From contig NZ_JAHXNL010000021.1 in the NCBI RefSeq assembly GCF_023148685.1, forward strand, positions 1-48,712: a stretch of DNA of 48,712 nucleotides, read 5' to 3'. This document shows positions 1-48,712 of this stretch, in pieces; position 1 is the first letter of the stretch, and each line of letters starts with the position of its first letter. The stretch comes from Georgenia sp. EYE_87. Its GTDB lineage: Bacteria; Actinomycetota; Actinomycetes; Actinomycetales; Actinomycetaceae. A model generated the notes under the pieces. It made no database searches. It saw only the letters and a list, made by a program, of their open reading frames with translations, and was not told the DNA's origin. A program made the position numbers and the translations under genes.

Positions 1-835
1 ACCGCTGCAGGGTCTCGAACGGCACGTGCACGCTGATGTGCGGGCGGACCCGGGCGCCGGGACGGAGCGAGCCGGAGTCCAGCGCGAGGTGCGCCAGCCC
101 GACCAGCGCCCCGGCGCGCCGCTGCCCTGGGGCGCGCCTGTCACCCTTGGCGGGCACGCCCGTGCGGGCGGCCAACGCCGTGAGCACGATCTCCCCGCTG
201 GTCTTCGACAGCCATCCACCCGGCACGTACCCGTCGGTGGTCTCGGCCAGGTAGAACTCCTCGCGGTCCGTCTCCTCGACGTACGCCCGGTCCGCCGCCT
301 CCGGATCCGCCCGCAGGCCCCAGTGCCGCACCGCCACGTCGAACGCCGAGGCGTCCAGGTCACGGGCGTGCGTGAGCAGGAATCCCTCCCCGAGTTGCTC
401 GTCGCGCAACCGCTCGCGCCGCGCCTCCGTGCCCGTGGTGTGCCGCACGATCGCGGCGACATGATCGGTGCTGATCTCCCCGGCCGCCAGCGCCTTCGCC
501 GTCTCTGGCAGGTGGTCACGCAGAGCCCGGGCCTGGCGCACCTCGCGAGCCGCGCCCGCCCGATGACGTCCGGTGCGGACCCGGTACCAAGCCGCCATCG
601 AGCGGGCGCCGTCGACCGCCCAGCGCCCGTCCGCCTCCACCGTCGCCAGGACTCTCGCACCCAGCGCGTCGGCGCGTCGACGGACATGCTCGACCGCGTC
701 CAGGGCTCCCAGGAGTGACTCTCCGTCCAGCTGGTGGAGGTCGACTTCAGCAAGGGCATTCAATGCCTGGCGCATCTGATCAAGACTTGCAGCGACAGCC
801 TGTGCGGTCGTGGCCGAGCCCGGAGCATTGGTCAC
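1..835 (-). CDS. DUF222 (13E12-repeat) protein, 3' part off the window
   Basis: The frame reads leftwards from a GTG at 835 to the window edge, giving about 278 residues. A purine-rich AAGGGGG (842-848) lies 6 bases before the GTG and decides the start. The protein shows the DUF222 pattern: a helical N-terminus, AAWYRVRTG near residues 81-89, and LPETAKALAAGEISTDH near 109-125. Members of this family usually carry an HNH nuclease domain at the C-terminus, which would lie outside the window, so nuclease activity is inference. Its role in cells is not established. Its promoter contains a perfect LexA box, and several mycobacterial 13E12 genes are known LexA targets. The gene is partial because of the window edge; no frameshift is seen. 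Confidence 0.9.
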   Translation of the reverse strand, partial: MTNAPGSATTAQAVAASLDQMRQALNALAEVDLHQLDGESLLGALDAVEHVRRRADALGARVLATVEADGRWAVDGARSMAAWYRVRTGRHRAGAAREVRQARALRDHLPETAKALAAGEISTDHVAAIVRHTTGTEARRERLRDEQLGEGFLLTHARDLDASAFDVAVRHWGLRADPEAADRAYVEETDREEFYLAETTDGYVPGGWLSKTSGEIVLTALAARTGVPAKGDRRAPGQRRAGALVGLAHLALDSGSLRPGARVRPHISVHVPFETLQR

Positions 836-873
836 CGCGAGCCCCCTTGCCTTCGCCGCTAAGCCGTATAGAG

Positions 874-902
874 AATGTATCGAACGCCCGTTCGACAGGC
901 AA
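874..902 (-). promoter_or_regulatory. LexA-controlled promoter of the DUF222 gene
   Basis: On the minus strand, TTGCCT (897-902) and TACATT (874-879) form -35 and -10 elements with a spacer of exactly 17 bases. The spacer is filled by TCGAACGCCCGTTCGA (880-895), a perfect match to the actinobacterial SOS box TCGAAC-N4-GTTCGA. LexA bound here would block RNA polymerase, so DNA damage should induce the gene. A further lone half site TCGAACG lies at 906-912. Seen: the motif and spacing. Inferred: LexA binding. Confidence 0.85.
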
Positions 903-928
903 GAGTCGAACGTGAAATCCAGATAATT

Positions 929-1006
929 TGTGGATATGGCGGCGTGAGTTGACGCTGTGGATAAACAATTTGTGGAAACAATGGCACTCCGGGCCCCTGT
1001 GGAGAA
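929..1006 (-). promoter_or_regulatory. Cluster of four DnaA-box-like sites
   Basis: Four sites in the same orientation share xTxTCCACA on the minus strand: ATATCCACA (929-937), TTATCCACA (956-964, identical to the classical strong DnaA box), GTTTCCACA (971-979) and TTCTCCACA (998-1006). Their starts are 27, 15 and 27 bases apart. The stretch 921-985 is AT-rich compared with its surroundings. It sits upstream of the LexA-controlled promoter of the DUF222 gene and is far from any dnaA-dnaN context in this window. It could titrate DnaA, regulate the DUF222 gene, or be a remnant of a replicating element. Confidence 0.55.
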
Positions 1007-1085
1007 CGCCTGCATGCCCGACCCCGTCGAAGCACACGACATCTCAGCGCCGCGCACGCGTCACCCCTGGACGCGGCGTGCGGCC

Positions 1086-1145
1086 GCCCCACAAGGTGAC
1101 GGCAGCGGTCCGCCAGCCCCACAAGGTGACGGCGGCGGTGCGCCA
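1086..1145. repeat. 30-base tandem repeat, two copies
   Basis: GCCCCACAAGGTGACGGC is followed in each copy by a similar CGGT..GCCA segment. Copies start at 1086 and 1116 and differ at only a few positions. No gene overlaps it. Function unknown; replication slippage is the simplest origin. Confidence 0.8.
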
Positions 1146-1296
1146 CTCAACGTGTGAGCACAAGCCCCAGTTGACTGCCGCGGACAAGAGGCACATCCCG
1201 GGGGCAAAGACGCCGAGCGCTGAACGGACCCGCCAGATCGGCCGAGGACGAGAATGGCCGTCGTTATTGCGTCACGAGCTGCTTCGTGCGCAAGCT

Positions 1297-1360
1297 GATG
1301 TGCCGCTTTCATGCTGCAGACGTGGACCGCTTCACCAAGGCGAAATGTGGACCGCTTGAT
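1297..1360. repeat. Three CCGCTT-centred direct repeats, about 25-base period
   Basis: CCGCTT occurs at 1303, 1327 and 1352, preceded by GTG(G)AC in the last two (GTGGACCGCTT at 1322 and 1347) and by a similar GATGTG in the first. Regularly spaced short repeats like these occur at the ends of IS21-type elements, so this could be the trace of a lost insertion, but no transposase remains here. Confidence 0.4.
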
Positions 1361-1382
1361 TCGCCGGGTCGGCGCACCCAGC

Positions 1383-2570
1383 TCATGACTGTCGGCTCGC
1401 GCCGACAGCCGCTCCCCGCTGCGCCGAGACGATCGTCGCCTGACCGAGCACCCTCGACCCCGTGTACACCACGAGCGACTGGCCCGGCGCGATGCCGCGC
1501 AGCCCGGTGGACAGGCGCGCCTCAAGCACGCCGCCGCGGGCCGTGCCGTCCGGCGCTCCTCCGGCTCCGCCGTCGTCCTCGCCGGATGCGCTCGCTCCCC
1601 TGCGGACTGACGCCACCACAGGCTCGCCGTGCGCGCGCACCTGCACCTCGGCGTCGATCCACTCCCCGGCCGGCACGTCGTCGGCCAGCCACACGGTCTG
1701 GCTGGCGTGCAGCTCGTCGACGGTGAGCAGCTCGCTCGGTCCGACAACGATCTGGTTCGTCTGCGGCCGCACCTCGAGCACGTACCGGGCGCGACCGTCC
1801 ACGGCCGGCCTGGTCAGGCCGAGCCCCTTGCGCTGGCCGACCGTGAACGCATAAGCACCGTCGTGCTCACCCAGCACCCGCCCCTCGGGGTCCACCACCT
1901 CACCCGGCCGGGCGCCGAGGCGGTCCCGCAGGAATCCCTGCGTGTCGCCGTCGGCGACGAAGCAGATGTCGTACGAGTCCGGCTTCGCCGAGACGCTGAG
2001 GCCCCGGGCGGCAGCCTCGGCCCGAACGGCATCCTTCGAGGGAGCGTCACCGAGCGGGAAGAGCGAGCGAGCGAGGCGCTCGGTCCCCATGACCGCGAGC
2101 ACGTAGGACTGGTCCTTGAGCGGGTCCGCCGCACGGTGCAGCTCGCGGCGCACGCCGCCTGCGGAGTCCGGCACCTCGACGATCCGCGCGTAGTGGCCGG
2201 TGGCGACGGCGTCGAACCCGAGCGCCAGGCCGCGGTCGAGCAGCGCGGAGAACTTGATGTGCTCGTTGCACCGCACGCACGGGTTGGGCGTCCGACCCGC
2301 CTCGTACTCGGACAGGAAGTCCGCAACCACCGTCTCCTCGAACTCCTCAGAGAGGTCCCAGACGTAGTAAGGGATACCGAGCACGTCCGCGGCCCGTCGC
2401 GCGTCACCCGCGTCCTCGATGGAGCAGCAGCCGCGCGAGCCGTTGCGGTGCTGCGCCCGCGAGCGCGAGAGCGCCATGTGGACGCCGACCACGTCGTGCC
2501 CCGCGTCGACGGCGCGCGCGGCGGCGACCGCCGAGTCGACCCCGCCCGAGAGCGCAGCGAGGACGCGCAT
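1383..2570 (-). CDS. mnmA: tRNA-specific 2-thiouridylase MnmA
   Basis: 395 residues, normal length. MnmA adenylates U34 of tRNA-Lys, -Glu and -Gln and replaces its 2-oxygen with sulfur; it is cytosolic. The PP-loop SGGVDS is at residues 8-13. The catalytic cysteine pair is C101 (in PNPCVRCNE) and C203 (in SYDICF), with KDQSYVL near 152-158. The ATG at 2570 shares its A with the TGA of the upstream cysteine desulfurase gene (TGATG), so the two are translationally coupled. The upstream enzyme is the expected sulfur donor. No own promoter is seen. Confidence 0.97.
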
Positions 2571-3859
2571 CAGTCGTCTCCTCCCGAGGGCACGACGGCG
2601 GAGCCACCCGAGGGCACGACGGCGGCCCCGCCTCGCGTGGGCAGGGTGGCGGACGCCGTGCGCACCGGCCGTCGGCGCGTCGCGTGAGCACGACGGGCGT
2701 TCTCGACGACGGCGGGCAGCGCGGCCACGACCGCGTCCACGTCCGCCCCCGTCGTCGTCCGGCCGAGCGAGAACCGCAGCGCGGAGCGGGCCTGGTCCAC
2801 GTCGCGTCCCATGGCGAGGAGGACGTGCGAGGCCTCCTGCACCCCCGCGTGGCACGCGGACCCGCTCGACGCGGCGATCCCCGCCATGTCGAGCCCGAGG
2901 AGCAGCGCGTCGGCGTCCGCCCCCGCGATCGTCAGGTGCGCGATGCCGGGGTGCCGGTGGGCGTCGTCGCGCCCGGGAGGGTCGGGCGCCGGCCCGGTGA
3001 GGGTGACGCCTTCGAGCGTCGCCGTCAGCGCCGCCACGAGACGGTCCCGAAGCTGGCGCAGCCGCACGGCCTCCGCGGCCTGCTCGGCCACCGCCGCCTC
3101 GACGGCGAGGGCCAGCGCGCATGCACCCGCGACGGCGAGGGTGCCCGAACGTACGCCCCGCTCCTGCCCGCCCCCGTGCTCGACCGGCTCGAGAGCGAAG
3201 GAGCGCCGCGCCACGAGCGCGCCGGTGCCGACAGGGGCCCCGAGCTTGTGGCCGGACAGGCTGATCGCGTCCAGGCCCGAGGCTGCGAAGTCGACCGGCA
3301 CGTGGCCGACCGCCTGCACCGCGTCGGAGTGCACGGGAACCCCGGCCGCGTGCGCCAGGGCGGCGACGTCCCGCACCGGCTGCACGGCCCCGGTCTCGTT
3401 GTTCACCCACATGACCGAGACGACGGCGACGCCGCCCCGTGCCAGCACCTCCTCGGCGTGGGCGAGGTCGAGCCTGCCGTCCGCACCCACGCGCAGGCGC
3501 GCCACCTCGGCGTCGTCGTGCGTCCCGAGCCACTCCGCGGCCTCCAGGACCGCATGGTGCTCGACCGACGAGACCGCCACGGTACGCAGCGCAGCGTCGC
3601 TCGTCCGCCGCGCCCAGTAGCCCCCTTTCACGGCGAGGTTGTCCGCCTCCGTGCCGCCAGAGGTGAAGATCACCTCGGCGGGCTCTGCGCCGACGGCTGC
3701 GGCGAGCTGCTCCCGCGCCTCCTCGAGCCGGCGGCGGGCCTCGCGTCCGGCGCTGTGGAGCGACGAGGGGTTGCCCACCCCGGTGAGCTCCTGCGCGTAC
3801 CGCGCCGCCACCTCCGGGCGCACCGGGGTGGTCGCCGCGTGGTCGAGGTAGACGGTCAC
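2570..3859 (-). CDS. iscS: Cysteine desulfurase (IscS/NifS type)
   Basis: 429 residues. A PLP enzyme that takes sulfur from cysteine as a persulfide; the adjoining mnmA makes it the probable sulfur source for tRNA 2-thiolation. The N-terminus [10 protein letters not shown] is typical. The PLP lysine is K205 ([10 protein letters not shown]) and the persulfide cysteine is C336 (SSGSACHAG). The GTG at 3859 is chosen because a -10 box (TACACT) lies 7 bases before it, which fits leaderless transcription, and no Shine-Dalgarno is present. The last 30 residues are a low-complexity tail with AVVPSGG twice, from an imperfect DNA repeat at about 2580-2626; this tail is absent from the family core. Confidence 0.95.
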
Positions 3860-3866
3860 GGCGACC

Positions 3867-3872
3867 AGTGTA
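3867..3872 (-). promoter_or_regulatory. -10 box of iscS-mnmA, leaderless
   Basis: TACACT on the minus strand ends 7 bases before the GTG at 3859. This is the usual distance for an actinobacterial leaderless transcript starting at the first base of the start codon. No clear -35. Confidence 0.55.
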
Positions 3873-3948
3873 AGGACCGCCCCTGACGGGACGCCCCGGC
3901 TGCACGGCGGGGCGACCCGGGCCGGATCTGGAGGGCCCCGCGGCCAGG

Positions 3949-3954
3949 TAGTCT
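3949..3954 (+). promoter_or_regulatory. -10 box of the Hsp70-like gene, leaderless
   Basis: TAGTCT is followed by 7 bases and then the ATG at 3962, with no Shine-Dalgarno between. It lies back to back with the iscS promoter at 3867. No heat-shock (HAIR or CIRCE) element was found near it. Confidence 0.55.
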
Positions 3955-3961
3955 CTGCCGC

Positions 3962-5551
3962 ATGCACCTCGGCGTCGACCTGGGCACCACCCGCACCATC
4001 GTCGCCCTCGCCGACCGGGGCAACTACCCCGTGGTCTCGTTCTTCGACGGCGAGGGCGACGCCCACGAGAGCTTCCCCAGCGTCGTCGCAGCCCGGGACG
4101 GCGAGCTCGTCCACGGGTTCGAGGCACTCTCCGCCGCGCGCGAGGGCGCTCCTCTGCTCCGCTCGTTCAAGCGTGCGCTGGCGGACCCGGACGTCGGCGC
4201 GGGCACGCTGCTCACCGTCGGTGACCTGCGGGTGCCCGTGCTCGACCTGCTGACCGGGTACCTCGCCGCGCTGCGCACCGCGCTGCGCACCGCTTCGAAC
4301 CTCGCCGACGCCACGGACCAGCCCGCCCCTGGCGACGACGAGGCGCTCCTCTCGGTCGTGGCCGTCCCGGCCCACGCCCACGGCACGCAACGGTTCCTGA
4401 CGCTCGAGGCGTTCCGCCGGGCCGGCTTCGACGTCGCCGCCCTCGTCAACGAGCCCTCGGCCGCGGGCTTCGAGTACACCCACCGGCGCGGCGGCACGAT
4501 CAGCTCCCGGCGCACCCGCGTCGTCGTCTACGACCTCGGTGGTGGCACGTTCGACGCGTCGCTGGTCGACGTCGAGGGGCACCGCCACGCGGTGCTGGGC
4601 TCCAACGGCCTGAACCGCCTCGGCGGCGACGACTTCGACGAGGTCCTCGCCCGGTGCGTGCTGGAGGCGGCGACCGCCCGCCACGCCGCCGCCCCGCGCC
4701 GCCTGGAGGACCTTGACGCGCGCGAGCGTGACGACCTGCTCGACCGGTGCCGTGAGGCGAAGGAGCGCATCATCCCGCAGTCGCGGCGGGTGGTCGTCGA
4801 GGTCGGGGACAAGGACGTCAGCGTCCCGGTCGACACGTTCTACGCAGGCGCCGCACCGCTGGTGGAGGCCACGGTCGAGGCGATGCGGCCGCTGCTCGAC
4901 GGCCTCGACGGCGCTGCGGGCCTTGCCGACGTCGCCGGCATCTACCTCGTCGGCGGCGGCTCCGGCCTCCCGCTCGTCCCGCGCCTCCTGCGCGAGCGGT
5001 TCGGCCGCCGTGTGCACCGCTCCCCCCACCCCTCCGCCTCGACGGCTATCGGCCTCGCCATCGCGGCCGACGACGAGGCCGGCTTCACGCTGTCCGACCG
5101 CCTCTCCCGGGGCTTCGGCGTCTTCCGCGAGCGCAGCGGCGGCGCCGCGGTGAGCTTCGACCCGATCCTCGGCGCGGACACCGCGCTGCCCGAGAGGGAG
5201 GGTGTGGTCGCCACCCGCCGTTACCGCGCGGCGCACAACCTCGGGTGGTTCCGGTTCGTCGAGTGCGCAGGCATCGACGACGCCGGGGAGCCCCGCGGCG
5301 ACGTCGTCCCGTTCGCGGACGTCCTGTTCCCGTTCGACCCCGCGCTCCGCGACGGGCAGGACCTGCGCGGCGTCGCCGTCGAGCGGCGTGAGGGCTGCCT
5401 CGTCGAGGAGCGCTACGTCGTCGACGGGAACGGCATGGTCGAGGTGCAGATCACCGACCTGGACACCGGGTACACCCAGCGCCACGCCATCGGCACGTCG
5501 GCGTCCCGCCGCGCCTGGGCTGCGGCACGGCCCTGGTCCCGCCGGGGCTGA
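3962..5551 (+). CDS. Hsp70 family protein lacking the lid domain
   Basis: 529 residues, about 100 shorter than DnaK. The actin-like ATPase domain is complete: [12 protein letters not shown] (residues 4-15), [16 protein letters not shown] (about 183-198) and [17 protein letters not shown] (about 328-344). After about residue 370 there is a shortened beta-rich region, and the sequence ends in a basic tail with no helical lid and no EEVD-like end. It is not in a dnaK-grpE-dnaJ cluster. A chaperone-like ATPase is likely, but the client and partner are unknown. The start is supported by a -10 box 7 bases upstream and divergence from iscS. Confidence 0.85.
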
Positions 5552-5855
5552 CAGCGGCGGCGGGCCGAGCCCCGCCGGAGCGGCCGCGTGGTCGCCGCCC
5601 CTGCCTCGCCGGGGCCGACCAGCGGCGGCAGGTACGACCGTCCGGGCGGCCGACCAGCCCCCGCTCGGCCCCGGCACAGGGGCCCGCCCGAGCGATGACC
5701 GACCGTTCCGTCGTCGTCGCAGGTCAGTGGCGCGCCCAGCCTCTCACCATGCCGACGCGCCCTGAGGCGACGAGGATGGCCCTGCGGTACCCAGCCAGAT
5801 CCCCATCACCCACAGCGTCGCGGGCCCCCGGCCCGCGCCCCGGAAAGGATCACCT
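5552..5855. other. Gene-free stretch
   Basis: About 300 very GC-rich bases between the Hsp70-like and FMN reductase genes. I see no convincing gene, no clean terminator hairpin with a T-run and no recognisable operator. The only supported element is GAAAGG just upstream of the ATG at 5856, a plausible ribosome binding site. Confidence 0.5.
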
Positions 5856-6467
5856 ATGGCCACGTACAAGGTCGGCTACTTCGTCGGTAGCCTCGCGCAG
5901 GGCTCCATCAACCGCACGCTCTCCCAGGCGCTCATCAAGGTCGCCCCGGAGAGTCTCGAGTTCACCGAGATCCCTATCAAGGATCTCCCTCTCTACAGCT
6001 ACGACTACGACGCTGACTACCCGCCGGAGGGCAGGGCGCTCAAGGAGGCGATCTCGGCCTCCGACGCCATCCTCTACGTCAGCCCGGAGTACAACCGCTC
6101 GATCCCGGGCGCGCTGAAGAACGCGATCGACTGGGGCTCGCGGCCGTGGGGCCAGAACGCGTTCGCACGCAAGCCCTCAGCGATCATCGGCGCCTCGATC
6201 GGTGGGATCGGCACCGCGGTCATGCAGTCCAACATGCGGTCGGTCCTGTCGTTCCTCGACTCCCCACAGCTCAACGCGCCGGAGGCCTACATCCACTTCA
6301 AGCCGGAGGCCTACGGGCCCGACGGCGAGTGCACGGACCCCTCGACCAAGGAGTTCCTGACCACCTTCATGACGGAGTTCGAGGCTTTCATCCAGCGCGT
6401 GCTCGCCTCCGCCCCGGGCCACATCGGGCAGTCTCCTGACACGGAGCACCACGCCGAGCGGTCCTGA
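5856..6467 (+). CDS. NADPH-dependent FMN reductase / quinone reductase family
   Basis: 203 residues, flavodoxin-like fold. The FMN phosphate loop GSLAQGSINR is at 11-20 and the family signature PEYNRSIPGALKNAIDW at about 77-93. Relatives (ChrR, ArsH-like and azoreductase-like proteins) reduce quinones, azo dyes, chromate or free FMN with NAD(P)H. The substrate cannot be told from sequence. It is a single-gene unit, convergent with etfA. GAAAGG about 8 bases upstream supports the ATG. The last 15 residues are charged and probably disordered. Confidence 0.9.
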   Translation: MATYKVGYFVGSLAQGSINRTLSQALIKVAPESLEFTEIPIKDLPLYSYDYDADYPPEGRALKEAISASDAILYVSPEYNRSIPGALKNAIDWGSRPWGQNAFARKPSAIIGASIGGIGTAVMQSNMRSVLSFLDSPQLNAPEAYIHFKPEAYGPDGECTDPSTKEFLTTFMTEFEAFIQRVLASAPGHIGQSPDTEHHAERS

Positions 6468-6532
6468 GCCTCGCTCGCACCGGCCCGGAACCGAGACGCT
6501 CCCGGGGGCCGGCGCCGGCAGCGCGGCGTACC

Positions 6533-7501
6533 TCAGCCGCGCAGCCGGCGCAGCTCCTCGATCGCCTGCGGCAGCACATCGTTGAGGTCGCCCACGATCC
6601 CGAGGTCCGCCATCTCGAAGATGGGTGCCTCCGGGTCCGAGTTGACCGCGACGATCGTCTGGGCCGCCTGCATGCCTGCGGTGTGGTGGATCGCGCCGGA
6701 CACCCCGATGCCGATGTACAGCCGCGGCGAGATCGTCACGCCGGTCTGCCCCACCTGGGCGGCGTGCTCGATCCAGCCCTCGTCCGTGGCCACGCGGGTG
6801 GCGCCCACCGCTGCCCCGATCTCGTCGGCGAGCTCGGTGACGAGGGAGAAGTCCCCCTCGACGCCGCGCCCACCCACGACGACGGTGCGCGCCTCGCCCA
6901 GCGGGGCGCGCCCCCCGCGGGGGTGCTCGGTGCGGGAGAGCACGCGGACGGCACGCGCCGCCGCCGAGAAGTCCACCGGGACCGCGACGGTCTCGGGCTC
7001 CGCCCCGTCGACCGCGGTGGCCTCGACGACGGTGGGCTTGACGGCGATGACCGGCACGCCGCGGGTGACCTCGCACGCGGTCTCCCACGTGCCCTGGAGC
7101 ACCACCTTCGACGCCACCAGCGCGCCGTCCTCCGCGGTGATCCCGGTGGCGTCCACCACCGCGCCGGAGTCGAGCGCGACGGCGAGCCGGGCCGCGACCT
7201 CCTTGCCCGCGAAGCTGGAGACGAGCAGCACGGCGGCCGGCCGGGCCTGCGCGACGGCCGCGAGCACGGCCTCCGCCGCGACGGCCGAGACGGTGGGCGA
7301 GAGCCCGTCGAGCTCCGGGACGTAGACGACGCCCACGCCGTGGCGGCCGAGGGCTGCGGTGTCCGGCGCCTCGAGAGCGACGGCGGAGACACCGCCCGTG
7401 GTCAGCGACCGGGCGAGGGTGAGGACCTCCGCTGACGGGGTGGTCAGGTGGCCGTCGACGTGGTCGACGACGACGAGCAGGGGACGGTCGAGCTCGGGCA
7501 T
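6533..7501 (-). CDS. etfA: Electron transfer flavoprotein alpha subunit
   Basis: 322 residues, FixB/EtfA family. With EtfB it accepts electrons from acyl-CoA and other dehydrogenases and passes them to the quinone pool; it binds FAD. The C-terminal FAD domain is clear: GIGVSGAIHHTAGM followed by IVAVNSDPEAPIFEMADLGI. The ATG at 7501 has AGGAGA 4-9 bases before it; an in-frame TTG at 7522 has no such support and overlaps etfB. It lies 13 bases after the etfB stop, so the two are co-transcribed. No ETF-quinone oxidoreductase or acyl-CoA dehydrogenase gene is nearby. Confidence 0.96.
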   Translation of the reverse strand: MPELDRPLLVVVDHVDGHLTTPSAEVLTLARSLTTGGVSAVALEAPDTAALGRHGVGVVYVPELDGLSPTVSAVAAEAVLAAVAQARPAAVLLVSSFAGKEVAARLAVALDSGAVVDATGITAEDGALVASKVVLQGTWETACEVTRGVPVIAVKPTVVEATAVDGAEPETVAVPVDFSAAARAVRVLSRTEHPRGGRAPLGEARTVVVGGRGVEGDFSLVTELADEIGAAVGATRVATDEGWIEHAAQVGQTGVTISPRLYIGIGVSGAIHHTAGMQAAQTIVAVNSDPEAPIFEMADLGIVGDLNDVLPQAIEELRRLRG

Positions 7502-7514
7502 GTTCTCTCCTGCC

Positions 7515-8321
7515 TCAGACAAGCTTGTTCTCGACGAGGTACGCGGCGAGCTGGGCTCCGGCGTCCCCGGTGTCGGTCAGGACGCGCCCGGCCTCGCGCG
7601 GCGGTCGGGCCGCGGCGGACCGCACCGTCGTGCCCGCGCCCGCCGCCCCGACGGCGGGTGCGCCGTCGGGACCGGCGGCTGCGACGTCGGGCAGGTCGTC
7701 CAGGGACCACGTGGTCACCGGCTTCTTCTTCGCGGCCATGATCGCCTTGAAGTTGGGGTAGCGCGGCTCGTTCGCCTGGTCGGTCACCGAGAGCACGAGG
7801 GGCAGCTCCGCGGCCTGCTGCTCGTCGGCGTCGCCGATGCTGCGCGTGATGGTCACCGTGGACCCCTCGAGCGTCACCTCGCTCGCGAGGGTCAGCGACG
7901 GCAGACCGAGCGCCGCGGCGAGCGCGGCCGGGACCATCGACGTCAGGCCGTCCATGGTGGCCATCCCCGTCACGACGAGGTCGACGGGGGCCTCGGCACC
8001 CAGCGCACGCACCGCGGCGGCGAGGACGCGGGCGGTCCCCACGACGTCGGAGCCCGCCAGCCGGTCGTCGACCACGTGGACGCCGGAGTCGGCCCCCATC
8101 TGCAGCGCCCGGCGGACCGCGTCGACGGCGTCCTCGGGCCCGACGGTGAGGGCGATCACCTCGGCGCCGTTCCCCTCGGCCAGGGCGACGGCGGCCTCGA
8201 CGGCGTTCTCGTCCAGCTCGTTGAGGACGTCGTCCTCACCGCGCACGAGATGGCCGTCCCCGTCGAGCGAACGGTCGGACTGCAGGTCCGGGACGTGCTT
8301 GACGCACACGACGATCCTCAT
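7515..8321 (-). CDS. etfB: Electron transfer flavoprotein beta subunit
   Basis: 268 residues, FixA/EtfB family. It starts MRIVVCVKHVPD as usual and carries the AMP/FAD-binding core NELDENAVEAA (about 34-44) and TGMATMDG (about 117-124). It forms the heterodimer with EtfA encoded directly downstream. An Ala/Gly-rich linker (about 205-235) precedes the C-terminal arm that clasps EtfA. CAATCT lies 6 bases before the ATG, a weak -10 for a leaderless message; no Shine-Dalgarno is visible. It is divergent from glgX. Confidence 0.96.
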   Translation of the reverse strand: MRIVVCVKHVPDLQSDRSLDGDGHLVRGEDDVLNELDENAVEAAVALAEGNGAEVIALTVGPEDAVDAVRRALQMGADSGVHVVDDRLAGSDVVGTARVLAAAVRALGAEAPVDLVVTGMATMDGLTSMVPAALAAALGLPSLTLASEVTLEGSTVTITRSIGDADEQQAAELPLVLSVTDQANEPRYPNFKAIMAAKKKPVTTWSLDDLPDVAAAGPDGAPAVGAAGAGTTVRSAAARPPREAGRVLTDTGDAGAQLAAYLVENKLV

Positions 8322-8472
8322 GGGAACAGATTGCCACCTGGTGGCCCCCGGTACGGAATCGCGCCTCCCGCCCCTTCACCCTGCGGACACCCTTCGGACG
8401 TCGCCCCACCATCCCCCGCCGCACCAGGCGCTCCTGAACGTGCTACCGCCCGCCGTGGGGTTTACTGGAACT

Positions 8473-10734
8473 GTGAGTACCGCGTCCCTCCTCCTCGGCC
8501 AGAGCACTGCGGAGCCGTACACCGACACCCCCACGCAGCGGGTGCCCGGGCACGCGGCCAACCCCCGCCGGCTGGGGGCGCACCTCGTCGGGGACGGCAT
8601 CGACGTCGCGGTCCACGCCTCGCGGGCCACCCGCGTCGACCTCTGCCTCGTCGACGTCGCGCCCGACGGCTCCCTCAGCGAGCGCCGCTTCCGCCTGCGC
8701 GGCCCGGTCTCAGGGGTGTGGCACGGCCATCTGCCGGGGGTTCGGGCCGGCCAGCGCTACGGGTTCCGCGTCCACGGCCGGTGGGACCCGGCGTCGGGCC
8801 TGCTCCACAACCCCGCGAAGCTCCTGCTCGACCCCTACGCCCGCGCGCTGGCGGGGAGCGTGGAGCTGGTCCCCGCGATCCACGCGCACGTCGTCGGCGA
8901 GGACCTCGCGCCCGCCGACGGGCCGTGGCTGCCAGACCCGTCCGACTCCGCCCCGTTCGTCGCGCACGCCGTGGTGGTCGACGACACGTTCGACGGGGCC
9001 GTGCCGCCGCCGCGCGTGCCGTGGTCGGAGACGGTCCTGTACGAGGCGCACGTGCGCGGACTGACGATGCGCCTGCCGGAGGTGCCCCGGGAGCTGCGGG
9101 GAACCTACGCGGGCATCGCCCATCCCGCCACCATCGCGCACCTCAAGCGGCTGGGCGTGACCACGGTGGAGCTGCTGCCCATCCACGCGAACTTCCCCGA
9201 GCCGTTCCTCACGGCCAAGGGGCTGACCAACTACTGGGGCTACAACACCCTCGGCTTCTTCGCGCCCGAGCCCACCTACGCGACGCGCGCGGCCCAGGAG
9301 GCCGGGCCGGCGGCGATCCTGGCCGAGGTCAAGGGCATGGTGTCCCTGCTCCACGCCGCCGGGCTGGAGGTCGTGCTCGACGTCGTCTACAACCACACCT
9401 GCGAGGGGGGCGAGGGCGGCCCGTCGCTGAGCCTGCGCGGCCTGGACAACACGGGGTACTACCTCCACGACGGCACGACCCCGGCCCGCCTGGTGGACGT
9501 GACCGGGTGCGGGAACTCCCTGGACTTCCGCCGGACCCGCGTGGTCCAGCAGGCGCTGGACTCGCTGCGCTACTGGGCGGGCGAGGTCGGCGTCGACGGG
9601 TTCCGGTTCGACCTGGCCGTCACCCTCGGGCGCAACGGCGCGGAGTTCACGCCGCACCACCCGTTCCTCGTGGCCATGGCCACCGACCCCGTCCTGTCGG
9701 CGACCAAGCTGATCAGCGAGCCCTGGGACCTCGGCCCCGGCGGGTGGCGCACCGGCCAGTTCCCGGCCCCGATGGCGGACTGGAACGACCGCTTCCGCAA
9801 CACGGTGCGCTCGTTCTGGCTCGCGGACCCGGCGGCCGCCGCCAAGGGCCACACCGGCCACGACCTGCGCGACCTCGCCACCCGGCTCTCCGGCTCCGCC
9901 GACCTCTTCGGCTCCGGGGAGGTCCCGGGCGGCCGCGGCCCGTTCGCGTCGGTGAACTTCATCACCGCCCACGACGGCTTCACCCTCGCCGACCTGGTCT
10001 CCTACGAGCACAAGCACAACGAGGCCAACCGCGAGGGCAACCGCGACGGCACCGACGACAACCGCTCCTGGAACCACGGCGTGGAGGGTCCGCTGCCCCC
10101 GGACTCCCCCGCGGCGGAGATCCTGCCGCTGCGGCGTCGTTCCATGCGCAACCTGCTGGGCACGCTCCTCGTCTCCGCGGGCACGCCGATGCTCACCGCC
10201 GGCGACGAGATCGGCCGGAGCCAGGGGGGCAACAACAACCCGTACTGCCAGGACAACGAGATCTCCTGGATCGGGTGGAACCGCGAGGGCTGGCACGGCG
10301 ACCTCCTGCACACCGTGTCGTCCCTGATCAAGCTGCGCAGCGAGCACCCCGTGCTGCGGCCGGGCCGGTTCGCCTCGGGCCGCCCGGCGACGGACGACGA
10401 CGTCCTGCCAGACCTGTCGTGGTTCAACGCCGCGGGCGAGGCCATGACGGCGCAGGCCTGGCACGACCCGCACGGCCGGGTCCTGCAGATGCTCCGCTCG
10501 GGGCGTCCGGCGGGCGACCTCGACGCCCTCGTGGTGCTCAACGGCTCCCTGGACCAGCAGGCCGTCACCCTCCCCCCGGGGCGCGGGGCGGACTACGAGC
10601 TGGTCTGGGACTCGGCCTGGGAGCGCCCTGCCCTTCCCGTGCAGGCGGAGACGGAGCCGCTCGGCATGGTCGCCTCGCCCGGCGAGGCCGTCGAGCTGGA
10701 GTCGCTCAGCATGCGGATCTATCTCGCCGGCTGA
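8473..10734 (+). CDS. glgX: Glycogen debranching enzyme GlgX (GH13)
   Basis: 753 residues. It hydrolyses alpha-1,6 branches of phosphorylase-limit glycogen. The N-terminal CBM48 domain (about 20-150) is followed by a GH13 barrel: nucleophile D380 (DGFRFD), acid/base E416 (ISEPWD) and third carboxylate D501 (TAHDG). The typical GlgX segments NYWGYN and GGNNNPYCQDNE are present. The GTG at 8473 has no Shine-Dalgarno; TTTACT sits 6 bases upstream as a poor -10. It lies just outside the GlgE-pathway block and probably supplies linear maltodextrins to GlgP. The stop codon lies in a 16-base tandem repeat. Confidence 0.96.
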   Translation: MSTASLLLGQSTAEPYTDTPTQRVPGHAANPRRLGAHLVGDGIDVAVHASRATRVDLCLVDVAPDGSLSERRFRLRGPVSGVWHGHLPGVRAGQRYGFRVHGRWDPASGLLHNPAKLLLDPYARALAGSVELVPAIHAHVVGEDLAPADGPWLPDPSDSAPFVAHAVVVDDTFDGAVPPPRVPWSETVLYEAHVRGLTMRLPEVPRELRGTYAGIAHPATIAHLKRLGVTTVELLPIHANFPEPFLTAKGLTNYWGYNTLGFFAPEPTYATRAAQEAGPAAILAEVKGMVSLLHAAGLEVVLDVVYNHTCEGGEGGPSLSLRGLDNTGYYLHDGTTPARLVDVTGCGNSLDFRRTRVVQQALDSLRYWAGEVGVDGFRFDLAVTLGRNGAEFTPHHPFLVAMATDPVLSATKLISEPWDLGPGGWRTGQFPAPMADWNDRFRNTVRSFWLADPAAAAKGHTGHDLRDLATRLSGSADLFGSGEVPGGRGPFASVNFITAHDGFTLADLVSYEHKHNEANREGNRDGTDDNRSWNHGVEGPLPPDSPAAEILPLRRRSMRNLLGTLLVSAGTPMLTAGDEIGRSQGGNNNPYCQDNEISWIGWNREGWHGDLLHTVSSLIKLRSEHPVLRPGRFASGRPATDDDVLPDLSWFNAAGEAMTAQAWHDPHGRVLQMLRSGRPAGDLDALVVLNGSLDQQAVTLPPGRGADYELVWDSAWERPALPVQAETEPLGMVASPGEAVELESLSMRIYLAG

Positions 10735-10779
10735 CCACCGCGCCGGCTGACCACCGCGCCGGCTGACCACCGCGCCGGC
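10726..10779. repeat. 16-base tandem repeat spanning the glgX stop codon
   Basis: GCCGGCTGACCACCGC is repeated three times without change (10726, 10742, 10758), then GCCGGC. The TGA of glgX is in the first copy, so the array repeats the last codon and stop. A similar array ends the beta-glucosidase gene. Confidence 0.95.
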
Positions 10780-10797
10780 GCGGGCGCGCACCGACGC

Positions 10798-10850
10798 CGC
10801 AGCCGCCCTCTCGACTACCCCGCAGCCGTCCTCTCGACGACGGCGCAGCC
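10798..10850. repeat. 23-base direct repeats before the trpS leader
   Basis: CGCAGCCG begins at 10798, 10821 and 10844. The first two copies continue with YCCTCTCGAC and vary after that. There is no coding function in sight. Confidence 0.8.
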
Positions 10851-10889
10851 GTTCCCCGGACGCCCGCCGGGCGCGGCCCGCGGCGGCGC

Positions 10890-10895
10890 TAGGCT
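10890..10895 (+). promoter_or_regulatory. -10 box of the trpS leader transcript
   Basis: TAGGCT, a good TAnnnT box, ends 6 bases before a GTG at 10902 that opens a short Trp-rich frame, as expected for a leaderless leader-peptide message. A 16-base near-palindrome (10898-10913) overlaps the presumed start site. Confidence 0.55.
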
Positions 10896-10901
10896 GTGCG
10901 G

Positions 10902-10937
10902 GTGCCCACCCGCGTGCGTTCCTGGTGGCCGTCCTGA
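10902..10937 (+). CDS. Candidate Trp leader peptide upstream of trpS
   Basis: An 11-codon frame, GTG to TGA, reads VPTRVRSWWPS. Two adjacent TGG codons (10923-10928) are improbable by chance in so short a frame. A TAGGCT box directly upstream and mutually exclusive hairpins directly downstream give it the layout of an attenuator leader peptide sensing charged tRNA-Trp. Ribosome-mediated attenuation is known for trp genes, and for one trpS, in Streptomyces. The frame is far too short for homology evidence, so the call rests on layout. Confidence 0.65.
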   Translation: MPTRVRSWWPS

Positions 10938-11001
10938 CGGACGGCCCCTCCACGCACCCTCCCACCGGCCGTCCCGCGAGGCGGCCTGGCACGCCTCGTG
11001 G
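10927..11001 (+). promoter_or_regulatory. Predicted attenuator hairpins before trpS
   Basis: Segment A, GGCCGTCC (10927-10934), overlaps the second Trp codon. Segment B, GGACGGCC (10939-10946), can pair perfectly with A or with C, GGCCGTCC (10967-10974). A further 10-base-pair stem (10974-10983 with 10992-11001, loop of 8) follows just before the trpS ribosome binding site GAGGA (11019-11023). A ribosome stalled on the TGG pair would cover A, free B to pair with C and change what happens at the last stem. There is no T-run, so either termination or translational control is possible. Confidence 0.6.
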
Positions 11002-11027
11002 CGCCGCCTTCGAATCCTGAGGACCCC

Positions 11028-12140
11028 ATGACCGAGCAGACCGACGTCGCCACCGACCTGGCGGACTCCACCAACGACGCCTCCCTCGAGCGCACCCGCC
11101 GCCGCAGCGACGAGATCGAGGCGCAGATCGAGAAGGACCCGAGCGGTTTCCGCGTCCTCACCGGCGACCGGCCGACCGGCAACCTGCACCTGGGCCACTA
11201 CTTCGGCAGCCTCGTGAACCGCGTGCGCCTGCAGCGGGCGGGCGTCGAGACCTGGGTCCTCGTGGCGGACTACCAGGTCATCACCGACCGCGACGGCGTC
11301 GGCCCGGTCCGCGAGCGTGTGCTGTCCCTGGTCGCGGACTACCTGGCCGTGGGTATCGACCCGGACGCCAGCACGATCTTCACCCACTCCGCCGTGCCCG
11401 CCCTGAACCAGCTCATGCTGCCGTTCCTCTCGGTCGTGACCGACGCCGAGCTGCGCCGCAACCCGACGGTGAAGTCCGAGCTGGAGGCCACCGGCGACCG
11501 GCCGATGTCCGGCCTCATGCTCACCTACCCGGTCCACCAGTCCGCCGACATCCTCTTCTGCAAGGCCAACCTCGTCCCCGTGGGCAAGGACCAGCTGCCC
11601 CACCTGGAGCAGGCGCGCGTGATCGCCCGCCGCTTCGACGAGCGCTACGGCCGTGCGGGCGACGGCTCTCAGCCGGTCTTCCCCCGCCCCGAGGCCCTGC
11701 TCTCCGACGCCGCGAGCGTGCTCGGCACGGACGGGCAGAAGATGAGCAAGTCCCGCGGCAACACGATCGAGCTCGGGATGGACGCGGACGCCACCGCCAA
11801 GGCGCTCAAGCGGGCCGTCACGGACGCCGACCGGCACATCACCTACGACCCCGTGAACCGGCCCGAGGTCTCCAACCTCGTGCTCCTCACGGCGCTCGCC
11901 AGCGAGCGGGACCCGCACGAGGTCGCCGAGGAGATCGGCGACGGCGGAGCCGCCACGCTCAAGAAGGCCGCCACCGAGGCCGTCAACGAGATGCTCGCGC
12001 CCGTCCGCGCCCGCCGGACCGAGCTGGCCGCCGACCCCGGCTACCTGCTCCAGGTGCTCCGCACAGGCAACGACCGCGCCAACGCGGTCGCCGACGCCAC
12101 CCTCGGCGAGGTCCGCGAGGCCATGCAGATGGTGTACTGA
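11028..12140 (+). CDS. trpS: Tryptophanyl-tRNA synthetase
   Basis: 370 residues, class Ic synthetase that charges tRNA-Trp. The HIGH-type motif is HLGH (54-57) within TGDRPTGNLHLGHYFG, and KMSKS is at 238-242. An N-terminal extension of about 40 charged residues precedes the usual start of the catalytic core. The ATG at 11028 has GAGGA 5-9 bases upstream. Upstream lie the candidate Trp leader peptide and alternative hairpins, suggesting that shortage of charged tRNA-Trp raises expression. Downstream is a 42-base palindrome, and glgP converges on the gene. Confidence 0.97.
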   Translation: MTEQTDVATDLADSTNDASLERTRRRSDEIEAQIEKDPSGFRVLTGDRPTGNLHLGHYFGSLVNRVRLQRAGVETWVLVADYQVITDRDGVGPVRERVLSLVADYLAVGIDPDASTIFTHSAVPALNQLMLPFLSVVTDAELRRNPTVKSELEATGDRPMSGLMLTYPVHQSADILFCKANLVPVGKDQLPHLEQARVIARRFDERYGRAGDGSQPVFPRPEALLSDAASVLGTDGQKMSKSRGNTIELGMDADATAKALKRAVTDADRHITYDPVNRPEVSNLVLLTALASERDPHEVAEEIGDGGAATLKKAATEAVNEMLAPVRARRTELAADPGYLLQVLRTGNDRANAVADATLGEVREAMQMVY

Positions 12141-12168
12141 CCCGCGTCCCGGCCCCGGACAAGAGCAC

Positions 12169-12210
12169 CGACGGGCCCGGTCCCTCCGCGCGGAGGGACC
12201 GGGCCCGTCG
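12169..12210. terminator. Bidirectional terminator between trpS and glgP
   Basis: A perfect inverted repeat with two 21-base arms (12169-12189 and 12190-12210), centre CCGCGCGG. It lies 29 bases after the trpS stop and 38 bases from the glgP stop, so it can serve both. No T-run, as is common in high-GC genomes. Confidence 0.85.
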
Positions 12211-12247
12211 TCATGCCGGTCGGCCGGGTCGTCGCCCGGGCGCCCGG

Positions 12248-14845
12248 TCAGTGCTCGGCGGAGGTCGCCAGCCCGAGCTCGGTCGGCGCCGCCAGCAGCG
12301 GGCTGTCCGGCACCACGCGGACCGTGTAGCCGAACGGGCCGGTCGCGTCGAGCACCCGCGCCCCGGCGAACGCGTGCCGCCCGCCCTCGTAGCTGGCCAC
12401 GTGCTCCAGCGGGTAGACCTGGAGCTCCGTGAGCGAGTCGTCGTCCTCCACACGGCCGGCGACGGCCTGCACCTGGACGTCGTCGGGGCGCAGCTCTCCC
12501 AGGTCGACGTAGGCGGTCACGCGGATCTCGTCGCCGACGTTGACGACGTCGGTGACGCCTTCGGTCTCGACGTGGTCGACCCGGACGGCGGGCCAGCCCG
12601 CGCGCACCCGCGCCTTCCAGTCGGCGAGCTGGCGCGCGCCGTCGTGGTCCGCGGCCCCGGCCAGCGCCCGCGAGCTGCGCGCCACCGGCGTGTAGAGCGT
12701 GGTGACGTACTCGCGGACCATGCGGGTCGCCTGGACCTTCGGCCCCAGGGTGGCGAGGGTGTGGCGCACCATCTCCATCCAGTGGCGCGGGACGCCGTCG
12801 GCGTCGCGGTCGTAGAACCGGGGCACCACCGTGTCCTCGAGCAGCTCGTACAGCGCGGAGGCCTCGAGGCGGTCGCGCTCGGCCTGGTCCTGGACGCCGT
12901 CGGCGGTGGGGATCGCCCAGCCGTTGCGGCCGTCGTACCACTCGTCCCACCAGCCGTCGAGGATCGAGAGGTTGAGGGCGCCGTTGAGGGCGCACTTCAT
13001 GCCGGAGGTGCCCGAGGCCTCGAGCGGACGCAGCGGGTTGTTCAGCCAGACGTCGCAGCCCGGCATGAGGTGCTGGGCCATGGCGATGTCGTAGTTGGGC
13101 AGGAACACGATCCGCTCACGGACCCCCGCGCCGTCGGCGAACTGGACGAGCTTCTGGATGAGGCCGACGCCCTGCTCGTCGTCCGGGTGGGACTTGCCGG
13201 CCACCAGGATCTGGATCGGCCGGTCCGGGTCGGTCAGCAGCCGGGTGAGTCGCTCGGGGTCCGAGAGCATGAGGGTGAGCCGCTTGTACGTGGGCACGCG
13301 GCGGGCGAAGCCGATGGTCAGCGCGTTCGGGTCCAGCACGTCCTCGGTCCACCCGAGCTCGGCGGGCGAGGCACCCCGGTCGAGCCAGGACTTGCGCACG
13401 CGGCGACGGGCCTCGGCGACCAGCTTGCCGCGCAACGTCCCGCGCATGCGCCAGAGCTCGTCGTCGGTGAGTCCCCCCTCCTCCGGGGCGAGGAGGAAGC
13501 CCTCGCCGGAGGCGATCTGCTCCGGGCTGAGCCGGCTCTCGACGAGAGCGGCGAACTCCGGGTCCACCCAGGTGGGACCGTGCACGCCGTTGGTGATGGA
13601 GGTGATGGGCACCTCGGAGACGTCGAAGCCCGGCCAGAGCTGGTGGAACATGCCGCGGGAGACCTTGCCGTGGAGCTTCGCCACACCGTTGGCGCGGCGG
13701 GCGGTGCGCAGGCCCATGATCGCCATGTTGTACACGGCCGGGTTGCCGCCCTCGAAGTCCTCGGCCCCCAGCGCCAGCACCTTTTCCAGCGGGATGCCCG
13801 CGATCTCGGCGCTGCCGCCGAAGTACTCGGAGACCAGCTCGGTGCCGTAGCGGCTGATGCCGGCCGGCACGGGGGTGTGCGTGGTGAACACCGTGCCCGC
13901 CTTGACCGCCTCGAGGGCGGCCTCGAACGTCAGCCCCTCACCCTGCACGAGCTCGCGGATGCGCTCGACGGACAGGAAGCCGGCGTGGCCCTCGTTGCAG
14001 TGGTACACCTGCGGGGCCGGGGAGCCCGTGATGCGGGAGTAGGCCCGCACGGCCTTCACCCCGCCCATCCCGAGCAGCAGCTCCTGGCGCAGCCGGTGGT
14101 CGGCCGAGCCGCCGTAGAGGCGGTCGGTGACCCGGCGGGCCGAGTCGTCGTTCTCGGTGATGTTGGAGTCGAGCAGCAGCAGAGGCACTCGCCCCACCTG
14201 CGCGACCCAGATCTGCGCCTGCAGGGTGCGTCCCGCCGGCAGGTCCAGGGAGATCCGCGCCGGGGCGCCGGAGCCGTCGCGCTCACGCAGGAGGTGCAGC
14301 GGGAGGTTGTCCGGGTCCAGCAGGGGGTAGGTCTCGTGCTGCCAGCCGTCCCGGGTGAGGGACTGCTTGAAGTAGCCGGCCCCGTAGAGCAGGCCGACGC
14401 CGACGATCGGCACCCCGAGGTCGGACGCCGACTTCAGGTGGTCGCCGGCGAGGATGCCGAGACCGCCGGAGTACTGCGGGAGGGCGGCGGTGATGCCGTA
14501 CTCGGCGGAGAAGTAGGCGATGGCCTCCGGCTTGTCCGGGTCCGTCAGCTCCTGCTGGTACCAGCGCGGCTCGGTGAGATAGGTGCTCAGGTCCGCGTCC
14601 AGCCGCTGGACCTCGGCGACGAGGCTGCGGTCGGCCGCCAGCTGCTCCAGCCGCCTGGGGCTCAGGGAGCCCAGCAGCGCGACGGGGTCGCCGTGCACGC
14701 GGGTCCACAGCTGCGGGTCGAGGGAGGCGAAGAGGTCGCGGGTCGGCGTGTGCCACGACCAGCGGAGGTTCTGCGCCAGTCGGTCCAGGGGGGCAAGCGT
14801 CTCGGGAAGGACGTTGCGGACGGTGAATCGTCGGATGGCTCTCAC
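12248..14845 (-). CDS. glgP: Alpha-glucan (glycogen) phosphorylase
   Basis: 865 residues, the bacterial GT35 type with an N-terminal DUF3417 domain (about 1-110). It releases glucose-1-phosphate from alpha-1,4-glucan ends. The PLP-binding lysine is K617 in EASGTSGMK. The region EWYDGRNGWAIP and the pocket NEGHAGFL (about 285-292) also fit. The C-terminal 150 residues form a beta-rich domain usual for this subfamily. The GTG at 14845 is chosen because TAGACT (14853-14858) is 7 bases before it, with no Shine-Dalgarno. It is divergent from glgE, so synthesis and breakdown of the polymer share one control region. Confidence 0.95.
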   Translation of the reverse strand: MRAIRRFTVRNVLPETLAPLDRLAQNLRWSWHTPTRDLFASLDPQLWTRVHGDPVALLGSLSPRRLEQLAADRSLVAEVQRLDADLSTYLTEPRWYQQELTDPDKPEAIAYFSAEYGITAALPQYSGGLGILAGDHLKSASDLGVPIVGVGLLYGAGYFKQSLTRDGWQHETYPLLDPDNLPLHLLRERDGSGAPARISLDLPAGRTLQAQIWVAQVGRVPLLLLDSNITENDDSARRVTDRLYGGSADHRLRQELLLGMGGVKAVRAYSRITGSPAPQVYHCNEGHAGFLSVERIRELVQGEGLTFEAALEAVKAGTVFTTHTPVPAGISRYGTELVSEYFGGSAEIAGIPLEKVLALGAEDFEGGNPAVYNMAIMGLRTARRANGVAKLHGKVSRGMFHQLWPGFDVSEVPITSITNGVHGPTWVDPEFAALVESRLSPEQIASGEGFLLAPEEGGLTDDELWRMRGTLRGKLVAEARRRVRKSWLDRGASPAELGWTEDVLDPNALTIGFARRVPTYKRLTLMLSDPERLTRLLTDPDRPIQILVAGKSHPDDEQGVGLIQKLVQFADGAGVRERIVFLPNYDIAMAQHLMPGCDVWLNNPLRPLEASGTSGMKCALNGALNLSILDGWWDEWYDGRNGWAIPTADGVQDQAERDRLEASALYELLEDTVVPRFYDRDADGVPRHWMEMVRHTLATLGPKVQATRMVREYVTTLYTPVARSSRALAGAADHDGARQLADWKARVRAGWPAVRVDHVETEGVTDVVNVGDEIRVTAYVDLGELRPDDVQVQAVAGRVEDDDSLTELQVYPLEHVASYEGGRHAFAGARVLDATGPFGYTVRVVPDSPLLAAPTELGLATSAEH

Positions 14846-14852
14846 ACGCTCG

Positions 14853-14966
14853 AGTCTAGACACGATTTCGTGCAACGTTTACAGCCGTTTGCAGATGACT
14901 TTCCACCCCGTGAGGTCGACCGGCCGGCCGGGCCGGACTGCCATGTCGGCCGGACCTCGATAGGTT
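14853..14966. promoter_or_regulatory. Divergent glgP/glgE promoters with LacI-like half sites
   Basis: The glgP -10 is TAGACT on the minus strand (14853-14858), 7 bases before its GTG. The glgE -10 is TAGGTT (14961-14966), 7 bases before its GTG. Both messages would be leaderless. Between them TGCAACGTTTACA (14871-14883) and CCGTTTGCA (14885-14893) carry CG-centred TGyAA..TTyrCA half sites like LacI/GalR-family operators. The first overlaps the expected -35 position of glgP. The palindrome CACGATTTCGTG (14861-14872) is also present. The regulator is not in the window. Confidence 0.5.
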
Positions 14967-14973
14967 CTTCGCT

Positions 14974-17058
14974 GTGAGCGCCACCGAGTCCCGAGACCGT
15001 GCACGCGCGACCGCCGTGCCCGGTCGACAGCAGCCCGTACCCGAGCCCCGCCCCGCCCCCTTCGCCCCCATCGGGCGCATCCCCGTCGTCGAGGTCTCCC
15101 CGGTCCTCGAGGACGGGCGCTGGCCCGCGAAGGGCACCGAGCGCGAGGCGTTCCCCGTGCGCGCGACCGTGTTCCGCGAGGGCCACGACGCCGTCGCGGC
15201 GACCGCCGTCCTCGTCGCGCCCGACGGCCGCGACCACTCGTGGGCACGGATGCACGACGTCGCACCCGGTCTCGACCGCTACGAGGCCTGGCTCGTCCCG
15301 GACGCCCCCGGCGAGTGGGGCTTCCGCGTCGAGGGCTGGTCCGACCCCTACGCCACCTGGGTGCACGACGCCCGGCTGAAGATCGACGCGGGCGTCGACG
15401 TCGAGCTCATGCTCACCGAGGGCGCCCTCGTCCTCGAGCGGGCCGCCGACCGCGACCTGCCCGCGGACGCCCGCGCCGTCCTGACCGACGCGGCGCACGC
15501 CCTGCGGGACGCCACCCGGCCCGCCCAGGCCCGCCTGGCCGCCGGCGTGGGCGACGACGTCGCCGCCGTGCTGGCGGCGCACCCGCTGCGCGACCTCGTC
15601 TCGCCGTCGGCCACGTACCCCCTCGTCGTCCACCGCGAGCGCGCGCTCTTCGGGTCCTGGTACGAGATGTTCCCCCGGTCCGAGGGCGCCCACCGCGACC
15701 CGGAGACCGGCCGGTGGATCTCCGGCACGCTGCGCACCGCGGCCGAGCGGCTGCCGGCGATCGCGGAGATGGGCTTCGACGTCGTCTACCTCACCCCCGT
15801 CCACCCGATCGGCTCGACCAACAAGAAGGGCCCGAACAACACGCTCGACGCCGGCCCCGAGGACCCGGGATCGCCGTACGGCATCGGCAGCCCCGACGGC
15901 GGGCACGACGCGATCCACCCGGACCTGGGCACGTTCGACGACTTCGACGCGTTCGTCGCCCGCGCCCGCGAGCTCGGCATGGAGGTGGCGCTCGACGTCG
16001 CGCTCCAGGCCTCCCCCGACCACCCTTGGGTCACGGAGCACCCCGAGTGGTTCACGACCCGCGCCGACGGGACCATCGCGTACGCCGAGAACCCGCCGAA
16101 GAAGTACCAGGACATCTACCCGCTGAACTTCGACAACGACCCCGAGGGCATCTACGTCGCCATTCGCGACGTGCTGGAGACCTGGGTCCGGCACGGGGTC
16201 ACGGCGTTCCGGGTGGACAACCCGCACACCAAGCCCCTGAACTTCTGGCAGCGGCTGCTCGGGGAGTTCCACGAGCGCCACCCGGACGTCATCTTCCTGG
16301 CCGAGGCGTTCACCCGGCCGGCCATGATGCGCACCCTCGGGGCGATCGGGTTCCACCAGTCCTACACGTACTTCACGTGGCGGACGTCCAAGGGTGAGAT
16401 CGGCGACTACCTCACCGAGCTCGCCACCCAGACCGACGCGCGGCTCCGCCCGAGCTTCTGGCCGACCACCCACGACATCCTCACTCCTTACATGCAGCAG
16501 GGCGGCACCGCCGCGTTCGCGATCCGCGCCGTCCTCGCCGCCACCGGCTCACCCACCTGGGGCATCTACTCCGGTTACGAGCTCGTCGAGAACGTCGCAC
16601 GGCCCGGCGCCGAGGAGCAGATCGACAACGAGAAGTACGAGTACAAGCAGCGGGACTGGTCCCTCGCCGACAGCCTCGGCATCGCCGACCTCCTGCGCAG
16701 CCTCAACCGCATCCGCCGGGCGCACCCCGCCCTGCAGCGACTCCGGGACGTCCACGTCCACCCGACCACGGACGACGCCACACTCTGCTTCTCCAAGCGC
16801 GTGCCTGCGGAGCAGTCGCCCACCGGCCGCGAGGACACCGTCATCGTCGTGGTCAGCCTCGACCCGTACGCCACCCGCGACGGCGTCGTGCACCTCGACC
16901 TCGAGGCCCTGGGGCTGCAGCACCCCGGCACGGACGTCCCCGTCATGGAGGTCACGGACGAGCTGGGCGGGGAGACGTACTACTGGAACGCCCACCCGTA
17001 CGTCCGGCTCGACCCGCACGGCCGGTGCGCCCACGTCCTCAGCGTGAGGGCCCTGTGA
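14974..17058 (+). CDS. glgE: Maltosyltransferase GlgE (GH13_3)
   Basis: 694 residues. It transfers maltose from alpha-maltose-1-phosphate to the non-reducing end of alpha-1,4-glucan. An N-terminal beta domain (about 35-135) and helical insert (about 135-215) precede the barrel. The nucleophile is D415 (FRVDNPHTKP) and the acid/base E444 (FLAEAF). Their spacing of 29 equals that reported for the Streptomyces enzyme (394 and 423). The phosphate-site lysine-rich segment STNKKGPNN is present. GTG start with TAGGTT 7 bases upstream. Its last four bases (GTGA) overlap the start of treS. Confidence 0.97.
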   Translation: MSATESRDRARATAVPGRQQPVPEPRPAPFAPIGRIPVVEVSPVLEDGRWPAKGTEREAFPVRATVFREGHDAVAATAVLVAPDGRDHSWARMHDVAPGLDRYEAWLVPDAPGEWGFRVEGWSDPYATWVHDARLKIDAGVDVELMLTEGALVLERAADRDLPADARAVLTDAAHALRDATRPAQARLAAGVGDDVAAVLAAHPLRDLVSPSATYPLVVHRERALFGSWYEMFPRSEGAHRDPETGRWISGTLRTAAERLPAIAEMGFDVVYLTPVHPIGSTNKKGPNNTLDAGPEDPGSPYGIGSPDGGHDAIHPDLGTFDDFDAFVARARELGMEVALDVALQASPDHPWVTEHPEWFTTRADGTIAYAENPPKKYQDIYPLNFDNDPEGIYVAIRDVLETWVRHGVTAFRVDNPHTKPLNFWQRLLGEFHERHPDVIFLAEAFTRPAMMRTLGAIGFHQSYTYFTWRTSKGEIGDYLTELATQTDARLRPSFWPTTHDILTPYMQQGGTAAFAIRAVLAATGSPTWGIYSGYELVENVARPGAEEQIDNEKYEYKQRDWSLADSLGIADLLRSLNRIRRAHPALQRLRDVHVHPTTDDATLCFSKRVPAEQSPTGREDTVIVVVSLDPYATRDGVVHLDLEALGLQHPGTDVPVMEVTDELGGETYYWNAHPYVRLDPHGRCAHVLSVRAL

Positions 17059-19160
17059 GCGCGCCCACGAGCGGGTGGGGCCCGCACGGGGCCGATCGCG
17101 CGCACTCCGCGCCCACCGGCACCCGGGTCACCGCTCCCCCGGCCGGCGCGCTGCCCCCGCCCGTCCAGCCCGTGCGCCACCTGGCCGCGGACCGCCCCGG
17201 GCTCACGCCGGACCCGGACTGGTACCGCAAGGCCGTCTTCTACGAGGTGCTCCTCCGGGCGTTCCACGACTCCGAGGGGTCCGGGTCCGGGGACCTGCGC
17301 GGCCTCATCGACCGCCTGGACTACCTCCAGTGGCTCGGCGTGGACTGCCTGTGGCTGCCGCCCTTCTACCCCTCGCCCCTGCGCGACGGCGGCTACGACG
17401 TCTCCGACTACACCGCGGTGGACGGCCAGTACGGCACCATCGAGGACTTCACCGAGCTGATGAACGAGGCCCACGCCCGCGGCATGCGGATCATCGTCGA
17501 CCTCGTGATGAACCACACGAGCGACCAGCACCCGTGGTTCCAGTCCTCCCGGTCCAACCCCGACGGGCCGTACGGCGACTTCTACGTCTGGTCCGACACC
17601 ACGGAGCGCTACCAGGACGCCCGCATCATCTTCGTCGACACCGAGACGTCCAACTGGACGTTCGACCCCGTGCGCCGCCAGTACTTCTGGCACCGGTTCT
17701 TCTCCCACCAGCCGGACCTGAACTTCGAGAACCCGGCCGTGCGGGACGCGATGTACGACGTCGTGCGGTTCTGGTGCAACCTCGGGGTGGACGGCTTCCG
17801 GCTCGACGCGGTGCCCTACCTCTTCGAGGAGGAGGGCACCAACTGCGAGAACCTCCCCCGCACCCACGAGTTCCTCGCCGACCTGCGGGCGATGGTCGAC
17901 CGGGAGTTCCCGGGCACGATCATGCTGGCCGAGGCGAACCAGTGGCCCGAGGACGTCGTGCAGTACTACGGCACCGACGAGCGGCCCGAGTGCCACATGT
18001 GCTTCCACTTCCCGGTGATGCCACGGCTTTACTACGCGCTGCGCGAGCAGCGCGCGGGAGCCATCCGGGACATCTTGGCCGACACCCCGCCGATCCCGGC
18101 CGGCGCGCAGTGGGGCACCTTCCTGCGCAACCACGACGAGCTGACCCTCGAGATGGTCTCCACCGAGGAACGTGCCGCCATGTACGGCTGGTACGCGGAG
18201 GACCCGCGCATGCGCGCCAACGTGGGTATCCGCCGCCGGCTCGCGCCGCTGCTGGGCAACTCCCGCGCCGAGATCGAGCTCGCCCACGCGCTGCTGCTCT
18301 CCCTGCCCGGCTCGCCGACGCTGTACTACGGCGACGAGATCGGGATGGGCGACAACATCTGGCTGCCGGACCGCGACGCGGTGCGCACGCCGATGCAGTG
18401 GACCCCCGACCGCAACGCCGGGTTCTCCACGGCCGACCCCGGCAAGCTCTACCTGCCCGTGGTCCAGTCCCTGGTCAACCACTACGCCGCGGTCAACGTC
18501 GAGGCCCAGCTCGCCCAGCCCACCTCGCTGCTGCACTGGGTCCGCGGCATCCTCGAGGTGCGCCGTCAGCACCCCGTCTTCGGCGGCGGCGACTTCGTGC
18601 CGCTCCACGTGGACAACGACGCCGTGCTCGCGTTCACCCGCAGCGACGAGCGGGAGACGATGCTCTGCGTGATGAACCTGGCCAACACGCCGCGCGCGGC
18701 GACGGTACGGCTCCCCGGCCACGCCGGCGCGACCCTGACCGACGTCTTCGGCGGGGGCTCGTTCCCGGCGGTCGGCCACGACGGCACCGTGTCGGTCACC
18801 CTGGGCTCCCGGGACTTCTTCTGGCTGCAGGTCTCGCGGTCGGAGGACGCCGGCGAGGCCACGCGCGCCGGCGTGCCCTCCCAGGTGCGTCCGTCGACCG
18901 CGCCGACACCCCAGGAGCCGCCCACGGAGCCACGGACGTCGCAGACCGGGGAGACGGGGGGCCCCGCGCACCCGGAGGGCACCGCGTCCGCGCGGCCGGA
19001 CACCTACGTGGTGCCGACCTCCACCTCCGCGCCCCGCGCCCCGACGCTGCCCCCGCACCAGCCGACGGCGGCCCCCTTCGCGGGCCCGTCGCCGGAGGTG
19101 CCCGCCGCGCCGTGGACCGGGCTGGAGTCCGATCCCGTCGCCGTCACCCCGGAGGAATGA
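17055..19160 (+). CDS. treS: Trehalose synthase / maltose alpha-D-glucosyltransferase
   Basis: 701 residues. It interconverts trehalose and maltose, feeding maltose to the kinase encoded next. The GH13 barrel carries D251 (GFRLD), E293 (MLAEANQWPED) and D361 (NHDE). The family segment PDWYRKAVFYEV marks the start of the catalytic domain near residue 55. The domain ends near FFWLQVSR (about residue 596). The last 105 residues are a Pro/Thr/Ala-rich, probably disordered tail not needed in typical TreS. The GTG overlaps the glgE stop (GTGA) with GAGGG upstream. It is not fused to the kinase, unlike in many bacteria. Confidence 0.96.
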   Translation: MSAPTSGWGPHGADRAHSAPTGTRVTAPPAGALPPPVQPVRHLAADRPGLTPDPDWYRKAVFYEVLLRAFHDSEGSGSGDLRGLIDRLDYLQWLGVDCLWLPPFYPSPLRDGGYDVSDYTAVDGQYGTIEDFTELMNEAHARGMRIIVDLVMNHTSDQHPWFQSSRSNPDGPYGDFYVWSDTTERYQDARIIFVDTETSNWTFDPVRRQYFWHRFFSHQPDLNFENPAVRDAMYDVVRFWCNLGVDGFRLDAVPYLFEEEGTNCENLPRTHEFLADLRAMVDREFPGTIMLAEANQWPEDVVQYYGTDERPECHMCFHFPVMPRLYYALREQRAGAIRDILADTPPIPAGAQWGTFLRNHDELTLEMVSTEERAAMYGWYAEDPRMRANVGIRRRLAPLLGNSRAEIELAHALLLSLPGSPTLYYGDEIGMGDNIWLPDRDAVRTPMQWTPDRNAGFSTADPGKLYLPVVQSLVNHYAAVNVEAQLAQPTSLLHWVRGILEVRRQHPVFGGGDFVPLHVDNDAVLAFTRSDERETMLCVMNLANTPRAATVRLPGHAGATLTDVFGGGSFPAVGHDGTVSVTLGSRDFFWLQVSRSEDAGEATRAGVPSQVRPSTAPTPQEPPTEPRTSQTGETGGPAHPEGTASARPDTYVVPTSTSAPRAPTLPPHQPTAAPFAGPSPEVPAAPWTGLESDPVAVTPEE

Positions 19161-20542
19161 TGGCCACCGTCGACCCGCCGTTCTCCGAGCTCCTGGCCGC
19201 CTGGGTCGCCCGGCAGCGCTGGTACACCGGCAAGGGCACCGAGCCGCGGCTCGAGCGCACCGGCGGCCTGCGCCTCCAGGCCCCCGCGGGGGAGGTCGGG
19301 ATCGAGACCCACCTCGTGCTCGACCGGGGCGGGCGGTCCCCCGTCCTCTACCAGGTGCCACTGACCTACCGCCGCGCCCCGCTCGAGGGGCACGAGGAGG
19401 CGCTCGTCGCCGTCACGGACCACTCCGACCTCGGGCGGCGCTGGGTCTACGACGCCTGCCACGACCCGGTCGGTGCCGCGGCGCTCCTGCGGGCGGTCAC
19501 CGACGAGCTCGAGCTGGCCGCCGACGGGCCGCCCGGGAACGGCCGCGCGCGCGGGCACCGCACCGGCCTGCTCCCGGCCCTGGCCGTGCGCGGGTCGAGG
19601 GTGCTGCGCGGCGAGCAGTCCAACACCTCGGTCATCTTCGACACCGTGGACCCGGACGACGGCGAGGAACGCCCCGTCATCCTCAAGGTCTTCCGCGTGC
19701 TGCACCCGGGGCGCAACCCCGACGTCGAGGTCCAGCAGGCCCTCGCCCTCGCCGGCTCCACGCGCGTGCCGCGGCCGGTGGGCGACCTGCTCGGGCAGTG
19801 GCCCGCCCCCGACGGCGGGACCCAGCTGACCGGGCACCTCGCCCTGGCTCAGGAGTTCCTGCCCGGCGCGCCGGACGCCTGGCGCGTCACCCTCGGCGCG
19901 CTGGAGCGGGGCGAGGACCTCGCGCCGCGCGCGCGTGCCCTGGGCGAGGCGACGGCAGAGGTGCACGCCACGCTCGCCGCCGTGCTGCCCACCGCGGAGC
20001 CGGACGACGCCGCCCGCGCCGCCGCCCTGGCCGGCTGGCGCGCGCGCTACGAGACCGCCTGCGAGCACGTCCCGGACCTCGCACGACGGGCCGACCGGGT
20101 GGGCGAGGTCCTCGAGGCCGGCGCCGCCGCCTGGTGGCCGCCCCTGCAGCGCATCCACGGCGACTACCACCTCGGTCAGGTCCTCGACGTCCCGGGCCGC
20201 GGCTGGGTGCTCCTCGACTTCGAGGGCGAGCCGCTGCGCCCGCTCGCCGAGCGCACGCTCCCGGATCTGCCGCAGCGGGACGTGGCGGGCATGCTGCGCT
20301 CCTTCGACTACGCGGCGGCGTCGGTGCCCGCGGCGGGCGGCGAGGTCGCCGCCGGGCGGGCGCGGGAGGCGTTCCTCGACGGCTACGCTCACATCTCCCG
20401 CAACGACCCCCGCGACGAGCCCGCCCTGCTGCACGCCCTCGAGCTGGACAAGGCCCTCTACGAGGTCACGTACGAGGCCCGCAACCGCCCCGACTGGCTC
20501 CCCATCCCCCTGAGCGGCGTCGCGCGCATCCTGGGGGCCTGA
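19160..20542 (+). CDS. mak: Maltokinase (Pep2/Mak)
   Basis: 460 residues. It phosphorylates maltose to maltose-1-phosphate, the donor for GlgE. The N-terminal cap has WVARQRWYTGKG (about 17-28). The phosphotransferase-like core has catalytic D335 in HGDYHLGQ and the metal-binding LLDFEGEP about 22 residues on. GGAGGA (19151-19156) is the ribosome binding site. Two in-frame ATGs follow (19157, 19160); the second gives workable spacing, and its A is the last base of the treS stop. It belongs with glgE and treS in one transcript. Confidence 0.95.
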   Translation: MATVDPPFSELLAAWVARQRWYTGKGTEPRLERTGGLRLQAPAGEVGIETHLVLDRGGRSPVLYQVPLTYRRAPLEGHEEALVAVTDHSDLGRRWVYDACHDPVGAAALLRAVTDELELAADGPPGNGRARGHRTGLLPALAVRGSRVLRGEQSNTSVIFDTVDPDDGEERPVILKVFRVLHPGRNPDVEVQQALALAGSTRVPRPVGDLLGQWPAPDGGTQLTGHLALAQEFLPGAPDAWRVTLGALERGEDLAPRARALGEATAEVHATLAAVLPTAEPDDAARAAALAGWRARYETACEHVPDLARRADRVGEVLEAGAAAWWPPLQRIHGDYHLGQVLDVPGRGWVLLDFEGEPLRPLAERTLPDLPQRDVAGMLRSFDYAAASVPAAGGEVAAGRAREAFLDGYAHISRNDPRDEPALLHALELDKALYEVTYEARNRPDWLPIPLSGVARILGA

Positions 20543-20605
20543 CCACCCTGGCCGGCTCCCCGCGACGGGGAGCGGTCTTCGACGGCTGATGGAAGAGTGT
20601 GGACC

Positions 20606-22861
20606 ATGAATCGCGAACCCCTTGAGGCACCCGCCGGCGGCCAGCACGCAGACGCGCGGGCGGAAGGACCGGCCGCGCCGGAGAAGAGGAGCGGCCCGGT
20701 CCCGGTCGACGCGGGGCTGCTGCACGAGGTCGCCCTCGGCCGGTACCACGACCCCCACTCGGTGCTCGGCGCCCATCCCGGGCCCCACGGCGTCACCGTG
20801 CGCACGGTGCGGCACCTGGCCGACGCCGTCGCCGTCGTCACGGCGCACGAGACCTACGAGGCCGTGCACGAGCAGGACGGGGTGTGGGTGGCGCTGCTGC
20901 CGGGGGACCAGATCCCGGACTACCGCATCCGCGTGACCTACGGGCACGAGACCCACGTGGTCGACGACCCCTACCGCTTCCTGCCCACCGTCGGCGAGAT
21001 GGACCGCTACCTCATCGGCGAGGGCCGGCACGAGGAGCTGTGGAACGCCCTGGGCGCGCACGTGCGCCACTTCCCCGGCGAGATCGGCGAGGTCCGCGGC
21101 GTCAGCTTCTCCGTGTGGGCCCCCAACGCCCGGGCGGTGCGGGTCGTCGGCGACTTCAACTCCTGGGACGGGCAGGGCACGTCGATGCGCTCCCTGGGCT
21201 CGTCGGGTGTCTGGGAGCTGTTCGTCCCCGGCATCGGCGCCGGTGAGCGCTACAAGTTCGAGATCGGGTACCACGACGGCTCCTGGCACCAGAAGGCCGA
21301 CCCGATGGCCCGCCGCACGGAGGTGCCGCCGTCGACCGCGTCCGTGGTGGACGAGTCCACCTACGAGTGGGGCGACGAGGACTGGCTGGAGCGGCGCGCC
21401 GCCTCCGACCCGCACACCGGGCCGATGAGCGTCTACGAGGTCCACCTCGGGTCCTGGCGGCCCGGGCTCAGCTACCGCGAGCTCGCCGAGCAGCTGATCG
21501 GGCACGTGCGCTACCAGGGCTTCACGCACGTGGAGCTCATGCCGGTCGCCGAGCACCCGTTCGGGGGCTCCTGGGGCTACCAGGTGACCTCCTACTACGC
21601 CCCCAGCGCCCGGTTCGGCACCCCGGACGAGTTCCGGTACCTCGTCGACAGCCTCCACCAGGCCGGCATCGGCGTCCTGGTCGACTGGGTGCCCGCGCAC
21701 TTCCCCAAGGACGCCTGGGCCCTCGCCCGGTTCGACGGCACCCCGCTCTACGAGGACCCCGACCCCATGCGCGGGGAGCACCAGGACTGGGGCACGTACG
21801 TGTTCAACTTCGGCCGGCGAGAGGTGCGCAACTTCCTCGTCGCCAACGCGCTGTACTGGCTGGAGGAGTTCCACATCGACGGTCTGCGCGTGGACGCCGT
21901 GGCGTCCATGCTCTACCTCGACTACTCCCGGCAGCCGGGCCAGTGGCGGCCCAACGCCCGCGGCGGGCGGGAGAACCTCGAGGCCATCAGCTTCCTGCAG
22001 GAGACCAACGCCACCGCGTACCGCAGGGTGCCCGGCATCGTCATGATCGCCGAGGAGTCCACCGCGTTCCCCGGGGTCACCGCGCCCACGTCGGCAGGCG
22101 GCCTGGGCTTCGGCCTGAAGTGGAACATGGGCTGGATGAACGACACCCTCCGCTACCTGGCGGAGGAGCCGATCAACCGCCGGTACCACCACGGCGAGCT
22201 GACCTTCTCGCTCATCTACGCCTTCTCGGAGCAGTTCGTCCTCCCGCTGAGCCACGACGAGGTCGTGCACGGCAAGGGCTCGATCCTGACGAAGATGCCC
22301 GGGGACCGCTGGCAGCAGCTCGCCGGGACGCGCGCCCTGTACGCCTACCAGTGGTCCCACCCGGGCAAGCAGCTGCTGTTCATGGGCCAGGAGTTCGCCC
22401 AGGAGGCCGAGTGGAGCGAGGGCCGGGGCCTGGACTGGTGGCACATGGACGACCCCGGCCACGCCGGCGTCGCCGCCCTGGTCGCACGGCTGAACGAGGT
22501 CTACCGCGCGCACCCGGCGCTGTGGTCCGACGACTTCTCCCACACCGGGTTCGAGTGGATCGAGGCCGGCGACGGCGACCACAACACCCTGAGCTACCTG
22601 CGCAAGAGCAAGGACGGCGAGGACGTGGTGGTCTGCGTGGTGAACTTCGCCGGCACGCCGCACGAGGGCTACCGCGTGGGCTTCCCGGCGGCCGGCGCGT
22701 GGACCGAGATCCTCAACACCGACGCCGCCGACTACGGCGGCTCCGGGGTGGGGAACCTCGGTCGCGTGGAGGCGACGGACAAGGGCTGGCACGGCCGGCC
22801 GGCGTCGGCGACGCTGCGGGTGCCCCCGCTGGGAGCCGTCTGGTTCGCCCGGGAGCGATGA
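20606..22861 (+). CDS. glgB: 1,4-alpha-glucan branching enzyme
   Basis: 751 residues. It makes alpha-1,6 branches in the glucan produced by GlgE. A disordered N-terminal 30 residues precede the N1 domain, CBM48 ([22 protein letters not shown], long form typical of GlgB) and the GH13 barrel. The nucleophile is D430 ([10 protein letters not shown]) and the acid/base E483 (MIAEESTAF). GGAAGAG about 9 bases before the ATG at 20606 supports this start; a GTG at 20597 is in frame but lies inside that site. It follows the mak stop by 63 bases, probably still in the same operon. A strong hairpin lies downstream. Confidence 0.96.
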
Positions 22862-22908
22862 ACGAGGCCCAGGGCGTCTCGGCAAGCTCGAGCACCCGGT
22901 GGGACTGA

Positions 22909-22954
22909 CGAGGTCGAGGTACTGGTTCGCACCGGAACCAGTACCTCGATCTCG
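22909..22954. terminator. Hairpin after glgB
   Basis: A 20-base-pair stem (22909-22928 with 22935-22954, one G-T pair) with a 6-base loop lies immediately after glgB. No T-run. As the next gene converges from the right, it may also protect that message. Confidence 0.75.
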
Positions 22955-22982
22955 CGTCTGAACCAGGTGCCCGCCCGGTCGC

Positions 22983-23100
22983 GCTCGGTACGTCGATCCG
23001 CGTGGTCGGGCTCAGTACGTCGACCGGCTCATGGCGCTCGGGGCGTCGGCCGAACGCCGTGTGGACTTCGGGCGTCGGCCGACCGCTGCGCGCTCAGTAC
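22983..23100. repeat. Degenerate repeats around the stop codon of the TPR gene
   Basis: GCTCRGTAC occurs at 22983, 23010 and 23092, and the last copy contains the stop codon (TCA on this strand) of the minus-strand gene. GGCGTCGGCCGAmCG occurs twice in between (from 23042 and 23071). This is a looser version of the stop-codon repeats after glgX and the beta-glucosidase gene. Confidence 0.6.
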
Positions 23101-24047
23101 AGGGCGCTGGCGAGGGCGCGGCGCGCCGGGGCGACGTCCGGGTGGGTCGGTCCGGCGATCTCGAACAGCTCGAGCAGCCGCAGCCGGGCCTGCTCCCGCT
23201 CGTCGCCCGCGGTGGCGCGCACCGCCGCGACCAGGCGCTCGAAGGCTGCCCCGAACCGGCCGGTGGCGGCCTCGACGTCGGCCGCGGCGAGCTGGGCCGC
23301 CACGTCGCCGGGGCCCGCGCTCTCCGCTGCGGTGAGCACCTCCTCCGGGTCGTCGCTGTCCACGCGGCGGATCAGCTGCACCTGCAGCAGCGCGGCGCGG
23401 GCCTCGGTGTCCCCGGGGTTCTCCTTCAGGGCCTGCGTGTAGGCACTCTCCGCGGCGTCGAGGTCGCCGCGCTCGATGGCCTCCAGGGCCTCGGCGTGCA
23501 GCGGCGGCAGCGGCGGTTCCGCCGGCTCCTCGTCCTGGGGCTCACCGGTCGGGGCCATCACGCCCGTCACGCCGTTCTGGGCGGCGATGCGCAGCACCTC
23601 GTCGAGCACCTGCCGGATCTGCTCCTCCGGGTAGGCCCCCTGGAACAGCGGGATCGGCTGCCCGCCGATGACGGCGACGACGCTCGGCACCGACTGCACC
23701 TGGAAGGCCGCGGCGATCTGCGGGTTCGCGTCGACGTCCACCTGGGCGAGCTGGAACCGGCCGCCGTACTCGCGCGCCAGCTTCTCGAGCACGGGGCTGA
23801 GCTGCCCCGAGGCGCCCGAGCGGGGCGAGAACAGGTCCACGAGCACCGGTACCTGGGTCGAGCGCTGCACGGTGTCCCCGAAGGTCGCCTCGGTGACCCG
23901 GACGACGATCTCCCCGGGGACGGCGGCACCCGGCTGACCGGTCGTCGCGCCGGTGGCGCCGGCACTCGGGGCGGGCGGTCGCGGCGACGCCAGCGCGGAC
24001 AGGTCGACGGCGCCGTAGAGGTTCATTCCAGGCGTGGGCTGACTCAT
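23094..24047 (-). CDS. Thioredoxin-fold/TPR co-chaperone, CnoX/YbbN-like, no CXXC
   Basis: 317 residues. A disordered N-terminus (to about 45) leads into a thioredoxin fold (about 48-155) and then TPR-like helices (about 180-317). The place of the CGPC active site holds LFSPRSGAS with no cysteine, so it cannot be a disulfide reductase; the cis-proline motif QSVPSVV is kept. Relatives such as YbbN/CnoX bind unfolded proteins and hand them to DnaK or GroEL, so a holdase role is likely. The ATG at 24047 has GAAGGA at proper distance; a GTG one codon upstream is possible. It forms a single-gene unit after the lipoprotein gene. Confidence 0.88.
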   Translation of the reverse strand: MSQPTPGMNLYGAVDLSALASPRPPAPSAGATGATTGQPGAAVPGEIVVRVTEATFGDTVQRSTQVPVLVDLFSPRSGASGQLSPVLEKLAREYGGRFQLAQVDVDANPQIAAAFQVQSVPSVVAVIGGQPIPLFQGAYPEEQIRQVLDEVLRIAAQNGVTGVMAPTGEPQDEEPAEPPLPPLHAEALEAIERGDLDAAESAYTQALKENPGDTEARAALLQVQLIRRVDSDDPEEVLTAAESAGPGDVAAQLAAADVEAATGRFGAAFERLVAAVRATAGDEREQARLRLLELFEIAGPTHPDVAPARRALASALY

Positions 24048-24108
24048 CACTTTCCTTCGTCCGGGGCGGATGCTGATGACCCTACGCCGCCGACGGGCCC
24101 GGGCGGGA

Positions 24109-25140
24109 CTACTCCTCCGCGGGCGCCGCGGCGTCGTCGCGGGTGACCTCGGTGAGCACGGTGGTCGCCCCGAGCGGGCGGATCGTCTGGTCCTCCGCGT
24201 CGGCCGGGGGCACGTAGAACGCCATGAGCACGTCGGAGACGCCGGAGACCGTTCCCAGCACCTCGGTGTTGTCGCCCAGCAGCGCGCCGAGCGCCCCGCC
24301 GGCGCGCAGCTCGGAGCCGGGCACCGTCCTGCGCAGCGTGAGGGTGGACCGCAGCTCGCCCACGACGACGGCGCCGCCGTCCGCCGTCGCCAGGGCGATC
24401 GGTCCGTCGTCGCCGGCGGCCGCCGAGATGGTCGCCTCGCCGGCGGCCTCGATCGCCTCGTCGAGCTCGGTGGTGGTGCTGCGCGAGGACTCCTTGAACG
24501 GGTCCTCGGCGAACTGCTCGGCGTACTCGCTGTCGGACTTGTTCAGGGTGTCGACGTACCGGTCGACGACCTCCCCGGGGGGCACCACGAGCGTGTCGGC
24601 GTCGGCCGGGACGACGGCGGAGCCGGCGTCGGGATGGGACATCGCCGGAGTCTCGATGCCGGGGAACAGCGTGACCCAGCCCCACATCTTGTACGGGTCG
24701 CGCGCCGTCGCCTGCTCGAGCACGAGCAGCAGGGGGAGGTTGGCGCCCTCCGGGACCTGGGTGATCACCACGGCGGGGCGCGGGAAGTCCTCCGCGGCCG
24801 GCACCGCGGCCACCTGCGGCATCGTGGTGAGGGCGTCCGGGGCCGAGTCACCGTCGGTCGCCGCGGCCAGCTTGTACTCGGCTGCACGCAGGTCGAGCGC
24901 GGGCCCGCCCACGCGGGGCTCGAGCAGCTCAGGGTCGCGTGCCTCGTCGGCCTCGGCGACGGTGGCCTGCACCTCCTCGAGCACCCGGGCGAGGCGGTCC
25001 TCGTCGAGCGCGGCCGGCGGCGTCTCGGCGACCGCCTCCGGCTGGGGCTGGGGCACCTCGGTGCTGCAGCCCGCCAGGAGGGCGAGCGAGAGGCCGGTGC
25101 CGGCGAGGGTGGCGCGGAAGCGGCCGGTACGGATGCTCAT
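24109..25140 (-). CDS. Conserved lipoprotein
   Basis: 343 residues. The signal peptide with lipobox LLAGC places the acylated cysteine at residue 25, so the protein is anchored on the outer face of the membrane. The rest has no family that I recognise. It is acidic, with a core holding YKMWGWVTLFPG (about 147-158) and a C-terminal beta-rich part (about 265-335). ATGA overlap with the upstream membrane-protein gene indicates coupled translation and a shared job at the cell envelope. Confidence 0.85.
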   Translation of the reverse strand: MSIRTGRFRATLAGTGLSLALLAGCSTEVPQPQPEAVAETPPAALDEDRLARVLEEVQATVAEADEARDPELLEPRVGGPALDLRAAEYKLAAATDGDSAPDALTTMPQVAAVPAAEDFPRPAVVITQVPEGANLPLLLVLEQATARDPYKMWGWVTLFPGIETPAMSHPDAGSAVVPADADTLVVPPGEVVDRYVDTLNKSDSEYAEQFAEDPFKESSRSTTTELDEAIEAAGEATISAAAGDDGPIALATADGGAVVVGELRSTLTLRRTVPGSELRAGGALGALLGDNTEVLGTVSGVSDVLMAFYVPPADAEDQTIRPLGATTVLTEVTRDDAAAPAEE

Positions 25141-26735
25141 CGCTGCTCCTTCCCCTCGTCGGTGCGGTCCCTGCCGCGGCCGAACCCCCACATCGAGCGC
25201 CAGCCCTGCCCGGACCGGTCCTCGTCGTGAAGCTCCCGCGCCGGCGGCTCGTCAGCGCCAGGTTCGGCCGCCGGCGCGTCGGCCGGGGCCTCACGGCCAG
25301 GCTCGGCCGCCGGCGCCTCGGGCGACACCTCACTCGCGCGCTCGGCAACGTGGTCGTCGGACCGCACGGTGGGCAGGACGGCCGTCGGGTCGTCGGCGGT
25401 CTCCCCCTCGGTCCAGCCGGCACCCTCGGGGACGTGCATCTCCCGGGCGGCCGCATTCTCGAACCCCTCGGCGGGCTCGCGCTCCGCCCGCAGGGTGGCG
25501 GCGTGCTCCGACGCCGGCACGACCGCAGCTCCGCGTGCGACGCCGGACGCCGCGACGGCGTTCTCGGGGCCGGGCGCCGCGGCCGTGGTCGGCTCCTCAG
25601 GGCCGAGTGCTGTCGCGTGGGCAGCCGTCGGCTCCTCGGGGCCGACAGCTGGCGCGTGGGCAGCCGTCGGCTCCTCGGGGCCGACAACTGGCGCGTGGGC
25701 CGCCGTCGGCTCCTCGCCCGCGGGCCCCGTGGGCCGCTCCTCGGTGGCCCTGCCGGCCCGCAGCTCGGCGGAACGGGTGGACGCCGGCACGATGCCCGCT
25801 CCGCGGGCGGTCCCTGCGTCGTCGAGGGCGCGCGCCGCGGCCGTCACGGGGATCTCGCCGGTGGTTGTCACCACGGGGATCTCACCGGTCCGGCCGCGTC
25901 CGCGGCGGGCCGCCGCACGCTCGCGCTCCCGCAGCTCCCGGCGGGTCAGCACGGCGGTGGCTCCCGTGGTCGCGGGCAGCACCGCGGTCTCCTCGGTGTC
26001 GCGCACACCGACGGGCGCCGGGGTCCCGCGACGACGGCGCTCCCTGCCGGCGAGGCTGTCGAGCACCAGGAGCGCGATGCCGGCGATCAGCAGCAGGCCG
26101 CCCAGAAGGAGCCCGGGCACGAGCCACGGGGTGTCGACCTCGACCAGCCACGTCAGCGTGACCTCCGGCGCGGGCGCGGTGCCGTCGGTCGCTGCCAGCA
26201 GGCTCCACCGGCCCTCGCGGTCCTCCCACTCGATCTGGGCGCTGCCGGTGCCCGTCTGCTCGACGACCCAGAGGTCGGAGCCGGCGGGGTCGGGCAGCGC
26301 GGCGGGCTCGGCCGGCGCCTCGGTCGCGCCCTCGGTCGCCTCAGTCGCTTCCTCCGTCGCCTCGGTCGCGCCCTCAGTCGCTTCCTCCGTCGCCCCGGCC
26401 GTGCCCTCTGCCGAGGTGACCTCCAGCTGCTCCCAGCTGGCGAGTCCCGTGATCCTGGTGTGCGCGGCGTCTCCGACCCACGCGTCGACGTCGGCCGTGC
26501 GGGCGACCGCGAGGACCACCGGCTCGTCGCCGCCCGCCGTGGCCTCGATCGTGACGTCCGGGGCGACAGCGTCGAGAACGCCGGCGTCCGACACCACGAC
26601 GGGCGTGTCCGGGCGTGCCGGCAGGGAGAGCGTTGCGATGTCCGTCGGCCGCCACACCGTCGCGGAGGCGATCGCGGCCAGAACGGCGATCGCACCCAGG
26701 ACGATGAGCGCGACGGAGATGGTCCGTCGAGTCAC
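25137..26735 (-). CDS. Membrane protein with Thr/Glu-rich ectodomain and repeat-bearing tail
   Basis: 532 residues, no recognised family. A first membrane segment (about 8-28) is followed by an outside domain (about 30-190) containing a TEEATEGATEA-type low-complexity stretch. A second segment (about 202-224) leads to a long charged cytoplasmic tail. The tail has three perfect or near-perfect 13-residue repeats (EEPTAAHAPAVGP type) encoded by a 39-base tandem array at 25588-25716. The GTG at 26735 begins right before the first membrane segment and has GGAGGA about 13 bases upstream, rather far; starts further upstream lack support. The following lipoprotein gene overlaps it by 4 bases. Confidence 0.8.
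   Translation of the reverse strand: MTRRTISVALIVLGAIAVLAAIASATVWRPTDIATLSLPARPDTPVVVSDAGVLDAVAPDVTIEATAGGDEPVVLAVARTADVDAWVGDAAHTRITGLASWEQLEVTSAEGTAGATEEATEGATEATEEATEATEGATEAPAEPAALPDPAGSDLWVVEQTGTGSAQIEWEDREGRWSLLAATDGTAPAPEVTLTWLVEVDTPWLVPGLLLGGLLLIAGIALLVLDSLAGRERRRRGTPAPVGVRDTEETAVLPATTGATAVLTRRELRERERAAARRGRGRTGEIPVVTTTGEIPVTAAARALDDAGTARGAGIVPASTRSAELRAGRATEERPTGPAGEEPTAAHAPVVGPEEPTAAHAPAVGPEEPTAAHATALGPEEPTTAAAPGPENAVAASGVARGAAVVPASEHAATLRAEREPAEGFENAAAREMHVPEGAGWTEGETADDPTAVLPTVRSDDHVAERASEVSPEAPAAEPGREAPADAPAAEPGADEPPARELHDEDRSGQGWRSMWGFGRGRDRTDEGKEQR
25588..25716. repeat. 39-base in-frame tandem repeat
   Basis: Copies start at 25588, 25627 and 25666, with a partial fourth at 25705. 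They encode 13-residue units in the cytoplasmic tail of the membrane protein. Copies two and three are nearly identical, so the copy number is likely to vary between strains. Confidence 0.92.
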
Positions 26736-27001
26736 GAGGGTGGTCTTCCTCCCGTCAGGATGCCGGGGCGGCATCGTCAGCTGGCCAGAATACGGCGCAC
26801 CCACCCCCGACGCCCACGCAGGTGCTGTGGGTCACAATGCCATCCCGCCGGGGGCCGTGCACCGGCTCGGGCTCCCGGGGCCGCGCGCCCCGCCCGCGGT
26901 CGACCGGTTTCACCCGGTTCACCCGGACCACGCCGAGCCTCCTCCCCCGGCCCCGGGCTACCGTGGACGGCGGCACCGGTGACGAGGGAGAGGGCGGCAG
27001 C
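26736..27001. promoter_or_regulatory. Divergent region between membrane protein and DivIVA-like genes
   Basis: About 265 bases. TATTCT on the minus strand (26787-26792) is a plausible -10 for the membrane protein/lipoprotein pair, and TACCGT (26959-26964) for the DivIVA-like gene. Neither has a good -35. GGTTTCACCCGGTTCACCCGG (about 26905-26925) contains a short direct repeat. Confidence 0.35.
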
Positions 27002-28234
27002 ATGCAGGAGGCCCGGACGAACGAGGACCGGCCGGCGTTCCCGGTCGTCATGCGCGGGTACGACCGCGCCCAGGTGGACCAGCGGCTGCACGTCCTGGAG
27101 TCGGCGCTCGCCGAGGCCCGCCGGGAGGTCGCCACGCTCGACTCCCGTCTGCTGAAGATCTCCGGCGAGCTCTCCGAGGCCCAGCAGCGGCTGAAGGAGA
27201 CCGAACGCCCCACCTACGCCGGGCTGGGCTCACGGGTCGAGCAGCTGCTGCGGTCCGCGGAGGAGCAGGCGCTCGACGTGGTCACCCGGGCCAACACCGA
27301 CGCCGAGCGCACCCTCACCCGGTCCGCCCAGGCGGCTCGCGCGCTCACCGAGCGCGCGGAGCAGGAGTCGGCCGCGATGCTCGCCGACGCGCGCCGCGAG
27401 GCGGACCAGCTCGCCGCCGGCTCGAGCGCGACGGCGCAGACCACGGTGGACAACGCCCGCCGCCGCGCCGAGGAGCTGGTGGGTGCCGCACAGCGGGAGG
27501 TGGCACGTCTCAAGGCTGCGGTCGACGCCGAGGTCGAGGAACGGCGCGCGGGGCTCGACCGCGAGCTGGGGCTGAAGCAGGCGCTCGCCGAGAAGGAGGT
27601 CGCCGAGCTGCGCGCCCGGGCTCAGACGGAGACCGCACAGCTGCGCGCGGCCACGGAGCAGGAGGCCACCGACGTGCACAACGCGGCCGTGGCTCGCGCG
27701 GCCGCGGTCGTCGGCGACGCCGAGGCGCGGGCCGCGGACGCGGAGCGGCGCCTCGCCGAGGCGCTCGACCGCACGGAGCGCGCGCTGACGGAGGCCGATG
27801 CCGCGGCCCGAACCCGGCTAACCGAGGCCGACGCCGAGGCGACCCGGACGCTGGCCGACGCCCGCGCGGAGGCACGCCGCCTCCGCGACGAGGCGGAGGA
27901 GGCGGCCGAGGCGGCCCGGACCACGGCCCAGAGGCAGGTGGAGGAGCTCACCCGGCAGCGCGAGTCGATCGCGGTCTACATCGAGGAGATGAGGGGCCTG
28001 CTCGCGGTGCGCGAGCCGGAGGCCGCCCCACCGCCGCCCGGACGGGCGCCGGCCTCCCAGGCGCCCGCGGGATCGCCGACGCCCGCGCCACCGGCGGGGA
28101 CCCCCGCCCCGCAGACGACGTCCGCGGAGCCGCCGCGGGGGACGCCGCCCGCGCCGGCGCCCCCCGCACAGGCACCGCGCACCAAGACGCCGCCGCCGTC
28201 ACCCCGCGCGAAGAGGCCTCCCGCGCGGGGCTAG
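27002..28234 (+). CDS. DivIVA-like coiled-coil protein
   Basis: 410 residues. The N-terminus FPVVMRGYDRAQVDQRLHVL resembles the DivIVA lipid-binding segment. It is followed by an almost unbroken coiled coil (about 25-345) rich in Ala, Glu and Arg with heptad-like AExEAxR patterns, then a Pro-rich tail (about 350-410). Related actinobacterial proteins (DivIVA, FilP, Scy) organise poles and cytoskeleton, so a role in cell shape or envelope assembly is a reasonable inference. GGGAGAGGG lies upstream of the ATG and TACCGT (26959-26964) may be the -10. It is divergent from the membrane protein/lipoprotein pair. Confidence 0.8.
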   Translation: MQEARTNEDRPAFPVVMRGYDRAQVDQRLHVLESALAEARREVATLDSRLLKISGELSEAQQRLKETERPTYAGLGSRVEQLLRSAEEQALDVVTRANTDAERTLTRSAQAARALTERAEQESAAMLADARREADQLAAGSSATAQTTVDNARRRAEELVGAAQREVARLKAAVDAEVEERRAGLDRELGLKQALAEKEVAELRARAQTETAQLRAATEQEATDVHNAAVARAAAVVGDAEARAADAERRLAEALDRTERALTEADAAARTRLTEADAEATRTLADARAEARRLRDEAEEAAEAARTTAQRQVEELTRQRESIAVYIEEMRGLLAVREPEAAPPPPGRAPASQAPAGSPTPAPPAGTPAPQTTSAEPPRGTPPAPAPPAQAPRTKTPPPSPRAKRPPARG

Positions 28235-28270
28235 ACCCCCTGCGGCGGTGGCTCGACGCCCGCGGCGGAG

Positions 28271-28375
28271 GTCGGGGAGTGCACGGAGGTCACGGATGCT
28301 CCAGGGTCGGGGAGTGCGCGGAGGTCACGGATGCTGCGGGGTCGGGGAGTGCGCGGAGGTCACGGATGCTCCGGA
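28271..28375. repeat. 35-base tandem repeat, three copies, after GNAT gene
   Basis: Copies at 28271, 28306 and 28341, each beginning GTCGGGGAGTGCRCGGAGG and continuing TCACGGATGCT. A degenerate fourth copy from about 28378 contains the stop codon of the GNAT gene. Inside the last part, GGATGCTCCG and CGGAGCATCC can form a stem. The units have no spacers, so this is not a CRISPR array. Confidence 0.92.
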
Positions 28376-28386
28376 GGGTCGTGGAG

Positions 28387-28878
28387 TCAGCGGAGCATCC
28401 GTACCTCGGTGAGCGCGCCGCCCGCCGCCACGGCCCGCCGCTCGCCGTCGAGCTCGAAGCCGTGGTGGCGGTAGAACCCCTGGGCACGCGTGTTCCCCTC
28501 CTCCACCCACAGCTGGCACGGTGCGTCCCCGATCGCGAGCTGGAGCAGGTGGGTGCCGGTCCGGCGCCCCTGCTCCTCGGCCACGACGTAGAGCAGCCGA
28601 AGCTCGAGCGGACGGACGTGACCCGCACCGGGGGCGACCGCCTGCGCGAACCCGACCGCCTCGCCGTCGCGCTGCGCCAGCCAGGTCGTCGGCCCGTTCG
28701 GGTCCGAGAGCGCACGTTCCCACTCGCCCGGCCCCTCGGCCGCCCTCTCGGCGTACACGTCCTCGGGCACCTTGACGTCGTACGTCTCGTGCCAGCACCT
28801 CAGGTGCACGGCCGCGATCGCCGGCGCGTCGAGCACGTTGGCGGGACGGATACGGGCGGAGGGGAGCTTGCTCGGCAT
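28387..28878 (-). CDS. GNAT family N-acetyltransferase
   Basis: 163 residues, one GNAT domain. The N-terminal IRPANVLDAPAIAAVH and the acetyl-CoA pyrophosphate loop VAEEQGRRTGTHLL (about 98-111) are clear, as is the C-terminal NTRAQGFYRHHGFE. The acceptor is unknown. A -10 box TACCCT (28886-28891) lies 7 bases before the ATG, so the message is probably leaderless. It is divergent from the small gene at 28942. Its stop codon lies in a degenerate copy of the 35-base repeat. Confidence 0.92.
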   Translation of the reverse strand: MPSKLPSARIRPANVLDAPAIAAVHLRCWHETYDVKVPEDVYAERAAEGPGEWERALSDPNGPTTWLAQRDGEAVGFAQAVAPGAGHVRPLELRLLYVVAEEQGRRTGTHLLQLAIGDAPCQLWVEEGNTRAQGFYRHHGFELDGERRAVAAGGALTEVRMLR

Positions 28879-28885
28879 GGGGCCC

Positions 28886-28891
28886 AGGGTA
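28886..28891 (-). promoter_or_regulatory. -10 box of GNAT gene, leaderless
   Basis: TACCCT on the minus strand, 7 bases before the ATG at 28878, with no Shine-Dalgarno in between. Confidence 0.5.
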
Positions 28892-28929
28892 GGCCGCCAC
28901 GGGCGGGCGTCCCACCGCGGTGCCGGCCC

Positions 28930-28935
28930 TACGGT
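28930..28935 (+). promoter_or_regulatory. -10 box of the 28942 gene
   Basis: TACGGT, then six G residues, then ATG. Either leaderless initiation at the ATG or use of the G-run as a ribosome binding site from an upstream start is possible. Confidence 0.5.
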
Positions 28936-28941
28936 GGGGGG

Positions 28942-29355
28942 ATGGACGAGTGGGGGCGACGGCGCCGCGAGGCCGCCGAGGATCGGGCCGAGATGCTGGA
29001 GCGGCGCCGACGCGCCGAAAACGCCCGGGCCGCCGGGATGCTCCGGGCGTTCGCGGCCGCGGCCGCCCGGGCCGGGCTGGCGCCCGAGCGGCTCCGGGTC
29101 CAGGGCTACGACGGCCGGGGCACCGCCCGTACCCCGCTCACCGGCTGGTACCTGCGCGGCGACCGCACCGTCGCCGTCGGGACGGACGGCCGGTTCTACG
29201 TGCTCACCGCACGCCTCACGGCGCTGGACCGCCTCCGGGGCACGACCGTGCCGCCGTCGGACCCGCCGCTCGTCATCGGGGCGGGCGGCAAGGACGGCGA
29301 CTCGCTCGCCCTGCCGGCCGCGCTGACCCGCCTGCTGCCGGGCTGGGACGGCTGA
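28942..29355 (+). CDS. Conserved hypothetical protein
   Basis: 137 residues. The N-terminal 30 residues form a highly charged helix (REAAEDRAEMLERRRRAE), followed by a compact domain with GYDGRGTARTPLTGWYLR and a regularly placed VGTDGRFYVLTA. I do not recognise a family. Third-position GC bias and the well-placed -10 box argue for a real gene. It ends 3 bases before the stop of the convergent hydrolase gene, so the two transcripts must overlap at their ends. Confidence 0.75.
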   Translation: MDEWGRRRREAAEDRAEMLERRRRAENARAAGMLRAFAAAAARAGLAPERLRVQGYDGRGTARTPLTGWYLRGDRTVAVGTDGRFYVLTARLTALDRLRGTTVPPSDPPLVIGAGGKDGDSLALPAALTRLLPGWDG

Positions 29356-29358
29356 ACC

Positions 29359-30171
29359 TCAGGGACGCCGGCACCGCTCGTGCAGACGGCGAAGTGCGGC
29401 GGCGACCTCGTGCGGCTGCTCCACCGCGCTGAGGTGCCCTGCGCGCGGCACGACGACGAGCTCGACGTCCCGCAACGCCGCAGCCATGGCCTCGGCGTCC
29501 TCCTGCGTGCTCTGGGCGTCCTCGGCGCCGCGGAGCACAAGGGCCGGCACGTCGAGCCGTTCGAGGGCGGCCAGCCGGTCCGGGCGCGTCGCCATGGCCC
29601 GCTGGGCCCAGGCGATGCCCGACGGCGGGGCCCCCGCCAGCCAGCCGCGCACCTTCTCCACGACGTCGGGGCGCTCCGCGTGCGACGTGCCGCCAAGCAC
29701 CTGGTCGATCATCGGCGCGACGGCACGGGCCCCCATGGAGCCTGCGGCCTGCTCGGCGACGTGGGTGCGATGGGCGCGCACCGTGTCGGTGTCCGCGGCC
29801 GCCCGGGTGTCCAGGAGCCCGATCCCGGCGAGCAGCTCGGGGTGCCGCTCGGCGAGCGCGAGGGCGGCATACCCGCCCATCGACAGCCCCGCGACCACCG
29901 CGCGGTCCACCCCGGCGTCCCGCAGCGTCAGCGCCACGGCGTCCGCGTACGAGGACAGGGACGGCTTCAGGGGCCGGTTCAGGGCCTCGGCGAGCTCACG
30001 CGGCGAGGGTGAGTCGCCGAAACCTGCGGCGTCCAGGGTGATGACGGGCAGGTCGCCGAGATCGGCGACCACGTCGTCCCACATGCGTCGGTCGAGGGGG
30101 AAGGCGTGCAGGAGGACGAGGGGCATCGGGTCGTCGGGGCCGTGTCGCGTCAGCGACAGCCGTGCGCTCAT
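29359..30171 (-). CDS. Alpha/beta hydrolase
   Basis: 270 residues, alpha/beta-hydrolase fold. The nucleophile elbow is GLSMGG with S97, the oxyanion-hole strand is LVLLHAFPLDRRMW (about 18-31) and the catalytic histidine is in PRAGHLSAVEQP near residue 250. The aspartate of the triad probably lies in LVLRGAEDAQST. The overall pattern is that of the 3-oxoadipate enol-lactonase/BioH-like group, but the substrate cannot be deduced. ATG at 30171. Single-gene unit, convergent with the 28942 gene. Confidence 0.9.
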   Translation of the reverse strand: MSARLSLTRHGPDDPMPLVLLHAFPLDRRMWDDVVADLGDLPVITLDAAGFGDSPSPRELAEALNRPLKPSLSSYADAVALTLRDAGVDRAVVAGLSMGGYAALALAERHPELLAGIGLLDTRAAADTDTVRAHRTHVAEQAAGSMGARAVAPMIDQVLGGTSHAERPDVVEKVRGWLAGAPPSGIAWAQRAMATRPDRLAALERLDVPALVLRGAEDAQSTQEDAEAMAAALRDVELVVVPRAGHLSAVEQPHEVAAALRRLHERCRRP

Positions 30172-30237
30172 GCCTGGAGCATGTCATGCGGGCCGGACCT
30201 CCGCAGGCCGCATCGGTCCGAATGTGTCCCTGCGCCC

Positions 30238-30549
30238 TCAGCGCGCCGGCCGCCGCCGGTCCCGCGCCCGCCAGCAGGCCGTGTGCCAGTGCCGCCGGTC
30301 GTCCAGCGCGGCCTGGGCGCCGAGGAGATGCTCCGTGCGCCAGGCGACCACGTGCGGGGTGCCGGGCGGGATCAGCTGGTCGCACCCGGGGCAGCGGTAC
30401 GCCTTGTCCGACCCGCGGACCGTGCGGACCGTGTAGTCCTCGCCGTCCGGCCCACGCTGCGTCTGCGGGACGCCGAGCAGCCTCTCCGGGTCGAGGGGCA
30501 CGTGCCCCTCGCCGTACGGGCGGCGACGGGAGCGGCGGGAGGACGGCAC
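30238..30549 (-). CDS. Small conserved protein with CXXC and HXXC metal site
   Basis: 103 residues, very basic ends. YRCPGCDQLI gives C53 and C56; HVVAW and HWHTACW give histidines and C92. Together these look like a treble-clef zinc site of the HNH-like/zinc-ribbon kind. No enzyme motif is complete. Homologues are common as unnamed proteins in Actinobacteria next to nagA or ATP synthase genes (from memory). The GTG at 30549 is the only good start. It lies between the hydrolase and the beta-glucosidase genes, on the same strand. Confidence 0.78.
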   Translation of the reverse strand: MPSSRRSRRRPYGEGHVPLDPERLLGVPQTQRGPDGEDYTVRTVRGSDKAYRCPGCDQLIPPGTPHVVAWRTEHLLGAQAALDDRRHWHTACWRARDRRRPAR

Positions 30550-30560
30550 CCCTGGATTGT

Positions 30561-30624
30561 CTCAGGCGTGCGGGGGCTCAGGCGTCGGGGCGCTCAGGCG
30601 TCGGGGCGCTCAGGCGTCGGACCG
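30561..30624. repeat. 16-base tandem repeat spanning the beta-glucosidase stop codon
   Basis: CTCAGGCGTCGGGGCG units start at 30561, 30577, 30593 and 30609. The two middle copies are identical. The copy at 30609 holds the gene's stop codon (TCA on this strand), so on the coding strand GCCTGAG recurs four times. Confidence 0.93.
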
Positions 30625-32070
30625 GCCGGCCGTGGGCGCCAGGCCGGCGGGCTCGCCGTCGGGCAGCTCGGGCAGCTCGCCGGTGGCCGCGACCCGGGCG
30701 TACCAGCGTGCCGAGTCCTTCGGCGTGCGCACCTGGGTGTCGTAGTCGACCCGGACGATCCCGAACCGCTTGGCGTACCCGAAGGCCCACTCGAAGTTGT
30801 CCAGCAGCGACCACACGAAGTAGCCCCGCACGTCGGCGCCGTCCTCGACGGCCCGGGCCACGGCGTCGAGGTGACGGTGCAGGTAGTCGGTCCGGGCGGC
30901 GTCGTGGACCTGCCCGTCGTCGGTGACCACGTCGGGGAACGCGGCGCCGTTCTCGGTGACCATCAGGGGCAGGCCCTCGTGGGCGTTGTCGAGCGCGGTG
31001 AGGAGCTCGTAGAGGCCGTCGGGCTCGATGTTCCACCCCATGTCGGTGAGCGGGCCGGCGGGGTCGAGGAACTCGACCCGGTCGAGCCCCACCCAGGGGC
31101 TCGCCGCCCCCGCACCGTGGCCGCCCGTGCCGCCCGCCGGCTCCCCGGCCTCGCGCCGGCGCACGTAGTTCGTCGAGTAGTAGTTGACCCCGAGCACGTC
31201 GAGGCGCTGACGGATCAGCGCCAGGTCCCCGGGCCGGACGAAGGACCAGTCGGTCACGTGCGCGGTCAGCTGCCGCAGCTCGACGGGATAGGTGCCCTCG
31301 AGCAGCGGGCCGAGGAAGATGTGGTTGCCGACGAGGTCCACCTCGTGCGCGGCCTCGAGGTCCGCCGGCCGCTCGGGGTCGGCGGGTCGGGTGACGTGGA
31401 GGTTCAGCGTGATCGACACGTTCGTCTCCTCGCCGAGCTCGTCGCGGATCGCCGTCGCGGCCAGCCCGTGCGCGAGGTTGAGGTGGTGCGCGGCGGCGAG
31501 CGCCGCGGCCGGCTCCGTGCGGCCGGGCGCGTGCACCCCGGAGGCGTACCCGAGGTAGGCCGAGCACCACGGCTCGTTGAGCGTGGTCCACACCTCGACC
31601 CGGTCCCCGAGCTCGCGGGCGACGGCGCGGGCGTAGTCCGCGAAGGCGTACGCGGTCTCACGGCTGGCCCAGCCGCCCGCGTCCTCGAGCTCCTGCGGCA
31701 GGTCCCAGTGGTAGAGCGTGACCACCGGGTTGATCCCGGCGTCGAGCAGCGCGTCGACGAGGTCGCGGTAGAACGCGACCCCCTCGGGGTTGAGGTCCCC
31801 GCGGCCGCCCGGCTGCACCCGGGGCCACGAGATCGAGAACCGGTAGGCGTCCAGCCCGAGCTCGGACATCAGCGCGACGTCCTCGCGCCAGCGGTGGTAG
31901 TGGTCCGCGGCGACGTCGCCGGTGTCGCCGCCGAGCGTCCGGCCCGGCGTGCGGGAGAACGTGTCCCAGATCGACGGCCCGCGGCCGCCCTCCGAGACCC
32001 CTCCCTCGATCTGGTACGCCGCGGTGGCGGCGCCCCACACGAAGGACTCGGGGAAGTGGCGGGCGCTCAT
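30610..32070 (-). CDS. GH1 family beta-glucosidase
   Basis: 486 residues, a complete (beta/alpha)8 family 1 glycosidase. The acid/base is E166 in TTLNEPW and the nucleophile E373 in [23 protein letters not shown] at the N-terminus is typical. There is no signal peptide, so the enzyme is cytosolic and would split imported cellobiose or other beta-glucosides. The ATG (32070) overlaps the nagA stop by 4 bases, so the two are co-translated. The C-terminal 20 residues are a low-complexity tail running into the repeat array. Confidence 0.95.
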
Positions 32071-33266
32071 GCGGTGACCTCCTGGCCGTGGCGGACGACG
32101 CGGACCGGACGCAGCTGGGCGTCCGTAACGACGAGGTCGGCGCGGCGGCCGGCCTCGAGGGCGCCAACGCCGTCGTCGCCGAGGACGCGGGCCGGGCCGG
32201 TGGACGCCATGTAGACGGCGTCGACGAGGGGGACGCCGCCGGCCACGGTGGTCCGGACGACGTCGAGCAGGTGGGCCGTGCCGCCGGCGATCGACCCGCC
32301 GCCGGACAGCCGGGCCACTCCCCCGGCGACCGTCACGTCCTGGGAGCCGAGCCGGTAGGCGCCGTCGGGCATGCCGGCGGCCGCCATGGCGTCGGTGACC
32401 AGCACCACGCTGTCCCGGCCGACGAGCTCGTAGACCTCGCGGACCAGCTCGGGGTGCAGGTGGGTACCGTCGGCGATCAGCTCGACGACGGCGTCGCCCC
32501 GGCGGGCGGCGGCCAGGAACTCCCCGATCGGGCCGGGGTCGCGGTGGTGCAGCGGGTGCATGCCGTTGAACAGGTGCGTGACGGTGGCCCGTGCGGAGCG
32601 TGCGCCGTCGGCCGCGGCGAGCAGCGTCGCTCCTGCCTCCAGGGCCGCGCGGGTGTCCCCGGGGCCGGCGTCGGTGTGTCCCCAGGACGGCAGGGCGCCG
32701 CCGGCGACGAGGGCAGCGGCGACGCCGTCCCGGTTCCCGGCGTGCTCCGGCGCGACGGTCATGGTGACCACGTGCCCGCCACCCAGCTCGAGCAGGTCGG
32801 TCGTGAGCGCCGGGTCGGGCTCGATGATGAGCGCCGGGTCCTGCGCGCCGCAGCGCACGACGGAGAGGAAGGGGCCCTCGAGGTGCACGCCCGCGATCTC
32901 CCCCGCGTCGGCGAGGCCGGCGAGGAGGGCCACCCGGCTCCGCAGCGTGCCGGGCGCGGCCGTCACGAGGGAGGCGACGAGGGAGGTCGTGCCGTGCCGC
33001 CGGTGCTCGTGGACGGCGCGCAGCACGTCCTCGGCGGTCTCGGCGTCCGGGAAGGAGGCGCCGCCGCCGCCGTGGCAGTGCAGGTCGACCAGGCCGGGCA
33101 GGACGAGGCGGCCGTCGTCGTCGGGAGGGCCGGACGGCGGTGCGCCGGGCGCCTCGACGGCGGGCCCGACCCAGCGGATCGAGGCCCCCTCGAGGACGAC
33201 TGCGCCGTCGTCGATCACGCCCTGCGGCGTGACCACCCGGCCCCGCACCACCGACTCGCTCGTCAT
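32067..33266 (-). CDS. nagA: N-acetylglucosamine-6-phosphate deacetylase
   Basis: 399 residues, amidohydrolase fold. It removes acetate from GlcNAc-6-phosphate in amino-sugar recycling. The metal motif is [11 protein letters not shown] (H63, H65); [26 protein letters not shown] and the catalytic aspartate in [11 protein letters not shown] all follow in order. The ATG at 33266 is preceded by GGATGGGGG; an earlier ATG at 33281 gives only five more residues. The pairing with a beta-glucosidase suggests uptake and use of chitin- or cellulose-derived sugars. No nagB or transporter is adjacent. Confidence 0.95.
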
Positions 33267-33282
33267 GCCCCCATCCAACACC

Positions 33283-33302
33283 TCGGGGGCCGTCGGCCCC
33301 GA
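33283..33302 (-). terminator. Hairpin after nucS
   Basis: GGGGCC and GGCCCC (33286-33291, 33295-33300), with extra outer pairs, form a small hairpin between the nucS stop and the nagA start. It may end the long ATP synthase-nucS transcript. Confidence 0.45.
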
Positions 33303-33318
33303 ATCGGGCCGGCGAGGC

Positions 33319-34014
33319 TCAGAAAAGGCGCGAGTCGACGTCGTCGAGCCCGCGCATCGCGTCGTAGTCGAGGACGACGCAGCGGATGTCGCGGTCCGTG
33401 GCCAGCACCCGTGCCTGCGGCTTGATCTCCTGCGCCGCGAACACGCCGCGCACGGGGGCGAGGAGCGGGTCCCGGTTGAGCAGCTCGAGGTAGCGGGTCA
33501 GCTGCTCCACGCCGTCGATGTCCCCGCGGCGCTTGATCTCCACCGCCACCGACACTCCGGAGGGGTCCTTCGCCATGATGTCCACCGGCCCGATCGCCGT
33601 CGGGAACTCGCGCCGCACGAGCTGGTGCCCGGGGCCGAGGAGGTCGATCTGCTCGGCGAGCAGCTTCTGCAGGTGCGCCTCCACGCCGTCCTTGACGAGC
33701 CCGGGGTCGACGCCGAGCTCGACGGAGTGGTCCGCGACGATCTCGAAGATGCGCACCACGAGGCGGTCGTCGCTCTTCGCGTTCTGGACCGTCCACACCT
33801 CCCGCACGCCCTGGTCCGCCTCCGGGTCCTCGGGCTCGGTGACGACGAGCTTGCACGGCGGGCTCATCCAGTTCAGCGGCTTGTAGGAGCCGCCGTCCGA
33901 GTGCACCAGGACCGACCCGTCGGCCTTGACCATGAGGAGGCGGGTGGCCAGGGGCAGGTGGGCGTCGAGGCGCCCGGAGTAGTCCACGGAGCAGCTGGCG
34001 ATGACGACGCGCAA
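33319..34014 (-). CDS. nucS: Mismatch-specific endonuclease NucS/EndoMS
   Basis: 231 residues. It cuts both strands at mismatches and replaces MutS/MutL repair in most Actinobacteria. The N-terminal DNA-binding/dimer domain contains [11 protein letters not shown] (44-54). The RecB-like nuclease core has D145 (GPVDIMAKD), E159 and K161 (VAVEIKRRG). The C-terminus ends in SRLF, matching the short beta-clamp-binding end known for this family. The start is a TTG (34014) with AGGAAGG about 10 bases before it; the following residues align with known NucS N-termini from memory, which supports it. Confidence 0.95.
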
Positions 34015-34080
34015 GGGCTCTGCCTTCCTGGTTCGGGATCGGTGTCGGTGACGGGGGGTTCCGCGGGCGACCCCGGGACC

Positions 34081-34500
34081 TCAGACGAGCGGCTCCCCGC
34101 GGGGCGGGGCCGACTCCAGCCAGCTCACCAGGCCGGCGAGGGACGAGCGGCGCATGGCGAGGTCGACCTCCTCGCCGTGGGCGCAGCACCGGACCTCGGT
34201 GACCTGGTCACGGCCGCCGGCGGCCCGGTGCGTGCGGGCGAGGACCTCGAGGTGCTCGCGCTCGAACGTGCGGCTGGGACGCAGGGACAGCGAGACGAGC
34301 CGGTACCAGTCCACCCGTCCCACGCCGAAGACGGCGATGCCGCTCGTCCAGTCGCGCCGCCCGACCGGCCGCAGCGCGCACTCGAACGACCCGATGCGGC
34401 GCCCCAGCCGGCGCACGCGCACCGCGAAGAGCACCAGCACCACGAGCGCGACGAGGGCGAGGACCACCAAGGCAGCCCCGGCCGTCCCCGCCCACGTCAA
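34081..34500 (-). CDS. DUF2550 membrane protein
   Basis: 139 residues. One N-terminal membrane helix (about 8-28) is followed by a basic cytoplasmic domain with RRIGSFECALR and DWYRLVSLSLRPSRTFER, the DUF2550 pattern. Its position right after atpC is conserved across Actinobacteria; its function is unknown. The start is a TTG (34500), 6 bases after the atpC stop; an in-frame GTG 11 codons later would cut into the helix. It probably shares the ATP synthase transcript. Confidence 0.88.
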   Translation of the reverse strand: MTWAGTAGAALVVLALVALVVLVLFAVRVRRLGRRIGSFECALRPVGRRDWTSGIAVFGVGRVDWYRLVSLSLRPSRTFEREHLEVLARTHRAAGGRDQVTEVRCCAHGEEVDLAMRRSSLAGLVSWLESAPPRGEPLV

Positions 34501-34506
34501 TGCGGC

Positions 34507-34782
34507 CTACCGGTCGCTCTCGGTACCCGTGCGGGCCGGCTCGAGCACGACGGTCACGGCATCCTCGTCCACGGAGACGAACCCGCCCGAGTACACCTCG
34601 ATCTCGACGACGGAGCCGCTCGTGGGCGTGATGCGCACCTTGCCGGGGCGCAGCACGGCGAGCACCGGCTGGCGACCCGGGAGGATCCCCAGGTCGCCGT
34701 TGGCGGCGGGGACGACCACGCTGGTCGACTCGCCGCTCCACAGCGCGGCGGTCGTCGAGACGACGTCCACATTCATCGCCAC
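34507..34782 (-). CDS. atpC: ATP synthase epsilon subunit, short form
   Basis: 91 residues, against about 130 in most bacteria. The beta-sandwich domain is complete (VVSTTAALWSGE, GDLGILPGRQPVLAVL, YSGGFVSVDEDAVTVV). The C-terminal helical hairpin that inhibits ATP hydrolysis in other species is missing; the protein stops right after the sandwich with no frameshift seen. The GTG at 34782 is preferred over the ATG at 34776 because GGAGG lies 8 bases before it. Last structural gene of the ATP synthase operon. Confidence 0.93.
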   Translation of the reverse strand: MAMNVDVVSTTAALWSGESTSVVVPAANGDLGILPGRQPVLAVLRPGKVRITPTSGSVVEIEVYSGGFVSVDEDAVTVVLEPARTGTESDR

Positions 34783-34811
34783 AGTGGCGACCTCCTCGTA
34801 GGTGGTGAGCG

Positions 34812-37215
<2,404 letters not shown>

Positions 37216-37216
37216 G

Positions 37217-38857
37217 TCAGCCTCGCTTCGCGCTGACGATCTGCTCCTGCGAACGCTCCGCCTCGACCTCGTCCACGTCCAGCTCGGGCTCGGCGCCCAG
37301 CGGGTTGCCCTCGGCGTCGAGGAAGCCCTTGCGGAACTCCTCGATCCCGGAGCGCAGCGCGTCCTCGGTGTCGGACTCGAGCTTGCCGGACTCGGCGATG
37401 GTGGTCAGCACGGCGGTGTTGCGGCGCAAATGGTCGAGCAGCTCCGACTCGAACCGGGAGATGTCCTGGACGTCGACGTCGTCGAGGTAGCCGTTGGTGC
37501 CGGCCCAGATCGAGGCGACCTGGTCCTCCACGGGGTACGGGGTGTACTGGGGCTGCTTGAGCAGCTCCATGAGGCGCTCGCCGCGGGTGAGCTGCGCACG
37601 CGTCGTCGGGTCCAGGTCGGAGGCGAACATCGCGAACGCCGCCATGGACCGGTACTGGGCGAGGGTGATCTTCAGCGTGCCGGAGACCTTCTTCATCGCC
37701 TTGATCTGGGCGTCACCGCCGACGCGCGAGACGGAGATGCCGACGTCGACGGCGGGGCGCTGGTTGGCGTTGAACAGGTCCGACTGGAGGAAGATCTGGC
37801 CGTCGGTGATGGAGATGACGTTGGTCGGGATGTAGGCCGAGACGTCGTTCGCCTTGGTCTCGATCAGCGGCAGCCCGGTCATGGACCCGGCGCCCAGCTC
37901 GTCCGAGAGCTTCGCGCAGCGCTCGAGCAGGCGGGAGTGCAGGTAGAACACGTCACCCGGGTACGCCTCGCGGCCCGGCGGGCGGCGCAGCAGCAGGGAG
38001 ACGGCGCGGTAGGCCTCGGCCTGCTTGGACAGGTCGTCGAAGACGATGAGGACGTGCTTGCCCTGGTACATCCAGTGCTGGCCGATGGCCGAGCCGGTGT
38101 ACGGCGCGATGTACTTGAAGCCGGCCGGGTCGGAGGCGGGGGCGGCGACGATCGTCGTGTACTCCAGGGCGCCGGCACGCTCGAGGGTGCCGCGCACGGA
38201 GGCGATGGTCGAGCCCTTCTGGCCGACGGCGACGTAGATGCAGCGCACCTGCTTCGCCGGGTCGCCGGAGTCCCAGTTGGCCTTCTGGTTGAGGATCGCG
38301 TCGATGGCCAGGGCGGTCTTGCCGGTCTGGCGGTCACCGATGATCAGCTGACGCTGCCCGCGCCCGATCGGGATCATCGAGTCGATCGCCTTGAGGCCGG
38401 TCTGCAGCGGCTCGTGCACCGACTTGCGGGCCATGACGCCGGGCGCCTGGAGCTCGAGGGCGCGGCGGCCCTCGACGCCGCCGATCTCGCCCAGGCCGTC
38501 CAGCGGCTGGCCGAGGGGGTCGACCACGCGGCCGAGGTAGCCCTCGCCCACCGGCACGGAGAGCACCTCGCCCGTGCGGCGCACCTCCTGGCCCTCCTCG
38601 ATGCCGGTGAAGTCACCGAGGATGACGACGCCGATCTCGCGGACGTCGAGGTTCATCGCCAGGCCGAGCGTGCCGTCCTGGAAGCGCAGCAGCTCGTTGG
38701 CCATCGCACCGGGCAGGCCCTCGACCTGCGCGATGCCGTCGGCCGTCAGCGTGACGTGGCCGACCTCTTCGCTCACCGCCTGGGTGGGTTCGTAGGAACT
38801 CACGAAGCTGTCCAGCGCAGCCCGGATCTCCTCGGGCCGGATCGTCAGCTCAGCCAT
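37217..38857 (-). CDS. atpA: ATP synthase alpha subunit
   Basis: 546 residues. Non-catalytic nucleotide-binding F1 subunit with P-loop GDRQTGKTA (about 171-179) and the family signature [14 protein letters not shown]. The C-terminal 30 residues are a charged extension ([14 protein letters not shown]) typical of actinobacterial AtpA. The ATG at 38857 has a purine-rich site upstream. Gap of 1 base to atpG. Confidence 0.99.
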
Positions 38858-38929
38858 CTGCTCTTCCTTCGTTCTGTGTGACCGCTGGGGCGCGGTCGGT
38901 GCTACATGTCAGTTCGTATCGGTGGGCGG

Positions 38930-39745
38930 TCAGCCCGCGAGCCGTCGCCGGGCGTCCGCCAGGCGCGAGGCCAGGGTGGCGTCGACGACCTCGTCGCCGA
39001 CCTGGATGCGCAGGCCGCCGACCACGTCCGGGTCGAGCGCCACGTGCACCTGCACGGCCCGGCCGTGCTGCCTCTCCAGGATGCGCGTCAGCCGCTCGAT
39101 CTGCGACCCCGTCAGGGGGACCGCGGAGGTGACCGAGGCGACCAGTCGCTCACGGCGCGCCGCCGCCTGGTCCGCCACCGCGCGCAGCAGCGCCGGCAGC
39201 GTGTGCCCGCGCGGGTGCGCGGCGGCCCGGACCGCCAGCGCGGCCGTCTCGGGCGCGACCTTGCCGGCCAGCACCCGCTCCATCAGCTCGCCGCGACGCT
39301 CCGGAGCGGTGTCGTGGTCCGTGAGCGCGAGCCGCAGCTCGCGCTGGTCCACGAGGATGCGCTCGAGGCGGTAGGTCTCCGCCTCGACCTGCTCGATGCG
39401 GCCCGCCTGCTCGGCCGCGGCCAGGATCGAGTCCGCAGCCAGGATCTCGACGGCGTCGGCGAGGTCGCGCGGCTCCGACCAGCGCTCGCGCACCAGCCCG
39501 GAGACGAGGTCCACGACCTCGGCGTCGACCTTGCCCGTCAGCACGTCCCGGGTGAGACCGGCGCGGTCCTCGCCGGCCCGGGACGGCTCGGTGAGGGCAC
39601 GGCGCAGCGCCACGGAGCCGTCGAGCACGTCGACGACGCCGAAGAGCTGGTCACCGAGGGTGTGCGCACGCGCGCCGACCTGGCGCAGCACCGGCTCCCA
39701 CCGCTCCCGCGCCTGCTCGAGCGCTGCCTGGCTGCTCGCCCGCAT
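38930..39745 (-). CDS. atpH: ATP synthase delta subunit
   Basis: 271 residues, the long actinobacterial form (about 180 in E. coli). It joins F1 to the peripheral stalk. The C-terminal half has the OSCP/delta pattern with LRIQVGDEVVDATLASRL. The ATG at 39745 overlaps the atpF stop (TGATG); a GTG one codon upstream is possible, but GGGAGG spacing favours the ATG. Not fused to subunit b, unlike in mycobacteria. Confidence 0.96.
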   Translation of the reverse strand: MRASSQAALEQARERWEPVLRQVGARAHTLGDQLFGVVDVLDGSVALRRALTEPSRAGEDRAGLTRDVLTGKVDAEVVDLVSGLVRERWSEPRDLADAVEILAADSILAAAEQAGRIEQVEAETYRLERILVDQRELRLALTDHDTAPERRGELMERVLAGKVAPETAALAVRAAAHPRGHTLPALLRAVADQAAARRERLVASVTSAVPLTGSQIERLTRILERQHGRAVQVHVALDPDVVGGLRIQVGDEVVDATLASRLADARRRLAG

Positions 39746-40310
39746 CACGCCTCCCGGTCGGCCGCGGCTGCCCGGTCGGCCGGCTGCGCCTCGAGCTCGT
39801 CGAGGAACCGGTCGATCACACGGGACTGCAGGGCGTGGTCGCTGACCGACTCACCGACGATGCGCGAGGCGAGCTCGGTGGCGAGCAGCCCCACGTCGGT
39901 GCGCAGCGAGATCTGGGCGGCCTGACGGTCGGCCTCGATCTGACGCGCGGCGTTCTCGGTGACACGGTCGGCCTCGACCTGAGCCTTGTTCCGGGCCTCG
40001 GCCACGATCGCCTTGCCCTCCTCCTGCGCCTTCTCCCGCACCTCGGCGGCGTCACGCCGCGCCTGGGCGAGCTCCGCGGCGATCCGCTCCTCGGCGTCCG
40101 CCGCGGCCTGCTGGGCGCGCTCGGCCTGCTGCAGACCGGTCTCGATCTTCTCCGCGCGCTCGTCGAGCATCGAGGTCAGACGCGGCACGGCGTACTTGAC
40201 CAGGAAGAAGGCGATGATCGCGAGGCAGACCAGCGACCAGATGATGTCGTAGTCGGCGGGCAGGAGCGGGTTCTGCGTCACCTCCGCCCGCACGAGGGCC
40301 GTGGGCTGCA

Positions 40311-40311
<1 letters not shown>
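39745..40311 (-). CDS. atpF: ATP synthase b subunit
   Basis: 188 residues. One membrane helix (IIWSLVCLAIIAFFLVKYAV, about 22-41) and a long charged coiled coil that forms the peripheral stalk. The ATG at 40311 shares its A with the atpE stop codon, so translation is coupled to the c subunit. Confidence 0.97.
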
Positions 40312-40622
<311 letters not shown>

Positions 40623-41453
40623 CTAGTGGGACTCGACGGACAGCTGGATGTAGACCGCGGTGAGCACGGTGAAGACGTACGCCTGGAGGACCGCCACGAA
40701 GATCTCGAAGAGCGTGAACGCGAAGCCGGCGGCAAGGGTGCCCAGGCCGGCGATCGTCAGCCCGGCGCTGCTCGCCTCGAAGAAGAGGTAGTTCGTCGCC
40801 CCGAAGCAGAGCACGAGCAGCAGGTGCCCGGCGAGCATGTTGGCCAGGAGACGGACGGTGAGCGTGGCGGGCCGGATGATGAACGTCGAGAGGAACTCGA
40901 TCGGCGTCAGGATGAGGTAGATCGGCCACGGCACGCCCGGCGGGAAGAGCTGGGACTTGAGGAAGTGTCCCCCGCCCTGGGCCCGGACACCGGCCACGAT
41001 GAACGTGACGTAGGACAGCAGCGCGAACACCAGCGGCAGGCCCACGACGGACGAGCCGGCGATGTTCAGGAACGGGACGATGCCCGTGATGTTCATGAAC
41101 AGCACGCCGAAGAAGATCACGACGAGCACCGGGGTGTACTTCCGCCCGATCTCACGTCCGAGCGACTCCTCGGCGATGCCCTTGCGCACGAAGTCGACAG
41201 CCATCTCGCCCATGGACTGCGCACGCCCGGGGACGAGCCGGACCTTGCGGGCGGCGAGCCAGAAGAACAGGACGAGCATCGCGGTGGCGATGAGCCGCAC
41301 CAGCGTGATCCGGTTGAACTCGAAGATCGTCCCCTCGAAGAGGACGGCCGGCGGGAAGAAGTCCGCGAGCGTGGGGCCGTGGAACCCGCTGCCCTCCTCG
41401 GCGGCGAGCACGACGGCGGAGGTGCTGGACGACAGCAGCGATGCGGCAGACAG
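40623..41453 (-). CDS. atpB: ATP synthase a subunit
   Basis: 276 residues if read from a CTG at 41453. Proton channel subunit with five or more membrane helices. The essential arginine is in RLLANMLAGHLLL, and the last helix has FVAVLQAYVFTVLTAVYI. The CTG has AGGGGG (41459-41464) 5 bases upstream and an in-frame TAG just before that. The first normal start, a GTG at 41411, has no ribosome binding site and would lose the hydrophobic lead SAASLLSSSTSAVVLAAEE, which resembles N-termini of related AtpB proteins (from memory). A gene ending at 41411 is the conventional alternative. Confidence 0.93.
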   Translation of the reverse strand: MSAASLLSSSTSAVVLAAEEGSGFHGPTLADFFPPAVLFEGTIFEFNRITLVRLIATAMLVLFFWLAARKVRLVPGRAQSMGEMAVDFVRKGIAEESLGREIGRKYTPVLVVIFFGVLFMNITGIVPFLNIAGSSVVGLPLVFALLSYVTFIVAGVRAQGGGHFLKSQLFPPGVPWPIYLILTPIEFLSTFIIRPATLTVRLLANMLAGHLLLVLCFGATNYLFFEASSAGLTIAGLGTLAAGFAFTLFEIFVAVLQAYVFTVLTAVYIQLSVESH

Positions 41454-41624
41454 TGTGTCCCCCTAGTGGCTCGGGCCGGGCACGGGTGCGTCCCCCGGGC
41501 ACGTCCGACGACGGACCGTGTGCTGGGAACGAGAACGAGCCTAACGCATCGGAAGGAGTGCTCCGGACACCGTCTCAGAGCCGCCGGACGCTCCGGCGGG
41601 CGGTCCTGGGGCGGCCGGCACCGG

Positions 41625-42095
41625 TCAGTCGCGCGCGCCGCTCTCCTCGGGGCCACGCTCGGGGCGGCCCGAGAGGTCGACGGTCGGCACGCGCGCACGC
41701 AGGACCGCCGCCATCTCGATGCCCAGCGAGCCGACGATGGCCAGCACGAGGACGAGGAAGAAGACGCCCGGCGAGTAGAAGTCCCTCCCGCGCACCAGCA
41801 GGAGGACGACGAAGAGGACGACCATCTTGACGATCCACCCGCCCACGCCCGCCGCGGTGGCGACCGGCAGCGGCTTGTCGGCGGTGAGCATCATCGTCAC
41901 CACGGTGCCGACCATGAAGAGCGCGGCGATGCCCGCCCCCATGAGCGCGCCCCATACGCCGGGCGTCCCCGCGACCAGGTAGCCGACGACGGAGCCGATC
42001 ACCGCGAGGGCCGCCACCAGGATCCCGAGGCGGCGCAGGATCAGGGCGTACATGTTCCGGGCTGCCCGGTCGGTCTCGTTCGGGGTCTCGCTCAT
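41625..42095 (-). CDS. AtpI-like membrane protein
   Basis: 156 residues, four predicted membrane helices (about 20-40, 46-68, 80-100, 110-130). It sits directly before atpB, where an AtpI-type assembly or ion-handling protein is usual, and the GTP GVWGALMGAGIAALFMVG region fits that family loosely. The ATG at 42095 overlaps the upstream transferase gene by 4 bases (ATGA), linking the ATP synthase operon to tsaC-wecA. Confidence 0.82.
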   Translation of the reverse strand: MSETPNETDRAARNMYALILRRLGILVAALAVIGSVVGYLVAGTPGVWGALMGAGIAALFMVGTVVTMMLTADKPLPVATAAGVGGWIVKMVVLFVVLLLVRGRDFYSPGVFFLVLVLAIVGSLGIEMAAVLRARVPTVDLSGRPERGPEESGARD

Positions 42096-43480
42096 CCTCG
42101 GGGTTCCTCCTCGGTGCGCCGGTCGGTCCCGGACGGTGTCGTTGTGGCCGCGGTGGTAGGTGTCGCCGCCGACGTGGTGCGGCGCCACAGCGGCCGGGGC
42201 GACGGCGGGCCGCTCGTCGCGAGCGACGGGACCGCAGCCTGCGCCGTCGGGGCGGGTGCGACGGGCACCCCCGGCGTCGGAACCGCCGGGGCTGGAGCGT
42301 CCGCCGCCGGGGCAGACCCGGCGGGGGGCGCCGCCGTCGGGACCGGGGCCGCCGGGACCGCCACGTCGTCCCCCGACCGCCGTGACCGCCGGTCCCGCAG
42401 GCCGGGCAGCTGCGTCACCGTGACGGCGACGGCCACGGCCACGGCCGCGACCGTGCCGATGATCACCTGCCTGGGGCTGTAGACCGCGAGGGCCACGGCG
42501 CTGAAGGAGACGACCGCCGCCCACATGTACATGATCAGCACGGCCCGCCGGTGGCTGTGCCCGAGGTCGAGCAGCCGGTGGTGCAGGTGCATCCGGTCCG
42601 GGTGGAACGGCGAGTGCCCGGCACGCACGCGGCGCAGGACGGCCAGCGTCATGTCGAGCAACGGCACCAGCAGCACGGCGACGGGCAGCAGGATCGGCAC
42701 GTAGGCCGGCAGCACCTGCGAGCTGCTCACCGTGGCCGGGTCGATCTGCCCGGTGACGACGATCGCCGCCGCCGCCACGGTGAGCCCGAGCAGCATGGCG
42801 CCGGAGTCCCCCATGAAGATCTTGGCGGGGTGGAAGTTGTGCGGCAGGAAGCCCACGCACACGCCCACCACGGCGGCGATGACGGCGGTCGCCAGGTTGG
42901 CGTAGTTGCCCGGCGAGGCGTCGCGCGTGAGCAGGTAGGTGTACACGAAGAAGGCGCCGGCGCCGATGGCGATCATCCCGGCGGCGAGGCCGTCGAGCCC
43001 GTCGACGAAGTTCACGGCGTTGATGGCGACGACGACCACGAGGATCGTCGCGAACAGCGAGAGCCGGGAGGAGCCGATCGTGAGCCCGAAGATCGGGAAG
43101 GTGATGAGCTGGACCCCCTGCCACGCCATGAGACCGGCGGCGAGGACCTGGCCGACGAGCTTGGTCATCCAGTCCAGGTCCCAGACGTCGTCCGCGACGC
43201 CGAGGAGGCAGACGAGCGTGGCGCCGCCGAGGATCGCCCACATCGTCGAGGTCTCGAAGAACACCTCGTGCAGGAACGGCACCTGGGAGCCGACGAGCAG
43301 GGCGGCCGCCAGCCCCACGAGCATCGCGACCCCGCCGAGCCGGGGGGTGGGGACGGTGTGCACGTCGCGGGCCCGGACCGGCGTCAGGGCGCGGGTCGCG
43401 AGGGCGACGCGGCGGACCAGCGGCGTGGCGAGGAAGGTGACCGCCGCCGCGGTCAGCAGGACGAGGAGGTAGACCCTCAC
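42092..43480 (-). CDS. wecA: WecA/TagO-type GlcNAc-1-phosphate transferase
   Basis: 462 residues. It moves a sugar-1-phosphate from a UDP-sugar to a polyprenyl phosphate at the membrane, starting wall polymer synthesis. About ten membrane helices are present. Conserved sites: DDVWDLDW (about 97-104), NFVDGLDGLAAG (about 161-172), FMGDSGAMLLG (about 223-233) and the HLHHRLLDLGHSHRRAV loop (about 300-316). The last 105 residues are an Ala/Pro/Thr-rich disordered tail. GTG start; it overlaps tsaC upstream by 4 bases and the AtpI-like gene downstream by 4 bases. The gene order matches that in mycobacteria. Confidence 0.93.
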   Translation of the reverse strand: MRVYLLVLLTAAAVTFLATPLVRRVALATRALTPVRARDVHTVPTPRLGGVAMLVGLAAALLVGSQVPFLHEVFFETSTMWAILGGATLVCLLGVADDVWDLDWMTKLVGQVLAAGLMAWQGVQLITFPIFGLTIGSSRLSLFATILVVVVAINAVNFVDGLDGLAAGMIAIGAGAFFVYTYLLTRDASPGNYANLATAVIAAVVGVCVGFLPHNFHPAKIFMGDSGAMLLGLTVAAAAIVVTGQIDPATVSSSQVLPAYVPILLPVAVLLVPLLDMTLAVLRRVRAGHSPFHPDRMHLHHRLLDLGHSHRRAVLIMYMWAAVVSFSAVALAVYSPRQVIIGTVAAVAVAVAVTVTQLPGLRDRRSRRSGDDVAVPAAPVPTAAPPAGSAPAADAPAPAVPTPGVPVAPAPTAQAAVPSLATSGPPSPRPLWRRTTSAATPTTAATTTPSGTDRRTEEEPRG

Positions 43481-44193
43481 GGCGGGCCGTCACCGTCCGG
43501 CGGCTCGGCGCCCTCCGGTCCGGCGCCGCTCGCCGCGTCGGGCCGGTCGAGGTCGTCCGCGGCCAGCTCGGGCGCGACGGCGGCCAGCTCCTCCCGGCTC
43601 AGGGCGCCCTGCCGCAGGATCGTCAGGCGCTCCGCCGTCGCGTCCACGATGGTCGAGGCCACCCCGCCGCCGGCGCGGCCGGCGTCGAGGTAGACGGCGA
43701 CGTCGTCGCCGAAGTAGCCCACGGCCTGCGCGGCGGTGGTGGCGGCCGGCTGCCCGGTGAGGTTCGCGCTGGAGACGGCCAGCGGCCCGGTCCTCCGAAG
43801 GAGCGCCAGGGCGGTCTCGTCCGCGGGCATCCGCAGGGCGACGGTGCCGTCGGTGTCGCCGAGGTCCCAGGCCAGCGACGGCTGGGCGAGGCAGATGACC
43901 GTGAGCGGACCGGGCCAGAACGCCTTGACGAGGTCGCGGACCACGTCCGGGACCTCGGTGGCGAGCCCGTCGAGCGTGCCCACGTTGCCGACGAGCACCG
44001 GCGGCGGCTGCTGGCGGCCGCGCCCCTTCGCGGCGAGCAGCGCGGCGACGGCGCGGGGGTCGAACGCGTCCGCGGCGATGCCGTAGACGGTGTCGGTGGG
44101 GATCACGGCGAGGGCGCCGCGGCCGAGGGCGTTGACGGCCTCGTCCAGCCCTGCGCTGCGGCCCTCCGGGTCCTGGCAGTCGTACACACTCAC
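43477..44193 (-). CDS. tsaC: L-threonylcarbamoyladenylate synthase (TsaC/Sua5)
   Basis: 238 residues. It makes threonylcarbamoyl-AMP for the t6A37 modification of tRNAs. Motifs: PTDTVYGIAADAF, FWPGPLTVI, ALRMPAD and VSSANLTGQPA. The C-terminal 30 residues are acidic and Pro-rich. Two starts are possible, GTG at 44199 and GTG at 44193; the second lies 7 bases from a -10-like CAGACT (44201-44206) and gives the familiar VSVYDC beginning, so it is chosen. The gene has its own promoter region because vanZ on the other strand separates it from prmC. Confidence 0.95.
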   Translation of the reverse strand: MSVYDCQDPEGRSAGLDEAVNALGRGALAVIPTDTVYGIAADAFDPRAVAALLAAKGRGRQQPPPVLVGNVGTLDGLATEVPDVVRDLVKAFWPGPLTVICLAQPSLAWDLGDTDGTVALRMPADETALALLRRTGPLAVSSANLTGQPAATTAAQAVGYFGDDVAVYLDAGRAGGGVASTIVDATAERLTILRQGALSREELAAVAPELAADDLDRPDAASGAGPEGAEPPDGDGPP

Positions 44194-44200
44194 GCGCACG

Positions 44201-44206
44201 AGTCTG
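44201..44206 (-). promoter_or_regulatory. -10-like box of tsaC
   Basis: CAGACT on the minus strand, 7 bases before the GTG at 44193. It deviates from TAnnnT at the first position only. It would start the tsaC-wecA-atp transcript as leaderless. Confidence 0.35.
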
Positions 44207-44246
44207 TCACGGCGTCGGCGGCGGGCGTGACATCCTGTCCGGTGAC

Positions 44247-44669
44247 ATGAGCCCCACCGCCCGCCGACGCACCCGGTACCTCGTCCTCGCCGCGGCGGTG
44301 GTGGTCCAGCTCGTGGTCCTCTACGTCCCCCGCGTGCCCGAGGTCGGTGCGGTCGCCGTGCCGGGCGGGGACAAGATCGTCCACGCGACGGTGTTCGCGG
44401 CCGTCACCCTGGCCGGGCTCCGCGCCGGCCTCTCCCCCGCCGTCGTCGCCGTCTTCGGGGTGGCGCACGCGGGCGTCAGCGAGCTGCTGCAGCACACGGT
44501 GCTGCCGGCCCGCAGCGGGGACCCGTTCGACGTCCTCGCCGACCTGGCCGGCGTCGCCCTCGGCGCGCTGGCGGCATGGTGGCTGGCCGGGCGGGAGAGC
44601 CGTCCCGACGACGTCAGGGACGGCGCGCCCGGACGTAGCGGTCGCGGCCGGCCAGGTCCGTGGCGGTAG
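44247..44669 (+). CDS. VanZ family membrane protein
   Basis: 140 residues. Four hydrophobic segments (about 10-28, 45-62, 63-80, 98-116) and the VanZ pattern GGDKIVHATVF, then HTVLPARSGDPFDVLADLAGVALG. Family members are membrane proteins of unknown biochemical role, first known from teicoplanin resistance. It is the only plus-strand gene between rho and nucS. Its 3' end overlaps the 3' end of prmC on the other strand by 56 bases, so the last 18 codons are antisense to prmC codons. Confidence 0.9.
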   Translation: MSPTARRRTRYLVLAAAVVVQLVVLYVPRVPEVGAVAVPGGDKIVHATVFAAVTLAGLRAGLSPAVVAVFGVAHAGVSELLQHTVLPARSGDPFDVLADLAGVALGALAAWWLAGRESRPDDVRDGAPGRSGRGRPGPWR

Positions 44670-45492
44670 CGACGTCGACCAGCCCGGCGGCCGCGACGAC
44701 GTCCCGGACGGCGGCCGACTGGACCTCGGCGTGCTCCATCACGAGCGTCCCGCCGGGCCGCAGCAGGCGCGCCGCGGTCGCGACGACGGCGCGGGGCACG
44801 TCGAGCCCGTCGGGGCCGCCCCCGTAGAGGGCCAGGTCCGGGTCGTGCTCGCGCACCTCGACGTCCACCGGCACCTGGTCGGGCGGGATGTACGGGGGGT
44901 TGGAGACGACCACGTCGACGGTGCCGTCGAGCTCGGGCAGCGCCGTCGCGGCGTCGCCGGCGACGAGCCGGACGTCCGGGGCGATCGCGTCGACGTTGCG
45001 CCGGGCGAGGGCCAGCGCGTCGGGCGAGAGCTCGACGGCGACCACCTGCGAGCCGGGGACCTCGGTGGCGACGGCGAGGGCGATGGCCCCCGAGCCGGTG
45101 CACAGGTCGACGACGACAGGCGCGCGGCCCCGCACCGACCGCGCCGCCTCGATCGCCGCGCCGGCGACGACCTCGGTCTCCGGGCGGACGACGAACGCCC
45201 CGGGCGCGGCCTCGAGCGTGAGGTGGCGGAAGGCCATGGTGCCGGTGAGGTGCTGGAGCGGTACGCGGCTGCTGCGGCCCCGCACCAGGTCCGCGTACCG
45301 GGCGAGCAGCTCGGGGGTGACGTCAGGGGCGAGCACCAGCGGGGCGCCGAGGAGGTGCTCGGCGAGGAGCCGGGCGTCCACCTCGGGCGACGGCACGCCC
45401 GCCTCGGCCAGGATCGCCGCGGCGCCGGCCACCGCCTGGCGCCACGTCGGGGCGGGCCGGGACGGTCCGCCGTCGCCACCGGTCGTGCTCAC
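44614..45492 (-). CDS. prmC: Release factor glutamine methyltransferase
   Basis: 292 residues. It methylates the glutamine of the GGQ motif in RF1 and RF2. The N-terminal helical domain (about 1-85) is followed by the SAM domain: [14 protein letters not shown] and the catalytic [10 protein letters not shown]. The GTG at 45492 overlaps the prfA stop (GTGA), so enzyme and substrate are made together. Its 3' end overlaps vanZ on the opposite strand. Confidence 0.96.
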
Positions 45493-46586
45493 GCGCGGCC
45501 GGAGGCCGCGGCCGCGAGCCGGGCGGCCTCGTCCATCTCGACGGCGGAGGCGATCACCGGGCCGAGGTCGCCGTCGAGCACGTGGTCGAGGTTGTACGCC
45601 TTGTACCCGGTGCGGTGGTCCGCGATGCGGTTCTCGGGGTAGTTGTAGGTGCGGATGCGCTCGGAGCGGTCGACGGTGCGCACCTGGGAGCGGCGCTGCT
45701 CGGAGGCGGCCGCGTCGGCCTCCTCCTGGCGTGCGGCCAGCAGCCGCGCGCGCAGCACGCGCATGGCCTGCTCGCGGTTCTGCAGCTGGGACTTCTCGTT
45801 CTGCATCGACACCACGATGCCGGTGGGCACGTGGGTGATCCGCACGGCGGAGTCGGTGGTGTTCACGGACTGCCCGCCGGGACCGGAGGAGCGGTAGACG
45901 TCGATGCGCAGGTCGTTCGCGTCGATCTCGACCTCGCCCGGGTCGTCCACCTCCGGCAGCACGAGGACGCCCGCCGCGGAGGTGTGGATGCGGCCCTGCG
46001 ACTCGGTGACGGGCACCCGCTGCACGCGGTGCACCCCGCCCTCGTACTTCAGGTGCGCCCACACGCCCTCGGAGGGGTCCTGCGGGACGCCCTTGGCCTT
46101 GATGGCGACCGAGACGTCCTTGTAGCCGCCGAGGTCGGACTCGGTGGCGCTGATGATCTGCGCCGACCAGCCCTGGCGCTCGGCGTAGCGCAGGTACATG
46201 CGCAGCAGGTCGCCGGCGAAGAGGGCGGACTCCTCCCCGCCCTCCCCCGCCTTGACCTCGAGGATGACGTCGCGGGCGTCGTCGGGGTCGGTCGGCACCA
46301 GCACCCGGCGCAGGTCCTCGGCCGCGGACTCGCGGGCGGCCTCGAGGGCGGGGAGCTCCTCGGCGAAGGCCTCGTCCGCCTCGGCGAGCTCACGGCCGGC
46401 GGCGAGGTCGCCCTCGGCGGCCTGCCAGGCGCGGAAGGCGTGGACGACGCGTCCCAGCTCGGCGTAGCGGCGCCCGAGCGTGCGGGCACGGCCCGCGTCC
46501 GCGTGGACGGACGGGTCCGCGAGCGCGCGCTCGATCTCGGCGTGCTCGGCCAGCAGCGGCTCGACGGCCGCGAGGTCCTCGCTCAT
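45489..46586 (-). CDS. prfA: Peptide chain release factor 1
   Basis: 365 residues. It ends translation at UAA and UAG. The PVT tripeptide (RVPVTESQG) and the GGQ motif ([10 protein letters not shown]) are both present. The ATG at 46586 has GGAGGTAAGG upstream. It is coupled to prmC, which methylates the GGQ glutamine, by a 4-base overlap. Confidence 0.98.
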
Positions 46587-46693
46587 GCCCTTACCTCCGG
46601 TGCTCCCCTGCGACGGTCCCTGCGTACGACAACGCCGGCGGGAGCCGCAGAACCGTCAGGGTCCGCGGCGTCACCGCCGGCGTTGGTGGGGCG

Positions 46694-46903
46694 CTACTTC
46701 TTCTTGCCGTAGCGGGCCTCGAAGCGGGCCACGCGGCCACCGGTGTCGAGGATCTTCTGCTTGCCGGTGTAGAACGGGTGGCAGGCGCTGCACACGTCGG
46801 CGTGGATCTCGCCGGACGTGGCGGTGCTGCGGGTGGTGAACGTGTTCCCACAGGTGCACGTGACGGTGGTGGTCACGTACTCGGGGTGGATGCCCTGCTT
46901 CAT
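46694..46903 (-). CDS. rpmE: 50S ribosomal protein L31, zinc-binding form
   Basis: 69 residues, MKQGIHPEY start. The pairs CTCG and CSAC show the C+ type that binds zinc. AGGAGAG lies 5 bases before the ATG. It stands between rho and prfA, the usual order in Actinobacteria. Confidence 0.98.
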
Positions 46904-47028
46904 GAATCTCTCCTGGTTCGTTTGGTGCCCCGGGTCGCACGCTGGTCGCGCACGTGAACCGGAAGCCGACGAGACATTGTGCCAGACGGCATGGCGGTGG
47001 CTGTACCGCCGGTGCAACGCCGCGGGCG

Positions 47029-47052
47029 CCGCCCGTGTTCCCGTGCGGGCGG
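47029..47052 (-). terminator. Possible terminator after rho
   Basis: CCGCCCG (47046-47052 on the minus strand) and CGGGCGG (47029-47035) pair around a 10-base loop, 31 bases after the rho stop. Weak and without a T-run. Confidence 0.35.
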
Positions 47053-47083
47053 ACGCCTCTCGGATGTGACCGACCTCTCCGCG

Positions 47084-48712
47084 TCAGCGGATGGCGAGCT
47101 CCGGCTCGTTGGCCGGTGACGGCGTGTTCTTCGCGACGGTCATGAGGAACTCGGCGTTCGAGCCCGTCTCGCGCAGCTTGCCCAGGAGCAGGTCGATCGC
47201 CTGCTGCTGGTCGAGCGCGCCCATGACGCGGCGCAGCTTCCACACGATCTTGAGCTCCTCGGGAGCCATCAGCAGCTCCTCGCGGCGCGTGCCGGAGGCG
47301 TTGACGTCGACGGCCGGGAAGATGCGCTTGTCCGCGAGCTGGCGCGAGAGCCGCAGCTCCATGTTCCCGGTGCCCTTGAACTCCTCGAAGATGACCTCGT
47401 CCATCTTCGACCCGGTCTCCACCAGCGCGGAGGCGAGGATCGTCAGGGACCCGCCGTTCTCGATGTTGCGGGCTGCGCCGAAGAACTTCTTCGGCGGGTA
47501 CAGCGCCGAGGCGTCCACACCGCCGGAGAGGATGCGGCCCGAGGCGGGCGCCGCGAGGTTGTAGGCGCGGGAGAGGCGGGTGAGGGAGTCGAGGAGCACC
47601 ACGACGTCCTGGCCCAGCTCGACCAGCCGCTTGGCCCGCTCGATCGCCAGCTCGGCCACGATCGTGTGGTCCGTCGCCGGGCGGTCGAAGGTCGACGCGA
47701 TGACCTCGCCCTTGACCATCCGCTCCATGTCCGTGACCTCCTCGGGGCGCTCGTCGACGAGCACCACCATGAGGTGGACGTGCGGGCTGTTGATGGCGAT
47801 CGCGTTGGCGATCTGCTGCATGATGATCGTCTTGCCGGCCTTCGGCGGGGCCACGATCAGGCCGCGCTGGCCCTTGCCGATCGGCGCCACGAGGTCGATG
47901 ACGCGGGGCGTGATCGCCTTGGGGGTGGTCTCCAGGCGCAGCTGCTCCTGCGGGTACAGCGGGGTCAGCTTGGCGAACTCCGGGCGCTTGCGCGCCTGCT
48001 CGACGCTCATCCCGTTGACGGTGTCCAGGCGGACCAGGGCGTTGAACTTCTGGCGCTGGCCGGTCTGCTGCTCGCCCTCGTGGGGCTGGCGCACCGCACC
48101 GGTGATCGCGTCGCCGCGGCGCAGGCCGTTCTTCTTGACCTGGCCGAGGGTCACGTAGACGTCGTTCGGGCCGGGCAGGTAGCCGGAGGTCCGGACGAAC
48201 GCGTAGTTGTCCAGGACGTCGAGGATGCCGGCCACGGGCAGCAGGACGTCGTCCTCGCTGACCTCGACGGGCTCGTCGAAGGCGAAGTCGCTCCCGCGGC
48301 CGCCCCGCGGGCGCTTGCGGTCCCGGTTGCGGTCCCGGTTGCGACGGCGCGAGCGGGAGGTGCCGTGCTCGTCCTCGTCGCGGCGGGTGCGTCCGGCCTG
48401 GTTCTGGCCCTGCTGGTCCTGCTCGCCGTCACCCTGGCGGCCACGACGGCGGGCCGCGGCCTCGCCGAGTGCGTCGAGGGCGCGGCGTGCGCGCTCCTCC
48501 TCGCTCTCCCCGCCGTGGTCGGCGCGCGGCGCACGCTCGGCGAGCTCGCGCTTGAGCGCCTCCTTCGCGTCGTCGTGCGGCGCGGCCTCGCCGGCGGGGG
48601 CGCTGGCCGCGGGCGGGACGGTAGCGGCGGGCGCGGCGGCGGTGACCGGCGCCCCGGTGACGGCCGGGCTCGCTGCCGCGCCGGCGGCGACGGGGCTGGC
48701 GGCCGGGGCGGT
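47084..48712 (-). CDS. rho: Transcription termination factor Rho, 5' end off the window
   Basis: 542 residues seen; the start lies beyond the right edge. The frame is open without interruption from 48712. The first 150 residues seen are an Ala/Pro- and then Arg/Gln/Asp/Gly-rich extension (RSRRRNRDRNRDRKRPRGG near residues 120-138) that actinobacterial Rho proteins carry as an extra RNA-binding region. Then come the RNA-binding domain (GILDVLDNYAFVRTSGYLPG) and the ATPase core with P-loop APPKAGKT. Terminates transcription as a hexameric RNA translocase. Confidence 0.97.
   Translation of the reverse strand, partial: TAPAASPVAAGAAASPAVTGAPVTAAAPAATVPPAASAPAGEAAPHDDAKEALKRELAERAPRADHGGESEEERARRALDALGEAAARRRGRQGDGEQDQQGQNQAGRTRRDEDEHGTSRSRRRNRDRNRDRKRPRGGRGSDFAFDEPVEVSEDDVLLPVAGILDVLDNYAFVRTSGYLPGPNDVYVTLGQVKKNGLRRGDAITGAVRQPHEGEQQTGQRQKFNALVRLDTVNGMSVEQARKRPEFAKLTPLYPQEQLRLETTPKAITPRVIDLVAPIGKGQRGLIVAPPKAGKTIIMQQIANAIAINSPHVHLMVVLVDERPEEVTDMERMVKGEVIASTFDRPATDHTIVAELAIERAKRLVELGQDVVVLLDSLTRLSRAYNLAAPASGRILSGGVDASALYPPKKFFGAARNIENGGSLTILASALVETGSKMDEVIFEEFKGTGNMELRLSRQLADKRIFPAVDVNASGTRREELLMAPEELKIVWKLRRVMGALDQQQAIDLLLGKLRETGSNAEFLMTVAKNTPSPANEPELAIR

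Follow-up and report, generated by a model that had tools for sequence, protein, structure and literature searches.

The gene for tryptophanyl-tRNA synthetase (trpS) in Georgenia is preceded by a short leader which is very probably a ribosome-mediated attenuator controlled by tryptophan codons. The window, by which is meant the whole stretch of DNA analysed, is 48,712 nucleotides long. The evidence consists of the anatomy of the leader, its conservation, its mutually exclusive pairings and a change of fold in silico when the sequence is masked. As in a trp-type attenuator, there is a short leader with tandem cognate codons, and there are mutually exclusive helices with a last hairpin that shares strand 3.

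Organisation of the leader region

The features of the region are listed in Table 1. The leaderless-type promoter, the 11-codon frame and the adjacent Trp codons lie where the initial annotation had placed them, and the A:B hairpin overlapping the Trp codons and the perfect 8-bp B:C alternative are likewise present as it had described. The 10-bp stem that it took for the final structure exists, but is only the inner half of a longer hairpin. The outer half of this C:E hairpin uses strand C, so that the whole hairpin excludes B:C. The outer stem P0 had been overlooked.

Table 1 Features of the trpS leader region, numbered from the first nucleotide of the window.
Feature	Position	Strand	Remarks
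-10 box TAGGCT, leaderless-type promoter (putative)	10890-10895	+	TANNNT 6 nt before GTG 10902
Leader frame GTG..TGA, VPTRVRSWWPS, 11 codons, probably leaderless	10902-10937	+	Homologous frames in relatives
Tandem Trp codons TGGTGG (codons 8-9)	10923-10928	+	Kept in 4/9 genus genomes and 59/63 model-matched leaders
Outer stem P0, GUGCGU with ACGCAC, 6 bp (predicted)	10914-10919/10952-10957	+	Encloses A:B
Strand A, GGCCGTCC	10927-10934	+	Overlaps second Trp codon; A:B 8 bp
Strand B, GGACGGCC	10939-10946	+	Perfect 8 bp with A or C
Strand C, GGCCGTCC	10967-10974	+	Alternative partners B, D or E
Strand D, GGCGGCC	10980-10986	+	Equals terminator arm of relatives
Short hairpin C:D, 7 bp	10967-10973/10980-10986	+	Homologous to U-run hairpins of relatives
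Long hairpin C:E	10967-11008	+	Ends 10 nt before SD, 19 nt before AUG
10-bp inner stem of C:E	10974-10983/10992-11001	+	Outer half of hairpin uses C
Shine-Dalgarno (SD) GAGGA of trpS	11019-11023	+	
trpS, ATG 11028	11028-12140	+	TIGR00233 227.7 bits (cut-off 176.75)

Strands A and C have the same 8-base sequence. The predicted energies are -16.9 kcal/mol for A:B (-24.9 kcal/mol with P0 added), -15.3 for B:C, -13.4 for C:D and -29.6 kcal/mol for C:E. On the predicted pairing, the helices A:B, B:C and C:E are mutually exclusive.

Between positions 6533 and 17058, trpS stands alone, surrounded by an ETF pair and by carbohydrate genes for a CBM48 amylase, a phosphorylase and GlgE. Three exact tandem copies of GGCTGACCACCGCGCC (10729-10776) overlap the end of the CBM48/amylase gene upstream, and a terminator-like perfect palindrome of 40 bases (12170-12209) lies between the convergent trpS and phosphorylase genes. 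The far end of the window contains an L31-Actinobacteria ribosomal protein leader (RF03158, 46924-46969, minus strand, 38.7 bits).

Control of trpS by a T-box or another riboswitch can be given practically no weight. T-boxes do control some actinobacterial synthetase genes, for example ileS (PMC1262725), but the distant L31 leader is the sole Rfam match over cut-off in the window, and no Rfam family scores over cut-off in 12 loci with homologous leaders.

A predicted ribosome-dependent switch

The region was folded without forced pairs after masking the bases that a ribosome might cover. With the window masked to 10934 or 10937 the fold contains B:C; with it masked to 10940 or 10950, it contains the C:E hairpin. 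Since the mask to 10940 abolishes the switch, the switch hangs on a few bases of the ribosome footprint. A ribosome covers some 15 nt ahead of its P site. When the first Trp codon occupies the A site, the ribosome would therefore cover the leader to about 10935; when the stop codon is there, it would cover B. By this model the geometry would fit the needs of an attenuator, though turning on few bases.

We hypothesise the following mechanism. Transcription would start at or beside the leader GTG, and the ribosome would begin the leader without a Shine-Dalgarno sequence. When charged tRNA-Trp is plentiful, the ribosome would be at the stop codon or gone, with B either covered or paired with A (and P0 formed); C would be free to form the C:E hairpin, or the short C:D, and trpS expression would be low. 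When Trp-tRNA is short, through starvation or because TrpRS is overloaded or inhibited, the ribosome would halt on UGG-UGG and cover only A. B would then take C, the hairpin would lose its outer half, and trpS would be expressed until charging is restored. In this scheme we infer the leaderless start, the stalling, the response to Trp-tRNA and the output step.

Distribution of the leader

The initial annotation had proposed that related genera be compared for conserved TGGTGG frames and covarying stems. Upstream regions were scanned at 110 loci, 30 from the family and 80 from a wider set, with some genomes entering twice (for example L004 = L031), for frames with a TANNNT box 5-8 nt before the leader start. 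Trp-Trp (WW) leaders were found at 25 loci, counting the window and the duplicate L031, and single-W frames at 6. At all 25 WW loci the box is 6-7 nt upstream of the leader start. Dropping the demand for a -10 box gave 28 loci, namely 24 of the 25 and four others (L018, L019, L068, L109), which were dropped because their frames are unlike the rest.

The carriers of WW leaders include Georgenia, Ornithinimicrobium cavernae, Propioniciclava flava, Micropruina, Actinomadura, Bailinhaonella, Streptosporangium, Nonomuraea, Saccharothrix and Streptomyces. The proposed comparison was thus borne out across families: Propionibacteriaceae, Thermomonosporaceae, Streptosporangiaceae and others have a Trp-Trp leader with the same triple of pairing strands before trpS. 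The commonest core of the leader peptide is S or G, W-W, P or R, S.

Seventeen leaders, those of the window and of 16 relatives, went into a covariance model, R1 (the row of L088 is shifted at C). The model was searched with strict filters, which make the counts lower bounds, and the E-values are rough. At E 0.01 it matched at least 49 of 394 genomes of the class and at least 21 of 297 genomes of the order. The best 30 of the 52 class-level matches lie before trpS (27), trpD (2; L116 and L138, whose trpD genes score 322.5 and 342.4 bits against a cut-off of 199.05) and an anthranilate-synthase-like gene (1; L125). By coordinates, the other 22 comprise 12 just before trpS, one on the opposite strand of a true hit and nine elsewhere. 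At order level, nine of the best 11 of 21 matches precede trpS, the window among them, and two precede anthranilate-synthase-like genes (L149, L150); one of the remaining 10 precedes trpS (L156), and nine have no TrpS in the fetched stretch. These nine of 52 class-level and nine of 21 order-level matches away from trpS are all weak; they count against the attenuator reading.

The genes behind L125, L149 and L150 fall in the chorismate-enzyme group (anthranilate, aminodeoxychorismate or isochorismate synthases); their identification as trpE was rejected, as no model scored over cut-off. Leaderless-type Trp leaders before trpD or anthranilate-synthase-like genes include MIKRVDGWWPAS and MRSTHTFWWPA. 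As for trpE in the Georgenia genome itself, a single WW frame some 1.4 kb away, with no -10 box, was dropped as unlike.

Among the 63 matched leaders TGGTGG occurs in 59; L008, L009 and L112 have TGGCGG, and L010 has neither. The predicted RNA element is present across Actinomycetes.

Conservation of the pairing

Pairing was scored in 62 of the 63 matched leaders, L010 being left out because it has no TGGYGG. The B:C pairing, which is outside the R1 model, has a mean score of 20.6. With C permuted among leaders the score was 18.0 +/- 0.38, none of 2000 permutations scoring as high, and with the letters of C shuffled it was 12.35 +/- 0.36; the B:C of the window is undercounted here, its inner stem having been taken for C:D. 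P0, also outside the model, scored 16.19 against 12.42 +/- 0.32 when its partners were permuted (0 of 300). The permutation counts are not exact probabilities, since related leaders do not count as independent.

By eye, A/B/C read CCGTCC/GGACGG/GGCCGTCC in Georgenia, CGCTCC/GGAGCG(G)/GGCCGTTC in Streptosporangiaceae and GCCGCC/GGCGGC/GGCCGCC in family f27. Judged on these sequences, strands A, B and C change together across groups, and the covarying stems looked for are present in that pairing follows sequence change among relatives. Inspection by eye also shows the inner stem made by differing letters, for instance GAGGCG/CGCCTC in the window as against GAGGUG/CACCUC in L004. Long hairpins of -28.5 to -34.7 kcal/mol occur at the same place in the Georgenia-type leaders L001-L004 and L008-L011 and end shortly before the SD. 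Six of them folded alone gave z of -1.9 to -3.0, which is moderate.

These results bear on whether this is an ordinary 5' untranslated region in which a WW frame and hairpins have arisen by chance. GC-rich DNA folds readily, and single stems of such size are not rare. Yet a WW mini-frame of 6-20 codons with TANNNT 6-7 nt upstream occurs only once on both strands of the window (eight WW mini-frames, the trpS leader included, when the box is not demanded), strong model matches concentrate before Trp genes, and the partner permutations of B:C and P0 also speak against chance, which conservation already contradicts. We consider this explanation highly improbable.

The output step

A U-run after the last hairpin, as in a classical intrinsic terminator, is absent in Georgenia. 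The lack of a T-run after the last stem, remarked in the initial annotation, is confirmed by a count of three T in the 9 nt after the long hairpin. In the 9 nt after the C:D hairpin there are two T in the window and on average 1.3 in seven Georgenia-type leaders. The corresponding means are 4.9 in 18 auxiliary window-type leaders, 5.4 in f27 (11 of its 12 leaders scored), 3.7 in six leaders that precede the sole TrpS of other families, and 0.8 in five of family f51; in this scoring the trpS start of L010 was mis-chosen. Most of the remote relatives carry a U-run after C:D. The distance from hairpin end to trpS start has a median of 66 nt in the auxiliary window-type leaders and 68 nt in f27 (range 61-73, 11 scored).

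Direct masking of the SD is not supported, as its access hardly differs between states: the predicted unpaired fraction is 0.44-0.47 in the off state and 0.50 in the on state. In the window the E strand could also pair with the SD (CCUC with GAGG), but no such pairing was seen by eye in L002, L003 or L008, and the idea was dropped. Control of translation initiation and termination that is U-run-independent or Rho-assisted are about equally likely; translation has a slight edge at most, given only by the position of the hairpin and the lost U-run.

In a more specific version, Rho would load on the C-rich, G-poor spacer between B and C (10947-10966) once the ribosome leaves, and stalling would protect or refold it. 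C and G make up 70% and 5% of the spacer in the window, and 76% and 10% in the nearest relative (G119), as against 22-67% C (median 44%) in 56 leaders outside Georgenia; the Georgenia leader has no U-run, and Rho has been proposed for Cys leaders of Actinobacteria (PMC1262725). However, other Georgenia spacers are less C-rich (L004 48%, L008 54%, L009 52%), and high C is common in GC-rich DNA. A Rho-dependent output would seem rather unlikely.

In family f51, four leaders just before trpS were folded (L141, L142, L144, L145). They have no U-run, and their SD region lies in a local predicted hairpin. These folds hint at a translational output in that family.

The tryptophanyl-tRNA synthetase

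The initial annotation regarded this trpS as the only one in the window, and it is also the only copy found in the whole Georgenia genome (G000). All 149 family genomes with a TrpS match have one TrpS. The closest named protein among those listed is from Georgenia sp. SYP-B2076 (89% identity). The nearest solved chains are 1yi8 (E 3e-66) and 2a4m (E 6.5e-66), TrpRS II enzymes that presumably come from Deinococcus and share the VLTGDRPTG motif. TrpRS II is described as an extra copy working with NO synthase (PMC9437257). No NO synthase was found in G000, and a link of this TrpRS II-type enzyme to nitric oxide was therefore rejected.

The number of TrpS was counted in 49 named genomes picked from the 80 wider loci: 17 have two and 32 have one, with the weak, partial second hits of G799 and G800 and the split gene of G817 left uncounted. 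The leader is present in 13 of the 17 two-TrpS genomes versus 7 of the 32 with one. In 20 genomes with a leader-bearing and a second TrpS, none of 19 second copies has a leader within 400 bases upstream (L211, with only 41 upstream bases, was left out). Window-type trpS genes appear broken, with an in-frame stop or split matches, in G311 (C1:1999126-1999716, behind leader L123) and in G281 (C94, in pieces).

The two kinds of copy also differ at the site of Gln-9. In 57 leader-bearing TrpS (L112 having a Trp-Arg leader) this residue is Arg in 40, Lys in 14, Thr in 2 and Gln in 1; in the 20 second copies it is Gln in 19 and Lys in 1, twelve of these and L140 having been read by eye. Arg also occupies the site in every one of the 86 window-type rows, counting duplicates, that are not on the leader list, and on this alignment it is a trait of the whole window-type clade, leader or not. 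The window TrpS has Arg at the Gln-9 site and Gln at the His43 site, where 2g36 has Arg and His. The sites were placed via the 2g36 alignment and the B. stearothermophilus sequence. Kitabatake is said to have reported in 2002 a role of Lys9 in indolmycin resistance. H43N is a resistance mutation (PMC4899734). That the window TrpRS is resistant to indolmycin is only a guess.

Loss and history within the genus

Closer to home the conservation proposed in the initial annotation is only partial. A WW leader is found in 4 of 9 genus genomes (G000, G119, G126, G022) and a Trp-Arg leader in two (G133, G107), and the upstream scan found none in three (G094, G052, G076). Upstream of trpS in 70 family genomes (30 + 40), a WW leader was seen in 4 and a single W in 5; frames in L199 and L200 were dropped as unlike. 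The element, as judged from these genomes, is eroding within the genus.

In G052 and G076, and at all five loci of the sister genus g9, trpS itself starts 6-7 nt downstream of a TANNNT box. The gene looks leaderless at L013-L017 and L006-L007, which lack the attenuator. It is as if the sensor had been cut out and trpS put onto a leaderless promoter in sister lineages.

This erosion raises the question of whether the leader of the window is itself a decaying relic, which came with an auxiliary inducible trpS and now keeps its shape with little regulation. The leader-less and Trp-Arg genomes agree with this, as do the TANNNT box before trpS in two of the three leader-less genomes and in g9, and the vanished U-run. 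Against it, TGGTGG, A:B and B:C (8 bp, with one G-U in G119) are intact in the window and in its nearest relative G119, and the Georgenia-type leaders form the long hairpin at the same place by differing letters. We consider a relic improbable.

A quick tree of 133 TrpS, a hand-picked subset, gave long-branch warnings and 38 open forks. Leaders occur on branches that diverge early in the window-type clade and, apart from these, on the enzyme clade of f27 and f35, and they are patchy where TrpS is alone. The simplest reading, which we infer, is that the attenuator is old and belonged to an inducible auxiliary gene, that it was kept as the enzyme became the sole one, and that it was then often lost.

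More tentatively, this may be a sole, antibiotic-resistant, auxiliary-type TrpRS with an inducible leader, in which the U-run was lost, a longer hairpin came to reach the ribosome binding site and the output moved from transcription to translation, while sister species dropped the sensor by way of a leaderless trpS; we hold this fuller account to be possible but doubtful.

Relation to known attenuators and significance

Vecchione and Sello reportedly described in 2010 a ribosome-mediated attenuator of the gene for an auxiliary, antibiotic-resistant TrpRS (trpRS1) in Streptomyces, with a Trp leader and competing hairpins before trpS. The Georgenia leader resembles this system in having a homologous RNA element before trpS, R1 finding both groups. 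In family f27 the model finds leaders such as MTTRTCTQLWWAA; f27 is taken for Streptomyces because this peptide and its kin almost match TrpL2 of S. lividans (PMC8079986). The f27 leaders belong to an auxiliary TrpRS and have a U-rich tail and a hairpin 61-73 nt before the start, whereas in Georgenia the TrpRS is the sole one, there is no U-run, and a longer hairpin stands next to the ribosome binding site.

Trp attenuation of trpS in Streptomyces, to which the initial annotation had referred, agrees with the literature (PMC1262725, PMC8079986). RNA-seq of S. lividans TK24 gave a leaderless TrpL2 leader of trpS with hairpins, reportedly without a U-rich stretch (PMC8079986). TrpL2 has 13 codons with one Trp (MMTRTCTQLWRAA), whereas the Georgenia leader has 11 with two; the TrpL2 peptide is nearly that of some R1 matches before trpS. 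Candidate attenuators have been described for S. avermitilis trpS2 and for the trp operons of Corynebacterium and Streptomyces (PMC1262725). Like the present leader, the trp-operon candidates have tandem UGG codons and three complementary strands of the pattern gGCC-rGCy-GGCC. The candidates differ from it in serving Trp biosynthesis genes or a second trpS, with poly-U terminators in the trp operons. Comparative studies of Trp attenuators (Lopatovskaya 2010, Korolev 2015) may already have predicted some of the leaders. In the literature searched, which was mostly non-subscription, no report was found on Georgenia or on a sole TrpRS of such type under such control.

On the basis of these observations, the initial annotation of an attenuator is supported as largely right in its reading of the sequence. 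The Georgenia leader joins the known ribosome-mediated trpS attenuators of Streptomyces, its setting on a sole TrpRS and its output stage being unusual. In other genomes, TrpRS of this type is the auxiliary copy that bears the leader. No Rfam family scores over cut-off in the element, and a model of it would therefore help annotation. By this finding, attenuation of trpS would not be confined to auxiliary genes but would reach an essential synthetase present as the sole copy, and the same RNA element would stand before trpD and before two TrpRS groups that are well separated. The series of intact, Trp-Arg, single-Trp and deleted leaders would allow a comparison of how a starvation switch is lost or rewired. 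If the fuller account is true, the sister species would be natural constitutive versions of a sole synthetase gene.
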